A stretch of DNA of 64,000 nucleotides from Crocinitomicaceae bacterium (lineage in GTDB: Bacteria > Bacteroidota > Bacteroidia > Flavobacteriales_G > Salibacteraceae). The stretch lies in NCBI GenBank assembly GCA_002713215.1, contig PAVO01000006.1:1-64000 (forward strand), given 5' to 3'. The notes under the pieces are model-generated. The model saw only the letters and a list, made by a program, of their open reading frames with translations, was not told the origin of the DNA and did no database searches. Positions within the stretch are counted from its first letter, which is position 1. Each line of letters starts with the position of its first letter. The translations under genes were made by a program, and so were the position numbers. Positions 1 to 64,000 of the stretch are shown here, in pieces.

Positions 1-3000
1 CTTCGGAGGTTCGAGCCAGACGAATGTTTTATGTAAGGGAGCGAGTACAGGAAGTATAACCGTAGTACCGGCAGGTGGCACGGCACCATATCCTACGTTT
101 GCGTGGAATCCGAATGTAAGTACAACCGCCTCAGCGACTAATTTATCGGCCGGAAATTACACGGTAACCGTGACAGACAACAATGGCTGTACCAACGATA
201 CCACATTTACGATAACTGAACCAGCGGCTGGTATGACTTCATCAATGGCTATCCTGGATACAATCAATTGTAAAGGAGGCAATAACGGGCGAGTTTCTGT
301 TACTCCAGCAGGAGGTACAACTCCTTATACCTACAATTGGAGTGCTGGAAATGGAGGTGTAAATGATTCAATTTCAGGGGCATTGTCAGCTGGAAAGGTG
401 GTAGTTACTATTACTGATGCCGGAGGCTGCTCAATAAAGGACAGTATTACACTATCGGAGCCTGCCACTGCAATTACCGGAGTATTTGTCGATAAAAAGA
501 ATCCAACTTGTACGGGATCTGGAAATGACGGTTCAATCAAGATTTCAGTTTCGGGAGGGACCCCTTCCTATACTTATACCTGGACAGGAAGTGGAACATC
601 AAGTGGTCCGACTGATTCTACAAGGTCCAATATGACCGCTGGACCTATCTCCGTATTAGTTACTGATTCTAAAGGATGTACAGATACCTTTACAGATACA
701 TTGGTTTCTCCCGGAAGCCTAAGCGTTACATTTACAGATACAATTCTACCTACTTGTTATGGTGATACCAATGGTAGACTAATTGCTACTCATACAGGTG
801 GAACTGGTACCGTGTCTTATAGCTGGACTGCGACCCAAGGTATGACTGGAGCTACTGATTCTATTTGGGTAAATGCTAAATCTGAAACCATTACGGTCGA
901 AGTAACCGATACGCTGGGTTGTAAGGCAAGTGTTTCTATCAACCTACCTCAACCTGATTCGATACTCATCAACGTAAATGTCCTAAGTCATGTACTTTGT
1001 AAGGGAGATAGTACCGGAAGCGTAAGGGCGGTTGTTACTGGTGGAACGCCTGGATATACTTACAATTGGAATGGTATTGGAACTCCAGTTACCGGTGCTG
1101 ATAGCATGCGTCAAAACATTTGGGCGGGTAATTTTACACTTACAGTTACTGACTCTAAAGGTTGTTCAAATTCTAAACCATACACCATAACTGAACCAGC
1201 ATTAGGAATTACTGGAGTAACGTTTGCAGATACTGTTTTATGTAGGTCTTCTACAACTGGAACTGGTAGAATTGTTGCTTCAGGTGGAACCAAGCCCTAT
1301 ACCTATAATTGGAGTGCCGGTAACGGTGGTACTAATGATTCTGTAAGTACCAATATGCCGGGTGGCCCTTTTACTGTAACTGTGACCGATGCAGGTGGAT
1401 GTAGCCAGGTTTTTATGGATACAATAACGTCACCGGATAGCCTTAAAGGAACATTTACTCAAATTACCCAACCTGGTTGTGGTAGTTCAGGGGCATTGGG
1501 CTCTGTGACTGTTACTCCTACCGGGGGCACGCCAAATGCTTCAAGCCCTCTTTATTCCTATACATGGATTGGTGGTGGAATTAACGGCTCAAATGACAGT
1601 ATCAGGATAAACATTCCTGCAGGTACCATCAGGGTTGTCATTACCGATAAAAATGGTTGTATGTCAGACACACTTAGTCAGGCATTGAATGCACCAGGTA
1701 ACCTAAACCCCACATTCTCATTAATTCAGGATCCAAAATGTAACGGTGATTCTACTGGAAGTGTTATTGTCACTCCAACTGGTGGAACACCCGGATATAC
1801 TTATGTGTGGAACCTGGGGGTTTCTGGTTCTTCTGATAGCATTAGAAATTCACTTCCCGGAGGAGTACAAATTGAGGTAATTATTACCGATGCTGCATCC
1901 TGTGTTGATACTGCAAAAATTACATTGAACAATCCGGTTGGTATTAGTTTGACATTTACTGATAGTACTCTTCCTGCTTGTGCCGGTGATACCAACGGGA
2001 CAATTACGGTAACACCATTAGGTGGACTTAAACCATATACTTATAGTTGGTCAAATGGGGATAACGATAGTATTGCCAATAATGTTGGAGGTGGAATATT
2101 CTATAAAGTAACGGTTACAGATGGTAATGGATGTACTTCAATAGATAGTCTGCAAATTTCTGACCCTGCGCCAATGACGGTGAGCTTTACGGATAGCGCC
2201 AGTATTGATTGTAACGGAGGGTCAAATGGCAGCCTTACCATAACACCAAGTGGTGGAACGCCGATATATGGATATGCCTGGACGGCTTCCAGTGGTGCGA
2301 CAGTTAGTACCGGAGCATCAGATAGTATTGCAACTGGCTTAGTGGCTAATGTATTGTATACCGTAACTGTGACTGATGGTAAAGGGTGTAAGGCAAGTGC
2401 ATCTAAATCTATGGACGAACCGAATCCAATAACAGCTGTCGGCGTAGGAGGTGCTGCAAGGTGTGGTGCTCCAAATGGAACAGCTAGGCTTATTTTTATC
2501 AGAGGTGGTACACCTGGTTATACCGTTTCGTGGGATTCAGCAGGAACTTCTTTTGGAACTGGTAATCCAAAAACGGGATTATATGCAGGGGTATATACTG
2601 CTACGGTAACTGATTCTAAAGGCTGTACAGAGACTTTCCAGGTAAATGTTTCAAACAGACAAGCCCCTATTATTATTTTGGATAGCTTACAAGATGCATT
2701 TTGCGAAGGTGTTTGTAGTGGAGGAATAGATATAAGAGTAATCTCGTTTGGTGGAATTCCTGTGACTTACAAGTGGTCTAATGGAGATACAACTCAAGAC
2801 ATTGTTAAACAATGTGCTGGTGGGTATACGGTTACTGTTACCGATACCAATGGTTGTATTCGAGTTCAGAACTTTACGATTGGTGTTCAGGATACTTTGA
2901 ATCTGAGTTTGTCAACCACACCTTTATCCTGTAATGCTACAGTCTGTGATGGGGTGGTTTCAGCCACTCCAACAAAAGGATTTCCTCCTTATTCTTATGT

Positions 3001-6000
3001 ATGGTCTTCTTCCAGCACGGATACCTTGTCAAGTATTACTAATAGGTGCGCAGGTAAATACATAGTTACGGTTACTGATACCAAAGGATGTATCGCTAAA
3101 GATAGCGCAACCCTGGCATCGCCTACCAATTTAACAATTACAAGTTCGGCCGACAGTGTATCGTGTAATGGTGGTAATAACGGTGTGGCAAGTGTTACCA
3201 GTGTAACAGGTGGTTTGGCACCGATTAAATACCAATGGAGTACTGGTGCTAACGATACATTTGCCATTAAGTCGGCATTATCTGCAGGGACATATTATGT
3301 TACGGTTTCTGAAGCCGGAGGATGTTCTGTAATCGACACAGTTGTGGTAGAAGAACCAAATGGAATGTCAGCTACCACCATCCCAGTATTGGCAGATTGT
3401 GGTCAGTCAAATGGTAAAATCACGATTAATGTAACTGGTGGAAAATCACCCCTAAGTTACAATTGGCCAGTTGGAGGAATTAAAGCGTTAAATACTGATT
3501 CCGGTTATTCGGCAGGTGCTTATAATGTTATTGTGAGCGATGGCAATGGATGTAATGCAACTTTCCCGTTTAATATCAGCAACAAAAATGGTCCAGTTGT
3601 TACGTTGGACAGTATTAAACACGAAACCTGTTTTGGGGATTGTGATGGAGGAATTTTTGTCTCAGTAACTGCAGGAAGCCCTAACTATGTTTACTTGTGG
3701 TCTCCTGGAGGTTCAACAAATCAAGATTTAACATCAGCTTGTCCAGGGCCCTATGACTTAAGAGTTACGGATCAAAAGAATTGTATAACGCTATACAGTG
3801 ATACTGTTGAAGCTGCAACTAAAGTAGTTCCAAATGCAACGGTCGTTAATCATGCTACATCGAGGGGCTCATGCGATGGCAGAGCTAAAGCAACCCCAAC
3901 TGGAGGTAGCCCTGGATATACCTACAAATGGTCTTCAGGATCAGTTTCTGATACGGCAAACGGACTTTGTGCAGGAGATCACTACGTAACGGTTACCGAT
4001 TCGAAAGGTTGTACAGCTATAGACACAGTAACTATTACAGAACCGCTAAACCTGGTGTTGGATTCTGTACATAAGTATGAAGCTACCTGTCAAAAAGTTC
4101 CATGCGATGGTAGGATGCGAATTTTCGTCAGTGGAGGTTCTGGATCCTATACCTACATATGGGACAACGGAGATGCTACAGATAGTACATTTAATAGGTG
4201 TGCAGGAACCTTGGTAGTAACCGTAAGTGATGGTTCAATCGTTGATACCTTTAGTATTCCATTATCGGAAACCAAATCCTCAGTTATAAGTACTGCCACG
4301 GTTCAAGATGTTTCTTGTAACGGTGGTAGTGATGGTTCGGTGTATGCGTTCCTCGTTTCCGGGCAATCGATAACTTCCTGGTCGTGGTCACCTTCTGGTG
4401 GTACATCGGATACTGCTAAGAATTTAACGGCTGGATTTTACACCGTTTCGGCGACCAATTCATTTGGTTGTGATTCTTATGATACAATCGAGGTTAAAGA
4501 GCCCAATGTTATTGTTACTTCTTCGGATACCACAAGTCCTAATTGTGGCTCGGCCGATGGGCAAATAATTGCCAGAGTAACAGGCGGAACACAACCTTAT
4601 TCCATCCAATGGTTGGATGGGTCCATGAGTCCACTGGTTCCGCCTCAAACTGGTGATACTGCTAAAAACCTGGCTTCTGGAATTTATCATTATCGTGTGA
4701 CCGATAGAAATGGCTGTACTGCTACGCAGCAAGTAATTCTTATTGATAAAAACGCTCCTGTAATACGACACGATAGTACAAGAGATGTAAGTTGTTTTGG
4801 TAAATGCGATGGTGGAATATTCATTACAGCTACCGGTGGTACTGGATCATTAAGTTATCTATGGTCGCCAGGTGGAAAAACAACTCCGGATCTGGATACT
4901 GCTTGTTCAGGAATCTATTCGGTGAGGGTTACTGATGGTGCTGGTTGTTCTTCTACCTTCCAGGATACTATCGATGCTGGAAGTGCTCTTATGACCACAG
5001 TTACAAAACTTTCGGATGTATCTTCTTCCAGTGCGTGTGATGGGGCAGCAAGTGTATCGGTTTCTGGTGGTAAGCCTACTTACAAATACCTTTGGACAGG
5101 TGGTGGAACTTTAAGTGTTGTAAACAATTTGTGCAAGGGAATGAATTATGTTACGGTCACAGACTCGAATGGATGTTCTGGGGTGGATTCGGTTCTGATT
5201 CTCGAACCAAACGTTCTTACATTAACGAAAGTTGATACGAATCAACCTGCTTGTGGAAAGTGTGATGGAAAAATAAAAATTACGGTAAGTGGAGGAACAA
5301 CACCTTATACATACAAATGGGATAATGGGGATACTGCTGACAGCACGCTTAATAGATGTGCTGGAGTTATTCAGGTAACTGTTTCCGATGCTGGTTCATT
5401 GTCTCAGGTGTTTAATATTGGCCTTAACAGTTCAAATGCTCCTTCTATCTCAGTTGTTGTTACCGATGCTTCCTGTAATGGGGCATGTGATGGTTCGGCT
5501 ACAGCAACAGCAAGTTTAGGCACTGCTCCATACAGCTATAATTGGCCTACTATTGCGGTAACAGGACAGACCATCACTGGTAGATGTAAAGGCGTTTATT
5601 TGGTAGAAGTTAGAGATTCTAAAGGTTGTATTGCTACTGATTCTGCAGATATTAAAGAGCCTACTAAAATTGTTGCCAACGTTAATGTTACGATTGCCGA
5701 CTGTGGTAAATCCAATGGATCGGCTACTGTTTCAGCTGTTGGTGGTAAAACACCATATACGTACAAATGGTCAAGTGGCCCTACAACGACAACTCCAACA
5801 TTAACTGGATTGGCTGCTGGTGCATATTTTGTAACCGTGGAGGATACTTCTAAGTGTTCTGTTGTACTTCCGTTCTCCATTGTAAATCCAAATGGTCCAA
5901 CTATTACCATTGATACGGTAAATAATGCCACATGTAATAACTCATGTGACGGAAGTATATTCATCACGGCTTCTGGAACTCCTGGCCCATATTCTTATAA

Positions 6001-8272
6001 GTGGACTCCTGGAGGGTCAACCAGTGAGGACATTAGTAATTTATGTACAGGAGTCTATACAGTAGAAGTTACTGATTTTAATAAGTGTATTTCCGTTGCA
6101 TTTGATACGGTTAAAGGACCACCTGCACCGGGTCAGACCATAACAGTTTCTAATCACGCTACGGCGTATGGAAGATGTGATGGTAAGGTGTATATAACTA
6201 TTCCAGGAGGAACCAGCGGATACAATTTCCAATGGACAAGTTCGGAAGTGGGAGATACGGCTAAAACACTATGTGCTGGTGTCAATTACGTAACGATTAC
6301 CGATTCGAAAGGATGTCAGTTTATAGATTCAGTGGTGATTACTCAACCAAGGAAGATGATTATTTCCTCTAGGAAAGTGGTTAATCCGAATTGTAATGTA
6401 TGTGATGGTAAAATAACCGTGTCAATTGCTGGAGGCACGCCACCATACACTTATTTATGGGGTAATGGTGATACTACCGATAGCACGGTTAATCGCTGTG
6501 CAGGTGTATTGTTCTTAACGGTTACTGACAAGAACAACTATTCTGAGGTCTTCCAAATCGGATTGAACAACAAAACGTCTCCAAATGTTTCTTATACAAA
6601 AACAGATGCTCGTTGTGCCAATTCATGCGATGGACAGATAAATGTTGCAGGTTCAGGTACAATTGCTCCATACAGTTACAATTGGCCTACCTTGGGTAGT
6701 AGAAACGATACCGTAACCGGTCTGTGTAGTGGAACTTATTTGGTTGAGGTTAAAGACAAGGTGGGTTGTCTGGCGACACAGAGCATAACCATTGATGCAC
6801 CTACTCCTATAAAAGTAAGCTTTACCAAAACGCTACCAAAATGTGGTATTAATTCCGGGTTGATTTTCTCTGGCACTTCAGGTGGTACTCCAAAATCAAC
6901 AGGATACGATTATTCGTGGTTAGACAACGCACAATTTGCAATTGTACCTGCTCAAACTTCGGATAAACTATTGAACGTAGGTGCAGGACTGTATCATTTA
7001 GCGGTTACCGATAGCATGAATTGTATTGATACGTTCGCAGTTACACTAAACAATATTGGTGGTGCTTCTATTGCGCTTGATTCACTTAAAAATGCATCTT
7101 GTGCCGGAGTTTGTGATGGAGAGATTTCCATAACAGCGTCTAAGTCTCCAGTTACCTATCTGTGGTTCCCTGGCGGTGCAACAACAAAAGCGGTAAGTGG
7201 ATTGTGTGCCGGAAATCATACCATTCAGGTAACTGATACGGGTAATTGTAAAACGCTTAACACGTTCACAGTTACTGCTCCGGAAGCACTTAAGGTGGTA
7301 GCAAGAGAAATTATTGACGCAAGCTGCTTCAATACTAATGATGGAGAGATTCGTACATTGGTAAATGAGACCGGTTTAATTACATACCAGTGGTCTGGCG
7401 TTGATTCCTTTGCAGGAACCACGGCCGATGCCAAGAACCTGTTGGCTGGAAATTATAAGGTGGTTGCAACCAATGCGAAGGGTTGTGTAGATTCTACTAC
7501 AGCTACCGTTGGAATACGTGTCAATTATAGCATAAATGCAGGAGGCGATTCTGCTTATTGTGGAAGTCAGACCGTACCTATATGGAATCAAACCATTAGC
7601 TCTGGATTTTATACTACAACCTGGTATGACGAAAAAGGAGTTAACCTGGGACAGCGTGATTCAATTACTGTTACTCCAACAACTGGAAGGCATAGTTACC
7701 GAGTTGAAGTTCGACAGGAAGTCTGTGTTCAATATGACACCGTGGTGGTGATAATTGAGGATGAGTATGAGTTATCAGCTGGAAAGGACAGGACCATAGT
7801 AAAAGGTCAGAGGTCTACCATTGGAGGTAATCCAACAGCTCCTTCAGGGAAAGCTATTGTATGGTCACCAAGTGAAGGATTAGATGACGTAACCAAACAA
7901 AATCCAGTGGCAATTCCGAGTGTAACCACTATGTATATTGTTTCCGGTGGTAAAGAAGGGGGTTGTATCGTACATGATACGGTTCTCGTTAAGGTTGAGG
8001 ATAGGATAGTAGTTAATGATGCTTTCTCACCAAATGGTGATGGAGTGAATGATACCTGGGAAATTGGAATAATAAATGATTACCCCAACGCTAAGGTTCA
8101 AATATTTAATCGATGGGGTCAGGTATTGTATGAGTCTTACCCTTACGTTCCTTGGGATGGAAAGTATAAAAATGAAGATATGCCGTTAGGTACTTATTAT
8201 TACATTATCGATCTTAACGATGATTCAATAAGTACTCAAACTCTTTCGGGAGCTGTAACGATAATTAGATAA
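1..8272 (+). CDS. giant SprB-repeat surface protein with T9SS type B sorting domain (5' partial)
   Basis: The frame is already open at position 2, so the gene starts upstream; 2756 residues are visible. The body is a run of 32 SprB-type modules of about 70-80 residues. Each opens with a Cys-containing turn ending in DG or NG, continues with GGTPxYTYxW, then AGxYxVTVTDxxGC. After the modules come two Ig/PKD-like segments (about 7510-8000) and, from about 8020, a gliding-motility type C-terminal domain with SPNGDGVNDTW, FNRWGQ and PLGTYYY. That domain is the type B signal for export by the type IX secretion system and retention at the surface. Known relatives include SprB, a mobile adhesin of gliding Flavobacterium. 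The PorP/SprF gene 10 nt downstream supports this role. Whether this organism glides cannot be told from here; a non-motile adhesin is equally possible. The later modules form a higher-order repeat. Confidence 0.95.
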   Translation, partial: FGGSSQTNVLCKGASTGSITVVPAGGTAPYPTFAWNPNVSTTASATNLSAGNYTVTVTDNNGCTNDTTFTITEPAAGMTSSMAILDTINCKGGNNGRVSVTPAGGTTPYTYNWSAGNGGVNDSISGALSAGKVVVTITDAGGCSIKDSITLSEPATAITGVFVDKKNPTCTGSGNDGSIKISVSGGTPSYTYTWTGSGTSSGPTDSTRSNMTAGPISVLVTDSKGCTDTFTDTLVSPGSLSVTFTDTILPTCYGDTNGRLIATHTGGTGTVSYSWTATQGMTGATDSIWVNAKSETITVEVTDTLGCKASVSINLPQPDSILINVNVLSHVLCKGDSTGSVRAVVTGGTPGYTYNWNGIGTPVTGADSMRQNIWAGNFTLTVTDSKGCSNSKPYTITEPALGITGVTFADTVLCRSSTTGTGRIVASGGTKPYTYNWSAGNGGTNDSVSTNMPGGPFTVTVTDAGGCSQVFMDTITSPDSLKGTFTQITQPGCGSSGALGSVTVTPTGGTPNASSPLYSYTWIGGGINGSNDSIRINIPAGTIRVVITDKNGCMSDTLSQALNAPGNLNPTFSLIQDPKCNGDSTGSVIVTPTGGTPGYTYVWNLGVSGSSDSIRNSLPGGVQIEVIITDAASCVDTAKITLNNPVGISLTFTDSTLPACAGDTNGTITVTPLGGLKPYTYSWSNGDNDSIANNVGGGIFYKVTVTDGNGCTSIDSLQISDPAPMTVSFTDSASIDCNGGSNGSLTITPSGGTPIYGYAWTASSGATVSTGASDSIATGLVANVLYTVTVTDGKGCKASASKSMDEPNPITAVGVGGAARCGAPNGTARLIFIRGGTPGYTVSWDSAGTSFGTGNPKTGLYAGVYTATVTDSKGCTETFQVNVSNRQAPIIILDSLQDAFCEGVCSGGIDIRVISFGGIPVTYKWSNGDTTQDIVKQCAGGYTVTVTDTNGCIRVQNFTIGVQDTLNLSLSTTPLSCNATVCDGVVSATPTKGFPPYSYVWSSSSTDTLSSITNRCAGKYIVTVTDTKGCIAKDSATLASPTNLTITSSADSVSCNGGNNGVASVTSVTGGLAPIKYQWSTGANDTFAIKSALSAGTYYVTVSEAGGCSVIDTVVVEEPNGMSATTIPVLADCGQSNGKITINVTGGKSPLSYNWPVGGIKALNTDSGYSAGAYNVIVSDGNGCNATFPFNISNKNGPVVTLDSIKHETCFGDCDGGIFVSVTAGSPNYVYLWSPGGSTNQDLTSACPGPYDLRVTDQKNCITLYSDTVEAATKVVPNATVVNHATSRGSCDGRAKATPTGGSPGYTYKWSSGSVSDTANGLCAGDHYVTVTDSKGCTAIDTVTITEPLNLVLDSVHKYEATCQKVPCDGRMRIFVSGGSGSYTYIWDNGDATDSTFNRCAGTLVVTVSDGSIVDTFSIPLSETKSSVISTATVQDVSCNGGSDGSVYAFLVSGQSITSWSWSPSGGTSDTAKNLTAGFYTVSATNSFGCDSYDTIEVKEPNVIVTSSDTTSPNCGSADGQIIARVTGGTQPYSIQWLDGSMSPLVPPQTGDTAKNLASGIYHYRVTDRNGCTATQQVILIDKNAPVIRHDSTRDVSCFGKCDGGIFITATGGTGSLSYLWSPGGKTTPDLDTACSGIYSVRVTDGAGCSSTFQDTIDAGSALMTTVTKLSDVSSSSACDGAASVSVSGGKPTYKYLWTGGGTLSVVNNLCKGMNYVTVTDSNGCSGVDSVLILEPNVLTLTKVDTNQPACGKCDGKIKITVSGGTTPYTYKWDNGDTADSTLNRCAGVIQVTVSDAGSLSQVFNIGLNSSNAPSISVVVTDASCNGACDGSATATASLGTAPYSYNWPTIAVTGQTITGRCKGVYLVEVRDSKGCIATDSADIKEPTKIVANVNVTIADCGKSNGSATVSAVGGKTPYTYKWSSGPTTTTPTLTGLAAGAYFVTVEDTSKCSVVLPFSIVNPNGPTITIDTVNNATCNNSCDGSIFITASGTPGPYSYKWTPGGSTSEDISNLCTGVYTVEVTDFNKCISVAFDTVKGPPAPGQTITVSNHATAYGRCDGKVYITIPGGTSGYNFQWTSSEVGDTAKTLCAGVNYVTITDSKGCQFIDSVVITQPRKMIISSRKVVNPNCNVCDGKITVSIAGGTPPYTYLWGNGDTTDSTVNRCAGVLFLTVTDKNNYSEVFQIGLNNKTSPNVSYTKTDARCANSCDGQINVAGSGTIAPYSYNWPTLGSRNDTVTGLCSGTYLVEVKDKVGCLATQSITIDAPTPIKVSFTKTLPKCGINSGLIFSGTSGGTPKSTGYDYSWLDNAQFAIVPAQTSDKLLNVGAGLYHLAVTDSMNCIDTFAVTLNNIGGASIALDSLKNASCAGVCDGEISITASKSPVTYLWFPGGATTKAVSGLCAGNHTIQVTDTGNCKTLNTFTVTAPEALKVVAREIIDASCFNTNDGEIRTLVNETGLITYQWSGVDSFAGTTADAKNLLAGNYKVVATNAKGCVDSTTATVGIRVNYSINAGGDSAYCGSQTVPIWNQTISSGFYTTTWYDEKGVNLGQRDSITVTPTTGRHSYRVEVRQEVCVQYDTVVVIIEDEYELSAGKDRTIVKGQRSTIGGNPTAPSGKAIVWSPSEGLDDVTKQNPVAIPSVTTMYIVSGGKEGGCIVHDTVLVKVEDRIVVNDAFSPNGDGVNDTWEIGIINDYPNAKVQIFNRWGQVLYESYPYVPWDGKYKNEDMPLGTYYYIIDLNDDSISTQTLSGAVTIIR
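2462..7100 (+). repeat. higher-order repeat of SprB modules, about 1.15 kb period
   Basis: Module types recur in a fixed order A-B-C-D-E. Type A opens with CGxxxG and ends in an NGP..xLDS-like linker. Type B carries CxGxCDGGIF and YLWSPGG. Type C has a shortened CDG opening. Type D contains NGDxxDST and NRCAG. Type E opens with CNGxCDG or CNGGSDG. The first Cys codon of type A falls at 2462, 3398, 4544, 5702 and 6842. The spacings are 936, 1146, 1158 and 1140 nt, so the first unit has four modules, the next three have five, and the last is cut after B. The order is seen directly; tandem duplication of a five-module block is the inference. Confidence 0.8.
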
Positions 8273-8282
8273 AATAAGCACG

Positions 8283-9182
8283 ATGAAAAAGATAACCATA
8301 ATAGCAGTTATTGCTCTAGTTTGTGGTACTGTAAGTGCACAACAATTGGGACAATTTTCACAGTTTTTCATGAACAAATATGTTCTGAACCCTGCTGTGG
8401 GAGGAACTAATCATTATTTTGATGTTAAATCGAGTTACCGGTACCAGTGGGTTGGTGTTGATGATGCTCCCAGAACTTTTGTTTTAAGTATGGAAGGGCC
8501 GCTAACCAAAAAGAACAACATGGGAATTGGTGGTTATGTTTATTCAGATATTACTGGTCCTACACGGAGAACAGGATTCAAAATTTCATACTCCTATATT
8601 TTTAAGGTATCAAATAACATTCGGCTTTCGTTTGGATTAGCCGGTGGTTTAATGCAGTTTGCTGTTGATGGCTCTGATATGGAACTGGCTGATGCCAATG
8701 ATGTAGCATTAGGAAATACGTTGACGTCAGCATACACGCCTGATGCAGCTTTTGGAGCTTATTTATTTCATGACAACTGGTACGTAAGTATTTCTATTCC
8801 ACAGTTAATTGGTACTGAAATGAAGTTCGTTGATAACCATACCAACTCACTCAATAAGCTTCAAAACCACTACTATTTCAATGCCGGTTATACGTTTAGG
8901 CTAGGTGACCATTGGGATTTGGAACCCATGGTTCAGGTCAAGTATATTCCACCATTAGATCCCCAATTTGAAGGTGGTTTAAGGGTTACTTATAATGACA
9001 TGGTATTCTTAGGGGGAAGCTGGAGAAACGAATCTGGAGCAGTGGCTTTTGCCGGTGTAAAATTTGCTGAGAACTTTACTATCAGTTATTCCTATGATAT
9101 TCTTACGACTGATGTAAGTAGAGTAAGTTCAGGATCACATGAAATTCTGCTTGGTCTTAAGTTTCACCAAAGAAACGACTAA
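8283..9182 (+). CDS. PorP/SprF family type IX secretion membrane protein
   Basis: The 299-residue protein has a signal peptide (MKKITIIAVIALVCGTVSAQ) followed by the family opening QFSQFFMNKYVLNPAVGGT and alternating beta-strand segments of an outer-membrane barrel. PorP/SprF proteins are usually paired with large T9SS cargo that has a type B C-terminal domain, and are needed for its export or surface attachment. The gene starts 10 nt after the SprB-repeat gene, which fits a dedicated partner in one transcript. It ends 9 nt before the convergent pabB. Length and start are normal for the family. Confidence 0.93.
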   Translation: MKKITIIAVIALVCGTVSAQQLGQFSQFFMNKYVLNPAVGGTNHYFDVKSSYRYQWVGVDDAPRTFVLSMEGPLTKKNNMGIGGYVYSDITGPTRRTGFKISYSYIFKVSNNIRLSFGLAGGLMQFAVDGSDMELADANDVALGNTLTSAYTPDAAFGAYLFHDNWYVSISIPQLIGTEMKFVDNHTNSLNKLQNHYYFNAGYTFRLGDHWDLEPMVQVKYIPPLDPQFEGGLRVTYNDMVFLGGSWRNESGAVAFAGVKFAENFTISYSYDILTTDVSRVSSGSHEILLGLKFHQRND

Positions 9183-9191
9183 GAATACTTT

Positions 9192-10445
9192 TCAGGAAAA
9201 TATATCGAAGATAGCTTTCGCTTTCAAAAGCGATTCATTGTATTCATCTAAAGGATCTGATCCATCGGTTATGGCACCTCCGACGGAAAATGTAAGCAAC
9301 GGTTGTTTGGTGTCGTAAAACAGGCTTCTTATTACAACATTAAAATTAAAGTCGCCATCCGGTTTAAAATAACCAACCGACCCGGAGTATAAATTGCGCT
9401 TAAAATTTTCCTCTTTCTCGATTAGTTCCATGGCTTTAATTTTTGGAGCTCCAGTCATTGAACCCATTGGGAAAGCATGCTTGATGGCCTGTACTCCGTT
9501 TTGCCCCTCATCTAAAGTACTCGATACTGTAGAGATCATTTGGTGAACCTGTGGGAATGAATAAATACCAAATAGTTCATCTACACGAACAGAACCTAAT
9601 TTGGCGGATTTCGCTAAATCGTTTCGAACTAGGTCAACGATCATCACATTTTCAGAGCGATCTTTTTCAGAGCGATAAAGCTTCGTCTTAAGTTCTTCAT
9701 CCTCCTTTTTGTTAGGACTTCTTTTAATGGTTCCTTTAATTGGTTTTGAAGTTAATCGGTTTCCTTTTTTCTCCATGAATTGCTCAGGGCTGGCACACAA
9801 AAGGTAAAAGTCATTGACATGAACAAAACAAGAATATGGAGTTGGCGAAATGGAGTTTAGATTCTCGTACGTTTTGTATGGATTGATAGCTTGTGGGCTA
9901 TAAAACTCCTGGCAATAGTTGATTTCATAGATATTTCCATATTGAATTTCGGATTTTAATTCCTCTACTTTTTTGATGTACTGTTCTTTTGAAATTCGCG
10001 GAAAAAATGTCAGGGAATGATGTTGGTTGGAGCTTTTTTCACGGGTTGAAATACATTCCAGCACTTCTTTAACCCTACCCAGAGAGGTACTTTCCTGGTT
10101 GTAATGGGCCACTCCTGAGTTACCTTGCCATTCAAAGACCAATTCAGGAATAATAAAAACCAATTCCGGAACCTTATGGCTGGAGAGGTTAATAGAAGAG
10201 AGATCTTCCAATTGATTTTTGGCATCGTAGCTTATAAAACCAAAAGCCCAATCTTTTTTAGTCTCAACCATCTTTTCCAGGGCCTCAAAGCTTGGATTTC
10301 TTAATCTTTCCAGTTCTCCAATAGCAAGGTAGTTCTTTTGGCTTTTTTGATTTGAATTGAGGTAGAATACGGATTGGAATTGTTTAAGACTCTCGACGTT
10401 TAATTCTTCTGCCCAGGTAAACGATAAGGCTTCTCGATCAGGCAT
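9192..10445 (-). CDS. pabB: aminodeoxychorismate synthase component I
   Basis: Chorismate-binding enzyme of 417 residues. It makes 4-amino-4-deoxychorismate from chorismate and ammonia, the first step to p-aminobenzoate and folate. Motifs in order: PIKGTIKR, DRSENVMIVDLVRNDL, FPMGSMTGAPK, YSGSVGY and VGGAITDGSDP. The Lys in PIKGT is typical of PabB; anthranilate synthase TrpE has Ala there (PIAGT), so PabB is preferred. Its ATG overlaps the last 8 nt of hemH, so the two are probably translated together. The glutaminase partner PabA and the lyase PabC are not in the window. Confidence 0.9.
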   Translation of the reverse strand: MPDREALSFTWAEELNVESLKQFQSVFYLNSNQKSQKNYLAIGELERLRNPSFEALEKMVETKKDWAFGFISYDAKNQLEDLSSINLSSHKVPELVFIIPELVFEWQGNSGVAHYNQESTSLGRVKEVLECISTREKSSNQHHSLTFFPRISKEQYIKKVEELKSEIQYGNIYEINYCQEFYSPQAINPYKTYENLNSISPTPYSCFVHVNDFYLLCASPEQFMEKKGNRLTSKPIKGTIKRSPNKKEDEELKTKLYRSEKDRSENVMIVDLVRNDLAKSAKLGSVRVDELFGIYSFPQVHQMISTVSSTLDEGQNGVQAIKHAFPMGSMTGAPKIKAMELIEKEENFKRNLYSGSVGYFKPDGDFNFNVVIRSLFYDTKQPLLTFSVGGAITDGSDPLDEYNESLLKAKAIFDIFS

Positions 10446-11445
10446 TTAATGCTAAGTCTTTTAAGGTATCCACCCAGGCTGGTTCGCTATTCAGGCTTTC
10501 CACCAGATCCAATTGCATACCACCATGTTTTAAGAATAATTCCTTGTACTCCACTCCAATTTCTATGGTGGTTTCCAGGCAATCACTCACAAAGGAAGGA
10601 CTAAATACCAGTACTTTTTTGTTTCCAGCCTTGGCAAGTTCTACCAGAGTATTGTCTGCAAATGGTTCCAGCCAATTTTTGTCTAACCTTGATTGGAATG
10701 CCACAGTAAAATTTGTACTATCAATCGATAACCTGGAACAGATCAGTCTGGCCGTTTCATAGCAGGTTGCTTTGTAACAATACATACTTTCTTCACTTAC
10801 CTCCGTTTCACAATTTCGGTCTGAACACAAATCTGCATCATAAACCTTATCAACTTGCCGCGTGGGCAGACCATGAAAACTAAAAACGAAATGGTTATAA
10901 TCTTGTAAGTTGAATTTGTTGGCTTGTTTAACAATACTATCAATGAATCCGGGGTGGTCGTAAAACTGACCTACTACTTTTACCGGGGGAATTACAAACC
11001 ATTTGCCGATTATCTTATACAAGTATTCTACTGAACTTCCTGTTGTTGAACTGGCATATTGAGGATAAAGGGGGATAGCTATAATTTCCCTGGGAATACT
11101 TTTCCTGATTTTTTCAAGAACATCTTTCAAATGTGGGTCTTGGTATCGCATGGCCAATTCAACTTGAAACTCTTCTCCCAACGATTCTTGAAGTTTGTTT
11201 TTTAGATCAACCCCATGTGTTACCAAAGGCGAGCCTTTAGGAGTCCAAAGCTGCTTGTAGATTTTTGCTGATTTTGGCGAGCGAAAGGGGACGATAATTA
11301 AATTGACTAATAACTTTCGAAATAGCCAGGGGATATCAATAACGCGTGGATCATTTAGGAATTCAGATAAATAACGCCTAACCGCGCTGGTAGTAGGGCT
11401 ATTTGGCGTGCCAAGGTTTATTAAAAGAACAACGTGTTTATTCAT
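10438..11445 (-). CDS. hemH: ferrochelatase
   Basis: The 335-residue enzyme inserts ferrous iron into protoporphyrin IX in the last step of protoheme synthesis. The opening VVLLINLGTPNSP is typical, the catalytic His is H191 in FSFHGLP, and the conserved acidic residue is E291 in SDCLETT. An insertion-like stretch carries four cysteines (C207, C212, C223, C228), which could bind a metal or 2Fe-2S centre as in some other bacterial ferrochelatases; this is unproven. Heme supply fits the cytochrome-rich respiratory operon elsewhere in the window. First gene of a hemH-pabB pair. Confidence 0.95.
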   Translation of the reverse strand: MNKHVVLLINLGTPNSPTTSAVRRYLSEFLNDPRVIDIPWLFRKLLVNLIIVPFRSPKSAKIYKQLWTPKGSPLVTHGVDLKNKLQESLGEEFQVELAMRYQDPHLKDVLEKIRKSIPREIIAIPLYPQYASSTTGSSVEYLYKIIGKWFVIPPVKVVGQFYDHPGFIDSIVKQANKFNLQDYNHFVFSFHGLPTRQVDKVYDADLCSDRNCETEVSEESMYCYKATCYETARLICSRLSIDSTNFTVAFQSRLDKNWLEPFADNTLVELAKAGNKKVLVFSPSFVSDCLETTIEIGVEYKELFLKHGGMQLDLVESLNSEPAWVDTLKDLALNA

Positions 11446-11501
11446 TCACCATTTTTAAGCCGCAAAAGTATGCATAGTGTTTAGTATTGACATGTGCAGC
11501 T

Positions 11502-11509
11502 TACCTTTG
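11502..11509 (+). promoter_or_regulatory. minus-7 promoter box for the pseudouridine synthase gene
   Basis: TACCTTTG matches the Bacteroidota minus-7 consensus TAnnTTTG and lies 17 nt before the ATG at 11527. No convincing minus-33 element was identified. Confidence 0.55.
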
Positions 11510-11526
11510 CCGAATAATTTAAGGCG

Positions 11527-12576
11527 ATGGATCGGAGTAAGTCAAACAGGAAATCATTATCAGGAAAAAGATTCTCAGGTAAAATTGAAAGGAAAAGGTC
11601 TATTAACAGAGGTGATTCTAACGAAGCTGAAAATAGTTTTGGAAGGGAGATAAAGAAAGCCAAAGGGATCGATTCAGAGCCAAATACGAGCCAAAAGAAG
11701 AATTCATTTGCCCGAGGGGCAAATACATCAGGAATAAAAGGGAAAAGGCGGAATACTGATTCATTCTCGGGTAAAAGAGGTAGAAACTATGATAACTCGT
11801 CTAAATCAAAACCTAAGCGGCATGTTAAAGAAACATCGCAAGTTAGAGAAGCCTCAGATGAGGTTAGACTCAATAAATACATAGCTTCTTCCGGAATATG
11901 TTCCCGTCGAGAAGCCGATAAGTTAATCGCAGACGGATTGGTTACAGTAAATGGAGAGGTAGTTACAATTTTAGGCACCAAAGTGAAACCAAGCGATGTG
12001 GTGGAATATGGAGGAGAAAAATTGAGATTTGAGAAGTTTGTGTACTTATTGCTAAACAAGCCCAAGAATGTAATTACAACTTCGGACGACCCTCAGGGAA
12101 GGTTAACTGTAATGGACATAATGTCGAATACGGTTAAAGAAAGAATTTACCCTGTCGGACGTTTGGACAGAATGACCACAGGTCTTCTTTTGATGACCAA
12201 TGATGGCGACCTGGCCAAAAAACTGGCACACCCTAAGTATAAGGTTCAAAAAGTTTATCATGTGGCACTGAGTAAACCAGTAACCAGAAACGACATGAAA
12301 AAACTGACCGAAGGCGTTGAACTTGAAGATGGAATAGCAATTGCTGATGCGGTGTCGTATGTAGGAGATGGGACCAATAAAAATGAAATTGGTATTAGTC
12401 TGCATAGCGGAAAGAATAGAGTGATCAGAAGAATGATGGAAACATTGGGATATAGTGTTTCAAAATTGGACAGGGTGTCTTTTGCAGGGTTGACAAAAAA
12501 GAATATTCCAAGGGGAAAGTGGCGAACATTGAACGAAAGAGAAGTGGGAATGCTAAAAATGATAAGCTACGTATGA
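11527..12576 (+). CDS. rluB: RsuA/RluB-family rRNA pseudouridine synthase
   Basis: The 349-residue protein has a Lys/Arg/Ser-rich, probably disordered N-terminal tail (about 1-110). It is followed by an S4 RNA-binding domain (about 113-160, RLNKYIASSGICSRREAD) and the catalytic domain. The catalytic Asp is D214 in GRLDRMTTGLLLMTNDGD, the signature of RsuA/RluB/RluE/RluF enzymes. RluB modifies a uridine in helix 90 of 23S rRNA. The S4 plus GRLD layout supports RluB, but the exact target cannot be proven. The long basic tail is seen in many Bacteroidota homologues and may add RNA contacts. Confidence 0.88.
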   Translation: MDRSKSNRKSLSGKRFSGKIERKRSINRGDSNEAENSFGREIKKAKGIDSEPNTSQKKNSFARGANTSGIKGKRRNTDSFSGKRGRNYDNSSKSKPKRHVKETSQVREASDEVRLNKYIASSGICSRREADKLIADGLVTVNGEVVTILGTKVKPSDVVEYGGEKLRFEKFVYLLLNKPKNVITTSDDPQGRLTVMDIMSNTVKERIYPVGRLDRMTTGLLLMTNDGDLAKKLAHPKYKVQKVYHVALSKPVTRNDMKKLTEGVELEDGIAIADAVSYVGDGTNKNEIGISLHSGKNRVIRRMMETLGYSVSKLDRVSFAGLTKKNIPRGKWRTLNEREVGMLKMISYV

Positions 12577-12623
12577 TATCCATTTGTTCAAGTATTTTAA
12601 ATGCCTAATAACTTCTGTAACGA

Positions 12624-15308
12624 GTGAAACTACTTAAGTATTTACTGTTATTTATTGTAATTGTTGCATTGGCGTTTGTCGGTATTGGATGGTATATTTC
12701 ATCTCAATATGGTGCCATTGTTAAAAAGTTGGTAGTTGAAACCATCAACGAAAATTTAAAGAGTGAGGTTAAAGTAGCCTCAATAGAGGTAAGTACTTTT
12801 GATGAAATCCCTTATTTCAGTCTGGTTTTTAATGATGTAACCATTTTGGAGCCACCCCAATATCAAGAGACACCGGATACCTTGTTTCAAATTAAAAACC
12901 TGTCGCTTCAATTTGATTTATTGGATATCTATCAAGGCAATTACCAGCTAAAGCAGGTAAAAATAAGCGATGGATTTGGTAGGTTTTTCGTGAATAAAAA
13001 GGGAGTAGAGAACTATTCTTTTTGGAAGTCAGACACCGTTGAAAGTGAGGAATCTGAATTTGTTTTTGAGCTTAAACACGTCGATGTAGAAGGTGTAAGG
13101 TTTTCGTACATAGATCAATCCAAAAAAACAGGAGTTCGTACGCGTGTGCGGGACGCTAACGTTTCAGGGAATTTTACTGCTGAAGCCCTAAAACTATTGG
13201 TCCAGGGAGACTTTACAACAACTTCGGTTAATGTGGGTGAGGTTCAATATGTAAACAACAGGGACCTGGAGGTAAATACTGGAATTCAAATTGATACTGA
13301 AACCGATATTATTACATTTTTAAAGGGCGAGGTTCGGTTTAACAGAGCGTTTACACTAACTGCTTCCGGGAATATTTCAGGGTCAAATTATCGATTTGAT
13401 ATTGGAAGTAAAAAAATTAGGTTGGAACAGCTGAATTCACTAGTTCCAAAGCAGTTTTCGCATTACAAAACCTTGTATGAAGGCAAGGGAGATGTACAAC
13501 TCGATGTGTCTATCAAAGGAGATTACAGGACAAATTCCGCTCCGTTAATTCAAACTGATTTTTCACTAAGTAATGGTGAAATCATTGAGTTAAAAAGCAA
13601 TGTTTCCGCTAATCAGATTGAGCTTACCGGTTATTATTCAAATGGAACGAATCGAAATTCTAAAAGCTCTGAACTGGGCTTGCAAAATATTTCGGCAAGC
13701 TTTCCATCAGGAACGATTAAGGGAGATGTAAGCATTAAAGATTTCAATAAAATGGTTATGGAATCAAATGTGTCAGGCAAACTGGATTTAAGTGAATTCC
13801 GAGAGTTTATTTCTGCCGAAAGTATTGATATGCTTGATGGGCTGTTGCATTTTGATGTTCAGGCAAAATTGATATTGTCGCGTTTAACAGGCGATAGAGT
13901 AGACATTACGGGTTCAAGATTGACCGGAGACCTGAAATTTTCTGAGGTAACAGCGCAATTCCAAAATAGCATGAATATTAATCAGCTGGAAGGTGAGATC
14001 ATTTTCGATAAAAGAATTGCGAGAATTGTAAACGTAAATGGCCAGGTACAGTCTTCTAACGTGAAATTAAGTGGTGAAATTCAAAATGCTTTGCATTGGA
14101 TCTTTATCCGGGATTCATTGAATGCACAGCCATTGAGAATTATGGCAACGCTGGAAGCAGACAAGATCGATGTGATGCAATTTCTGCCTCAGCAAGTAGA
14201 ATCAGAGGGTAACGAAACTGATCAGGGATTGAAGTTTCCGTTTTCTGAGCTTCAAATAAGTGCGAAGTTCGGTGAATTTGATTGGGACCGTTTTCATGCG
14301 AATAATTTTAATGCAAAGTTGTTTTTATCCAATGGTAAAATGATAATGAACCCTGTTAGCTTCTCAGCCATGGATGGAAATTTCGATGGCAAGCTGACTC
14401 TCAGCCGGCAAAGGGATAATTCCTTTAAGTTGAAGCTTATCAGCAATAATTATGAAACCAACGTTCAAAAAATGTTTTTTGCGTTTTACAATTTTGGTCA
14501 GAATGAAATTACGGCAAAGAACATAAACGGTACATCAACAATTAATGTGGTGTTGGATGGTAAATTATCCGATCGACTTGCCATTTTGCCGCAATCGATA
14601 GAATCGAATGCTAAAATTAAAATTACAGAAGGGCAGCTGGTCAACTATAGAAGCCTTAAAGTGGTTTCCGATTACTTTAGGAAAAACCTGGTTTTGAAGA
14701 ACTTATTTCAGGCTGATAAACTCGAAGAAAGTTTGATGAAAGTAGATTTTGATGCATTGGAAAATGAGATATACATCAAGGATCAAAAGGTGTTTTTACC
14801 TAGGATGTCCATAGGAACTTCGGTATTGAATCTAAATATTGAAGGTGTTCACCATTTTAATGGAGACATTGACTACCGGTTGGATTTTGATATTAGTGAA
14901 TTGCTTCTTAACGATAAAAGAGAGAAGAATAACGAATCGGTGGTTGACAACGAGAGTGGGGGAATTAGGATTTTTATTCGAATGCATGGTCCGGCAGATG
15001 ATCCTATTGTTGAAATTGATAAAGAGAGAAAGAAAGCCTATAAAAAGCAAAAACGCAGCCCAGAGAAAGTTGAATTTAGATCAGCCCTGAACCAGGAGTT
15101 TGGTTGGTTTAAAAAGGATACATCGCTTACCAGGAAAACCAGCTCCGAAGAATTTGAAATTGAGTGGGAGGAGGCTGATCAAGACAGCGTAACTACAAAA
15201 AAAGCACCAATTGACACCGCCAAGAAAAAGAATAAAAAATTAAAAGAAATATTCAAAGTTGATCCGGATGAAACCGATGAGTTTGATTTTGGTGACGATG
15301 ATTTCTGA
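12624..15308 (+). CDS. AsmA-like inner-membrane-anchored protein
   Basis: The 894-residue protein starts with GTG. One N-terminal membrane helix (about 4-26, LLKYLLLFIVIVALAFVG) is followed by a very long beta-rich periplasmic region with the repeating-strand pattern of AsmA/TamB-type bridge proteins. The C-terminal 120 residues are charged and rich in Lys, Asp and Glu, and probably disordered. Members of this superfamily affect outer-membrane assembly or move lipids between membranes; the substrate here is unknown. It starts 47 nt after the pseudouridine synthase gene, possibly in one transcript. Confidence 0.75.
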   Translation: MKLLKYLLLFIVIVALAFVGIGWYISSQYGAIVKKLVVETINENLKSEVKVASIEVSTFDEIPYFSLVFNDVTILEPPQYQETPDTLFQIKNLSLQFDLLDIYQGNYQLKQVKISDGFGRFFVNKKGVENYSFWKSDTVESEESEFVFELKHVDVEGVRFSYIDQSKKTGVRTRVRDANVSGNFTAEALKLLVQGDFTTTSVNVGEVQYVNNRDLEVNTGIQIDTETDIITFLKGEVRFNRAFTLTASGNISGSNYRFDIGSKKIRLEQLNSLVPKQFSHYKTLYEGKGDVQLDVSIKGDYRTNSAPLIQTDFSLSNGEIIELKSNVSANQIELTGYYSNGTNRNSKSSELGLQNISASFPSGTIKGDVSIKDFNKMVMESNVSGKLDLSEFREFISAESIDMLDGLLHFDVQAKLILSRLTGDRVDITGSRLTGDLKFSEVTAQFQNSMNINQLEGEIIFDKRIARIVNVNGQVQSSNVKLSGEIQNALHWIFIRDSLNAQPLRIMATLEADKIDVMQFLPQQVESEGNETDQGLKFPFSELQISAKFGEFDWDRFHANNFNAKLFLSNGKMIMNPVSFSAMDGNFDGKLTLSRQRDNSFKLKLISNNYETNVQKMFFAFYNFGQNEITAKNINGTSTINVVLDGKLSDRLAILPQSIESNAKIKITEGQLVNYRSLKVVSDYFRKNLVLKNLFQADKLEESLMKVDFDALENEIYIKDQKVFLPRMSIGTSVLNLNIEGVHHFNGDIDYRLDFDISELLLNDKREKNNESVVDNESGGIRIFIRMHGPADDPIVEIDKERKKAYKKQKRSPEKVEFRSALNQEFGWFKKDTSLTRKTSSEEFEIEWEEADQDSVTTKKAPIDTAKKKNKKLKEIFKVDPDETDEFDFGDDDF

Positions 15309-15337
15309 AGAGGTTGCGATCATACGCCCAACTATGG

Positions 15338-15427
15338 CTACCTTTTGCCTTTCTTTGGGCAAGTTTTGCAAGCAGATTTACCTTTCTTTTTAAACCGCTT
15401 GCAGCATTTCTTTTTCTTTCCGCTCAT
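15338..15427 (-). CDS. 29-residue Cys/Lys-rich small protein
   Basis: An unlisted short ORF starts with ATG at 15427 and ends at TAG 15340-15338. It begins MSGKKKKCCKRF and ends CKTCPKKGKR. Its 29 residues include 13 Lys and four Cys arranged CC-x10-CxxC (C8, C9, C20, C23), suggesting a metal-binding knuckle on a very basic peptide. Its start lies 5 nt after the stop of the CDF transporter gene on the same strand, close enough for translational coupling. Function is unknown; metal buffering or nucleic-acid binding are possibilities only. Confidence 0.6.
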   Translation of the reverse strand: MSGKKKKCCKRFKKKGKSACKTCPKKGKR

Positions 15428-15432
15428 AATTT

Positions 15433-16344
15433 TTAGGGCTGCAAACGTACGCCAAACTTCTCTTCGTTTTCCACATTTCCGATGGGTTCAAAATGAAGCA
15501 TAATGTCGTACACATTATCCACCTTTTTTTTGATCGCATTTTCCACTTCAACGCCGAGAGAATGAACCTCCTTCATCGGTAGATCTGGGTCGACTTCCAC
15601 GTCCAGATCAATCATCAATAAATTCGATAATCGCCTAACTCGAACACGGTGAGGGTTATGTACCTGCGGTACCTGATCTACCGCGTCGAATATTTTTTGA
15701 TAGACCGCGGTGTCGTCTACCATGTCCATTAGTTCTGTACTGGTTTCTTTAAAAAGGTCAAAGGCAACCTTTAATATCCAAATGCCAACAACCAGTGCTA
15801 GTGCATGGTCAATCCATCCTTTTCCGAAATAAATAGACAGGCTGATTCCCAGAAGCACACTAAGGGATAGAACGATGTCGTTTCTCATGTTAATTGCATT
15901 GGCTACCAGCATTTTACTTTTTATCGATTTGCCTTTTTTCATGTGCCAAAACGATAGCATAAATTTTATTATTACAGACGCTATGGTTATATAAACTGCC
16001 TCCTTGCTTGGAGTAGCTGAATGGGAACCATTCCATAAACTCTGGCTAGAGGTAAACACAAGTTGAGCACCAATAAAGAAGATAAAGAATGAAAGCAACT
16101 TGGTAGCAATCGCTTCCACACGATTGTAACCATATGGAAATTTAGGATCGGGTGGACGCATCATAATTCTGGCTGCCACCAGTGTAACTACGTAGGTTGC
16201 CACATCATTAGAGCTATCAATTCCGTCACCAATAACGGCAAGTGAGTTGAACCAATGCCCTCCAACAACCTTTATTATTGCAAGAAGTGTATTAATGCCA
16301 ATTCCAACCCAGGAGGCCCTTATTATTTCCTGTTCCTTTGTCAC
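15433..16344 (-). CDS. cation diffusion facilitator family metal transporter
   Basis: The 303-residue protein has about six membrane segments and a cytosolic C-terminal dimerisation domain (about 210-295). CDF proteins export divalent metals from the cytosol in exchange for protons. The TM2 site DxxxD is present (D43, D47 in GIDSSND). In TM5, where FieF-like proteins have HxxxD, this protein has N152-x3-D156 (NAINMRND), so metal preference should not be assumed to be zinc or iron. The gene is followed at once by the 29-residue Cys-rich peptide. Confidence 0.9.
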   Translation of the reverse strand: MTKEQEIIRASWVGIGINTLLAIIKVVGGHWFNSLAVIGDGIDSSNDVATYVVTLVAARIMMRPPDPKFPYGYNRVEAIATKLLSFFIFFIGAQLVFTSSQSLWNGSHSATPSKEAVYITIASVIIKFMLSFWHMKKGKSIKSKMLVANAINMRNDIVLSLSVLLGISLSIYFGKGWIDHALALVVGIWILKVAFDLFKETSTELMDMVDDTAVYQKIFDAVDQVPQVHNPHRVRVRRLSNLLMIDLDVEVDPDLPMKEVHSLGVEVENAIKKKVDNVYDIMLHFEPIGNVENEEKFGVRLQP

Positions 16345-16489
16345 TTTTAAGCCTGCTACAAGTGCTTAATGATAGTGCAAATAAAGAACATTGTGGCTTA
16401 AACAACGATTAATAAAGGCCTGGCTTGTATTACTGTATTGGCTTGTTGGGCTTTTGGAATAATTTAATGGAAAAGTTTACCTGAATCTC

Positions 16490-16789
16490 CTATTCATTGT
16501 ACATGAGGTAAACGAAGTATTTTTCCGAATTGCTTTGTTCCAATTCTGTCTCCGGGTGCTTGGTTTCACATGCAGGAATATTCTTAAAACGATCGATCAG
16601 GTATTTTTCAAATGCCTCAGCCGAGTTTTTAATTACTGAACTACCAACCACTTCATACCGACTATAAGTTTGGGAATATTTTTGTTTATATACTTCTTCG
16701 ACCGGTCGGCCTGTTTTTCCAATACTAAATTTTGACAAGGACTTTATTTTTGGTTCAAACTCGTCCGCTCTTTCTTCAAACGTTACCAT
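16490..16789 (-). CDS. hypothetical protein, weak GIY-YIG-like pattern
   Basis: A 99-residue ORF with ATG at 16789. It is not clearly recognised. The segment FSIGKTGRPVEEVYK followed by EAFEKYLIDRFKN is reminiscent of the YIG strand and the Glu-bearing helix of GIY-YIG domains, but there is no clear GIY strand, so this is only a hint. It stands alone on the minus strand between the CDF gene and a 340-nt gap that carries a 22-bp palindrome about 250 nt upstream of its start. It could be a decayed or very divergent gene. Confidence 0.5.
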   Translation of the reverse strand: MVTFEERADEFEPKIKSLSKFSIGKTGRPVEEVYKQKYSQTYSRYEVVGSSVIKNSAEAFEKYLIDRFKNIPACETKHPETELEQSNSEKYFVYLMYNE

Positions 16790-17129
16790 AACACTTCGTT
16801 TTCAGTTATACTTATTGATTGGTATAATTTACAATTGAGACAAACCAAACACGTAAAAGTTTGCCTTCTCAAACTTAATGATCAAACAGTGTCAAATTGA
16901 AATCGTTCAGTTAAGAGTAATTTTTTTTCGATCAATTGCCAATCGGGAAGTTTGTCTTTGGACCCAGTGAAAATGGACATTTCAGGGATTCCGTTCTTGA
17001 TTTTTGCAAAAGTGTTAATTTAGGGAATAACTTAAAATTTATAAGGTATACCTTATAAAATTCTAGGCTTTACCTGTTTATACAACTGGGGTATTTGTAC
17101 AGTAAAGCTACCTCTAACTTGCAGGTCGG
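16790..17129. other. 340-nt intergenic region with one perfect palindrome
   Basis: No ORF or RNA gene was recognised. It is A+T-rich and lies upstream of the 99-residue minus-strand gene and downstream of the cysteine hydrolase gene. The only structured element seen is the palindrome at 17038-17059. Confidence 0.6.
17038..17059. repeat. 22-bp perfect palindrome
   Basis: The left arm is TTTATAAGGTA and the right arm is its exact reverse complement, with no spacer. There is no T-tract, so it is a poor terminator candidate. A dimeric-regulator operator is possible, but no regulator gene is adjacent. Confidence 0.5.
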
Positions 17130-17672
17130 CTATTTAACCAATTGACTAATGGCTTTAAAAGATTTGGAATCAGAGGTTTTGCACAGCTCAAAAAGAATGG
17201 CTTCAACTGTGGTTAGCCGTATTCCTTCCTGTGCCATTCTTTTCAACGCTATTTCTTTGTCCAATGGATTTCTGGAGGAGACGGCGTCGACAACGACAAC
17301 AGGCCTGTGACCGGATTCAACCAGATCAAGAGCGGTTTGCAAAACGCAGACATGAGATTCAATGCCAGAAAGAATAATGTTTTCCTTGTAGTGTTCCTCA
17401 ATCCTCATATTAAATTCTCCCAACCCACAACAAGAAAAGGTCATTTTTTCTAAGGCTTTATGGTCGCCAAGGGCCTCCTGGATAGCTGGAACCGTGTCAC
17501 CCAAACCTTTTTTGTATTGAACCGTCACAATGGTAGGAATCTCCAAAATTTTCATACCTTTAATCAGGGTAGAACATTTTTGAGTCAAAATTTCATTCTG
17601 ATGAATATGGGGAAAAAGTCGATCTTGAATGTCAACTACTACAAATGAACAGTTCTCCTTTAGAATTCTCAT
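17130..17672 (-). CDS. isochorismatase-family cysteine hydrolase
   Basis: The 180-residue protein has the family triad: D14 (VVVDIQD), K76 (LEKMTFS) and C109 (GIESHVCVLQTA). It has the single-domain, YcaC-like size. The superfamily cleaves C-N or ether bonds in small metabolites such as nicotinamide, ureidomalonates or isochorismate; the substrate cannot be read from sequence. No biosynthetic neighbours hint at a pathway. It is divergent from the T9SS cargo gene at 17717, with 44 nt between the starts. Confidence 0.85.
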   Translation of the reverse strand: MRILKENCSFVVVDIQDRLFPHIHQNEILTQKCSTLIKGMKILEIPTIVTVQYKKGLGDTVPAIQEALGDHKALEKMTFSCCGLGEFNMRIEEHYKENIILSGIESHVCVLQTALDLVESGHRPVVVVDAVSSRNPLDKEIALKRMAQEGIRLTTVEAILFELCKTSDSKSFKAISQLVK

Positions 17673-17716
17673 GCCGCTGAATTTATATCTAATATTGTTT
17701 ACATCAAAAGTATAAT

Positions 17717-19015
17717 ATGATACGCATTTTAATACCCTTATTCTTGGGCTTATTTTTTAGTATGTCTGCTTCTTCCCAGGTTCAAATTGGGATGGCTGAA
17801 ATGCCGGATAAAAACTCAAAAATTTTGTATTCCTATGCAAATGTTAATACGACCATTGACCATGCTAAAAAGGGCTCTGGTCAGACCTGGGATTATTCGG
17901 GTTTAACCTATGCGTTACAGTTACCGGAGGAATATAAAAGTGCTACCAGCATTAATTTTTTCTTTTTTGGAATTCAGAATGGATTTGGGACTAAAACTGC
18001 AGATAGTCTGGGTGTTGGTCAATTTATGATGAGGGATATTTACGATGTATTTAAAACTACGTCGAAAAAAATGACAGCAGAAGGACGTTCTCTAAAATAC
18101 AATGGAATACCTGTTCCTCAGTTTTATTCCGATGCAGACGAAATTTATCAGTTTCCTCTGAAATATGGGAGAAAGGATATATCTACCTTTAAAGTAAGCT
18201 TTAGTTTGGGCAACCAGTTTAGTATGGTCCAGGCAGGTGAGAGAACCAATGAAGTTGAGGGTGAAGGAAGTTTAATTACTCCTTATAAAACTTATGCATC
18301 CTGCATTAAGATAAAGTCAGTGGTTGATGAAATTGATTCAATAAAGTTATTGAGTTTACCTTCTATTCCAATTCCGCGAAAAACGGTGGAATATAAGTGG
18401 TTTGCCCCAGGAGTGGTCGGCCCTGTTTTAGTTGTTTCGGGTGCTGAATTGTTGGGCCGATTTACTGTTCAGGAAATTCGTTTTCAGGATGAGCCAGTAT
18501 CCTTGGTTGGCTTTAAGGCTGACAAATATGTTGTTAGACTAAATGATGTTGTAACACTCAGCGACACATCAGCAATAACTACATTTACTCGAACATGGAA
18601 CATTACCCCAAATACATTCAATTTCGTGAATGGAACCAACGCTGGCTCAGAAAACCCAGAAATTGAGTTTACTTCGATGGGAGCTTATGCGGTAGAATTA
18701 TTGGTTAGAAACAGATTTGGGCAGATGTCTGAAAAACGAACGAATTATATCCAGGTGCTGGAAGCCGTATCAGTGGATCAGACGGCCCTGATAAATAACA
18801 ACTATACCTTATATCCTAATCCATGTGATGACGTGCTTCATTTGGGAAATTCAAAGCCAGGTGTTGCTCTTGAGGTTTTGGATTTAAATGGCAAGATTAT
18901 GTTCGTTGACATTGGCCATGACGTAGTTAATGTCTCTAACTTAAAGGCTGGAATCTATTTGCTAAGAATCAAATCAGAGGAAGAAGTCACTTTCAGAAAG
19001 TTTCAAAAACTATAG
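17717..19015 (+). CDS. exported protein with T9SS type A sorting domain
   Basis: The 432-residue protein has a signal peptide (about 1-21, ending SASSQ) and a PKD-like segment at about 255-350 (GAYAVELLVRN). Its C-terminal Por-secretion domain is at about 362-432, with TLYPNPCDDVLHL, VLDLNGK and LKAGIYLLRI. The last is the type A signal for secretion by the type IX system and anchoring at the cell surface. The body (about 22-250) is not recognised. It is probably a surface or secreted protein of unknown role. Confidence 0.85.
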   Translation: MIRILIPLFLGLFFSMSASSQVQIGMAEMPDKNSKILYSYANVNTTIDHAKKGSGQTWDYSGLTYALQLPEEYKSATSINFFFFGIQNGFGTKTADSLGVGQFMMRDIYDVFKTTSKKMTAEGRSLKYNGIPVPQFYSDADEIYQFPLKYGRKDISTFKVSFSLGNQFSMVQAGERTNEVEGEGSLITPYKTYASCIKIKSVVDEIDSIKLLSLPSIPIPRKTVEYKWFAPGVVGPVLVVSGAELLGRFTVQEIRFQDEPVSLVGFKADKYVVRLNDVVTLSDTSAITTFTRTWNITPNTFNFVNGTNAGSENPEIEFTSMGAYAVELLVRNRFGQMSEKRTNYIQVLEAVSVDQTALINNNYTLYPNPCDDVLHLGNSKPGVALEVLDLNGKIMFVDIGHDVVNVSNLKAGIYLLRIKSEEEVTFRKFQKL

Positions 19016-19049
19016 CGATAGTTAGCCGGATAAATAGCGTTAAATCACA

Positions 19050-19715
19050 TTACATGGTTGCATTGGCCAGGGTTTCCAGCGCATCACTCAGGATAATTTT
19101 TTTACCGCTTTCGTTCATTTTACTCAAGTTGAGCATGGCCTTAGCTACGGTTTTGGCTTCAATTGCCCGATACTTCTTAAGATTACCCACAAATAAAATA
19201 TCAAGGGCTGTCATTAGGATTTTTCCAATAAACTCCCCAAATCGGAACTCTTTCCTTTTACCCAATAAAAGAGAAGGTCTTACTATAAAAACGTTTTCAA
19301 GATGGGAGTCATTCATTAAAAAATCCTCTTTCATTCCTTTAACTCGATAATAAAGAGTTTTAGAATGAAGTTTAGCCCCCATTGAGCTTACCGAAATAAA
19401 CTTTTTGACCTTTTTCAAGTGAGCAATGGTGGCAAGTTCTACCACATAATTGAAGTCAACTTTTATAAAATTTTCTTCACTTCCTGCATTTTTAATGGTG
19501 GTCCCCAGGCAGTTAAAAAGTACATCAATATTATCCGGTAAATCGTTTTCCGAGATATCGTCATAATTGATAATTATTTGATGAAGCTTTTCATGGCTCA
19601 TGTCTAAATGCTTCCTGACCAATATAAAAAGCATGCCTACATCATCGTCTGACAAACAAAACTGAACGAGTTCTCTCCCTATTAAACCACTTGCTCCGGC
19701 AATAACCACTCTCAT
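19050..19715 (-). CDS. NAD(P)-binding SDR-like oxidoreductase
   Basis: The 221-residue Rossmann protein begins MRVVIAGASGLIGRELV, a GxSGxxG nucleotide-binding loop of the atypical (extended) SDR type. It has a YxxxK motif (YYRVKGMKE) preceded by SVSSMGA. The closest familiar pattern is the HTATIP2/TIP30-like oxidoreductases. Substrate unknown. Minus strand, convergent with the T9SS cargo gene and downstream of ispG by 60 nt, so it may share the ispG transcript. Confidence 0.8.
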   Translation of the reverse strand: MRVVIAGASGLIGRELVQFCLSDDDVGMLFILVRKHLDMSHEKLHQIIINYDDISENDLPDNIDVLFNCLGTTIKNAGSEENFIKVDFNYVVELATIAHLKKVKKFISVSSMGAKLHSKTLYYRVKGMKEDFLMNDSHLENVFIVRPSLLLGKRKEFRFGEFIGKILMTALDILFVGNLKKYRAIEAKTVAKAMLNLSKMNESGKKIILSDALETLANATM

Positions 19716-19775
19716 AATTACGAAGTTACGACATAATAGGCATTACCATGTCATTGTTAAGATGATTGATGTCAG

Positions 19776-21710
19776 TTATTTAGGATCGACCCAATCGCCG
19801 TGAGTTTTAATCAACTCAATGAGTTCATCAACGGCGTTGGCTTCAGGTACATTTCGTTGCACCACCTGTTTTTCCTTGTAGAGCGATATTTTGCCTACAC
19901 CGGTTCCTACGTAACCATAATCTGCGTCAGCCATTTCTCCAGGTCCGTTGACAATGCAACCCATAATGCCAATCTTAACTCCTTTCAAATGTTCGGTACG
20001 CTTTCTTATTTTGGCAGTTACTTCCTGCAGGTCAAAAAGCGTTCTTCCACAGCTGGGACAAGAGATATACTCTGTCTTGGAAATTCGTGTTCTCGTAGCC
20101 TGTAAAACCCCAAATGCCGTTTGATTTATAGCTTGATCAGGACCACAATTTTCCGCCGCTATAAATATGCCATCTCCTAGTCCGTCGACCAATAATCCAC
20201 CTATATCCGTAGAGCTAAACAGCTGCAGTTGATCTGCTGAAAGGTAGCCATAAGCTCTTCCTATAATCACAGGTACCGTGCAACTAGCGTTCATTAAATC
20301 AATAAACATCCGGCGTTGTTCTGCAAGTCCATGTTTGTTGTAAGTATCGATAAATAAAACAGCCGTTGAATCGTGTTGCAGTTTTTCAATAAGATCTGTA
20401 CTCAAGTCCGGTAAACAGGCATATATAAAGTTGATTTCCTCAGAACATTCCATGGTGTTGGTCAAATATTGGGAGGCCCTTATAAATGGATAGTGTCTTG
20501 CCTTATCCCGGTTGGATAGCCAGATGCTGTGGTTTTGAATAATACTTAACGATCCCGGTATTTCAAAATTTATGTTTTGGTCATTAATAAAGAGGTAATC
20601 AACCGCCTGGTCGGTCAAGTTCCACTTATCATTTTTTACAGAATAATTATACCCAAAAGCAAAAAGGCTTGATGGTTTAATCTCCTTTTTTAAGGACAAG
20701 TCGGCGATAACAACCGGATGATTATGGTCTCCAATATTTTTTATTGCTCTTGTTTTTCTTCTTTCAAAATCAAAAACGTGAAGTGGATTGTCAGTAACCT
20801 TTGGTATGGGCCTGTGGTTTTCTCTCCCATTATATCGTTTTACAAGTTCCTGGGCCACGGGAATTTCGGCTTCAGGCTCTTCCGTCAGAGATACACGCAC
20901 CGTATCACCCAATCCATCTTCCAGGAGCGCACCAATACCAACGGCCGATTTTATTCTTCCATCTTCCCCTTCACCGGCCTCCGTAACGCCAAGGTGCAAC
21001 GGGTAATTCATATTTTCTTTAAGCATGTGATTCACCAGTAACCGATAGGCTTCAATCATCACCTTGGGATTGGATGCCTTCATGCTTAACACAATATTGA
21101 AATAGTTTTCTTCTTCGCAGATTCTAAGAAACTCCATGGCAGATTCTACCATACCTAGAGGAGTATCTCCATACCTGCTCATTATGCGGTCGGAAAGAGA
21201 ACCATGGTTGGTCCCAATTCTCATTGCTGTTCCATGTTCCTTGCAGATCCTAACCAATGGAACAAAGCGTTTCTTTATCCTTTCCAGCTCTAAATCATAA
21301 GACTCATCAGTATATTCAATCTCCTCGAACTTCTTTTTGTCGGCATAATTTCCCGGGTTGATTCGAACCTTTTCTACAATTCGTGCCGCAATTTCAGCTG
21401 CATTAGGGGTAAAATGAATATCTGCTACAAGAGGAGTGTTATAGCCTCTTTTATGCAATTCGTCCTTTATATTTTGCAGGTTTTCCGCTTCCTTTTTACT
21501 CGGTGCCGTAATTCTTACCAACTCGCAACCAGCATCAATCATTCTTATGGATTGTTCAACCGTAAGCTTGGTATCCATCGTATCGGTGGTAGTCATAGAC
21601 TGAATTACAATCGGATGATTTCCGCCAATTTTGAGATCTCCCACAGAAACAACACGAGTTTTAAATCGTTGATATTCAGTAAGGCTTACACAATATTTAC
21701 CACTTTCCAT
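19776..21710 (-). CDS. ispG: 4-hydroxy-3-methylbut-2-en-1-yl diphosphate synthase, long form
   Basis: The 644-residue IspG (GcpE) converts methylerythritol cyclodiphosphate to HMBPP in the MEP isoprenoid pathway, using a 4Fe-4S cluster. The N-terminal TIM barrel includes IVIQSMTTTDT and VRINPGNYADKKKF. An extra central domain (about 300-535) separates it from the C-terminal cluster domain, whose Cys ligands lie in CPSCGRT and GCIVNGPGE. The insert is the form known from Bacteroidota, Chlamydiae and plants, about 250 residues longer than the E. coli enzyme. ATG at 21710. Confidence 0.95.
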   Translation of the reverse strand: MESGKYCVSLTEYQRFKTRVVSVGDLKIGGNHPIVIQSMTTTDTMDTKLTVEQSIRMIDAGCELVRITAPSKKEAENLQNIKDELHKRGYNTPLVADIHFTPNAAEIAARIVEKVRINPGNYADKKKFEEIEYTDESYDLELERIKKRFVPLVRICKEHGTAMRIGTNHGSLSDRIMSRYGDTPLGMVESAMEFLRICEEENYFNIVLSMKASNPKVMIEAYRLLVNHMLKENMNYPLHLGVTEAGEGEDGRIKSAVGIGALLEDGLGDTVRVSLTEEPEAEIPVAQELVKRYNGRENHRPIPKVTDNPLHVFDFERRKTRAIKNIGDHNHPVVIADLSLKKEIKPSSLFAFGYNYSVKNDKWNLTDQAVDYLFINDQNINFEIPGSLSIIQNHSIWLSNRDKARHYPFIRASQYLTNTMECSEEINFIYACLPDLSTDLIEKLQHDSTAVLFIDTYNKHGLAEQRRMFIDLMNASCTVPVIIGRAYGYLSADQLQLFSSTDIGGLLVDGLGDGIFIAAENCGPDQAINQTAFGVLQATRTRISKTEYISCPSCGRTLFDLQEVTAKIRKRTEHLKGVKIGIMGCIVNGPGEMADADYGYVGTGVGKISLYKEKQVVQRNVPEANAVDELIELIKTHGDWVDPK

Positions 21711-21778
21711 TTTCTAAGAATCTGGCGCAAATGTAATTTTAATGTAAGCGTGGAATTGCCAAAATATCAAAAATGGGG

Positions 21779-23044
21779 TTAGTCATTTTTTGGTTTAAGT
21801 ATTCCAAAACGGGTGAGGTACTTTACGGTCATCGGTCTCAGTGACCCGGCGTAGAGTTCGGTTAGATCACCTGAAATCAAGATGGCCGCAAAAAGCAAGG
21901 ACAAGTGAACCTTTACATGAAAATCCAGCATAAGGATAACGATTAAATACATAAAAATCATTACTTCCACTAGTTGTAAAGTCTTGGTAATCAAATCATA
22001 GTACATTTTTTTTCGTTCCGCAACAAAAAGAAAAAGTGAAACATTCAGGTAAGTAAGTATCACTATGATGAGGTAGGTTCCCCAATCGGGGAGCTGGCTA
22101 ATATAGTTGCCATGTAAAATCATTGAAATAATGTTGGCATGAACCACAACCCCGTAGGTATCGGGATACGACCGTCCTGCAACCCTATGATTTTGTGGGG
22201 TGTAGAATATATCTACTAAATCTCGCTGTCCCAAAGTTGGACCAATGTATCCCATTAAGACGATTTTTCCCTTAATGAAACTCAGGTCATATTTTTCATT
22301 TAGAACGTCATCGTAATCCAGCGCATAAAATTTGTCGTAATGTCCTCTCCAATTGATAACTTCCTTATCATAACTCCTTTTCATCAACTGGTCGTAGGCT
22401 TCCGGGTCATAAATCTTTACAATGCTTGCGGAGAAATTAGGATAGCCGGTATCGTTTTGACAAATGGTAGGATGAAACTCTTTCACTGTTCGATAACCTT
22501 CTCCTTCGTTGGAAGCAATTACATTGGCAAACCCATTAACTGCATGTTCGTTGAACATAGGATTTGAAAATGATACGGAATCGAAGCAGTTGGTTTCCTG
22601 ATTCTCTTTTTCCAATCCGCTCACCAATACAAGGTTCTCTACCTGGGAAAAGGCAAATGCCAATGGAAAATCCTGAGCTGGGCCTTTTTCTTTTCTAAAA
22701 AAGGCATCAATTGCGATTACCTTAGGCTTATATTTGTTAAGTATGTCAATTTGTTGCGCAATTTCAGCGCGGGATAGGTTTTGAATATTAACCAGAACGA
22801 TATTGGTATCAGCATCTTGTTTTTTCCGGACCGATTTCTTTTCAATATCATGACCTCCTGTATTTACATTTTTTTTGTCAACTTCAGGAAGAGTAAAAAC
22901 AAAATCCGATAACTCAAAATCCTCAAAAGCCTTTGCCAGTGGGTCAAAAATGTCTGATTGTATAGGGATGTTGGTGAAAACTCCTATAACGGCAGCTATG
23001 TACAAAGTACAAAACAGGCTGTCCCAGTTAAAAATGTATTTCAT
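21779..23044 (-). CDS. CHASE2-domain membrane protein
   Basis: The 421-residue protein has an N-terminal membrane helix (about 8-28) and a large extracytoplasmic CHASE2 sensory domain (about 70-325). The domain has the family pattern NIVLVNI, KVIAIDAFF, and GKIVLMGYIG followed by YGVVVHAN. Three closely spaced membrane helices follow (about 330-405). No kinase, cyclase or GGDEF domain follows, so any output must go through a partner. It is divergent from the FecR-like exported protein at 23197, suggesting a common function. Confidence 0.82.
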   Translation of the reverse strand: MKYIFNWDSLFCTLYIAAVIGVFTNIPIQSDIFDPLAKAFEDFELSDFVFTLPEVDKKNVNTGGHDIEKKSVRKKQDADTNIVLVNIQNLSRAEIAQQIDILNKYKPKVIAIDAFFRKEKGPAQDFPLAFAFSQVENLVLVSGLEKENQETNCFDSVSFSNPMFNEHAVNGFANVIASNEGEGYRTVKEFHPTICQNDTGYPNFSASIVKIYDPEAYDQLMKRSYDKEVINWRGHYDKFYALDYDDVLNEKYDLSFIKGKIVLMGYIGPTLGQRDLVDIFYTPQNHRVAGRSYPDTYGVVVHANIISMILHGNYISQLPDWGTYLIIVILTYLNVSLFLFVAERKKMYYDLITKTLQLVEVMIFMYLIVILMLDFHVKVHLSLLFAAILISGDLTELYAGSLRPMTVKYLTRFGILKPKND

Positions 23045-23168
23045 TTTATATCATTAATTTCCAAACTAAAATAACTGAATTGCGTTAGTAAAAATGGGAA
23101 TTAATTAAAATGTCTTAAGTTGCTGGTAGTGAGGTGAAAATACACTATCTTAGTTGTTAAGATATTAG

Positions 23169-23176
23169 TATCTTTG
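23169..23176 (+). promoter_or_regulatory. minus-7 promoter box of the FecR-like gene
   Basis: TATCTTTG matches the TAnnTTTG consensus and lies 20 nt before the ATG at 23197. Confidence 0.5.
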
Positions 23177-23196
23177 TCACGTTAAATTTTAACACC

Positions 23197-24087
23197 ATGA
23201 AAACAAAACTATTATCTATGTTGATCGGGTTGTTGGTTGGTATAACCGCAGCTGCCCAAGGCACGTTTAAAGTATTGTCGGCTAAAGGAGAAAATGCTAT
23301 GCAGAAGGGTAGCGAATATGTCCCTCTCGGGCCTGGTTCGCAGCTTCCGGAAAATTCAAAAATAATGCTTGGAGAGAATGGAGTCGTGGAATTAACCAAT
23401 TCGAGCAATAAAACAATTACCCTGAATAAACCGGGCATTTATACCATGGATGATCTTGCAGGTGATTTTAAAGCCGATAATTCGAGTTTGACACAACGCT
23501 ATTTGGAGTATGTCTTTAATGAAATGACATCCAGTGGTCCAAGTTCAAACCTAGCCATTACAGGTTCGGTTGAAAGATCGCTCAGTGATGCTGCAATAAG
23601 CATTTTTTCACCGGAAAGTACTTACATAATGAGTAAGGAAACTACTTTTATGTGGGAAGCCAAAAATCCAAGTTCTTCGTACAAGGTGATTGTAAAGAAT
23701 CTTTTTGACGAAGAGGTTATTACAACCGTAGTAGAAGGAAACTCGGCTAATGTCGATCTTTCTAAAATTGAATTTGAAGAAGATGCGATTTATAAGCTAA
23801 GTGTTGAAGATCCGTCTAACCCCTCTAATAAATCAGGTGAATTGATTCTTCGAATTCCATCCAATGAAGAAGTTAGCACTATCAATAAAGATTTGAGTGA
23901 AATTGAAAAAGATGGGGACGACAGTTCTGCTATTTACCATGTAGTTATGGCTAAGTTTTGTAAAGTAAATGGTTTGTATGTAGATGCCGTTTCACATTAC
24001 GAAAAAGCCATTGCACTTGCTCCGGAGTCTGACATGTTCAAACTGGAATACGATGCCTTCTTAAAAGAGGCAGGAGTAAAAAAATAA
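23197..24087 (+). CDS. exported FecR-like/TPR-like protein next to CHASE2 gene
   Basis: The 296-residue protein has a signal peptide (about 1-20, MKTKLLSMLIGLLVGITAAA). Residues about 22-90 resemble the FecR-type fold (GTFKVLSAKGENAMQKG, LGENGVVEL, KPGIYTM). Residues about 135-225 look like a beta-sandwich. The end (about 250-290) looks like one TPR unit (YVDAVSHYEKAIALAP). Precise function unknown. FecR-like domains commonly accompany CHASE2 proteins, so the divergent pair may form one envelope sensing unit. A terminator follows at 24109. Confidence 0.65.
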   Translation: MKTKLLSMLIGLLVGITAAAQGTFKVLSAKGENAMQKGSEYVPLGPGSQLPENSKIMLGENGVVELTNSSNKTITLNKPGIYTMDDLAGDFKADNSSLTQRYLEYVFNEMTSSGPSSNLAITGSVERSLSDAAISIFSPESTYIMSKETTFMWEAKNPSSSYKVIVKNLFDEEVITTVVEGNSANVDLSKIEFEEDAIYKLSVEDPSNPSNKSGELILRIPSNEEVSTINKDLSEIEKDGDDSSAIYHVVMAKFCKVNGLYVDAVSHYEKAIALAPESDMFKLEYDAFLKEAGVKK

Positions 24088-24108
24088 AAGACTTTTATAT
24101 TTTGAATT

Positions 24109-24142
24109 AAACCCCTTTGATGTTCAATCTTAGGGGTTTTTT
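24109..24142 (+). terminator. bidirectional intrinsic terminator
   Basis: Stem AAACCCCT (24109-24116) pairs with AGGGGTTT (24132-24139) and runs into a T-rich tract. It sits between the convergent FecR-like gene and LD-carboxypeptidase gene, so it could serve both. Confidence 0.8.
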
Positions 24143-25040
24143 ATTTTAAGATGGTTTCGTTGTTTGAAACGATCAACTCGTATTCCATTCCATTCAGCAA
24201 TGGCAGATTTAGCGCTACATGTCCTATGGGAAAATCAAAGGCCATCGGGAAGTTGTAACCTTTAAAGTGCTCGTTTATAAGCTCGTTTATATCCACTCCA
24301 AACCAAGCCGATACATCCGTAATATCAGTAAACCCCCCTACAATTAAACCGGCAAGCCTGTCTAGCGATCCAGACTTCTTGAGCTGATAGAACAGCCGGT
24401 CTAAATAGTACATTTCTTCAAATAGGTCTTCAATAAAAAGAATTTTGTGATCCAGGTTTGTAAAACTATTTGTACCAATTAAGGAGCATAATACTGAGAA
24501 ATTTCCCCCTATTAGTTTCCCCCGGGCAATTCCTTGTCGATTTAACTTATGAGCTTTTAATTTTATGGTTTTATCCTTTCCAAAAAGAGTATCCAGAAGT
24601 CGACTAGTAGATTGTCGGTTTAGTTTGGAATCGATCATGTTTAGAGGCATGCTCCCGTGGCAGGAAACAATGTTGTAGTTGGAGCTCACGTGTTGATGAA
24701 ATATGGTTATGTCGCTGTAGCCAACCAACCATTTGGGGCGCCGGACGAATGTTGTAAAATCCAGTTTATCAATGATGCGAACCGATCCGTATCCCCCACG
24801 CGAAAAGAATATGGCTTTAATATCCGGGTTGTCCAAAACCTGTTGTACATCTTCCAACCGCTGTTGATCGGTTCCAGCAAACCTATTCCACTGGCTAAAT
24901 ACGTGCTTTCCCAACTCTACAATTAGTCCCCTCTTCTCAAATTCTTGAATGGCATATGCAATTTCTTTCTCCTGAATTATTTTAGCAGGACTCACAATCG
25001 AAATTTTGTCGCCGGGATTTAAATAAGGTGGAATAATCAT
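24141..25040 (-). CDS. ldcA: LD-carboxypeptidase (murein tetrapeptide carboxypeptidase)
   Basis: A 299-residue S66-family peptidase. The Ser-Glu-His triad is visible: S109 in VGYSD, E204 in LFIEDLFEE and H274 in PIGHV. RGGYGSVRI is a second family motif. These cytosolic enzymes remove the terminal D-Ala from murein tetrapeptides in peptidoglycan recycling. No signal peptide, as expected. Divergent from metG. Confidence 0.92.
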   Translation of the reverse strand: MIIPPYLNPGDKISIVSPAKIIQEKEIAYAIQEFEKRGLIVELGKHVFSQWNRFAGTDQQRLEDVQQVLDNPDIKAIFFSRGGYGSVRIIDKLDFTTFVRRPKWLVGYSDITIFHQHVSSNYNIVSCHGSMPLNMIDSKLNRQSTSRLLDTLFGKDKTIKLKAHKLNRQGIARGKLIGGNFSVLCSLIGTNSFTNLDHKILFIEDLFEEMYYLDRLFYQLKKSGSLDRLAGLIVGGFTDITDVSAWFGVDINELINEHFKGYNFPMAFDFPIGHVALNLPLLNGMEYELIVSNNETILK

Positions 25041-25051
25041 CGCTTAAAAAT

Positions 25052-25059
25052 TATCTTTG
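25052..25059 (+). promoter_or_regulatory. minus-7 promoter box of metG
   Basis: TATCTTTG matches TAnnTTTG and lies 38 nt upstream of the metG ATG, between the divergent ldcA and metG genes. Confidence 0.55.
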
Positions 25060-25097
25060 CGGCCGTTTTGACCCTGGGGTAAAATTAGAAAAATAGC

Positions 25098-27122
25098 ATG
25101 ACTAAAAGCTTTAAAAGACATCTGGTAACTTCGGCACTTCCTTATGCAAATGGGCCATTGCATTTGGGGCATTTGGCTGGTGCTTATTTGCCAGCCGACA
25201 TATATGTTCGATACCTGAAGTCCAGGGGTGAAAATGTTGCCTTTATATGTGGTTCGGATGAGCATGGGGCCGCCATTACCCTTCGTGCAAAAAAAGAAGG
25301 TAAAAGCCCCCAGGAAATAGTAGATAACTACCATCACATTAACAAAAAGGCATTTGAAGATTTTGGAATTAATTTCGATTATTATGACCGAACCTCTTCA
25401 AAGACCCATCATGAAACAGCACAAGACTTTTTTAAGACCCTGGATACCAAAGGTTGTTTTGATGTTCAAAAAACCGAGCAATACTTTGATGAAGAAAATC
25501 AGCAGTTTTTAGCGGACCGCTATATAAGCGGGGAATGCCCCAACTGCCATTCTGATAGAGCTTATGGAGACCAGTGTGAAAACTGTGGAACCGCTTTAAG
25601 TCCAAAGGAATTAATTAATCCAAAATCTACCATCAGCGGAAATTCACCGGTTCTAAAAGAGACTTCTCATTGGTTTTTGCCGATGGAAAAGGAAGCCGAT
25701 TGGTTAAAAGAGTGGATTGTAAATGGTGTTTTGGATGGTAAACAGCATCACAGTTCAAAAGAGTGGCGAAAGCATGTGGTAGGTCAATGCTTGTCGTGGA
25801 TTGATGGAGGATTGCATTCCAGAGCTATGACCAGGGACCTGGATTGGGGGGTAAAAGTTCCCGCTGCGGGAGCTGATGGTAAGGTACTATATGTATGGTT
25901 AGATGCCCCCATTGGATATATTTCAGCGACAAAAAAATGGGCAGAAGGTAAAGACAATCCCTGGGAAGATTATTGGAAATCCGAAGATACCGCCCTTGTG
26001 CATTTTATTGGGAAAGACAACATAGTTTTTCACTGCATAATTTTTCCAATTCTCTTGAAGCTACACGGTGGATATAATCTACCTGTTAATGTTCCGGCAA
26101 ATCAATTTCTGAATTTAGAAGGGGACAAGATTTCTACCAGTAGAAACTGGGCCGTATGGTTGCATGAATACTTGGAAGATCTTCCTGGTCGACAAGATGA
26201 GCTTCGATACGTTCTAACTTCAATAGCCCCGGAAAGCAAGGATAGCGAGTTTACCTGGAAGGATTACCAGGCTCGGGTAAATAATGAGCTGGTTGCTATT
26301 TTGGGGAATTTTGTAAATCGGGTAATTGTTTTAACCAATAAGTATTACGATGGGCAAGTACCTGAAGTAAAAAACCTGGAAAGTATTGATGAACAGGTTT
26401 TAAATCAGGTTGAGAGTCATGAGAGGCTGGTGGGCGAGAAGTTGTTGAGCTTTAAATTTAGGGAAGCTCAGGCTGAAGCTATGAACATTGCCCGGGCTGG
26501 AAATAAATACCTGGCCGATGAAGAACCCTGGAAAAAGATAAAAACTGACCCGGAACGAACGAAAACCATTATGGCGGTTGCCATTCAGATATGTAAGAAA
26601 CTCGAACAGGTATTTGTACCTTTTTTGCCAGAGACGTCCGATTCGTTGAATAAGATGTTTGGAAATTCAGACATGGTGGTTCAAGGCAATTTGCTTTTTC
26701 AGAAGGTAGAAGACAATATTATTCAGCAACAAATAGATAAGCTAAAACAACAACAAATGCTCCAGGCTACAGAAAAATCTACAACTCCACAGAAGGAGAA
26801 TATTTCTTTCGATGAGTTTGTAAAAATGGATATCCGAGTAGGGACCATTTTAGAAGCAGAAAAGGTTCCTAAGGCGGACAAATTACTGAAATTAATTGTG
26901 GATACCGGAATTGATAAGAGAACAGTTGTATCCGGTATTGCTGAGCATTATACGGCGGAAGAAATTATTGGTAAAAAAGTGAGCGTTCTGCTTAATTTAG
27001 CGCCCCGGAAAATTCGAGGCGTTGAGTCTCAGGGAATGATTTTAATGGCAGAAAATCAGGAAGGAAAATTAGCTTTTGTTTCACCAGAGAAAGAAATGGA
27101 TTCCGGTTCGGAAATAAGATAG
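25098..27122 (+). CDS. metG: methionine--tRNA ligase
   Basis: The 674-residue class I synthetase charges tRNA-Met in the cytosol. The ATP-site HIGH motif is H22-LGH, and the KMSKS loop reads KISTS near residue 344. Four Cys of the zinc knuckle lie near 146-162 (CPNCHSD, CENCGT). The C-terminal 105 residues form an EMAPII/Trbp111-type tRNA-binding domain ([11 protein letters not shown]) that dimerises MetG. Full length for the MetG1 type. It ends 35 nt before the tRNA-Arg/GIY-YIG element. Confidence 0.97.
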
Positions 27123-27157
27123 AAGGTACATATTCTTTGAAGCTTGTCAGTTGCTTT

Positions 27158-27182
27158 AAATGCCCCCATAGTTCAATGGATA
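27158..27182 (+). repeat. upstream direct repeat: 5' fragment of tRNA-Arg
   Basis: These 25 bp are identical to 27454-27478. They contain 4 nt of flank plus nucleotides 1-21 of the tRNA-Arg gene (GCCCCCATAGTTCAATGGAT + A). The rest of the tRNA is missing: the sequence switches at 27183 to a GC-rich palindrome. This looks like the original tRNA 5' end, separated from its body by an insertion. Confidence 0.9.
27162..27182 (+). pseudogene. truncated tRNA-Arg 5' end
   Basis: Nucleotides 1-21 of tRNA-Arg(CCT) only: acceptor 5' strand, first half of the D stem, and D loop. It cannot fold as a tRNA. Confidence 0.85.
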
Positions 27183-27202
27183 CCTGCCTGCCGGCAGGCA
27201 GG
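27183..27202. repeat. 20-bp perfect GC-rich palindrome
   Basis: CCTGCCTGCCGGCAGGCAGG is its own reverse complement and is strikingly G+C-rich in an A+T-rich region. It abuts the broken tRNA end and precedes the GIY-YIG ATG by 12 nt. It may be the terminal structure recognised or carried by the element; whether it is dispersed in the genome cannot be seen here. Confidence 0.85.
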
Positions 27203-27214
27203 GAATACTAAGAG

Positions 27215-27484
27215 ATGCATTACATATATGCCATAAAGAGTGAAAAAGACGGACGAATCTATGTTGGTATGAGCATGGATTACCAAAAGAGAGTGATTGA
27301 GCACAATTCAGGTAAGACAAAGTCAACCAAGGGATATCTTCCTTGGAAGCTAATTTATGTCGAAAGAGTATTGACAAGAATCGAAGCACGTACTCGTGAA
27401 AAATTTCTTAAAGCAGGAAGTGGTAAAGAATTTTTAAAGGGACTAGATTTGCAAAATGCCCCCATAGTTCAATGGATAGAATAG
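27215..27484 (+). CDS. GIY-YIG nuclease-family protein overlapping tRNA-Arg
   Basis: The 89-residue single-domain protein of the YhbQ/UPF0213-like size has YIY (3-5) and YVG (16-18) as the GIY and YIG strands. R26, H30 and E62 are the expected catalytic residues, and STKGYLPWKLIYVE is a family motif. The domain ends near residue 74. Codons 82-89 (APIVQWIE) and the TAG stop are tRNA nucleotides 1-27, in frame from the first tRNA base. The family includes homing and repair-type endonucleases that cut DNA. The position suggests self-spread into tRNA genes, which is an inference. Confidence 0.88.
   Translation: MHYIYAIKSEKDGRIYVGMSMDYQKRVIEHNSGKTKSTKGYLPWKLIYVERVLTRIEARTREKFLKAGSGKEFLKGLDLQNAPIVQWIE
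27454..27478 (+). repeat. downstream direct repeat inside intact tRNA-Arg
   Basis: 25 bp identical to 27158-27182, with starts 296 bp apart. This copy is continuous with the complete tRNA and supplies its 5' end. Confidence 0.9.
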
Positions 27485-27529
27485 AAGTTTCCTAAACTTT
27501 AGATGCAAGTTCGATTCTTGCTGGGGGTA
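27458..27529 (+). tRNA. tRNA-Arg (anticodon CCT)
   Basis: A complete cloverleaf of 72 nt without encoded CCA. The acceptor GCCCCCA pairs with TGGGGGT (one G-U). The D stem is GTTC/GAAT, and the anticodon stem GAAGT/ACTTT has loop TTCCTAA. The T stem GCAAG/CTTGC has loop TTCGATT. Anticodon CCT at 27491-27493 reads AGG. The discriminator is A27529. Its first 27 nt also code for the end of the GIY-YIG protein, and its native upstream promoter is now separated from it by the 296-bp insertion. Confidence 0.93.
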
Positions 27530-27538
27530 CTTGTTAGG

Positions 27539-27570
27539 AAAGCTCCACTTTGTGGGGCTTTTCTTTTTTA
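27539..27570 (+). terminator. intrinsic terminator after tRNA-Arg
   Basis: AAAGCTCCAC (27539-27548) pairs with GTGGGGCTTT (27552-27561) with one G-T mismatch pair and is followed by a T-rich tract. Confidence 0.8.
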
Positions 27571-27785
27571 ACGGAACTGGGGTAACTCTCTTAAAATATT
27601 CCTCTAGGTCAATGGATATAAGGGATAGAGTTTGGTTCGACTTTTTTGATCTTTTCTCAATTGGAAAAGCATTTACGTATTTAACTAATGAAAATACACC
27701 GGTGCGCCATTTTTACTATTCCATTTAACCTCATGTATTCTCTCAAAATCAGGAACGGACATATCAATCCTATAAGAAGAAGAAA

Positions 27786-27855
27786 AGCACAACAGTATTA
27801 TATTGCACTATAAATGATTTGGATATAAGGATATGCTTTATCCAATAGTTGTGCT
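27786..27855. repeat. nested inverted repeats, possible degenerate cassette site
   Basis: The outer arms are AGCACAAC (27786-27793) and GTTGTGCT (27848-27855). The inner arms are TTGGATA (27819-27825) and TATCCAA (27839-27845). The nesting recalls an integron attC hairpin, but the spacers (25 and 2 nt) are very unequal, so the assignment is weak. It lies just past the 3' end of the NmrA-like gene. Confidence 0.35.
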
Positions 27856-27867
27856 CCATTAAGAATA

Positions 27868-28509
27868 CTACGATTTAGCTCCTCCTAAAAGAACACCTGG
27901 ACTTCCATCCCATTGTGCACCCTTTACTGCATCCAACATAAACTTGGCGACATCTGCTCTAGATATTGATTTTAAGAAAGTTCCTTTTTGATTCTTAGTA
28001 GCGTAGTATCTCTCTTTCCCTTCCTTATCAGTCAGTGCATAAGGTCTAACTAGTACAAATGGAACCGATTTTTCCTCACTTATACGTTTATCTGCTTTTT
28101 CATAATCAGCAAAACTCGCTTTCCCTCCTATAAGTGTAAGCATTTGTTTAACAATCCATGAAGTGCCTCCACATCCAATGCTTGAGATCAAAATACATTT
28201 TGGAATGTTAGTCTGCTTAGAAGCCGCATTTAATATATTGTCATGTGATTTATACATGATTTGAACCTTCTTTGGATTACCAATACAACTAATTACCACA
28301 TCAGAATTAGCAACTGCTTTCTCAACATCCCCTATGACTGTAGCGTTCCCTTCCACGACTTCAACATTAGAATTATCTGTGTGTTTATAGCTTACTGCAT
28401 TTCTAACAAAGGCCTTTATTCTAAATCCAGCCTCTAAGGCCTGATTCACAAAGTGACTTCCTAAGTTCCCATTAGCGCCAAAAACTGTTATTATCATTTC
28501 GTTATTCAT
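27868..28509 (-). CDS. NmrA-like NAD(P)-binding protein
   Basis: The preferred ATG at 28509 gives 213 residues. A purine-rich AAGGAAG ribosome site lies 8-14 nt upstream, and the longer reading from 28545 would run into the shared regulatory region. The N-terminal Rossmann loop is TVFGANGNLGSHF, with SSIGCGG and a conserved FVLVRPYALTD segment typical of NAD(P)H-binding reductase or redox-sensor proteins. Substrate unknown. It is divergent from an HxlR regulator, the usual layout for a thiol- or electrophile-responsive reductase and its repressor. Part of the accessory region. Confidence 0.78.
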   Translation of the reverse strand: MNNEMIITVFGANGNLGSHFVNQALEAGFRIKAFVRNAVSYKHTDNSNVEVVEGNATVIGDVEKAVANSDVVISCIGNPKKVQIMYKSHDNILNAASKQTNIPKCILISSIGCGGTSWIVKQMLTLIGGKASFADYEKADKRISEEKSVPFVLVRPYALTDKEGKERYYATKNQKGTFLKSISRADVAKFMLDAVKGAQWDGSPGVLLGGAKS

Positions 28510-28559
28510 CTGCTTCCTTTTTTGTAAAAACAAAGCTACAAACAATCCACTATATAAAA

Positions 28560-28583
28560 TATAGTACTATACCAAAGTATAGT
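28560..28583. promoter_or_regulatory. candidate HxlR operator
   Basis: The palindrome TATAGTACTATA (28560-28571) overlaps a second inverted repeat, ACTATAC (28566-28572) with GTATAGT (28577-28583). Both lie between the divergent NmrA-like and hxlR genes and abut the hxlR minus-7 box. HxlR-type dimers bind such dyads; binding here is inferred. Confidence 0.5.
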
Positions 28584-28584
28584 G

Positions 28585-28592
28585 TATATTTG
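28585..28592 (+). promoter_or_regulatory. minus-7 promoter box of hxlR gene
   Basis: TATATTTG matches TAnnTTTG and ends 16 nt before the ATG at 28609. It makes the longer start at 28582 unlikely, because that codon would precede transcription. Confidence 0.6.
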
Positions 28593-28608
28593 CTTTTACA
28601 CGTTTAAA

Positions 28609-29034
28609 ATGGATAAGGAATTACAAGCAAAAATTGAGGAGTTCAAAAGCTATCGAATGGACAAGCCTCCATTGGAAATAATTGAACATTACAAAGAAGA
28701 TTTAAGAGCCATGCAAGATGCCTTGGACATCATTTCAGGCAGGTGGAAAATGCAAATTATCGCATTGCTTTGTAATGGTGAATTCAGATATTCCGAATTG
28801 GAAAAAGGTCTTCCGAAAATATCGCCCAGAATGTTATCCAAAGAGTTAAAGGACTTAGAGATAAATGAATTAGTAGAGAGAAAAGTTTATGACTCTTTAC
28901 CTGTCAAAGTCACTTATAAACTGGCGGACTATGGGTATACGCTTGTACCATTAATTATCGAATTGACGAATTGGGGGAAAGCTCATAGAGAGAAAATAAT
29001 ACAAGAAAATAAACGAGAGCACAATAAAGTATAA
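28609..29034 (+). CDS. HxlR-family winged-helix transcriptional regulator
   Basis: 141 residues from ATG 28609. The winged-helix core is at about 38-125, with DIISGRWKMQIIALL, FRYSELEKGLPKISPRML, ELKDLEINELVERKVY and VTYKLADYGYTL, which is diagnostic for HxlR/DUF24. These small dimers respond to quinones, aldehydes or oxidants through Cys residues. Only one Cys (in LLCNGEF) is visible here. It probably represses the divergent NmrA-like gene. Its stop codon overlaps the left arm of the 29029 hairpin. Confidence 0.9.
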   Translation: MDKELQAKIEEFKSYRMDKPPLEIIEHYKEDLRAMQDALDIISGRWKMQIIALLCNGEFRYSELEKGLPKISPRMLSKELKDLEINELVERKVYDSLPVKVTYKLADYGYTLVPLIIELTNWGKAHREKIIQENKREHNKV

Positions 29035-29071
29035 AAGGCTTTAAAACGACCTTTTATACAGAACGTTAGGT
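29029..29071 (+). repeat. hairpin plus GTTAGGT box, attC-like half site
   Basis: GTATAAAAGG (29029-29038) pairs perfectly with CCTTTTATAC (29050-29059). Five nt later comes GTTAGGT (29065-29071), which matches the integron R' consensus GTTRRRY. A matching left-hand CTAAC-type box was not found upstream, so the site is incomplete or only similar by chance. Confidence 0.4.
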
Positions 29072-29093
29072 GCAATTAAACTGATTGAAAATT

Positions 29094-29978
29094 ATGCAAT
29101 ATAAATTCGAGAACTTTGGAAAGTTTATTCAACAGACAAATTTGTCTCTGATTCTATTTTGCACTTTCGCAATAATAACCTCTTTGCAAATTTCAACATT
29201 TAATAAGAATTTAAAAGAAGCTGAAACCTTAAAAGGCAGAATAATAATGGATCAATCTTTAATTTTTGATCATATTAAAACAGCTGTAGCTATTGGAACA
29301 TCTACTCAAAATTGGGAAGGAGTAAACTGGGCAGAAAGACTTGCTCACGAGGACCATAAGGATCTTATAAACAACCAACTTGAACTTGAAATGTTATCTC
29401 AATGGTTTACCGTCTTTTGGGAAAATGAGGAAAACGAAGATAGCGGAATTGAACTTCAACAAGCATATTTCGCAATAGAAAGCATTTTATCAGACCTAGA
29501 TAGAATTGAAAAAATAACCGGAATTAAAGCAAAAACAATCCAGGCTTCAATTGATGCTTTAGGTTCTTATTTGAGGAAGCGAGAGATAAAATCAATAAAG
29601 CTCCCACTATTGGGAACAGAAATTGACGTATCACTCTTGAAAACAGTTGTCCCAATTACTCAAATTATGTTATTGCTGGTTATTTCCACCTATTTATTTA
29701 TGACTTCAAAATTAATTTCAACCGAAAAAGATGCATCTGAATTTTTATCGCACACTTTGCTTTACGTGAATAAGTATGATGCGGGTAAGCTAACTTTTAT
29801 CTTTTTCTTATTCCCAAGATTAATAACGAGTATGATAATAATATTTGTGCTATCGGGTTTGGGTGTCTTAAATATCTACAGTTGGCAATTTTGGATAACA
29901 ATTCTAATTATAGGATTACATATTGCTTCTTTTTTGATATTGGATTCGAGGATATTTAAAATAATGAAAAGCATCTAA
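29094..29978 (+). CDS. hypothetical membrane protein in cassette-like unit
   Basis: 294 residues from ATG 29094; a TTG at 29085 is also in frame. Not recognised. One membrane helix lies near 15-35 (LSLILFCTFAIITSLQIS). A mostly helical, probably extracytoplasmic region covers about 40-185. Three hydrophobic segments follow near 190-210, 232-256 and 262-285. No enzymatic motif was seen. It stands alone between a GTTAGGT box and an attC-like hairpin, and its TAA stop lies inside the left CTAAC box. This is the typical layout of an integron gene cassette. Confidence 0.65.
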   Translation: MQYKFENFGKFIQQTNLSLILFCTFAIITSLQISTFNKNLKEAETLKGRIIMDQSLIFDHIKTAVAIGTSTQNWEGVNWAERLAHEDHKDLINNQLELEMLSQWFTVFWENEENEDSGIELQQAYFAIESILSDLDRIEKITGIKAKTIQASIDALGSYLRKREIKSIKLPLLGTEIDVSLLKTVVPITQIMLLLVISTYLFMTSKLISTEKDASEFLSHTLLYVNKYDAGKLTFIFFLFPRLITSMIIIFVLSGLGVLNIYSWQFWITILIIGLHIASFLILDSRIFKIMKSI

Positions 29979-30024
29979 CAAAACCTAAACTGCATTAAAA
30001 CGCAGTTTAGCCAAACCGTTAGCA
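29973..30024 (+). repeat. attC-like recombination site
   Basis: The 52-nt imperfect hairpin has four boxes in attC order. R'' is ATCTAAC (29973-29979), spacer AAAAC, and L'' is CTAAACTGC (29985-29993). An 8-nt loop follows, then L' GCAGTTTAG (30002-30010), spacer CCAAACC, and R' GTTAGCA (30018-30024). R''/R' and L''/L' pair, and the two spacers do not pair with each other, as in integron attC sites. R'' fits the RYYYAAC consensus; R' fits only GTTAG. Orientation is therefore ambiguous. Confidence 0.6.
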
Positions 30025-30755
30025 TTAGTGTTATTCCAATTTCAAAAGATTTTTAAGTACATTTTTTTCTTTTTCAGAAATATTCAAAGATGATCTAATG
30101 TCTTCGATATAATCATATGCGGTTTTTGCTTGAATGTCTTTAGCAGATTTATCAGCACCCTTTTCAAGAAGAAATTTAACCACTGTGGAGTTACCTGTCT
30201 TTGCTGCTAGCATTAATGGTGTGACTCCGTCTCTATGCCTAGCTTGGTTAACATCTGGATTATATTTGAGTAAAGCCTCTAAAACCTCAATTGAGCCAGA
30301 TTCTGCTGCTCGCATTGCCATGGTATATCCATAGTTCAAAGTGTCCTCAGAGTTCATACCATTACTTAATATTAAATCTACAGCGACTGAAGATGTGTAC
30401 ATGCATGCTACTTCAAAATGTCTGCGATTGACCTCCAATTTACCGGTTTTGAAAAGTGCCTTAATAGCATATTCATTGTTTGACCTAATAGCAACTTGTA
30501 TTGGGTTAATAATCCATCTACAATAGACTTGAGGAGTATAGAAATTCACTTCAGCTCCATTTTTTATTAAACGATTGACTTTATTTGATTTATGATTATG
30601 GATTGCATTCATTAGTTTAGACCAGTCCTTTTTGCAGTCATCCCATGCTTCTTTTGAAGCTTGCAAATTGGGTATGTTTAACAAAATCAACATGGCACAA
30701 GCCCATATTCTAATTCCATGATTGATTATAATTCTCATTTGGTATTAATGCTAAC
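30018..30755. repeat. 10-bp inverted repeats bracketing the ankyrin gene
   Basis: GTTAGCATTA (30018-30027) and its exact complement TAATGCTAAC (30746-30755) flank the ankyrin ORF. The left copy is the R' box of the attC-like site. The right copy ends directly at the stop codon of the integrase remnant. Confidence 0.6.
30031..30738 (-). CDS. ankyrin-repeat protein with N-terminal membrane/signal segment
   Basis: The 235-residue protein has a hydrophobic N terminus (about 10-28, IWACAMLILLNIPNLQA) that is a signal peptide or anchor. About four to five ankyrin repeats follow between residues 40 and 210. The clearest are GVTPLMLAAKTGNSTVVKFL and YGYTMAMRAAESGSIEVLEA. The repeats mediate protein contacts; the partner is unknown. 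The ATG lies 8 nt after the inverted-repeat box, and the gene is opposite in direction to its left neighbour. Confidence 0.82.
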   Translation of the reverse strand: MRIIINHGIRIWACAMLILLNIPNLQASKEAWDDCKKDWSKLMNAIHNHKSNKVNRLIKNGAEVNFYTPQVYCRWIINPIQVAIRSNNEYAIKALFKTGKLEVNRRHFEVACMYTSSVAVDLILSNGMNSEDTLNYGYTMAMRAAESGSIEVLEALLKYNPDVNQARHRDGVTPLMLAAKTGNSTVVKFLLEKGADKSAKDIQAKTAYDYIEDIRSSLNISEKEKNVLKNLLKLE

Positions 30756-31287
30756 TTATTTATATGTGAAGTAAATCATCCAATATCCTCTTAAATTGGA
30801 GGGATAACAGAAGGTTTTCATCATATTTGTGATTTTTATTTTTAATAAATCAAATGGAGAAGGAAGACTCTCCAATTTGTGGTTACTAACATAGGTATAA
30901 ATCTCTGTAGTCTTACTACTCTTGTGTCTTAGTAACTCTCGGATGTATCTAAGGTCAACGCCATTTTCTAGAAGATGTATCGCGTAGCTATACCTAAGCA
31001 TATGACTACTAACGTTTCTATTTATTCCAGCGGATTTAGCTCCACCTTTCAATACAAGGTTGAGTGAACGAGAGCTATACATTCCTCCTTTGATCAAATG
31101 CTTCGATTTCCTTTTTCACATAGGTACTAACGTCCTTTGCTGGTTTTTCCCTAGTCAATTGCACGGTAGAGGGGTTTGACATAGAAAGAGGCTTATAATC
31201 AATCCATGCTATTTCTCTGAAAGCTTCAAAAACTGTATTCAAGTTGAATTTATATTCAGGTAAATACCATTTTCGACACCTGCTACT
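30756..31287 (-). pseudogene. tyrosine recombinase (integrase) pseudogene with internal deletion
   Basis: Two fragments survive. The N-terminal piece (31287-31075) reads RCRKWYLPEYKFNLNTVF through IAWIDYKPL, like the N-terminal domain of Bacteroidota integrases, and ends in TAG. The C-terminal piece (31097-30756, another frame) reads YSSRSLN, then HMLRYSYAIHLLENGVDLRY, LLRHKSSKTT and EIYTYV. It keeps the catalytic Arg, His and Tyr of the C-terminal half. The SAM-like core-binding domain and the first catalytic Arg region, roughly 150 residues, are missing. The protein cannot be active. It marks an old integration event. Confidence 0.8.
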
Positions 31288-31600
31288 CTAGTTGGCTCCA
31301 AGCATTTTGCATAAATCAATCAGCTCTTTATTATATCCAAACTTTTTTGCATGGAATAAGATGTCATATGTTTCGATTTTTCGATTATTGAACTTCACTG
31401 CTTATTTTATGGAATTTGTACTGCCAGTTTAAATTGTAGGTAAGTTCCCTAGTTAGTAAATTTCCTTTAAATGGTTCTACATGGACCCAGTTGGGGATAC
31501 TATTTTACTAAATAGTTTTATCTGCTTAAACGACTCTTCAAACGAAGGCCCTTTTTTATTTCCATACCTTCGGATTTTTCAACCTTAGACAAAGAGTAGA
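31098..31600. other. 503-nt region of integrase remnant and decayed sequence
   Basis: The part up to 31287 belongs to the integrase pseudogene. A 36-codon minus-strand ORF at 31288-31398 (GTG start; includes ILFHAKKFGYNKELIDLCKM) is probably another broken reading frame. Nothing was recognised from 31399 to 31600. Confidence 0.55.
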
Positions 31601-32035
31601 ATGATAAAAGATCTAAAAGTCATCGAAAACATTAAAATTAACTCAACTCCTGAACAGATTTGGAATGCACTTACCAATCCTGAAAAGATAAAGGTTTATC
31701 TTTTTGGTACCGAAACCATCACGGATTGGAAGGAGGGTAGTTCCATTGTTTTTCAAGGCGAATATCAGGGGCATCAATACAAGGACAAAGGGAACGTATT
31801 AGGAAACAAAAAGAATAGGTTTTTGCAATACAACTATTGGAGTGGTTTCTCCGGATTAGAAGATAAACCAGAGAATTATTCAATTATCAGTCTTGACCTT
31901 AAAGAGAATGAAGATCACGTGGAGTTAACCTGGACTCAAGAGGGTTTTGCTACTGAAGAAGGGCATAAACATACCGAAAACGGATTACCCGCAATGCTTC
32001 AGCAGATTAAAAAGCTTGCTGAAAAAAGCGATTAA
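31601..32035 (+). CDS. SRPBCC/AHSA1-family protein
   Basis: The 144-residue protein has the START-like AHSA1 pattern: an early INSTPEQIWNALTNPEKI, DWKEGSSIVFQGE in the middle and a final helix ENGLPAMLQQIKKLAEK. These proteins bind hydrophobic ligands or act as co-chaperones; the ligand is unknown. It lies just outside the accessory region and is convergent with arsS. Confidence 0.85.
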   Translation: MIKDLKVIENIKINSTPEQIWNALTNPEKIKVYLFGTETITDWKEGSSIVFQGEYQGHQYKDKGNVLGNKKNRFLQYNYWSGFSGLEDKPENYSIISLDLKENEDHVELTWTQEGFATEEGHKHTENGLPAMLQQIKKLAEKSD

Positions 32036-32049
32036 GTGCACCTGTTATA

Positions 32050-33114
32050 TCAATTGCTTTCGGCAATGGCTCCCTGGCAGCTACTCCCAGCACCAGCAGT
32101 ACAACCAAAACAGTGTTGGTTGACTTGAATCTTTCGAGATTCAATTCTTTCCATATCAAAGTCAGATATGTGCTGTCCAGCTTCGGCCTCCACCTTCAGC
32201 TCCAACATTTGATTAAAATCACAATCATAAATATAACCCTGCCAATCCACTGAAATGGTATTTCGACACATAAGGTTCTCTACGGTTGAAGGATTATAGG
32301 CTTGAACCAATTTTTCCATGTATTCTTCATAATTATCAGAGTCCACCAGGTATTCTAAAAACCGAGAAATGGGTAAATTAGTGATAGTAAGCAGGCTATT
32401 GAATTGGATTCCATGATGAGTATGGAGTGCGTTTTTAAAATCACGCTCCAATTCTGTTTGCTCACCGGATAGAAATGCGCCTGAAGGGTTATATACAAGA
32501 TCAAGCTTTAGATTTGAATGGGGTAATCCATAACCAGCCTCATTAAGTTTGGTTAATGCATCAATTGATTTATTAAAAACCCCATTTCCCCTTTGACGGT
32601 CCGTTTTTAGCTTTTTATAATAGGGTAGGGATGATACGATACGAACGTTATGCCTGGCAAAAAAGTCCGGTAAATCATGATACGCTGGATTCGACATAAT
32701 GATGGTTAAGTTGGACCGTACAATTATTTCTGATATTCCAATTCGGCTGGCCTCTTCCACAAACCATCGGAAATTAGGGTTCATTTCTGGTGCTCCACCT
32801 GTTATGTCCAAGGTCTTTATTTGTCCCTTACGAATAACGTCCAGGCAATTAGACATGACTTCTCGAGTCATAATTTCCTTTCTATCAGGTCCGGCATCTA
32901 CATGACAATGCTTACAGGTCTGATTGCACATGTAACCGATGTTAACCTGTAGTATCTCTAGTTTTTTGGATGTTAGTGGCCAGTTGGATTGCGATTTCAG
33001 GCTTTCCTGAAAAGTCCTTAACCTTCCGGAACCAAATATTCCATTATTCAGAAAGTCCAATTGATTTTGAGGTGAGGAAAGAATATGATCCCTGGATTTT
33101 AATGATTTAAGCAT
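32050..33114 (-). CDS. arsS: arsenosugar biosynthesis radical SAM protein ArsS
   Basis: The 354-residue radical SAM enzyme has the cluster motif C63-x3-C67-x2-C70 in YMCNQTCKHCHVDAGPDR. It also has LDITGGAPEMNP and a Cys-rich C terminus (CRNTISVDWQGYIYDCDFNQ, HCFGCTAGAGSSCQG) typical of ArsS. The family adds the 5'-deoxyadenosyl group to methylated arsenic on the way to arsenosugars. Its neighbour 17 nt upstream is the CMD-family protein that usually accompanies it. An arsenic methyltransferase (ArsM) is not in the window. Confidence 0.9.
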   Translation of the reverse strand: MLKSLKSRDHILSSPQNQLDFLNNGIFGSGRLRTFQESLKSQSNWPLTSKKLEILQVNIGYMCNQTCKHCHVDAGPDRKEIMTREVMSNCLDVIRKGQIKTLDITGGAPEMNPNFRWFVEEASRIGISEIIVRSNLTIIMSNPAYHDLPDFFARHNVRIVSSLPYYKKLKTDRQRGNGVFNKSIDALTKLNEAGYGLPHSNLKLDLVYNPSGAFLSGEQTELERDFKNALHTHHGIQFNSLLTITNLPISRFLEYLVDSDNYEEYMEKLVQAYNPSTVENLMCRNTISVDWQGYIYDCDFNQMLELKVEAEAGQHISDFDMERIESRKIQVNQHCFGCTAGAGSSCQGAIAESN

Positions 33115-33131
33115 GCAGAACAGTTAATTTA

Positions 33132-33470
33132 TTACATGCTAATTTCATTCGCCTTATTCATCATTTGCACACCATGTACCAAGGCAGAACCACCTCGAAT
33201 AGCTGCAGCAACATGAACCGACTCCATCATTTCCTCTTCCGAAATCCCCCTTTTGAGACCATCCACCGTATAAGCTTCGATACAATATGGACATTGAAGG
33301 GCATGAGAAACGGCCAGTGCAATCAGGGATTTTTCACGAGCACTTAATTCGCCTTCTTTAAATACTTCACCGTACCAATCAAAAAACTTGTCACCCAGTT
33401 TTTCATTCCACTCTGTAATGTTGCCAAACTTCTTTAAATCGGCAGGATCGTAATATGTTTTTGAACTCAT
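33132..33470 (-). CDS. arsenosugar-associated CMD-family peroxidase-like protein
   Basis: The 112-residue alkylhydroperoxidase D/carboxymuconolactone-decarboxylase-like protein has the redox motif C60-PY-C63 in HALQCPYCIEAYTVDGL. It also has SLIALAVSH and HVAAAIRGGSALVHG. The opening YYDPADLKKFGN is characteristic of the group found next to arsS. Its exact reaction is not established. It is first in a two-gene operon with arsS. Confidence 0.88.
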   Translation of the reverse strand: MSSKTYYDPADLKKFGNITEWNEKLGDKFFDWYGEVFKEGELSAREKSLIALAVSHALQCPYCIEAYTVDGLKRGISEEEMMESVHVAAAIRGGSALVHGVQMMNKANEISM

Positions 33471-33704
33471 AAAGTACCTCTATAATGCAGTGATTCGTTC
33501 AACTTCCAACTGACCCGGGAAGCGATAAAATCGTAATTTTTATTTTGCGCAAATCTAGACTTGTTTGCGACTCAGGAATGTATTGTATGGCACAAAGGAG
33601 TTTTTAGTACTAAACCTCAAAAAACCATGTTGATAAATTTCAACGATATTTTTTGCAGTACGTCGAGATCAATTATCTTTCGGACCACTTAGACTTTTAA
33701 GATT

Positions 33705-35525
33705 TTGTTTAGTTGGAATAATTCTATACGCAAGAAGCTGCTCATTGCGATGAGTTCATTTTGCCTGATTATCATGGCTCAATTGGTTGTCTCCTATTTT
33801 GTCATTGATAGAATAAACGAGGTCAATACGCTAAAGGGAAAAATCGACGAGATTAATTCCATGTGGTATGAAATAAGAAACAACAGCCTCAATTATTTCA
33901 ATCAGGAGACGAGAAATACAGATTATTTCGAAACGGGTAGGAGCGAGTACCTATGGAAAGTAAAGCGTTTGGACCAGCAGGTTAAAAACGAACTAGCGGT
34001 ACTTATGAATGATGAGCACATCAAGAACATGGACATCCGTAAATACGCGGAATCCGCCCGCATGACATTTTATAAATATCAAACTTACTTCCACGACATA
34101 GAAGTACGGCAATTTGCAAAAGGATATTTAGACTTTGGATTAGAAGGTCAAATGAGATCCGGTATTAAACAGCTGGAAGAATTGGGAAGCGTTCCTGCAG
34201 AGCAGCTATTAACGATTAAAAGAAACGAGAAGAATTTCCTGTTAAGAGGCGATAATAAATATGCCGAAGACGCAATTTCCTTATCGAATGAGCTAATTAA
34301 TTCTTTGAAAGCCAATTCCAGCAACCGGTTTGCTGTTGAAATCCAACTACTAAATAACTACATCAGTGCGTTTAATAGTTACGTTGAACACACCACGGCA
34401 ATTGGGAATAACAACAAATCAGGGCTAAGAAATGCACTGAATAGGGAAGCCATTCTGCTAGACCGTGACCTCTTAAAACTAAACGTCAAGTTCAATAAAC
34501 AGTATCAGCAGCAAATGAAAATTCTGGTTGGGATCATAATCCTTACTGCCGTTATTATTGTACTCCTAACCTTATTGCTGAGTTATTTAGTTTCCAATAA
34601 CCTTTCAAGGCCTATTGTTAAATTGGCGGAGAAATTAAAAGCTTCCTCATCCCAATCCGGGGAGTTAGAAAACTACCAGCTACCAAAAAATGCTCCGCAC
34701 GAAGCAGTATTATTGGACAGAGCATTTAACTCCATGTTATTGCAAATCAATAATCAGGTAGACGAGATTAATGGAATTAACGCTGAATTAAAAACGCAAA
34801 ATGAGGAGTTGACGCAGTTAAACCAGGAATTGGATCGCTTCATTTATCATACATCTCATGATTTAAGGTCACCGTTAACTTCCGTTTCAGGATTAATCGA
34901 AATTATCGAATCGTCTAAAGAGGAAGATGTTCAGGAATACCTGAATCACATGAAGTTTTGTATTGAGCAGTTGGATCACACCATAGTGGAAATAATCCAT
35001 TTTTATAAAAACCGGAGCTCAGAAGTTAAATTTAGTCGAATAGAATTAGGTCCATTCGCAACCGTTATATACGATCAGAATAAATTCCATCCACTAGCGA
35101 AAGAGATTGAGTTTAGCATTGAAATGGAAGATTCATTTAGTGTTAATTCAGATTCGTACCGGTTAAATATTATTCTAAGCAATTTAATTGCGAATTCAAT
35201 TAAATACAGAGATGCCAAAAAAGAGCATTCACGAATTGTGATTAAAGGTTACGAACAAGGCTCCAATTGGGTAATTGAAGTGGAGGATAACGGAATTGGT
35301 ATCGCGAAAAAGCATGTCGATCGAATTTTTGAAATGTTTTACCGGGCTTCCGATCACTCTACAGGATCTGGTATTGGACTATACATAGTTACGGAATCGA
35401 TCAAAAAAATTGGAGGTGAAATCTCGGTAAGTTCTTCAGAGGGTGTTGGCTCCGTATTCCGAATAATCCTTCCAATGGTTAAGGTAAAATTGGAAGAAGA
35501 ATTGCTTGAAAGTAAACTTGTTTAA
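33705..35525 (+). CDS. membrane sensor histidine kinase
   Basis: 606 residues with a TTG start at 33705. A near-consensus minus-7 box TATCTTTC (33675-33682) lies suitably upstream. TM1 is at about 9-31, and a helical extracytoplasmic sensor domain covers about 35-270. TM2 (about 272-296) is followed by HAMP (about 297-350) and a coiled coil. HisKA has H385 in HTSHDLRSPLTS. The ATPase domain shows the N box (NLIANSIKYRD), G1 (VEDNGIGIAKKH) and G2 (GSGIGLYIV). No receiver domain or response-regulator gene is adjacent, so it is an orphan kinase. The signal is unknown. Confidence 0.9.
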   Translation: MFSWNNSIRKKLLIAMSSFCLIIMAQLVVSYFVIDRINEVNTLKGKIDEINSMWYEIRNNSLNYFNQETRNTDYFETGRSEYLWKVKRLDQQVKNELAVLMNDEHIKNMDIRKYAESARMTFYKYQTYFHDIEVRQFAKGYLDFGLEGQMRSGIKQLEELGSVPAEQLLTIKRNEKNFLLRGDNKYAEDAISLSNELINSLKANSSNRFAVEIQLLNNYISAFNSYVEHTTAIGNNNKSGLRNALNREAILLDRDLLKLNVKFNKQYQQQMKILVGIIILTAVIIVLLTLLLSYLVSNNLSRPIVKLAEKLKASSSQSGELENYQLPKNAPHEAVLLDRAFNSMLLQINNQVDEINGINAELKTQNEELTQLNQELDRFIYHTSHDLRSPLTSVSGLIEIIESSKEEDVQEYLNHMKFCIEQLDHTIVEIIHFYKNRSSEVKFSRIELGPFATVIYDQNKFHPLAKEIEFSIEMEDSFSVNSDSYRLNIILSNLIANSIKYRDAKKEHSRIVIKGYEQGSNWVIEVEDNGIGIAKKHVDRIFEMFYRASDHSTGSGIGLYIVTESIKKIGGEISVSSSEGVGSVFRIILPMVKVKLEEELLESKLV

Positions 35526-35565
35526 AATTGGTGCCAACCGGCTTCCATTTACTTTTCCAGACTAC

Positions 35566-35573
35566 TAATTTTG
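35566..35573 (+). promoter_or_regulatory. minus-7 promoter box of the MORN gene
   Basis: TAATTTTG matches TAnnTTTG. It predicts transcription starting near 35580, so the in-frame TTG at 35578 is unlikely to be the start codon. Confidence 0.5.
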
Positions 35574-35586
35574 CTTATTGAATATC

Positions 35587-37158
35587 ATGAGCATGAGAAA
35601 TTTAATTGCCGTCCTTTCCCTTATAATTAGTATTGACCTTGCGTCCCAGACGGTAGTACGTTATATTGATTACTACGATAAAGACAGTACCATTAAAAGA
35701 AGCGAAGGAATTTTTAGAAATGGACTCGAGGAAGGCAAGTGGATTTTCTGGTATCGATCGGGTAAGAAGATGGAAGAGTCATATTTTACTGAAGGAAAAT
35801 TGAACGGGATGGTTAAAATTTGGTACCCTTCCGGTCAGATGCAAAATTCAGGGTTATTCCGATTTAATATTCAGGACAGCGCCTATTCCAGTTGGTTCGA
35901 AAACGGGCAGTTAAAGTCTTCGGGTAACTTCAAAATGGGATTCAAGGATAGTCTTTGGATGTACTATTATCCAAATGGCAAATTGTATAGAAAGGAACAT
36001 TGGACGAAACGGGAGAATAAGGTATTTGAGGCATATGACCTTAATGGAGATGCATCAATTCTTAAAGGAAATGGAGTACTCAAAACCTGGAATGGGGCAA
36101 CTTTGGCTGAATCGATTAGTTATAAGGATAGTGTTAAAAACGGCCCCTTTATTTCCTACTACGGTTCTGAACAGATCAATGAAAAAGGCGAGTATCTGAA
36201 TGGTAGTCGAAATGGAAAGTGGACAAAGTATTACAGTAATGGAAACGTTGAAAACGAGTTAAACTACATCGATGGGGAGCGTTCGGGCAAGGCAAGCAGT
36301 TATTATAGAAATGGGAAACCAAGAACCGCAGGAGCTTATCTGAAGAATAAGAAAAGTGGTTATTGGATTTTTACCGATTCACTGGGGAATACCTTTATGA
36401 AAGGAGGGTTTGATGAGAATTTACAGGATAGTTTATGGACCTACTATTATCCTAACTCAGCTCAAAAAGACAGTGAGGGCAAATTCGTAAAGGGTAAGAA
36501 AGAGGGTGAATGGAATTTCTGGTACGATGACGCTTCCTTATGGAGAAAGGGAATATATGTAGCCGGCGTAAAGGATGGATTGTGGACTACCTGGTTTGAA
36601 AACGGCAACAAATTACAGGAGGGGAATTACCGAAACGGTTTGGAAGAAGGCGAGTGGTGGGCTTGGTATATGTCTGGAAAAAAGAAGGATCACGGTTTTT
36701 ATAAAGAAGGAAAGATGGATGGCCTTTGGGAAGGCTGGTTTCAAAATGAAAAGGATAATTATCGTGGAGCAATAAAAGATGGACTTAAAACAGGAGATTG
36801 GGAATTTTGGTATTCCAATGGAAAACCTCGTGAAGCAGGTGCGTATAAGAAGGGGCTAAAAACCGGAGACTGGGTCTATTATTATAAAAGTGGGATTAAG
36901 GATAACGAAGGTTCTTATTCTGCAGGTAAAAAGAACGGAATCTGGAAGTATTATTTAGAGTATGGTCAACTGCAACGGGAGATGACCTATAAAAATGATA
37001 AACTGGATGGCAAGAGTACAGTTTACTACCCGGGCAAAGGAGTTATGTCAGAGAGTTATTACAACAACGGCAAGCAACATGGAACATGGCTCTTGTACAA
37101 CGATAAGGGTGATGTAATTAAAAAAATTGAGTATCAAAATGGTGTGAGAAAGAGGTAA
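35587..37158 (+). CDS. exported MORN-repeat protein
   Basis: 523 residues from ATG 35587; ATG 35593 is also possible. A signal peptide (RNLIAVLSLIISIDLASQ) is followed by about twenty MORN/YwqK-type repeats of 22-23 residues with the pattern NGxxxGxWxxWYxxGK. Such repeats form an elongated beta-strip; in Bacteroidota these proteins are annotated as YwqK-like antitoxins by similarity only, and no toxin gene is adjacent here. Likely an envelope or secreted scaffold. No sorting domain was seen. Confidence 0.82.
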   Translation: MSMRNLIAVLSLIISIDLASQTVVRYIDYYDKDSTIKRSEGIFRNGLEEGKWIFWYRSGKKMEESYFTEGKLNGMVKIWYPSGQMQNSGLFRFNIQDSAYSSWFENGQLKSSGNFKMGFKDSLWMYYYPNGKLYRKEHWTKRENKVFEAYDLNGDASILKGNGVLKTWNGATLAESISYKDSVKNGPFISYYGSEQINEKGEYLNGSRNGKWTKYYSNGNVENELNYIDGERSGKASSYYRNGKPRTAGAYLKNKKSGYWIFTDSLGNTFMKGGFDENLQDSLWTYYYPNSAQKDSEGKFVKGKKEGEWNFWYDDASLWRKGIYVAGVKDGLWTTWFENGNKLQEGNYRNGLEEGEWWAWYMSGKKKDHGFYKEGKMDGLWEGWFQNEKDNYRGAIKDGLKTGDWEFWYSNGKPREAGAYKKGLKTGDWVYYYKSGIKDNEGSYSAGKKNGIWKYYLEYGQLQREMTYKNDKLDGKSTVYYPGKGVMSESYYNNGKQHGTWLLYNDKGDVIKKIEYQNGVRKR

Positions 37159-37163
37159 ATTAG

Positions 37164-37171
37164 TACATTTG
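37164..37171 (+). promoter_or_regulatory. minus-7 promoter box of rimP-nusA
   Basis: TACATTTG matches TAnnTTTG and lies 59 nt upstream of the rimP ATG. Confidence 0.5.
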
Positions 37172-37191
37172 CGCCGTAATAATGTTCTTGT

Positions 37192-37216
37192 AAGAGGGGT
37201 TTTGCTCCTCTTTTTT
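37192..37216 (+). terminator. hairpin with T-tract in the rimP leader
   Basis: AAGAGG (37192-37197) pairs with CCTCTT (37207-37212) and runs into six T. It could end the MORN transcript, but it also lies after the rimP promoter box, so it could act as an attenuator in the rimP-nusA leader. Confidence 0.6.
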
Positions 37217-37230
37217 ATTTTATATAACCC

Positions 37231-37695
37231 ATGATTGCCGAAAGTAGAATAATTGAATTGGTGGAAGAGAAGCTCGAAGGCACCGATTTTTTTATTGTAA
37301 AAGTTGCAGTCGGTACAGGGAATAAAATAGAGGTAGAGTTGGATGGAGACAATGGGTTTCCGATAAGTGAGTGTGTCAGTTTTTCCAGGCAGATTGAGTT
37401 CAACCTCGATCGGGAAGAAGAAGATTTTTCGCTCAGGGTATCCTCTCCGGGACTGCATAAGGCATTTAAGGTTTTTCGACAATACACCAAGAACATTGGT
37501 CGTACAGTTAAAATAAAAACAACCGAGGGTGTCGAATACGAAGGAGAGTTGAAAGGTGCAACAGAGAAGGAAATTGAACTAGAGACTCGCCGAAAAGAAC
37601 GGTTGGAAAAGAAAAAAAAGAAAGTAGAGGTGATTGAGAGTATCACCTTGGCTATGGATAAAATAAAAGAGACAAAACTGAAATTGGCTTTTTAA
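37231..37695 (+). CDS. rimP: ribosome maturation factor RimP
   Basis: The 154-residue protein has the two-domain RimP layout: an N-terminal alpha/beta domain (FFIVKVAVGTGNKIEVELDG), the conserved ISECVSFSRQIEFNLD and SLRVSSPGLHKAF segments, and a C-terminal SH3-like barrel with a basic tail. It assists 30S subunit maturation. It is first of rimP-nusA-infB, an order conserved across bacteria, and lies 10 nt upstream of nusA. Confidence 0.93.
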   Translation: MIAESRIIELVEEKLEGTDFFIVKVAVGTGNKIEVELDGDNGFPISECVSFSRQIEFNLDREEEDFSLRVSSPGLHKAFKVFRQYTKNIGRTVKIKTTEGVEYEGELKGATEKEIELETRRKERLEKKKKKVEVIESITLAMDKIKETKLKLAF

Positions 37696-37705
37696 AATTT
37701 AGATT

Positions 37706-38944
37706 ATGAATACGCAGGAGTTTATCGAATCATTTACAGAGTTTAAGGACTTTAAAAATATTGATAGAGTAACTATGATGAACATCGTTGAAGATGTTTT
37801 TAGAAGTGTTATTGCCCGTCAGGCTGGAGGTTCCGATAATTACGATATTATCATTAACCCGGATAAAGGTGACCTGGAAGTTTGGCATAACCGAGTTATT
37901 GTTCCCGATGGTGAGGTAGAAGATCCCAATTCAGAAATTTCTATTACCGATGCATGCAAGATAGAGCCTGATTTTGAGGTAGGAGAAGATGTTTCTGAGG
38001 AAGTTAAAATTGAGTCATTTGGAAGAAGAGCGGTTACTGCGCTAAAACAAAACTTAGCTTCAAAAATTATGGATCTCCAGAAAGACGGAATTTATAAGAA
38101 GTATAAAGACCGTGTTGGTGATATTGTAAACGGAGAGGTATACCAAATTTGGAAAAAGGAGATTTTGTTGTTGGACGACGAGGGAAATGAGTTGGTTCTT
38201 CCACGTACCGATCAAATTCCTTCAGATTATTTCAAAAAAGGGGATATGGTTCGTGCCGTTGTAACTAAAGTAGACATGCGCAACAATTCTCCAATCATTT
38301 TCCTTTCCAGAACGTCACCTGCATTCTTGGAGAGATTATTTGAATCTGAAGTACCGGAGATATTCGATGGACTCATTACCGTTAAGAACATTGTGAGAGA
38401 GCCAGGTGAAAGAGCGAAAGTTGCAGTTGAATCATACGATGATAGAATTGACCCGGTTGGAGCTTGTGTTGGTATGAAGGGTTCGAGAATTCATGGTATT
38501 GTTCGTGAGTTGAAGAATGAAAATATTGATGTGATTAACTTCACTACCAATATCGAATTATATATCCAGCGGGCTTTGAGTCCGGCCAGAATTTCTAACA
38601 TGAAACTGGATAATGAAAATAACAAGGCCGATGTTTTTCTTCGACCCGATCAGGTTTCCTTGGCAATTGGAAAAGGCGGGTTCAATATTCGATTGGCGAG
38701 CAAGCTTACCGGTTTTGAAATTGACGTGTACAGAGAGTCTTCAGAAGATGTTGAAGATGTCGATTTAGAAGAATTTTCTGATGAAATTGATCACTGGATT
38801 TTGGATCAATTGAAGTCAATTGGCCTGGATACAGCAAAAAGCGTTCTTCAATTGAATAAAGAAGATCTAATGAAACGTGCTGACTTGGAAGAAGGTACTG
38901 TTGAACAGGTTTTAAATGTACTGAAGGCAGAATTTGAAGACTAG
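37706..38944 (+). CDS. nusA: transcription termination/antitermination factor NusA
   Basis: 412 residues. The N-terminal RNA polymerase-binding domain (about 1-130) is followed by an S1 domain (about 135-200, GDIVNGEVYQIWKKEILL). Two KH domains follow (about 205-350), with VGACVGMKGSRIHGIVREL and LAIGKGGFNIRLASKLTG. A short helical C-terminal region ends in a helix-hairpin-helix-like unit. NusA controls pausing, termination and antitermination. The E. coli-type acidic repeats are only partly present, as usual for Bacteroidota. Confidence 0.96.
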   Translation: MNTQEFIESFTEFKDFKNIDRVTMMNIVEDVFRSVIARQAGGSDNYDIIINPDKGDLEVWHNRVIVPDGEVEDPNSEISITDACKIEPDFEVGEDVSEEVKIESFGRRAVTALKQNLASKIMDLQKDGIYKKYKDRVGDIVNGEVYQIWKKEILLLDDEGNELVLPRTDQIPSDYFKKGDMVRAVVTKVDMRNNSPIIFLSRTSPAFLERLFESEVPEIFDGLITVKNIVREPGERAKVAVESYDDRIDPVGACVGMKGSRIHGIVRELKNENIDVINFTTNIELYIQRALSPARISNMKLDNENNKADVFLRPDQVSLAIGKGGFNIRLASKLTGFEIDVYRESSEDVEDVDLEEFSDEIDHWILDQLKSIGLDTAKSVLQLNKEDLMKRADLEEGTVEQVLNVLKAEFED

Positions 38945-38963
38945 GTATTCTTATTAGGAGAGT

Positions 38964-38971
38964 TATATTTG
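38964..38971 (+). promoter_or_regulatory. minus-7 promoter box of infB
   Basis: TATATTTG matches TAnnTTTG and lies 52 nt before the infB ATG, giving infB a possible promoter besides the operon transcript. Confidence 0.5.
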
Positions 38972-39023
38972 CCGTGATGTCATAATAGCTTTTCTTTAAC
39001 TAGTTAAGGATTAAGGATAATAT

Positions 39024-41813
39024 ATGGGAGTAGGGATTAGGTTAAATAAAGCAGCAAAAGAGCTGGGAGTAGGTGTAAAAACAATTACCGATTTCTTAAA
39101 TGAGAACGGAATTGAATGTGATGGACGTCCTTCAAGTAAAATTGATGAGAGTGCACACGACCTATTGTTAGAGCATTTCTCTTCTGACAAAAAAGCCAAG
39201 GAGAAATCGAAAAACCTAAGTGCCCAACGAGAAGAGCGAGTAACTATCTCCATTGAAGATCAGGTGCGTGAAAAACCAACCAGGTCCGAAGATTATGACA
39301 ATGAAGTAGTTATAAAGAACATTTCTGTAGCTCCGGTTGTGGACCTCCCTTCAACTCCTAAACCCGTGGAAGAAAAGGAGGCGAAGCCTGCTGAAGAAGT
39401 TGAGGCAAAGAAAGAAGTAGAGAAGGGTGAAAAATCAGACACGCCCAATGTGGTGGGTAAGATTGATTTGGCTTCTCTTAATCTAAAAACCAGGCCCGAT
39501 AAGAAAAAGAAGGAAAAGCCTGCTCCTAAACCAAGCACTGAAGAGACTAAAGCTGAAGAGGTAGAAGAGGTTAAAGATACCAAGCCCGAAACTCCTGTAG
39601 AGTCTGCTCCGGTAGAGAAGAAACCTAAAGTTGTTGAAGCTCCCGAAAAAATCGAGACAAAAGTTGAAAAGCTTTCGGGGCCTAAAATAACGGGTGAGAA
39701 AATAGATCTTACTAAATTTCAAAAGCCACCGAAGAAATCAAAACCGGTTGCATCTTCAAATTCGGATAAAGAAACTGAGGCTGGTAAACGAAAACGAAAA
39801 AGAATCCATCCATCAGCTGGAAATGCCGGTAAAAATCAAGGTGGAGGAAGACATGGTCAACGGAATGTTAGAGGACGTAAAGGAAAGGCTGAACCTAAGC
39901 CGGAAGTTACGCAAGAGTCGATCCAGAAGGAAATTAAGGATACGCTGGCTAGATTAAGTTCAAGTGGAACCAAATCATCGCGAGGCGCCAAGCACAGAAA
40001 AGCCAAGCGTGAAGCACAAACTGTGCAGCAGGAAGAATTACTGGCACAACAGGAGGCTGAAAAAACAATTTTAAGGGTTACCGAATTCGTAACTGCCAAT
40101 GAGTTGGCGACACTTATGAGCATAAGTGTAAATGATGTAATTGGTGCTTGTATGTCCTTAGGGCTGTTTGTTTCCATTAATCAAAGGCTTGATGCTGAAA
40201 CGATTTCGATTGTAGCCGAAGAATTTGGTTTTACGGTTGAATTCACGGGTGGAGAAGATGAGGAAGAGATAAGCCTGATGGAAGATGACGTTGAAGACCG
40301 AGTTACTCCGCGTCCTCCAATTGTTACAATTATGGGGCATGTTGATCATGGTAAGACCTCATTACTCGATTACATTCGAGAGGCTAACGTAATTGCCGGT
40401 GAAGCAGGGGGAATTACACAGCACATTGGAGCTTACCAGGTTGAATACGACGGCAAGCTAATCAGCTTTTTAGATACCCCGGGTCACGAGGCGTTTACCG
40501 CAATGCGATCGAGGGGTGCTCAGGTAACTGATGTTGTAATTATTGTAATTGCAGCAGATGATAGCATTATGCCTCAAACAACGGAGGCGATCAATCATGC
40601 TCAGGCAGCAGGGGTTCCTATCATTTTTGCCATCAACAAGATTGACAAGCCAGGAGCCAACCCTGAAAAAATAAAAGAAGAATTAGCTTCCAAAGACCTG
40701 TTGGTTGAAGAATGGGGTGGTAAGTACCAGAGTCAGGATATTTCTGCGAAGAATGGTACTAATGTGGAAGAACTGCTGGAAAAAGTGTTGCTCGAAGCTG
40801 AACTACTGGAGCTACAAGCTGACCCCAGAAAACGTGCTAACGGAACCGTATTGGAGGCTTCACTGGATAAAGGAAAAGGATACGTTTCTACTCTATTGGT
40901 TCAGGAAGGTAAAATGAATATTGGAGACATTATTCTGGCCGGTGCTAACTTCGGAAAGGTTAAGGCCATGTATAACGAGCGGGGACAAAATATTAAGGAA
41001 GTTTATCCTTCGGGCCCAGTAAGTATTCTTGGTCTAAACGGAGCTCCGAGTGCCGGGGATAAGTTTTACGTTATGGAAGACGAACGTGAAGCGAAAAACA
41101 TTGCACAGAAGCGCTCTCAGTTACAGCGTGAACAAGGTGTAAGAACCAAAAAACACATTACGTTGGATGAGATTGGTCGACGTATCGCTATTGGAGACTT
41201 CCAGGAGCTTAATATCATTGTTAAGGGTGATGTGGATGGCTCTATCGAAGCTTTATCCGATTCCATGTTGAACCTATCCACCGAGAAAATTCAGGTTAAC
41301 GTAATTCATAAATCGGTTGGACAAATTTCTGAATCAGACGTTCTGTTGGCTTCTGCGTCCGACGCCATTATTGTTGGTTTCCAGGTTAGGCCTTCTGCAG
41401 GGGCTCGTGCTTTAGCAGAACAAGAGGAAATTGATATTAGACTCTATTCTATTATTTACGCTGCGATTGATGAGGTAAAACTAGCTATGCAAGGCATGTT
41501 GAAGCCTACATTCGAAGAGAAAATTGTTTGTACCATTGACATACGCGAAACCTTTAAGATTTCTAAGGTGGGAACCATTGCGGGTTGTTATGTTACTTCA
41601 GGAACCGTGACTCGAAATACCAAAATAAGGTTGCTTAGAGACGGTATCGTTGTATACACTGGTAGTCTAGGTTCATTGAAGCGATTCAAAGATGACGTGA
41701 AAGAAGTCAAGAAGGGATTTGAATGTGGATTGAACATCGAAAACTACAATGACATTAAGGTTGGCGATATCATTGAAGGGTTTGAACAGGTTGAGGTTGA
41801 AACGAAGCTGTAA
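39024..41813 (+). CDS. infB: translation initiation factor IF-2
   Basis: The 929-residue GTPase places initiator tRNA on the ribosome. The N terminus carries a short IF2_N-like helical module (about 1-50). A long Lys/Glu/Pro-rich disordered linker (about 60-330) and a second IF2_N module (about 350-400) follow. The G domain begins near residue 430 with GHVDHGKTS (G1), DTPGHE (G3) and [10 protein letters not shown] (G4). Domains II-IV end in EVETKL. The long linker is usual for Bacteroidota IF-2. Last gene of the rimP-nusA-infB group. Confidence 0.97.
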
Positions 41814-41838
41814 TTGAGTTTAAAACCGGAAAGGCAAA

Positions 41839-42306
41839 TCAGTCTTTCTCTTCTTCCTTTTCTATATTTAATACAGGAAAATTTATTCGGTCCCGGACTA
41901 TAAATGCATCGGGGAAGTTTTCTTTAATTTCAATATAAAAACGTTCCGCGTCCAAACGAGTCCTGTAATCTCCAATTCTTACTCTAAAGCTGGGTTTTAT
42001 ATGGATGACGTATACGTCAATGTCGGGGTAAATTTTAAGAAACTCCGATTGTACATTATTGGCCCTTGTCCAACTTTCAGGCCCTGAGCTCGAAAACAAT
42101 TGAATTCTGTAACCATCCAATGCTTGTTCAGATTGATTGATTCGAATGTACTTTTCTTCCAGTTTTCTTATTCGGTCGTCTCCATTAATCTGGGCATTCT
42201 TGCTTTCAAATAAATTGGACTCATTGGAGAGGTCAGGAGTCTGTGCATTTAACATTGAATAAGTACATGCTAAAAGAATAGCAAATAAGGTATTTTGAAA
42301 ATTCAT
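41839..42306 (-). CDS. exported SPOR-domain protein
   Basis: The 155-residue protein has an N-terminal signal peptide (about 1-21, ending SMLNAQ) and a C-terminal SPOR domain (about 62-140). The domain has YRIQLFSSSGPESWTRANN and PSFRVRIGDYRTRLDAERF. SPOR domains bind denuded glycan strands of peptidoglycan, often at division sites. A linker with a KLEEKYIRI segment precedes the domain. It is convergent with infB and divergent from the respiratory operon. Confidence 0.85.
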   Translation of the reverse strand: MNFQNTLFAILLACTYSMLNAQTPDLSNESNLFESKNAQINGDDRIRKLEEKYIRINQSEQALDGYRIQLFSSSGPESWTRANNVQSEFLKIYPDIDVYVIHIKPSFRVRIGDYRTRLDAERFYIEIKENFPDAFIVRDRINFPVLNIEKEEEKD

Positions 42307-42474
42307 AAACCAATCGAATAAAAATATCGCGCCAAAGATGAAACAATTATTTTGAGTACGATTTAATCGCTAAGAACTATTGCTGTCAAGCGATTCCCTT
42401 ATTTAGAATAATTCTAAATTATTTAAGCCTCTCTAAATTTTTTACCCCCTTTTATTCCATGTTAACGTTTGTTA

Positions 42475-42482
42475 TACATTTG
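42475..42482 (+). promoter_or_regulatory. minus-7 promoter box of the act-cox operon
   Basis: TACATTTG matches TAnnTTTG and lies 53 nt before the actA ATG. It is the only strong box in the 229-nt gap and is the likely start of the long respiratory transcript. Confidence 0.55.
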
Positions 42483-42535
42483 CCGCTTTAGTAAAAATTA
42501 GGTTAAACGAACAGTTTTTTTTAAACCTTAAATAT

Positions 42536-43777
42536 ATGAGGCTTTTAAGCGAGTTGAAAGGAAAGCTATCCTTTTCAATTTCTTTACTTTCAATCTTTAT
42601 TTTCTTATCTGGAAACGTTCAGGCATTGGATGGTGAAAAATTGTTCAAGGCCAATTGTGCATCCTGTCACAAAATTGACAAGAAATTCATTGGTCCGGCA
42701 CTTGCGGGTGTTGAAGATCGATGGGAAAGTCAAGAAAATCTTTATGCCTGGATTAAGAATTCCCAGGATTATCTGAAGAAAAACTCAGGCGATGGTTACG
42801 CTAAATCACTGTTTGAGGACTACAACAAAAGTGTTATGACCGCTCAGGCGCTCTCTGACGAGGAGATTGCGGCGGTATTAGATTACATTAATAATCCACC
42901 TGTAAAAGAAGAGAAGGTAGAAGAAGTAGCAGCAGCTCCTGTTCAAGCAGAAGATTATAGTGTTTATTGGTTAATTGGTTTACTTATAGTAATTCTTGTG
43001 ATTATTAAGGTGCTTATGGATGTTAAATCATCACTTAAGCAAGTTAAGGCAGGTGTAACCGGAGAAACTATTTCTGACGTTGGGCCTGTTGCTCAAGTTA
43101 CTACTTGGATGGGTTCTCATAAAAGAACTACAGCCGCACTGGTATTACTAGTCATTGTAGTTGGTTCGGTAGACCTTTGGTTCGATGCTAAAGGAATTGG
43201 TGTTTACGAAGGTTATTCTCCTGAACAACCCATTAAATTTTCTCATAAAATTCACGCAGGTGATAATCAAATTGATTGTGGTTACTGCCATGGCTCGGCA
43301 TATAAAGGAAAAACAGCTGGAATTCCTTCAGTTAATGTTTGTATGAACTGCCATAAAGGTATTTCCGAAGGTAAAGTTTGGGGAACCGAAGAGATCGCTA
43401 AAATTTATGACGCTGCTGGTTTTGACCCGGAAAAACAACAATACACCGGAGATGAAAAACCGATTGAGTGGATTAGAATTCATAACCTTCCTGATTTTGC
43501 ATACTTCAACCATTCACAACACGTGGTAGTTGGTAAGCAAAAATGTCAAACCTGTCATGGCGAGGTTGAAACCTTCGATTATCCAATGAAGCAACATTCC
43601 GATTTAACCATGGGATGGTGTGTAGATTGTCACCGTGAAACAGAAGTTGCCATGGAAGGCAATGCATACTACGACAAAATACACGAAGAATTAAAAGAAA
43701 GGTATAAAGACAAGCCGATTAAAAACTTCACTGTTGAGCATATCGGTGGGTTGGAATGTGCTAAATGTCATTACTAA
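42536..43777 (+). CDS. actA: alternative complex III multiheme cytochrome ActA with fused cytochrome c domain
   Basis: The 413-residue protein has a signal peptide (about 1-30) and a class I monoheme cytochrome c domain (about 32-122, CASCH with a possible Met ligand in KSVMTAQ). A TM helix at about 140-163 and another at about 200-217 precede a multiheme domain with five more CxxCH motifs (CGYCH, CMNCH, CQTCH, CVDCH, CAKCH). ActA carries electrons from ACIII to an oxidase or soluble cytochrome. Six motifs in total is one more than the pentaheme ActA usually described. First gene of actABCDEF-coxBA. Confidence 0.92.
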   Translation: MRLLSELKGKLSFSISLLSIFIFLSGNVQALDGEKLFKANCASCHKIDKKFIGPALAGVEDRWESQENLYAWIKNSQDYLKKNSGDGYAKSLFEDYNKSVMTAQALSDEEIAAVLDYINNPPVKEEKVEEVAAAPVQAEDYSVYWLIGLLIVILVIIKVLMDVKSSLKQVKAGVTGETISDVGPVAQVTTWMGSHKRTTAALVLLVIVVGSVDLWFDAKGIGVYEGYSPEQPIKFSHKIHAGDNQIDCGYCHGSAYKGKTAGIPSVNVCMNCHKGISEGKVWGTEEIAKIYDAAGFDPEKQQYTGDEKPIEWIRIHNLPDFAYFNHSQHVVVGKQKCQTCHGEVETFDYPMKQHSDLTMGWCVDCHRETEVAMEGNAYYDKIHEELKERYKDKPIKNFTVEHIGGLECAKCHY

Positions 43778-43811
43778 TTAGAACAACGAGATAGTTTACT
43801 TAAGAGGTACT

Positions 43812-46800
43812 ATGAGTGAAAAAAAATACTGGAATAGCTTAGATCAACTTAACGGTGATTCAACATTCGTGGAAGAAGCTCAGCGTGAGTTCAAAAGCGA
43901 ATTGCCAGTTGAGGAGTTTTTAGCAAAAGACTCTTTAACTGATACTTCTTCTTCACGAAGAGATTTCTTGAAATTCATGGGCTTTAGTATCAGTGCTGCC
44001 GCACTTGCTGCATGCGAAGCACCAGTTACCAAAGCATTGCCTTATGTGGTAAAGCCAGAAGAAGTTACTCCTGGAGTTGCTAACTGGTATGCTTCTACTT
44101 ACAATAATGGAGGTGGTTTTGCTAGTATTCTGGTAAAAACCCGTGAAGGTCGTCCGATTTTCATCAAACCTAATAACGCTTACCCTGAAGCAATGAGAGG
44201 TGTTAGCGCTAGAGCTAATGCATCTGTAATTGAGCTTTACGACGATAATCGTTATACTGGTCCTTTAATGAATGGTGAAGACACGGATTGGGATACGATT
44301 GATTCTGATATTGCTATCAAGTTAAAGCGAATCAAAGCAAAAGGTGGGAGAGTAGTTGTTTTGAGTTCTTCTACTTCTAGTCCTTCTACCAGGAAAGTAT
44401 ATGAATCGTTTACTTCGAATTTTTCAGGCTCCTCAGCTAATGAAGCTGAAGCAACTGGTGATGCTGAAGAAACGGACGTAATGAATAAGGTAAACGACGC
44501 TGTCGTTTATTATGATGCTCAGAATTACGAAGGTATTTTAAGTGCCAACCAGGATGATTTTGGTGTTGCTGCTTTGCCTTCTTTCGATTTTACAAAAGCC
44601 AAAGTCGTGGTTAGTATCAACGCAGACTTCTTGTCAAGTTGGTTGGATGCTACAGCCAATTCTAAAGGATACGTTCAAAAGAGAAATCCTGATAATGCAT
44701 GGATGTCCAGGCATTTTCAGTTTGAAACAAATATGACAACATCTGGTGCTGCCGCTGATGTCAGAGGAGCTATTAAACCTTCTGAAACTGGTGAGGTTGC
44801 CAAAATGTTGTACAATGCCATTGCTAAAAAAGCCGGAGTGGTTACTGCCGCTTCAGGAAGCTTAGCCAACGACGATAACGATGTCGCTGCCAAGGTTGAG
44901 AAAGCTGCGGGTGAATTGTGGGCAAACAAAGGCGCTGGTTTAGTAATGTGTGGATCGAATAATCGTTCGGTTCAGCAAGTGGTGAACGCCATAAACAACT
45001 TATTAGGAAACTACGGACAAACCATTTCAATGTCTAAAACCAACAATCTGTATAATTCAAACAGCGGGTTAGATGGTCTTATAGCAGACATGAAATCAGG
45101 TTCTGTAGATGCTTTAATTATAGCTGGAGCTAATCCTGCTTATTCACTCCCAGGTTCAATGGGATTTGAAGAAGCATTGGCTAAGGTTGGATTAACCATT
45201 AGTTTGGCTGATCGTCCGGATGAAACTTCTACTTTGTGTGGTTACGTTTGTCCAGATAATTTCTTCCTCGAATCCTGGAACGATTATCAACCCTATACGG
45301 GTGTTTATACCATGGCGCAGCCCACTATCAGGCCGTTGTTTAATACACGCCAGGCTCAGGAGTCACTATTAACCTGGATGGGAGTAGATGCTAATTATTA
45401 CGATTATATCAAATCCGTTTGGAAAACTTCTATCCTGTCAGGTGTAGCTGATCAAATTGCTTCCGATGATGCATTTAATCGCGCTCAACAGAAAGGAGTT
45501 TATTTAATCACTAATACCAATCCAGAGCCTCAGTATGTAGGTAATGTATTAAATGCGGCAAAAAAGATTGGTGTTTCTACAGGAACATGGGAAGCTCAAT
45601 TGTATTTTTCTACAGCAATTGGTGATGGATCTCAGGCAAATAACCCACACCTTCAGGAATTACCCGATTCAGTTACCAAAATATCCTGGGATAACTATGT
45701 TACCATGGCGCCTTCAGATATGTTGGAGAATGGATGGGAAACCAGAACTGCTCAAGAAACACCTGCTAACCTGGTTACCGTTACCATTAATGGTTATTCG
45801 GTAAACCTTCCGGCAGTTGCCTCTCCTGGTCAGAAAAAAGGAACCATTGGTATTGCTTTAGGTTACGGTAGGTCGGTTTCTGGCCCAACAGGTCAAACGG
45901 GTCAAAACCTTTACGGAAGTTTATCATTCGAGAATGGAACGTATTCTTATTCTGCAAGTGACGTAAGCGTGGTTGATGCTGGTGAAAAGTATCAGATTGC
46001 TTCAGTTCAGACTCATCATACCATGATGGGAAGGAAGATTGTTAATGAAACTGATTTTGTTACTTTCAAACAAGTAGACAAAAACGATGAGGTTAAAGGT
46101 TGGAATAAGGACGTTAAGTTACTCGATGCCTTTGGACGTGATACTCCGGTTAAAGAAATGAACCTATGGGATGACCACGGAATCGAACTGGGTCATCGTT
46201 GGGGATTAAGTGTTGATCTGAATGCTTGTACCGGATGTGGTGCTTGTGTTACAGCTTGTCACATAGAAAATAATGTTGCCGTTGTTGGTAAAGATGAGAT
46301 TCGCAGAACACGTAGTATGTTCTGGTTAAGAGTTGATCGTTACTACTCCAGTGACACTACCGAAGAAAACGCTAAAGAAAGCGGTAAAGGTGTCATGGAC
46401 ATGTATGCTGATATGGAGATTCCTTCAGATTACCCTGAAGTGGTTTTCCAACCTGTCATGTGTCAGCACTGTAATCACGCTCCATGTGAAACCGTTTGTC
46501 CTGTTGCCGCAACAACGCATAGTGAAGAAGGGTTGAATCAAATGGCGTATAACCGTTGTATTGGAACTCGTTACTGCGCAGCTAACTGTCCTTACAAAGT
46601 GAGAAGGTTTAATTGGTTTAACTACAATAAAGATCCTAAATTCACGGACATTAACCCAAGCCAGAACGATTTGGCAAGAATGGTATTGAACCCCGATGTT
46701 GTAGTAAGGTCCAGAGGAGTTATTGAGAAGTGTTCTTTCTGCGTTCAAAAAATTCAAGATGGTAAGTTGGTTGCTAAGAAAGCAGGTCGTCCCGTTCAGG

Positions 46801-46988
46801 ATGGCGATGTAGTTAGTGCTTGTGCTTCTGCATGTCCGACCAATGCAATTTCATTTGGAGATTTAAATGATTCAAAATCTAAGGTAAGAGCTGATTTTGA
46901 CAACGATAGAGCTTATTTTATGGTAGAAGAGGTTGGAACTCAGCCGAATGTATCATATATGACTAAGGTTAGAAATAGAAAAGCATAA
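43812..46988 (+). CDS. actB: alternative complex III iron-sulfur subunit ActB
   Basis: The 1058-residue protein combines a molybdopterin-oxidoreductase-like domain (about 75-760) with a C-terminal ferredoxin-type domain (about 790-1040). A twin-Arg motif with extended N terminus lies at R49-R50 (SSRRDFLKFMGF), followed by a lipobox-like AALAAC68. Cluster Cys groups are CTGCGACVTACH, CQHCNHAPCETVCP, CIGTRYCAANCP and CSFCVQ..CASACP, fitting three 4Fe-4S plus one 3Fe-4S centre. In characterised ACIII the molybdopterin domain holds no cofactor. It passes electrons from quinol to ActA and ActE. Confidence 0.95.
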   Translation: MSEKKYWNSLDQLNGDSTFVEEAQREFKSELPVEEFLAKDSLTDTSSSRRDFLKFMGFSISAAALAACEAPVTKALPYVVKPEEVTPGVANWYASTYNNGGGFASILVKTREGRPIFIKPNNAYPEAMRGVSARANASVIELYDDNRYTGPLMNGEDTDWDTIDSDIAIKLKRIKAKGGRVVVLSSSTSSPSTRKVYESFTSNFSGSSANEAEATGDAEETDVMNKVNDAVVYYDAQNYEGILSANQDDFGVAALPSFDFTKAKVVVSINADFLSSWLDATANSKGYVQKRNPDNAWMSRHFQFETNMTTSGAAADVRGAIKPSETGEVAKMLYNAIAKKAGVVTAASGSLANDDNDVAAKVEKAAGELWANKGAGLVMCGSNNRSVQQVVNAINNLLGNYGQTISMSKTNNLYNSNSGLDGLIADMKSGSVDALIIAGANPAYSLPGSMGFEEALAKVGLTISLADRPDETSTLCGYVCPDNFFLESWNDYQPYTGVYTMAQPTIRPLFNTRQAQESLLTWMGVDANYYDYIKSVWKTSILSGVADQIASDDAFNRAQQKGVYLITNTNPEPQYVGNVLNAAKKIGVSTGTWEAQLYFSTAIGDGSQANNPHLQELPDSVTKISWDNYVTMAPSDMLENGWETRTAQETPANLVTVTINGYSVNLPAVASPGQKKGTIGIALGYGRSVSGPTGQTGQNLYGSLSFENGTYSYSASDVSVVDAGEKYQIASVQTHHTMMGRKIVNETDFVTFKQVDKNDEVKGWNKDVKLLDAFGRDTPVKEMNLWDDHGIELGHRWGLSVDLNACTGCGACVTACHIENNVAVVGKDEIRRTRSMFWLRVDRYYSSDTTEENAKESGKGVMDMYADMEIPSDYPEVVFQPVMCQHCNHAPCETVCPVAATTHSEEGLNQMAYNRCIGTRYCAANCPYKVRRFNWFNYNKDPKFTDINPSQNDLARMVLNPDVVVRSRGVIEKCSFCVQKIQDGKLVAKKAGRPVQDGDVVSACASACPTNAISFGDLNDSKSKVRADFDNDRAYFMVEEVGTQPNVSYMTKVRNRKA

Positions 46989-47011
46989 TAAAGAAATAGA
47001 AAATTTGATCC

Positions 47012-48385
47012 ATGCATAAGGAATCAGAAATACGTTACCCCCTCATTCTAGGAGATAAGAATTATCACCAGATAACGGAAGATGTTTGTGCGCCTTTGGA
47101 AGGTCGAGCAAATAAGCTTTGGTATTTAGCCTTCAGTATTGCTGCTGTTGCTGCGCTATGGGGGCTTGGATGTATCATGTATACCATTGGCCGGGGAATT
47201 GGTGTTTGGGGTTTAAATACCACCATCGATTGGGCCTGGGACATTACTAACTTCGTTTGGTGGGTTGGGATTGGACACGCCGGAACATTGATTTCAGCGG
47301 TTCTTTTATTATTTCGTCAGAAATGGAGAATGGCAATTAACCGTTCTGCTGAAGCGATGACCATTTTTGCCGTAATGATGGCAGCACTTTTCCCGGGAAT
47401 TCACATGGGGAGAATATGGATGGCCTACTGGGTTTTCCCAATTCCAAATCAATTTGGTTCATTGTGGGTAAACTTTAACTCACCACTTTTGTGGGATGTA
47501 TTTGCGATCTCGACTTATTTCTCTGTTTCACTTGTATTTTGGTACATTGGACTTATTCCTGATTTTGCAACTGTACGAGACAGAGCCACCAGAAAAATCC
47601 CTAAGTCTATCTACTCAGTGTTAGCATTTGGATGGAGTGGAAAAGTGAAGCAATGGATTCGTTTTGAAGAAATTTCTTTGGTACTTGCCGGTTTGGCAAC
47701 ACCGCTGGTGTTTTCTGTACACTCTATTGTATCTATGGACTTTGCAACTTCGGTTATTCCAGGATGGCACACAACGATTTTCCCTCCTTACTTTGTTGCG
47801 GGGGCGATCTTTTCGGGTTTTGCTATGGTACAAACTCTGTTGATTACCGCAAGAAAGGTAGTTAACCTTGAATCGTACATTACAAGAAAGCATATCGAGT
47901 ACATGAACATAGTAATTGTAATTACAGGTTCTATGGTAGGTATTGCTTATTTAAGCGAGCTGTTTATCGCTTGGTACTCAGGAGTAGAGTTTGAACAATA
48001 TGCCTTCTTAAATAGAGCAACCGGTCCTTACTGGTGGGCATACGCTTCCATGATGACCTGTAATGTTATTATTCCTTTAACATTCTTCGTCGAAAAGCTT
48101 AGAAAGAACATAGTCTATTCTTGGATCATATCAATTTTCGTGAATATTGGTATGTGGTTCGAGAGATTTGTAATTATCGTAACCTCTCTTCACAGAGATT
48201 ACATTCCAAGTAACTGGACCATGTTCCACCCAACTTTTGTGGATATTGGAATTTTTATTGGAACCATTGGAATATTCGGAGTACTGTTTTTACTATACGC
48301 AAGAACATTCCCGGTATTGGCATTGAATGAATTGAAGACGATTTTGAAATCTTCAGGAGAGAATTATAAAAAACAACAACATTAA
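47012..48385 (+). CDS. actC: alternative complex III quinol-site membrane subunit ActC
   Basis: The 457-residue NrfD/PsrC-family protein has about ten membrane helices. Characteristic segments are WWVGIGHAGTLISAVLLL in an early helix and FAVMMAALFPGIHMGR. ActC holds the quinol oxidation site of ACIII on the periplasmic side. It lies 23 nt after actB in the operon. Confidence 0.94.
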   Translation: MHKESEIRYPLILGDKNYHQITEDVCAPLEGRANKLWYLAFSIAAVAALWGLGCIMYTIGRGIGVWGLNTTIDWAWDITNFVWWVGIGHAGTLISAVLLLFRQKWRMAINRSAEAMTIFAVMMAALFPGIHMGRIWMAYWVFPIPNQFGSLWVNFNSPLLWDVFAISTYFSVSLVFWYIGLIPDFATVRDRATRKIPKSIYSVLAFGWSGKVKQWIRFEEISLVLAGLATPLVFSVHSIVSMDFATSVIPGWHTTIFPPYFVAGAIFSGFAMVQTLLITARKVVNLESYITRKHIEYMNIVIVITGSMVGIAYLSELFIAWYSGVEFEQYAFLNRATGPYWWAYASMMTCNVIIPLTFFVEKLRKNIVYSWIISIFVNIGMWFERFVIIVTSLHRDYIPSNWTMFHPTFVDIGIFIGTIGIFGVLFLLYARTFPVLALNELKTILKSSGENYKKQQH

Positions 48386-48399
48386 TTATAAGCACTGTA

Positions 48400-48930
48400 A
48401 TGAGTAGTGGAATGAAATTATACGGGCTTTATAACGATGACGGGGTTCTGGTTGACGGTGCAAAAACACTGGTATCAAAAGGAATCAAAGTAAATGAGGT
48501 TTACTCCCCATTTCCTATCCACGGAATCGAAAGAATTATTGGAGTAAGGTGGACGCGAATTGCTATTGCCGGTTTCTTATATGGAATTACCGGAACTACA
48601 TTGGCGTTGTTCGGTATGTCTTATTTTATGATTCAGGATTGGCCAATGATTATCGGAGGTAAACCCAATTTTGCATTTATACTTAATGTTCCAGCCTTTA
48701 TTCCAATTACATTCGAGTTTACAGTCCTCTGTGCGGCTCATGGAATGGCATTAACCTATTTCATACGAAACTGGACACTGCCTGGTGTAAAGGCGAAAAA
48801 CCCTCACCCAAGAACAACAGACGATCATTTTGCAATTGAATTGGTACCAGAAGATATTAAAGATTATTCAAAAGAAGATTTGACTTCTTTATTGAAAGAA
48901 ACTGGTACAGTTGAAGTATTTGAAAAGTAA
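48400..48930 (+). CDS. actD: alternative complex III subunit ActD (DUF3341)
   Basis: The 176-residue protein opens with a soluble part containing LYGLYNDDGVLVDGAKTL and PFPIHGIERIIGVRWTRI, followed by two membrane helices (about 55-80 and 98-125) and a soluble tail. This is the DUF3341 layout of ActD. It has no cofactor motif and a structural role in ACIII. Position between actC and actE confirms it. Confidence 0.92.
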   Translation: MSSGMKLYGLYNDDGVLVDGAKTLVSKGIKVNEVYSPFPIHGIERIIGVRWTRIAIAGFLYGITGTTLALFGMSYFMIQDWPMIIGGKPNFAFILNVPAFIPITFEFTVLCAAHGMALTYFIRNWTLPGVKAKNPHPRTTDDHFAIELVPEDIKDYSKEDLTSLLKETGTVEVFEK

Positions 48931-48934
48931 AAGG

Positions 48935-49579
48935 ATGAAGAAATCTAACGCATCGATGAAATCATTTGCCTCTATCCTCGGGCTTTTTGTCTTAGGAGTA
49001 GTTGTGTTACAATCTTGTAAGTCCGATCCTAATAGTCCGGGCTTTGAGTATATGCCTGACATGTATCGCTCGCCTTCCTATGAAACGTATGGAACTGGTT
49101 TAGAACCTACGGGTGCTTCGGCTAGGGTTCCCGCTGAAAACTCAATTGCTATGGGAGAAGATAATTTACCCTATCCATATCCTAACACATTTGAGGGTTA
49201 TGAAGCCGCAGGGATGAACTTAAAAAATCCATTGGCTTGGAATGACGAAAACATTGCCAAAGGGAAGGCAAACTACATGAGATTTTGTGTGCATTGTCAT
49301 GGGAAGAAAGGAAAAGGAGATGGTACTGTACCTACAAATAGCGAATATCCTAATCCTCCAGCATACGATGCTGGGTTAAAAGATTTGCCTGCAGGTAAAA
49401 TGTTCCATTCGTTGCAATGGGGAAAAAACCTTATGGGTTCACATGCCTCGCAAATGACTAAGACTGAGCGTTGGGAAGTTATTTTGTATGTGCAAACATT
49501 ACAAGGTAAAACAGCTAATGATTTAATGAATGTAGCCCCTGCAGATAGTGCAAGTGCTGCTGAAGGAAAGGAACAATAG
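48935..49579 (+). CDS. actE: alternative complex III monoheme cytochrome ActE (lipoprotein)
   Basis: 214 residues from ATG 48935, 4 nt after the actD stop and preceded by AAAAGG. A longer reading from TTG 48911 would overlap actD and is less likely. The lipoprotein signal ends VVVLQSCKS, with the lipid-bearing Cys in the lipobox. One heme site CVHCHGKKGKGDG is at about 123-135, with Met-containing SHASQMT near the end. ActE is the monoheme cytochrome c of ACIII on the periplasmic face. Confidence 0.93.
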   Translation: MKKSNASMKSFASILGLFVLGVVVLQSCKSDPNSPGFEYMPDMYRSPSYETYGTGLEPTGASARVPAENSIAMGEDNLPYPYPNTFEGYEAAGMNLKNPLAWNDENIAKGKANYMRFCVHCHGKKGKGDGTVPTNSEYPNPPAYDAGLKDLPAGKMFHSLQWGKNLMGSHASQMTKTERWEVILYVQTLQGKTANDLMNVAPADSASAAEGKEQ

Positions 49580-49615
49580 AATTTGATCATAGAAAGTAGA
49601 AAAGAATAGAAATAA

Positions 49616-50821
49616 ATGGAACAGTTTATATTTTCTAGCAAAACAAAAAGGCTTACCTACATTTTAATGTCGTTTGGAGTAATCGCTCTTGTGTATGGTA
49701 TTTTTCTGGCCGTTTCCGATGTTGACGGAGCTCATCATTCAGGAACAAGACTATGGACAAACCTGCTGATCAATGGATTCTTTTTTATGGGAATCGCAGC
49801 ATCGGCAATGTTCTTTTTTGCCGTTAATTATGCAGCCGAATCGGGATGGTGGGTTGTAATTAAAAGAATTCTTGAAGCCGTTGGTAGTTTCCTTCCGGTA
49901 GGTTCATTGGTTTTATTCATTGTTCTTTTTGCCGGTGTTGCACACCAGCACCATATATGGCACTGGATGGATGCAGAGGCAGTAGCTGCTGATGAAGTTC
50001 TTCGGGGTAAGGCTCCTTATTTGAACTGGATGTTTATGGCTGCGCGTCAGCTTATTATTCTTGGAGCATGGATTTTCATGTGGACCAGATTTAGGAAAAG
50101 ATCATTAGAAGAAGATTTAGGCTTTGAGAGAAACAGACATTTTAAAAATGTTCGTGACGCTGCTATTTTCTTGATCATTTTTGGTTACCCCATTTCTACA
50201 TTTGTTCCGTGGGATTGGATCATGTCTATTGATGCCCATTGGTTTTCTACCCTATTTGGTTGGTATGTATTCTCAGGCCTTTGGCTGAGTTCGTTAGTGG
50301 TGACTACTCTTATGGTTATCTGGTTGAAGAAACAGGGTTACATGAAAGATGTAAACGCTAGCCATATTCAGGATTTAGGAAAATGGGTCTTTGGAGTTTC
50401 CTTCTTATGGGCTTACCTGTTTTTCTCTCAGTTTATGCTTATCTGGTACTCCAATATTCCGGAAGAGGTGACCTATTTTCAGGTTCGTTTCGAAGAATAC
50501 AAGTATTTGTATTGGTCTATGTTCTTTGTCAATTTCGCATTTCCAATGATTGCTTTAATGGATAGAGATTCGAAAAGAAATTTCAGGTCGCTTACTGTTA
50601 TTGGTATACTAATCTTCATTGGACACTGGGTTGATACATATATGTTGATCACTCCTGCAACAATGAAGACTCATAGTACGATTGGAATTGTTGAAATAGG
50701 GTTGGGACTTGGTTTCTTAGGTTTGTTTTTGTTTGTGGTTTTGAACACACTTACAAAGGCGCCATTAATGGCTAAGAATCATCCGTTTTTTGAGGAAAGC
50801 GTACATCATGAAATTCATTAA
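49616..50821 (+). CDS. actF: alternative complex III membrane subunit ActF
   Basis: The 401-residue NrfD-like protein has about ten membrane helices and is the second quinone-binding-type subunit of ACIII. Typical segments are HHSGTRLWTNLLINGFFF, AGVAHQHHIWHWMD and VPWDWIMSIDAHWFSTLFG. It is shorter than ActC. Followed at 50859 by coxB. Confidence 0.93.
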   Translation: MEQFIFSSKTKRLTYILMSFGVIALVYGIFLAVSDVDGAHHSGTRLWTNLLINGFFFMGIAASAMFFFAVNYAAESGWWVVIKRILEAVGSFLPVGSLVLFIVLFAGVAHQHHIWHWMDAEAVAADEVLRGKAPYLNWMFMAARQLIILGAWIFMWTRFRKRSLEEDLGFERNRHFKNVRDAAIFLIIFGYPISTFVPWDWIMSIDAHWFSTLFGWYVFSGLWLSSLVVTTLMVIWLKKQGYMKDVNASHIQDLGKWVFGVSFLWAYLFFSQFMLIWYSNIPEEVTYFQVRFEEYKYLYWSMFFVNFAFPMIALMDRDSKRNFRSLTVIGILIFIGHWVDTYMLITPATMKTHSTIGIVEIGLGLGFLGLFLFVVLNTLTKAPLMAKNHPFFEESVHHEIH

Positions 50822-50858
50822 TTAGATAATTAAGAAATAGAAAAATAGAGTAGATAAC

Positions 50859-52010
50859 ATGACTACATTTCTAATATATCTCGTTTTAATTCTAGGAATC
50901 GTCGCCCTAGTACAACTAATTAGAGTATCTGAGATTTCTAATTTTTTGAATGGTGAGGACGGAATTATGGTCACCGACAAAGAGACCAATAACATCCGTT
51001 ACATGTTTGTTGCATTTTTTGCTGCTTTCATTGGATTTTATGGTTGGTTGGTTTGGAGGTTTTGGGACATTCTTCTGCCGGCAGCCGCTTCTGAACATGG
51101 TAAGGCTATCGATACATTAATGAATTTAAATATTGCGTTGATAACAATTGTTTTCGTCGCCCTACATATTGTTCTTTCTTACTTTTTGTTTCGATATGCT
51201 AAAACGAAAAATGAAAAGGCCACTTTTAATACACACAGCAATAAGCTTGAATTAATTTGGACGATAACTCCAGCGGTATTTTTAGCGGGAATAATCATTT
51301 TTGGCATTAGTGCCTGGAACGATGCCATGCGTAACGTTCCTGAAGATGCCATTAACATTGAACTTTACGCCAGACAGTTCGACTGGACTGCTCGATATGC
51401 AGGAAAGGATAATGTACTGGGGAAAGCCAACTTTAGAATGATTAATGGAACTAATGCCCTAGGAATTATAAACGAGAAATCAATTAATGATCGTTTAAGC
51501 GCATACAATGAAAAAATTGCCGAATTGGAGGAAAGCCGAAAGAGCGTATTTCCAGGAGGTACCAATGATCAGGAAATTTTGGAGGAGATAACACTTCAAA
51601 AAAAGCATAGAGCATATATTGAGCAATTGCAGGCTCAAAATAATGTTGAGAGTTATTCGGTAGCTGATGACGACATATTAGCTAAGGTTGAATTCCACAT
51701 TCCAATAAATAAACCGATTAATTTTCAGATTAGGTCTCAGGATGTGATTCACTCTGCTTATATGCCGCATTTTAGGGCTCAGATGAATGCTGTACCGGGA
51801 ATGATGACACAATTTTATTTCACACCGACAATGACCACAGAACAAATGAGAGCTAAGTTGGGTAATCCTGATTTTAACTACATATTATTGTGTAATAAGA
51901 TTTGTGGTGCGGCTCACTACAACATGCAGATGAATATTGTGGTTGAATCGGAAGAGGATTACAATAAATGGTTATCAGAACAGCCTAAGTTTTTTACGGC
52001 TGAAAAATAA
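50859..52010 (+). CDS. coxB: cytochrome c oxidase subunit II
   Basis: 383 residues. One short N-terminal hydrophobic segment precedes two TM helices (about 48-70 and 85-112), then a CuA cupredoxin domain. The CuA ligands are in LCNKICGAAHYNM (CxxxCxxxHxxM) near residue 350, with HSAYMPHFRAQMNAVPGM before it. A charged, helical insertion of about 75 residues (about 195-270, with RLSAYNEKIAELEESRKS) interrupts the CuA domain. No fused cytochrome c domain is present, so ACIII cytochromes probably deliver electrons directly. Confidence 0.93.
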   Translation: MTTFLIYLVLILGIVALVQLIRVSEISNFLNGEDGIMVTDKETNNIRYMFVAFFAAFIGFYGWLVWRFWDILLPAAASEHGKAIDTLMNLNIALITIVFVALHIVLSYFLFRYAKTKNEKATFNTHSNKLELIWTITPAVFLAGIIIFGISAWNDAMRNVPEDAINIELYARQFDWTARYAGKDNVLGKANFRMINGTNALGIINEKSINDRLSAYNEKIAELEESRKSVFPGGTNDQEILEEITLQKKHRAYIEQLQAQNNVESYSVADDDILAKVEFHIPINKPINFQIRSQDVIHSAYMPHFRAQMNAVPGMMTQFYFTPTMTTEQMRAKLGNPDFNYILLCNKICGAAHYNMQMNIVVESEEDYNKWLSEQPKFFTAEK

Positions 52011-52037
52011 AATAGAACTTAAAAAGGATTTATAGAA

Positions 52038-53795
52038 ATGTCAGGTCACAAAGAACCATTCATAACGAAGTATCTTTTTAGTTACGATCATAAAATGATT
52101 TCGCGTCAGTTTTTATTGACGGGAACCATCATGGCGTTTGTCGGGATGGTTATGTCGCTTTTATTTCGATTGCAGTTGTCTTCTCCTGGTGAAAGCTTTT
52201 GGATTTTAAATTTTTTACTAGGAGACAAATGGGCTCCCGATGGTGTTCTTGATCCCAATATGTACCTGGCCTTGGTTACTATTCACGGTACTATCATGGT
52301 ATTCTTCCTGCTTACAGCTGGACTGAGTGGAACGTTCGCCAACTTGCTTATTCCGCTTCAGATTGGTGCTCGCGATATGGCATCAGGAATGTTAAATATG
52401 CTGTCTTACTGGTTTTTCTTTGGATCATCTGTGGTTATGATCATTTCGCTTTTTGTTGAAGCAGGACCGGCTGCGGGAGGTTGGACAGTTTATCCACCAT
52501 TAAGTGCATTACCAGAAGCCATGCCTGGCTCCGGACTTGGAATGACGCTATGGTTGGTGAGTATGTCCTTGTTCATTGTCTCTTCTTTGTTGGGAGGGCT
52601 GAACTACATTGTAACCATTATAAACCTTAGAACAAAAGGAATGTCTATGACCCGGTTACCGCTGAGTATTTGGGCACTATTTCTTACTGCTATTCTTGGT
52701 GTATTATCGTTTCCGGTTCTTTTCGCTGCGGCTCTGTTGCTGATTTTCGATAGAACATTTGGGACTTCATTTTACCTGAGTGATATTTTCATTGCCGGAG
52801 AGGCACTGGATCGAACAGGTGGTTCACCTCTTTTATATCACCATTTATTTTGGTTCTTGGGTCACCCGGAAGTGTACATTATTTTACTACCGGCATTAGG
52901 ATTAACTTCTGAAATCATTTCATGTAACTCTCGTAAACCAATTTTTGGATATAGAGCCATGATTGGTTCATTGTTGGCAATTGGCTTCCTTTCGTTTATT
53001 GTTTGGGGTCACCACATGTACATAAGTGGAATGAACCCATTTTTGGGTGATGTATTTACATTCACCACTCTTTTGATTGCTATTCCTTCAGCAGTAAAAG
53101 TATTTAACTACTTGTCTACTTTATGGCAAGGAAAGATCAACTTTACTCCAGCTATGATGTTTGCCGTTGCAATGGTATCAACATTTATTACGGGTGGAGT
53201 TACCGGTATCATATTAGCGGATGCTGCGCTAGATATTAATGTGCATGACACTTACTTTGTGGTAGCTCACTTCCACATTGTTATGGGGCTATCTGCAGTA
53301 ATGGCTATGTTCGCAGGTGTATACCATTGGTTCCCAAAAATGTGGGGTAGAATGTTAAATAAGAAACTTGGTTACATCCACTTTTGGATAACGTTTGCTT
53401 GTGCTTATGGGGTATTCTTCCCGCAGCACATTCAAGGTTTAGCCGGTTTACCTCGTCGTTATTATTCTTATTCTGAATTCCCAATGTTTGAAGGAGTTGC
53501 TGATATCGCAATGATCGTTACTGTATTTGCAGTTATCGGTGGTTTAATTCAGTTTTTGTTCTTATTTAATTTGGTTTACAGCATGTTCAGAGGGCCAAAA
53601 GCTCCTCAAAATCCATGGAGATCAAATACGTTGGAATGGACAACTCCTGTGGAGCATATGCACGGAAACTGGCCTGGTGAATTGCCAACCGTTCACAGAT
53701 GGGCTTATGATTACAGTAATCCGGCACATGAAGAAGATTTTGTACCCCAAATTGTACCGCTCAAAGATGGAGAGGTAGATGGCGGTGGTCATTAA
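52038..53795 (+). CDS. coxA: cytochrome c oxidase subunit I
   Basis: The 585-residue heme-copper oxidase core has about 12 TM helices. It shows WFLGHPEVYIILLPALG (CuB His, cross-linked Tyr and the D-channel Glu of A1-type oxidases), the CuB pair in WGHHMYISGMNP, and the heme ligands in HDTYFVVAHFHIVMG. It reduces O2 to water and pumps protons. Subunits III and IV are not in the window. Last gene of the operon; a terminator follows. Confidence 0.96.
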   Translation: MSGHKEPFITKYLFSYDHKMISRQFLLTGTIMAFVGMVMSLLFRLQLSSPGESFWILNFLLGDKWAPDGVLDPNMYLALVTIHGTIMVFFLLTAGLSGTFANLLIPLQIGARDMASGMLNMLSYWFFFGSSVVMIISLFVEAGPAAGGWTVYPPLSALPEAMPGSGLGMTLWLVSMSLFIVSSLLGGLNYIVTIINLRTKGMSMTRLPLSIWALFLTAILGVLSFPVLFAAALLLIFDRTFGTSFYLSDIFIAGEALDRTGGSPLLYHHLFWFLGHPEVYIILLPALGLTSEIISCNSRKPIFGYRAMIGSLLAIGFLSFIVWGHHMYISGMNPFLGDVFTFTTLLIAIPSAVKVFNYLSTLWQGKINFTPAMMFAVAMVSTFITGGVTGIILADAALDINVHDTYFVVAHFHIVMGLSAVMAMFAGVYHWFPKMWGRMLNKKLGYIHFWITFACAYGVFFPQHIQGLAGLPRRYYSYSEFPMFEGVADIAMIVTVFAVIGGLIQFLFLFNLVYSMFRGPKAPQNPWRSNTLEWTTPVEHMHGNWPGELPTVHRWAYDYSNPAHEEDFVPQIVPLKDGEVDGGGH

Positions 53796-53814
53796 TAAAA
53801 AACTTTAAAAAATG

Positions 53815-53845
53815 AAAAGCCCTGCCTAAGTAGGGCTTTTTTTTT
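53815..53845 (+). terminator. intrinsic terminator of the act-cox operon
   Basis: AAAAGCCCT (53815-53823) pairs with AGGGCTTTT (53832-53840) and is followed by a run of T. Confidence 0.9.
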
Positions 53846-53848
53846 GGC

Positions 53849-53856
53849 TACATTTG
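53849..53856 (+). promoter_or_regulatory. minus-7 promoter box of ruvB
   Basis: TACATTTG matches TAnnTTTG directly after the terminator and 18 nt before the ruvB ATG. Confidence 0.6.
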
Positions 53857-53874
53857 GAGTAGTCGCTTCCTAAA

Positions 53875-54897
53875 ATGAATGAACATTTAGATCCAAATGC
53901 TGACGCATTAAACCCTGCTGACAGGGATATTGAAAAGGTACTTCGCCCAACATTATTTCACGATTTTACCGGTCAGGAAAAAGTACTTGAAAACCTAAAG
54001 GTGTTTGTAGAGGCAGCCATTCAACGAGGAGAAGCATTGGATCATGTTCTGTTGCATGGCCCCCCAGGTTTGGGTAAAACCACATTAGCGCACATTATTG
54101 CAAATGAATTGGGAGTTGGTATTAAGATTACCAGTGGACCCGTTTTAGACAAACCAGGTGACTTGGCGGGTCTGTTAACCAACCTTGAAGAAAACGATGT
54201 GCTGTTTATTGATGAAATCCATCGCCTAAGTCCGGTTGTTGAAGAGTTTTTGTACTCGGCAATGGAGGATTATAAGATCGATATTATGATTGATACAGGG
54301 CCAAATGCCAGAAGTGTTCAGATAGACCTGGAGCCCTTTACCCTTGTCGGTGCAACTACCCGTTCAGGGCTGTTAACTTCTCCGCTACGAGCACGTTTTG
54401 GGATAAACTCACGCCTGGCTTATTACAATGCAAAAACACTCCAGAAAATTGTAGAACGCTCTTCAGACATTCTCAACATTGAAATTCAGAGTGCCGCTTC
54501 TAAGGAGATAGCCGGTAGGAGTAGAGGTACTCCCAGAATATGCAATGCCTTGTTGCGTCGGGTTAGGGACTTTGCGCAGATAAAAGGCAACGGAAAAATT
54601 GACCAGAAAATTGCGCATTATAGTTTGGATGCGCTGAATGTAGATGCTTATGGATTGGATGAAATGGACAATAAAATTTTGTCTACCATCATCAGTAAGT
54701 TTAAGGGTGGTCCGGTTGGTTTAACAACCATTGCAACAGCTGTTGGCGAAGATGCCGGTACCATTGAAGAAGTCTATGAGCCATTTTTGATCCAGGAAGG
54801 CTTTTTAATGAGAACCCCCAGGGGTAGAGAAGCCACCGAACAAGCCTATAAACATTTGGGTATTGCACCTACCAAGTCCCAGGGGAGTTTGTTTTGA
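53875..54897 (+). CDS. ruvB: Holliday junction branch migration helicase RuvB
   Basis: The 340-residue AAA+ motor works with RuvA to drive branch migration. Walker A is [10 protein letters not shown] (from residue 61), Walker B is [10 protein letters not shown], sensor 1 is VGATTRSG, and the Arg finger region is [10 protein letters not shown]. The C-terminal winged helix ends [17 protein letters not shown]. Full length. Its partner ruvA is at the right end of the window, about 9 kb away. It overlaps queG by 4 nt. Confidence 0.97.
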
Positions 54898-55835
54898 ATC
54901 CAGGATTAACATCCCAGGGTTCTTTAATTAAAGCAAAAGCGAAGGAATTAGGGTTTCTCTTCTGTGGAATATCTAAGGCCGAAAAACTTGATAGAGAAGC
55001 TTCCGATTTGGAAAAGTTTTTAAATCAAAACAGGCACGGTGAAATGGCCTGGTTAGAAAACCATTTTGACCTTAGAATTGATCCAACTAAATTGTTCCCA
55101 GGCGCAAAATCTATTGTTTCGGTTGCATTGAATTATTATCCTGAAGAGGTACAGAAAGATAATGGAGCCCCCAGGATATCCAAATACGCTTACGGCAAAG
55201 ACTATCACTTCGTCATTAAGGATAAACTCAGGCAATTGTTGAGTTATGTTCAGGATGAAATTGGAGAAGTCGCAGGAAGAGCTTTTGTTGATTCAGCTCC
55301 CATAATGGATAAGACATGGGCTAAGAAAAGCGGATTGGGTTGGATTGGGAAACACACCAATTTGATTCATCCAAAAGAAGGTTCATTTTTTTTTCTGGGG
55401 GAATTGGTACTAGACCTCAAATTGGATTATGACGGACCAATAAAAGATTATTGTGGTACGTGTACCAAATGCATTGATGCGTGCCCTACTGATGCTCTTA
55501 CGGCACCTTACGAGATTGATGGGAGCAAATGTATTTCCTACTATACCATTGAATTAAAAGAAGACTTACCCAATGAACTTGCCGGCCAATTTCAGAATTG
55601 GATGTTTGGTTGTGATATATGCCAGGATGTGTGTCCATGGAATCGTTTTTCGAAACCTCACAACGAAGAATGGTTTGAGCCCCATCCGCAACTATTGGAA
55701 ATGAGGCAATCCAACTGGAATGAAATCACCCAGGAATTATTTAATGAACTGTTTAGAAAATCGGCTGTAAAAAGGACTAAGTATTCTGGATTGGTAAGGA
55801 ATATTAAATTTCTAAACCAGACCAATCAGAACTGA
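54894..55835 (+). CDS. queG: epoxyqueuosine reductase
   Basis: 313 residues with a TTG start overlapping the ruvB stop (TTGA). QueG reduces epoxyqueuosine to queuosine in tRNA using cobalamin and two 4Fe-4S clusters. The substrate-domain motif [20 protein letters not shown] is followed by cluster motifs [13 protein letters not shown] and [15 protein letters not shown]. The C-terminal HEAT-like part is short, as in many Bacteroidota. No Met start fits better. It ends 10 nt inside the convergent beta-barrel gene. Confidence 0.92.
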
Positions 55836-56446
55836 TAGTTAAGGGTTAACGCCAAAACAATATTCCAGGCACCTCCATACACACCGTAAGGGGTAACTGC
55901 TGTTGTTGTTACAACCGATGTTACCGAATGATGGGTTCTGGCGTTAACGAAAAAATGATCCGTAAAAAAGTAGTTAACCCCAAACATGGCATCCAATTCA
56001 AAGACCCTCCAGTCGTTTGAACTTCCTGTACGTAACCCATTCTGATCCCATTCTTTACTACCGAGTAGGAAACCAAACCCTGGTCCAATTTCCAATTCAA
56101 ACTTTTCGATTTTGTATTGAAATAGCACGGGAACCTCAATGTAGTTGAGCCTGATTTTATACGAGTCGTAAATGCCTTCATCCGGTTTGGCCGGTTTATG
56201 GCTTCCCTTACCCTGATAAATAATCTCGTACTGCATTTTCATTTTTTCATTGAAGGCTGTATTGGCAAACACACCACCAACCACTGAAAATTTGTAAAAC
56301 CCGGCAAATCCGTCTCCAGTCATTTGTGACGTATTTGCCCCAAGTTTAACTCCAGCATGAAACTTTTTGTTATCTCCTTGCTGTGCAGATATAGAAAGTG
56401 TGCAAACAAGGATAAGAAAAGAAGAAATCCAAAGTCTTAGCATCAT
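55826..56446 (-). CDS. outer-membrane beta-barrel protein
   Basis: The 206-residue protein has a signal peptide (about 1-21, ending SISAQ) and alternating beta-strands. It begins [14 protein letters not shown], has [14 protein letters not shown] in the middle and ends in aromatic LTLNYQF, as in small PorT-like barrels. Function unknown. Its ATG overlaps the stop of the upstream Omp28 gene by 4 nt, so it is translationally coupled to it and is last in a five-gene envelope operon. Confidence 0.82.
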
Positions 56447-57345
56447 TTCCTTGCATGGACTTCATCCACCTGAATAATCTCTCCGGTGGTGTTATTGCGT
56501 ATGGCAATAGTAAAATTAACCTTGGAAGGGTCCCATTTGGAGGCATCTAAGGTAGTACTATAAGTTTTGGTAACAGACTCTCCAACAGCCAAATCACTAT
56601 CGATAAAAGCATTACCGTCCAGTGGACCTATAGCATCACGAAACATATGTCTATGCGGGTAATTATGCAAATCCTTAGGGTCCTGATCATAATCTACTTG
56701 GTCACCTATAACCGGATCTTCTGTTATGTAAATTATCACCGTATGGGGTTCCTTTAATTCACTTAATGCGGTTGCCGTTACAATGATTCTATTTGAGTTT
56801 TCATCTCGATCATAAAGGTTCAACGTTTTAATATGAATCTTAGGATTATTGAAATATCCGCTGGTCTCTAATTTACGGAATTCGGCCTCAAATTTTGCAC
56901 CTTGAATTACAAGTGATCCATATAATTCCAATCGGCTAAACAATGCAACAGGTGCACTTGCAATACCTAAGTTATCGTAGAAGTCTGTCCCTTTAATGGT
57001 TCTATGATCATTGGGGTATTTGGCATTGGGTTCTGCATATACACCTGCATGGTAGACTATACTATATACTTTTCCCTTAAATTCAGTATCTGCCCAATCT
57101 ACAATAAGTTTGGTCTTTGGTGGACAAAAACCGCATTGTTCACCGGTAAACTCTTCAATTAGCATTTTTCTAATTGTCGTATTTCCAGTATCACCCCAAA
57201 TCGAGTCTGCACTGGAGATTACCGGATTGACACCTCCTCCGTTTTCAATTCCTTCGAAGGGGTTTTCTACTTTGTTGCATGAATACAGAAGCAACGATAA
57301 GACTACCAATAGGCCATAATGGACAGGGCTCTTAATTAATTTCAT
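56443..57345 (-). CDS. Omp28-related outer-membrane lipoprotein (copy 2)
   Basis: The 300-residue lipoprotein has a signal ending LLLYSCNK. The Omp28/thioredoxin-fold region has IEEFTGEQCGFCPPK (CxxC, about 65-80) and VYSIVYHAGVYAE. A beta-sandwich C-terminal half ends in a segment identical to that of its neighbour. It is a tandem paralogue of 57405-58319, with conserved blocks NTTIRKM, PPKTKLIVDW and IAIRNNTTGEIIQVDEVHA. Probably periplasmic-side or surface-anchored; a role in thiol handling is only inferred from CxxC and the upstream TlpA. Confidence 0.85.
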   Translation of the reverse strand: MKLIKSPVHYGLLVVLSLLLYSCNKVENPFEGIENGGGVNPVISSADSIWGDTGNTTIRKMLIEEFTGEQCGFCPPKTKLIVDWADTEFKGKVYSIVYHAGVYAEPNAKYPNDHRTIKGTDFYDNLGIASAPVALFSRLELYGSLVIQGAKFEAEFRKLETSGYFNNPKIHIKTLNLYDRDENSNRIIVTATALSELKEPHTVIIYITEDPVIGDQVDYDQDPKDLHNYPHRHMFRDAIGPLDGNAFIDSDLAVGESVTKTYSTTLDASKWDPSKVNFTIAIRNNTTGEIIQVDEVHARK

Positions 57346-57404
57346 AGAATGAAGGTTAAAGCTACTGGTAAAAAACCTTTACCAAATAACCAGTGTTTGT
57401 AATA

Positions 57405-58319
57405 TCATTTCCTGGCATGCACTTCATCCACTTGAATAATCTCTCCAGTGGTGTTATTGCGTATGGCAACAGTAAAATTTACCTTAGCCGGATCCCATTT
57501 GGTAGTGTCCAACGTAACATTAAAGGATTCGCTGACAGATTCTCCAGCTGCCAGATTACCTTGAATGAAGGAATTTCCATCTAAACTACCAACGGCACCT
57601 CTAAAAACGTGGGGGTGTTCATAAGTATCAAAAATATCATCAGGGCCATTGGGGTTGCTGTAATATTTCTGATCACCTAATACCGGATTTTCTGATATAT
57701 AAATTATAGCTGTATGTGTTTCAGTTAAAGCCTTCAGAGCAGTAGCAGTTATTACTATTCGATTTGATTTATTATCCCTGTCATATATATTCAGGATTTT
57801 AATTTGAACTTTAGGGTCATTAAAGAATCCATTTGAAACTAACTTATTGAATTCAGTAACAAATTTTGCACCTTGTACAATTAACCCTGATCCATTAAGG
57901 TCTTGCCGGCAAAAAATGGCAACGGGAGCATCAGTATTTCCAAAACTGCTATTAAAAGCAGTTCCTTTTTCGGTGCGGTGATCGTCAGGATATTTTGGAT
58001 TAGGTCGTGCAAAATCGGTTGCATGGTAAGCAACGCTATATACTTTGCCTTTATGTTCTGTTTCCACCCAGTCCACAATCAGTTTTGTTTTTGGAGGGCA
58101 ATTGCCGCACAATTGTCCTGTTACCTCCTCAATCATCATTTTTCTAATGGTTGTGTTTCCGGTGTCACCCCAAATTGAATCAGCATTAGCAATAACCGAA
58201 GTGTCATTTCCTCCAGTATCAATGCCTTCAAAGGGATCGTCTACCTTATCACACGAAACAATTAGAGAGGTACCAAGAGCAATAATGCCCAACAATAAAA
58301 TATTTTGAATTTGCTTCAT
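57405..58319 (-). CDS. Omp28-related outer-membrane lipoprotein (copy 1)
   Basis: The 304-residue paralogue of the next gene has a lipobox ending SLIVSCDK. The thioredoxin-like motif is IEEVTGQLCGNCPPK, and the C terminus is identical to copy 2. The two copies differ most in the loops around residues 95-130 and 200-230, where a substrate or partner may be contacted. Third gene of the TlpA-DUF6029-Omp28-Omp28-barrel operon, 12 nt after the DUF6029-like gene. Confidence 0.85.
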   Translation of the reverse strand: MKQIQNILLLGIIALGTSLIVSCDKVDDPFEGIDTGGNDTSVIANADSIWGDTGNTTIRKMMIEEVTGQLCGNCPPKTKLIVDWVETEHKGKVYSVAYHATDFARPNPKYPDDHRTEKGTAFNSSFGNTDAPVAIFCRQDLNGSGLIVQGAKFVTEFNKLVSNGFFNDPKVQIKILNIYDRDNKSNRIVITATALKALTETHTAIIYISENPVLGDQKYYSNPNGPDDIFDTYEHPHVFRGAVGSLDGNSFIQGNLAAGESVSESFNVTLDTTKWDPAKVNFTVAIRNNTTGEIIQVDEVHARK

Positions 58320-58331
58320 AACGGTAATGTT

Positions 58332-60020
58332 TTAAAAACTTGAAGTTACGGAAATAGTCAGTCCATTTGACGCGGGAACCACACGACAAACTCCTCCAAC
58401 ACAGAAAAGCCCCGCCTTTTGCCTACCATATCCAATCGAGATTCGATTCGCTTTATGGGTATATCCAAACGTAGCATAAGGGTAGTGGATTCGATTCACG
58501 TGAACTGGATTTCCATAATTAAACTGGTCCATAACGGCAACAAACCAATTAGGGCTAAACGTATATTCCACAATAAAAGTTGCCCAGTCACCCATGTCCT
58601 GTTGAGACCATAACCCCTGAATTTCGGCTCTTATACTGTGTTTGGGTTTTAATTTGAAGGTCATATCCAAAACTGCAATATCTGCGTATATCTTGCCAGA
58701 CCAGCTTCCGTTGATTCCTCCATACCTAAGAATATCGTTGTTAGCCATCAGGTTCATATACATGGCTTTTAACTTAAGCCATTTAACAATTTTTCGCTCA
58801 AGGCTAATATTTATATCCTGATAGTATTCTTGCTGACCCGGTTTAAAAAAGTTAGCTTCATACCCTTGTCGGGCAGCATTTTCGTCATTTAGGTGGGTAG
58901 AATCCAAACCAAAAGCTTTAGACACATTAATAAAAATTGTAGTCCCATATTTACCCCCGAGCGGTGTTTTCCTTTTAATCTTATAGACAATATCTCCCTG
59001 GTAGGCCACTTCCCCGGTTAATTGCGACGCATAGGGGTATAATGTAGCTGCTAGGTTATAGGTGTGCTGCTTGGTAAGAGCCGGGTTAAAGTTAATCAAC
59101 AGGTTATTCAGACCTTCCTCGCGGTCCGAACGGTAGCTCATATTATCAATTGATTTTGCCGAAAGTACTATACCTAATCCTTTTCTTGAATAGGTTCCCG
59201 ACAAATACATGGCCGCTCCATCTTTATATATGTACTCATTGTCAGCCGAAGGGTCATTCATTTTGTAAGCATACTCCCCCAAAAAACCGAATCCCTTATA
59301 AGAGAGGTTTAATCGACCTGAATACGAAGCCACATTTTCAGGTAGCTTATAATTGGGGTTGTTGTCTTCCTGGTATTTACTAACAAAACTACCACCAATC
59401 TTCACTTTAAACTTGCTCGACTTTAGCGCTCCAAAGGCTTCGTTTAAGTTCACCAAACCATCTACCCCACGAACAATTCCAGGCCCCAGATCAAAAAAGT
59501 AACGTTGCTTACCAATTAAGCCTTTAAGGTATACTCCAAATTTGGTACTGTATTTTACCCGGATTCCGTCAAAGGCATTGTCTACTCCCAAATCTCGCTC
59601 TTCATACGACCTCAATAACAGTCCTGTTCCAAACTGTTCGTAGAAATTACCTGCGGTTACATCCAGGCCATGCTGACTAAACTGCACATAACGATAAGGA
59701 AATCCACTTCCCTTATATCGTTGATCGAAACCTAGAATTGGGTTACGGTAACTTTCATAGCGAACACCGGCGCTAAAAGCTCCTTTCGTAACAATTACAT
59801 TGGCAAAGCCATTCATAAGAAATTGTTCAGGGACATCCGGGGCCCCAATAGCACTATCTTCCTGATAGTATTGGCCTCTAGCACTAAAATTACCATGAAT
59901 TTCTAAGGGTTCAGCCATAAATTTTTGCACTCCATTACCAGCATCTTGTGCGTGTAATGAATTAGAAAGAGCTACGGTTAGAATGATAAGCGCAAGCGCT
60001 TGTACATGTTTTATATTCAA
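58332..60020 (-). CDS. DUF6029-like outer-membrane protein
   Basis: The 562-residue protein has a signal peptide (about 1-24, ending NSLHAQ) and beta-barrel-like strand repeats throughout, ending VSNGL..SVTSSF-type with a terminal Phe. The opening EIHGNFSARGQYYQEDS and GNFYEQFGTGLLLRSYEERD match the Bacteroidota family known as DUF6029. Function not established. It lies between the TlpA-like gene and two Omp28 genes, 12 nt from each side, so it is certainly in one operon with them. Confidence 0.75.
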   Translation of the reverse strand: MNIKHVQALALIILTVALSNSLHAQDAGNGVQKFMAEPLEIHGNFSARGQYYQEDSAIGAPDVPEQFLMNGFANVIVTKGAFSAGVRYESYRNPILGFDQRYKGSGFPYRYVQFSQHGLDVTAGNFYEQFGTGLLLRSYEERDLGVDNAFDGIRVKYSTKFGVYLKGLIGKQRYFFDLGPGIVRGVDGLVNLNEAFGALKSSKFKVKIGGSFVSKYQEDNNPNYKLPENVASYSGRLNLSYKGFGFLGEYAYKMNDPSADNEYIYKDGAAMYLSGTYSRKGLGIVLSAKSIDNMSYRSDREEGLNNLLINFNPALTKQHTYNLAATLYPYASQLTGEVAYQGDIVYKIKRKTPLGGKYGTTIFINVSKAFGLDSTHLNDENAARQGYEANFFKPGQQEYYQDINISLERKIVKWLKLKAMYMNLMANNDILRYGGINGSWSGKIYADIAVLDMTFKLKPKHSIRAEIQGLWSQQDMGDWATFIVEYTFSPNWFVAVMDQFNYGNPVHVNRIHYPYATFGYTHKANRISIGYGRQKAGLFCVGGVCRVVPASNGLTISVTSSF

Positions 60021-60032
60021 AATATGCGAGGA

Positions 60033-60548
60033 TTATTTGATGCTTTCTCCAGCAGCCAATTTTTTAACTAACTCATAAAGTTCGTATTCGTCTCCTTCTG
60101 AATAGGAGTTGTGTTGCCATACGATTTTACCGTTCCCATCAACAAGGAAGGTATGAGGTACGTTGTTTACACCCAATTGACGTTTAAAATCAGCATTCAT
60201 ATCAATGTAAACCTCGTAGTCCCAGGCTTGGCCATCCACGTAAGGTCTTACTTTCTGCATATTTCTTGCATCGTCAATTGAAATTGCCACTATTTTAACC
60301 CCTGTTTCATCAATCCAGTCATCGTATAATTCAGCAATGTTATTCAGCTCTCGTTTGCATGGACTACACCATGTTGCCCAAAAATTAATAATCATTGGTT
60401 TTCCATCATTATTTAACTGCGACGTGTTGAATTTATCACCATCCATGTTTACAATCTCCACAGCCGGAATTGTACTGCCTTTAGACTCTTGGCCAAAGGA
60501 TATCGAACTAATTAAAAGTGCTCCAATAACTACAATTATGCTTCTCAT
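60033..60548 (-). CDS. TlpA-family thiol-disulfide oxidoreductase
   Basis: The 171-residue exported thioredoxin-like protein has a signal peptide (about 1-20). The active site C61-SP-C64 is in FWATWCSPCKREL. The cis-Pro region NVPHTFLVDGNGKIVW follows. Periplasmic TlpA proteins reduce cysteines of apocytochromes or other exported proteins. First gene of the operon; its products downstream include two CxxC-bearing lipoproteins that could be its partners. Confidence 0.9.
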   Translation of the reverse strand: MRSIIVVIGALLISSISFGQESKGSTIPAVEIVNMDGDKFNTSQLNNDGKPMIINFWATWCSPCKRELNNIAELYDDWIDETGVKIVAISIDDARNMQKVRPYVDGQAWDYEVYIDMNADFKRQLGVNNVPHTFLVDGNGKIVWQHNSYSEGDEYELYELVKKLAAGESIK

Positions 60549-60620
60549 TTCTTTTTGATTTTAAAAGGCGAATATAAGTATTTGCTACCTTGATCTATTA
60601 TGAATAAACTTTTATGTCTG

Positions 60621-61343
60621 CTAGCCTAACAAACGCTGTACCAGCTGAGGAATTCCAGTGCCTGCAGGTTTTGAGATAATTTCAAAGTTTTGCAAAGAAT
60701 CTCCCGCCAAAATATTTGGATCGACCAGGTATTTTTCAGCCTCTAACGGGGCGTAATGGATAAGACCTGCGGCAGGATAAACATTGAGTGATGTACCAAC
60801 CACAATTAAAATGTTGGCAGTTGAAATAATGTTCATTGCATTTTCATATTCTGGGACATCTTCTCCAAACCAGACAATATGTGGTCGAAGTTGGGAGCCA
60901 TTGGTTGCTTTGTCGCCTAGTTTTATATCCGTGTAGCCAATGTCCTCTATCTCATGCTTGCCCTGCGCTCCTCTGGCTTTGGTAATTTCACCGTGAAGGT
61001 GTAATACCCTGGAAGAACCAGCTCTTTCATGCAAATTATCAATATTTTGAGTGATAACTGTAACATCAAATTTATCTTCCAGTTTACGCAAATGAAGGTG
61101 CGCGTCGTTGGGCTCCACTTTGGCAATTGCTCTTCGCCTAAGGTTATAAAATTCCAGAACAAGTTCAGGCGATCTGGAAAAGGCTTCATGTGTTGCAACT
61201 TCCTCTACCTTGTAGTTTTCCCATAGTCCACCAGCATCCCTAAATGTTTGAATACCACTTTCGGCTGAAATTCCTGCGCCACTAAAGACGATTAATCGTT
61301 TCACTGAATCAAAATTGGAAGCTAAAATTACATTAAAACGCAA
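60621..61343 (-). CDS. cobB: SIR2-family NAD-dependent protein deacylase
   Basis: The 240-residue sirtuin has GAGISAESGI and TFRDAGGLW (NAD loop), TQNIDNLHERAG, the catalytic His in LHLHGE, and IVVGTSLNVYPAAG. A YxxR motif in FYNLRRR is the acyl-pocket signature of desuccinylase-type (class III) sirtuins. The zinc-binding Cys pairs expected after LHLHGE are absent, as in a subset of bacterial sirtuins. Divergent from maeB. The ATG at 61343 gives a short N-terminal extension; a start nearer VKRLIVFSG is possible. Confidence 0.88.
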   Translation of the reverse strand: MRFNVILASNFDSVKRLIVFSGAGISAESGIQTFRDAGGLWENYKVEEVATHEAFSRSPELVLEFYNLRRRAIAKVEPNDAHLHLRKLEDKFDVTVITQNIDNLHERAGSSRVLHLHGEITKARGAQGKHEIEDIGYTDIKLGDKATNGSQLRPHIVWFGEDVPEYENAMNIISTANILIVVGTSLNVYPAAGLIHYAPLEAEKYLVDPNILAGDSLQNFEIISKPAGTGIPQLVQRLLG

Positions 61344-61408
61344 ATTATTTTTGCTATTGCCCGCCTATATAAAAGGCTACTTTTACAGGTTGGTTTTAAA
61401 GGTAAATT

Positions 61409-63727
61409 ATGCGTAAAGTAAGTAGGAAGGAAGCTCTTGATTATCACGCCCAGGGAAGAAAAGGAAAAATCGAGGTAAAGCCTACAAAACCTTACACATC
61501 ACAGCGAGATTTATCACTGGCTTATTCACCTGGAGTTGCTGAACCATGCATGGCTATCGCTGATAATAAGAGTAAAGTTTTTGATTATACAGCCAAGGGA
61601 AACTTGGTGGCAGTTATTTCCAATGGAACGGCCGTATTAGGCCTTGGTAATATTGGCCCCGAAGCAAGTAAGCCGGTAATGGAAGGAAAGGGCCTTCTGT
61701 TTAAAATATTTGCCGATATCGATGTTTTTGATATTGAGGTAGATGCAACCAATATTGATGAATTTGTAAAAACCGTAAAAAACATTGCACCAACTTTCGG
61801 AGGGATTAACCTGGAAGACATTAAAGCACCAGAAGCTTTTGAAATTGAAAGAAGGCTTAAGGAGGAACTGGAGATGCCCGTAATGCATGATGATCAGCAT
61901 GGAACTGCTATTATTTCGTGCGCAGCTTTGTTGAACGCCTTGGAGCTTTCCAATAAAAAAATTGAAGATATTTCCATAGTGGTTAGCGGAGCAGGTGCAG
62001 CTGCGATTTCTTGTTGCAAGCTTTACCTTGCACTTGGGGCAAAGCGTGAAAACATAATTATGTGTGACAGCAAAGGGGTAATCAAACCTTCTCGCGGCAA
62101 TTTGGATCAATATAAAAGCCTTTTCGCCAATGAAGTAGAACCAAATACCTTGGCTGAAGCCATGGTTGGTTCAGATGTTTTTGTTGGTCTGTCCAAAGGG
62201 GATATTGTCGATAAGGAAATGGTAGCCAGCATGGCAAAAGACTGCATTGTTTTTGCTTTGGCTAACCCTACTCCTGAAATAGGATATAAACAAGCAATAT
62301 CGGTACGGGATGATATTATAATGGCAACTGGTCGTTCGGATCATCCCAATCAGGTGAACAATGTAATTGGGTTTCCTTTTATTTTTAGAGGAGCACTTGA
62401 TGTTCAGGCTACAGCCATTAACGAGGCAATGAAATTAGCTGCAGTTAAGGCAATTGCTAACCTGGCTAAAGAGTCTGTTCCTGAAGAAGTGAATCTTGCT
62501 TATAACGAAAGAAACTTAAGTTTTGGACGGGATTTTATCATTCCCAAACCACTTGACCACCGCTTATTAACTTGTGTAGCTCCGGCAGTAGCGAAAGCTG
62601 CAATTGAAAGTGGAGTTGCTAAAAAAACAATCGAAGATTGGGATGCCTACAAAGAGGAGTTGGAGCATCGCCTTGGACTGGACAATAAGCTAATGAGTAG
62701 TTTGGTAGAACGTGCTAAAAAGGATCCGAAAAAAGTCGTGTTTGCGGAAGCAGATAATTATAAGGTTCTTCGTGCTGCTCAGACCGTTAAAGATGAAGGA
62801 ATTGCAGAACCTATTTTATTAGGGCCCAAAGCTAAACTGGAAGCGCTGATAGAAAAATACGAGCTGGAATTGGATGGAGTTCCCATTATCGATCCAAGGA
62901 GTGAGGGGGAAATGCCTAACCGCGAAAAGTACGGTCATATTCTTTATAACCAGAGAAAAAGAAAGGGCTATACTTTACCTGAAGCAATAAAAGCTATGCG
63001 AGAGCGTAACTACTATGGATGTGTTATGCTGAAACAAGGAGACGCCGATGCACTAATTTCAGGTATTAGCAGGAACTATCCGGATACATTGCGCCCTGCA
63101 TTACAGATTATTGGAAGAAACCCAAAAAATAAAACCATAGCAGGTATGTATTTGCTCAATACCAAGAAGGGACCTTTGTTTCTTGCAGATACAACAATAA
63201 ACCTGCATCCAACGGCCCGTCAGTTGGCAGATATTACAACGCTTACGGCTGAAGCAGTTAGTTTGTTCAACATTAAGCCAAAAATTGCGTTGTTGTCTTA
63301 TTCCAATTTTGGCTCATCCAAGGGAGACGAAATCGATGTGATTAAAGAAGCTGTTTCCATTTTACATCGGGAAAGGCCAGATGTAATTGCAGATGGTGAA
63401 ATTCAGGCCAACTTCGCATTGGATATTGCAAAACGAAAAGAACTTTTTCCTTTTTCATTATTGGCGAAGCATAGGGTGAATACGCTAATATTTCCAAACC
63501 TCTCTTCAGGAAATATTGCTTATAAATTCATTCAGGAAATGAGCGACATTGAGACAATTGGACCTGTTCTTTTAGGAATGAAAAAACCGGTACATGTGCT
63601 TCAGTTAGGGTCTTCCGTAAGGGAAATCGTAAATATGGTAACCCTGGCAGTGGTTGATGCACAAATGAAAAAGCGGAACATAAACATGTTAAGTGACATT
63701 GATGAAAAGTTGGATACATTGATATGA
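61409..63727 (+). CDS. maeB: NADP-dependent malic enzyme with phosphotransacetylase-like domain
   Basis: The 772-residue MaeB-type enzyme decarboxylates malate to pyruvate with NADPH formation. The malic domain (about 1-430) has [12 protein letters not shown], the catalytic Lys region, the metal site in [10 protein letters not shown] and an NAD(P) loop [12 protein letters not shown]. The C-terminal part (about 440-772) is phosphotransacetylase-like and regulatory, with [12 protein letters not shown] and [12 protein letters not shown]. Full length. It overlaps ruvA by ATGA. Confidence 0.95.
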
Positions 63728-64000
63728 TTGAATATTTAAAGGGGAGATTGATTGAGAAAAATCCAGCCTATGCAGTGCTGGAATGTGATGGGGTAGGATA
63801 TTATGTCAATATTTCGGTCAACACCTTCGAATCTATGGGTTCAGAAGAATTGACCAAGCTATATATTCATGAAGTTATACGGGAAGACTCCAGGTCTTTA
63901 TTTGGGTTTGCAAATATTGAAGAACGTTTGCTATTCAGAAATCTAATTTCCGTTAACGGGGTGGGATCAAATACGGCCAGGGTTATTCTCTCCTCCTATA
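63724..64000 (+). CDS. ruvA: Holliday junction branch migration protein RuvA (3' partial)
   Basis: The ATG at 63724 overlaps the maeB stop (ATGA), so translation is coupled. The 92 visible residues begin [20 protein letters not shown] with the N-terminal OB domain, then SRSLFGFANIEERLLFRNLI and the first helix-hairpin-helix VNGVGSNTARVIL. RuvA binds the four-way junction for RuvB. The window ends inside the gene. In many Bacteroidota the next gene is the T9SS translocon gene sprA, which cannot be seen here. Confidence 0.95.
   Translation, partial: MIEYLKGRLIEKNPAYAVLECDGVGYYVNISVNTFESMGSEELTKLYIHEVIREDSRSLFGFANIEERLLFRNLISVNGVGSNTARVILSSY

Follow-up and report, generated by a model that had tools for sequence, protein, structure and literature searches.

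A bare GIY-YIG nuclease gene splits a tRNA-Arg(CCT) gene in the window (the whole stretch of 64,000 nucleotides that was analysed) and leaves a complete tRNA gene rebuilt beside a broken copy, and related units recur beside many other tRNA genes. Each element is made up of a stand-alone GIY-YIG gene and a duplicated segment of the host tRNA gene, in most cases together with a GC-rich inverted repeat. The data show insertion, duplication, a junction palindrome, a preference for particular targets, selection on the protein, tandem arrays and decay. On balance, these units probably form a family of minimal homing-like elements, in which the nuclease would cut one site in a tRNA gene and repair would copy the element in; movement of the elements between cells is likewise presumed.

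The split tRNA-Arg(CCT) gene and its empty sites

The features of the locus are collected in Table 1. The flanking gene, which we take from its protein to be metG, ends 39 nt before the tRNA stump. The first-pass annotation of this sequence had described a 296-bp unit, made of a palindrome and an 89-codon GIY-YIG ORF, that splits the tRNA gene at 21/22 and is bounded on both sides by 21 tRNA nt plus 4 nt of flank. The repeat scan, the ORF list and the PF01541 match bore out this description: the two repeat copies are identical over 25 bp and 296 bp apart, no other repeat that the scan gave on the two sides of the ORF exceeds 11 bp, and the palindrome directly follows tRNA nt 1-21. The palindrome has a single match in the window when up to 2 mismatches are allowed, with 0.00 expected in shuffles. 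The downstream gene, the sole tRNA detected in the window by ARAGORN, is complete, as had been claimed. The upstream copy had been read as a 21-nt stump; tRNA nt 1-21 are present there, but GAATA (tRNA nt 22-26) continues the copy past the palindrome, which thus sits within a longer tRNA copy. The restored tRNA 5′-end encodes the final residues of the ORF, and the stop codon lies within the restored tRNA. The candidate box TAGATTTG, which fits a motif (TAnnTTTG) that we take to be the Bacteroidetes −7 promoter box, is a putative element that could drive transcription of the restored tRNA.

Table 1. Features of the interrupted tRNA-Arg(CCT) locus in the window
Feature	Position	Strand	Basis
metG, methionyl-tRNA synthetase (presumed name), left flank	25098..27122	+	ORF list; tblastn of the product against relatives' loci
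Left direct-repeat copy, 25 bp: 4 nt of flank and tRNA-Arg nt 1-21, interrupted original 5′-end	27158..27182	+	repeat scan
20-bp perfect palindrome CCTGCCTGCCGGCAGGCAGG, between tRNA positions 21 and 22	27183..27202	.	motif search
GAATA, tRNA nt 22-26, interrupted copy continued	27203..27207	+	5-nt tail mapping
GIY-YIG nuclease ORF, 89 aa; domain about 27215-27442	27215..27484	+	ORF list; PF01541 E=1.8e-13
TAGATTTG, candidate −7 promoter box	27444..27451	+	fits TAnnTTTG
Right direct-repeat copy: 4 nt and tRNA nt 1-21, rebuilds the tRNA	27454..27478	+	repeat scan
Intact tRNA-Arg(CCT)	27458..27530	+	ARAGORN; Rfam RF00005 at L007, the same place
Terminator-like hairpin with T run, 3′ of the tRNA	27540..27570	+	by eye

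A tRNA-Arg(CCT) gene was located in 25 of the 35 genomes of the family, and several of these loci include metG. In three relatives (L138, L139 and L141), metG is followed after 39-41 nt (distances by eye) by an uninterrupted tRNA-Arg(CCT), and the position of the left repeat copy in the window corresponds to the tRNA start of these empty sites. Since in relatives the tRNA-Arg(CCT) gene lies equally far from metG and is uninterrupted, the arrangement in the window is an insertion. Loci without the insert, which the annotation had proposed to look for, thus exist, and the stump proved to be tRNA sequence in the relatives. Empty sites were also found in a second genus, at tRNA-Glu(TTC): one genome (G185) carries an array of 428-bp units there, and in all eight congeners in which the tRNA-Glu was found (the comparison covered 11 genomes, two of which gave no match) the gene is single and uninterrupted, with no GIY-YIG match in the locus.

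Among the 25 distinct tRNA-Arg(CCT) loci, a GIY-YIG gene was called by profile in one, that of the window. Eight others have a tRNA fragment within 420 bp and the remaining 16 have none, by a loose criterion of at least 12 nt in which calls of 12-15 nt had no chance control; the fragments of L154, L155, L156 and L158 are of 13-15 nt only. One of the 16 fragment-less loci (L143) shows by eye an apparent GIY-YIG ORF end directly upstream, uncalled by the profile. In L150, L151 and L154 the tRNA fragments bear GC-rich palindromes with no ORF (L154 by eye), and they look as fossils of such elements would. Downstream of the intact tRNA in the window, a weak tRNA-Arg-like stretch (27600-27641), of which 13 of 14 nt match tRNA nt 8-21, may be what remains of an earlier insertion into this gene.

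Recurrence and anatomy of the elements

The source genome holds ten GIY-YIG places, three of which are of the window kind: one at tRNA-Pro, where the repeat is 23 bp long, and two at tRNA-Val and tRNA-Arg, where it is 25 bp long. The survey, which comprised 35, 42 and 395 genomes, two rounds of fetched places and 80 named loci, with loci repeating one place counted once, yielded 218 GIY-YIG matches, which lie in 182 of the 184 distinct loci. A same-strand tRNA gene lies within 500 bp of 170 of the 218 matches and an opposite-strand one of none; 48 have no tRNA within this distance. This co-orientation of ORF and tRNA suggests co-transcription. A fragment of the adjoining tRNA lies across the ORF in 139 matches, and the targets comprise 27 anticodon types; in a chance control on an earlier count of 140 fragments, tRNAs for other amino acids reached the same score in 13.8. 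Most survey loci came from similarity searches with the window ORF or with an alignment of elements (A1), which conditions their tRNA adjacency on the family. Because the loci had been chosen by protein similarity to the elements, the count was repeated with Pfam PF01541 alone in seven genomes, covering 40 of 41 places (one place had no locus): 13 of the 27 small ORFs have a same-strand tRNA within 500 bp, ten have a tRNA fragment, and none has an opposite-strand tRNA only; two further places, L003 and L330, adjoin tmRNA. A 342-aa frame counted as large in this control resembles another tRNA-Leu element. The tRNA-linked ORFs with a duplicated tRNA segment that the annotation had anticipated elsewhere are therefore many, in the source genome as well as in others. 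Its compact-element reading gains from this recurrence and from the empty sites, and none of the findings that it had listed as contrary turned up, but the unit is not a one-off: it belongs to a large family with two mirror geometries. The recurrence across Bacteroidota and some other phyla points to a widespread family of minimal mobile elements.

Relatives with a same-strand tRNA within 500 bp, and in some cases a fragment, also occur in records of the Omnitrophota, WOR-3, Stahlbacteria, Margulisbacteria and Patescibacteria type (L189, L190, L198, L200, L225, L228, L231, L232, L235, L237, L239 and L244), some of which may be mis-binned MAGs. A phage origin was rejected: none of the 18 stretches that matched a pattern in the viral_contigs scan was confirmed as a relative, and phages yielded remote relatives only, at 33.8% or less.

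The elements are about 0.3-0.45 kb in size and occur in two forms. Form A (92) restores the 5′ side of the gene: the interrupted tRNA copy comes first, and the intact tRNA follows the ORF. Form B (47) is its mirror image, with the intact tRNA ahead of the ORF and the interrupted copy behind it, and restores the 3′ side. Restoration of a 5′-end, as first described, therefore stands for the window but is not general. In many form A matches the intact tRNA starts a few nt after the ORF. A GC-rich inverted repeat interrupts most of the mappable tRNA copies, and an outer stem of at least 5 bp is present in 72 of 109 distinct junction inserts, with 1.4 expected from shuffles. The commonest junction is exactly 21/22 (44 loci), and others include 9/10, 12-14, 26/27, 37/48-50, 43/44, 48-50 and 56/57; at some loci the hairpin replaces a whole tRNA arm. 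Among the distinct 21/22 inserts, 33 of 45 start with CCTGCC and end with GGCAGG around a varying middle. A single fixed insertion site for the whole family was rejected, as the junctions vary, and the rule that the shorter side is restored holds in 117 of 138 only. Junction mapping, the chance control, trees, insert stems and fragment matching used a 218-row set that includes one duplicate (L216, the same as L013), leaves out the place L037/L128 (no tRNA near) and holds L031 in a shortened copy; the 21/22 count, the 117/138 rule, the range of repeat lengths, the tail mapping and the exact tandem arrays were likewise obtained without L037/L128 and with the shortened L031. The survey totals given above include both of these places in full and count L216/L013 once.

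In some relatives the tail of the interrupted copy reaches nt 62-78 (L191, nt 22..78 with 55/57 identical; L195, nt 22..62 with 41/41). These near-whole copies indicate that the tRNA gene has been duplicated, that a palindrome breaks one of the copies, and that the ORF lies between the two. The fragment fits the resident tRNA better than same-anticodon tRNAs elsewhere in 92 of 132 cases, with 31 ties and nine worse, the window being among the nine (21 vs 22). That fragments fit the resident tRNA best suggests duplication in place and not a carried piece; the pattern would fit duplication in place or homing among close relatives, and not a foreign tRNA end brought over a long distance. At L120 and L115 the duplication takes in upstream sequence with a promoter-like box, on the motif assumed above. 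Among 86 form A matches, 11 have a box of this type ahead of the restored tRNA, where 1.5 would be expected, and a promoter box on every element was accordingly rejected.

The same order of parts could also arise by site-specific integration of a circle with a tRNA segment, the palindrome acting as attachment site and the GIY-YIG protein taking the place of an integrase. One crossover of a circle made of promoter, tRNA segment, palindrome, tail and ORF would yield the observed order, and arrays too; the unit, however, holds no integrase, and the direct repeat ranges from 15 to at least 68 bp with no fixed core, so that we hold this route to be quite improbable.

At least two GIY-YIG matches were found in 26 loci, several of which are exact tandem arrays. 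Runs of up to five matches were seen at L101 (G026:C35), L109 (G001:C1) and L129 (G249:C1), the last with four units spaced 322 bp after tRNA-Pro. Such arrays would be expected of a host-serving device in which the nuclease promotes duplication or amplification of tRNA genes, for example against tRNA-cutting defence or toxins, and a phage precedent is described in PMC13096335, where SegB-driven tandem amplification of the tRNA region in T6 defeats Septu. The arrays found here, however, multiply the ORF and the broken tRNA copy and not the intact tRNA, 26 of the 218 matches have in-frame stops, and ORF-less fragments exist, which makes a service to the host very unlikely.

The nuclease, its targets and the dispersed palindrome

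The window protein is a bare GIY-YIG domain, and GIY-YIG is the sole Pfam model matched at E≤0.001. The structure model predicts one compact domain over residues 1-79 (pLDDT 95.3) and no separate DNA-binding module. Residues Y5, Y16, R26, H30, N31 and E62 are invariant across 43 sequences, and Y5, Y16, R26 and H30 align, if the profile register holds, with Y6, Y17, R27 and H31 of I-TevI, presumably its catalytic residues. The nearest solved structures are those of UPF0213 (1zg2 and 1ywl) and SLX1, followed weakly by I-TevI; 1zg2 was matched at E=3e-10 in the profile search and ranks first in Foldseek (E=4.7e-4). The window protein is also similar in size to these UPF0213-like small GIY-YIG proteins, for which we assume the name YhbQ. 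Homing-endonuclease models gave weak partial matches (PHROG 314, E=0.0015; PADLOC HEase, E=0.014). The dN/dS ratio is 0.04-0.26 in pairs with usable dS and 0.48 in one near-identical pair, values that place the element ORFs under purifying selection.

A tree was built from 124 of 140 proteins, rows with stops, of less than 65 aa or identical being omitted; it rests on few columns and has many weak forks. On this tree, the target amino acid requires 32 changes vs 61.8 with shuffled labels, the junction class 40 vs 59.6, and the form (A or B) 21 vs 35.8. The window element groups with others in an open set of 16 rows (SH-aLRT 93), in which hosts with tRNA-Arg(CCT) elements belong to Sphingobacteriales, Marinilabiliales, Bacteroidales, Chlorobiota and Omnitrophota, and which also includes three tRNA-Leu elements and one at tRNA-Arg(ACG). 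Host relationships leave a trace as well: among 40 named rows, host order requires 15 vs 20.9 changes and isoacceptor 14 vs 22.9, and among 34 rows host family requires 10 vs 17.1, a signal at least as strong as that of isoacceptor. Host phylum gave no signal among the named rows. For 66 named rows, most of them Arg, tracking of the amino acid was not above shuffles (14 vs 14.9, with a minimum of 14), and by anticodon 27 changes were required vs 41.9 shuffled. Because the tree tracks the host too, inheritance within host lineages or spread among neighbours contributes to the pattern. The preference of nuclease lineages for particular tRNAs suggests that the target may be recognized by sequence.

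These data also bear on a passive association, in which ordinary slippage would duplicate tRNA genes and small GIY-YIG genes would come to lie between the copies by chance. Unequal exchange alone could give direct repeats, but the strand bias of 170 vs 0, the 27 anticodon types, the exact 21/22 junctions and a tree that tracks the target all speak against it; it is disfavoured by the existing counts, and we find it scarcely credible.

In 33 of 295 genomes (G047, G075 and 31 others; sampled loci L245-L294), the palindrome CCTGCCTGCCGGCAGGCAGG recurs as a dispersed repeat of up to 43 copies, and its reversed control had 0 among the matches listed. A palindrome specific to tRNA genes was therefore rejected, since the sequence is dispersed in some Bacteroidia. 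Many of the sampled copies in G075 lie within another dispersed repeat, and two of the seven sampled in G047 lie within tRNA-Arg-like sequence (both by eye). Of 28 palindrome loci, four are within 700 bp of a tRNA and two have a GIY-YIG gene, one of these being the window; at the palindrome of the source genome at C47:16204, the surrounding 1.7 kb contains no tRNA or GIY-YIG gene. The palindrome of the elements may have been borrowed from the dispersed repeat.

Dispersal on this scale would be expected if a structure-specific nuclease of the UPF0213/SLX1 kind acted on hairpins and on the single-strand tRNA cloverleaf, mobilising dispersed palindromes in the REP/RAYT style, with tRNA arms as good substrates that collect palindromes and nuclease genes. 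The closest solved structures are of this kind, most palindromes border an arm or a loop and can take the place of an entire arm, and one tRNA copy (L230) holds three palindromes. Against this stand the few palindrome loci near a tRNA or with a GIY-YIG gene and the tRNA preference of nuclease lineages, which suggests sequence recognition, and we regard the structure-specific explanation as rather unlikely. A related proposal, which we likewise think unlikely, is that a bare GIY-YIG system guided by structure or by a carried tRNA inserts palindromes in tRNA arms and copies itself by target duplication, the dispersed Bacteroidota palindromes being its non-autonomous offspring; were it true, essential single-copy RNA genes would serve as permanent homes into which insertion can be repeated. 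At L218 and L230, a junction insert of about 103 bp at 21/22 has terminal inverted repeats (CCCGCCCGACC...) around about 70 bp and is MITE-like.

Proposed cycle and related systems

In the homing-like reading that we favour, the nuclease would cut the tRNA gene at one loop or arm position, which would be 21/22 in the D-loop for the window lineage. The break would then be repaired by recombination with an element-bearing copy, a presumed pathway that would duplicate part of the tRNA gene and leave the anatomy observed, one complete copy and another interrupted by the palindrome at the cut site. The complete copy would keep the cell alive, so that the cell would tolerate insertion even where the tRNA gene is present once. 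Tandem arrays would then arise as insertion is repeated or by unequal exchange, and palindrome-bearing tRNA fossils by later decay of the ORF; both patterns are observed, and their order is presumed. Several observations count against this reading: the catalytic domain is bare and closest in structure to UPF0213 and SLX1, with I-TevI a weak match, palindromes occur far from tRNA genes, the fragments point to duplication in place, the tree tracks the host, and 48 of the 218 matches lie without a tRNA within 500 bp. In addition, the rebuilt tRNA retains an uninterrupted site, and the elements thus lack the protection from their own nuclease that homing elements usually have.

Elements with tyrosine integrases that target tRNA genes restore the gene with a segment that they carry or duplicate, and the present elements are like them in that an intact tRNA is rebuilt beside a fragment. 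They differ in that the window unit, at 296 bp in total, has no integrase, and in that the elements rebuild either the 5′ or the 3′ side with a variable repeat. REP/RAYT systems, which use an HUH tyrosine transposase, share the dispersed palindromes beside a small nuclease gene, whereas the elements use a GIY-YIG protein and target tRNA genes. Group I introns can be compared by the GIY-YIG nuclease gene within a tRNA gene and by a weak endonuclease-model match (NCBIfam TIGR01453, E=0.0014, 18.7 bits with a cut-off of 56), but the tRNA of the elements is rebuilt at the DNA level and not spliced. In eight of the ten own-genome loci (L001-L008, with the window as L007), no intron family reached the gathering score of Rfam; on this ground an intron reading was rejected, in agreement with the first-pass statement that the unit is not a known intron.

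Free-standing GIY-YIG nucleases beside tRNA genes are already known in T4-like phages, segB being placed between the tRNA-Arg and tRNA-Ile genes in Table 1 of PMC2988022. PMC13096335 states that SegB cuts inside tRNA genes at the motif RAWTSGAAC, which by our reading of its letters would be the reverse complement of the T-loop, that SegB of phage T6 drives tandem repeats of the tRNA region, and that a similar open question of target retention is posed by the authors for SegB. The likeness lies in a free-standing GIY-YIG nuclease gene among tRNA genes, for which cutting by the element nuclease is presumed. The element gene, however, lies at an interrupted site between broken and intact copies of one tRNA and not between tRNA genes as segB does in that table, and the elements rebuild a tRNA copy, carry a palindrome at the junction, reside in bacterial chromosomes and have as their protein a bare domain, which in the window measures 89 aa. 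The open-access literature searched gave no account of bacterial tRNA genes split by GIY-YIG elements. What is apparently new is thus the combination of a nuclease-only unit of 0.3 kb that lies at the interrupted site itself, its residence on bacterial chromosomes, its two mirror forms and the junction palindrome.

If the homing-like reading is right, very small protein-coding mobile elements have gone unnoticed beside tRNA genes in many Bacteroidota, their visible trace being small GIY-YIG ORFs whose tails can run into the tRNA, and this would explain a class of tRNA fragments and of tRNA-derived protein tails. The elements would form a bacterial chromosomal parallel of phage SegB, and would offer a compact system in which to study how a single tRNA-gene position is located by a nuclease that shows no DNA-binding domain, and how cells withstand repeated cutting of that gene.

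GIY-YIG genes also adjoin tmRNA in three genomes (L003 in G000:C25, L126 in G030:C6 and L330 in G171:C1), and the association with RNA genes therefore goes beyond tRNA. In the source genome, a further GIY-YIG gene (L004, G000:C34 20475-20678) lies 118 nt after a tRNA-Ala with no detectable repeat, and its leader resembles by eye that of the tmRNA-linked L003.
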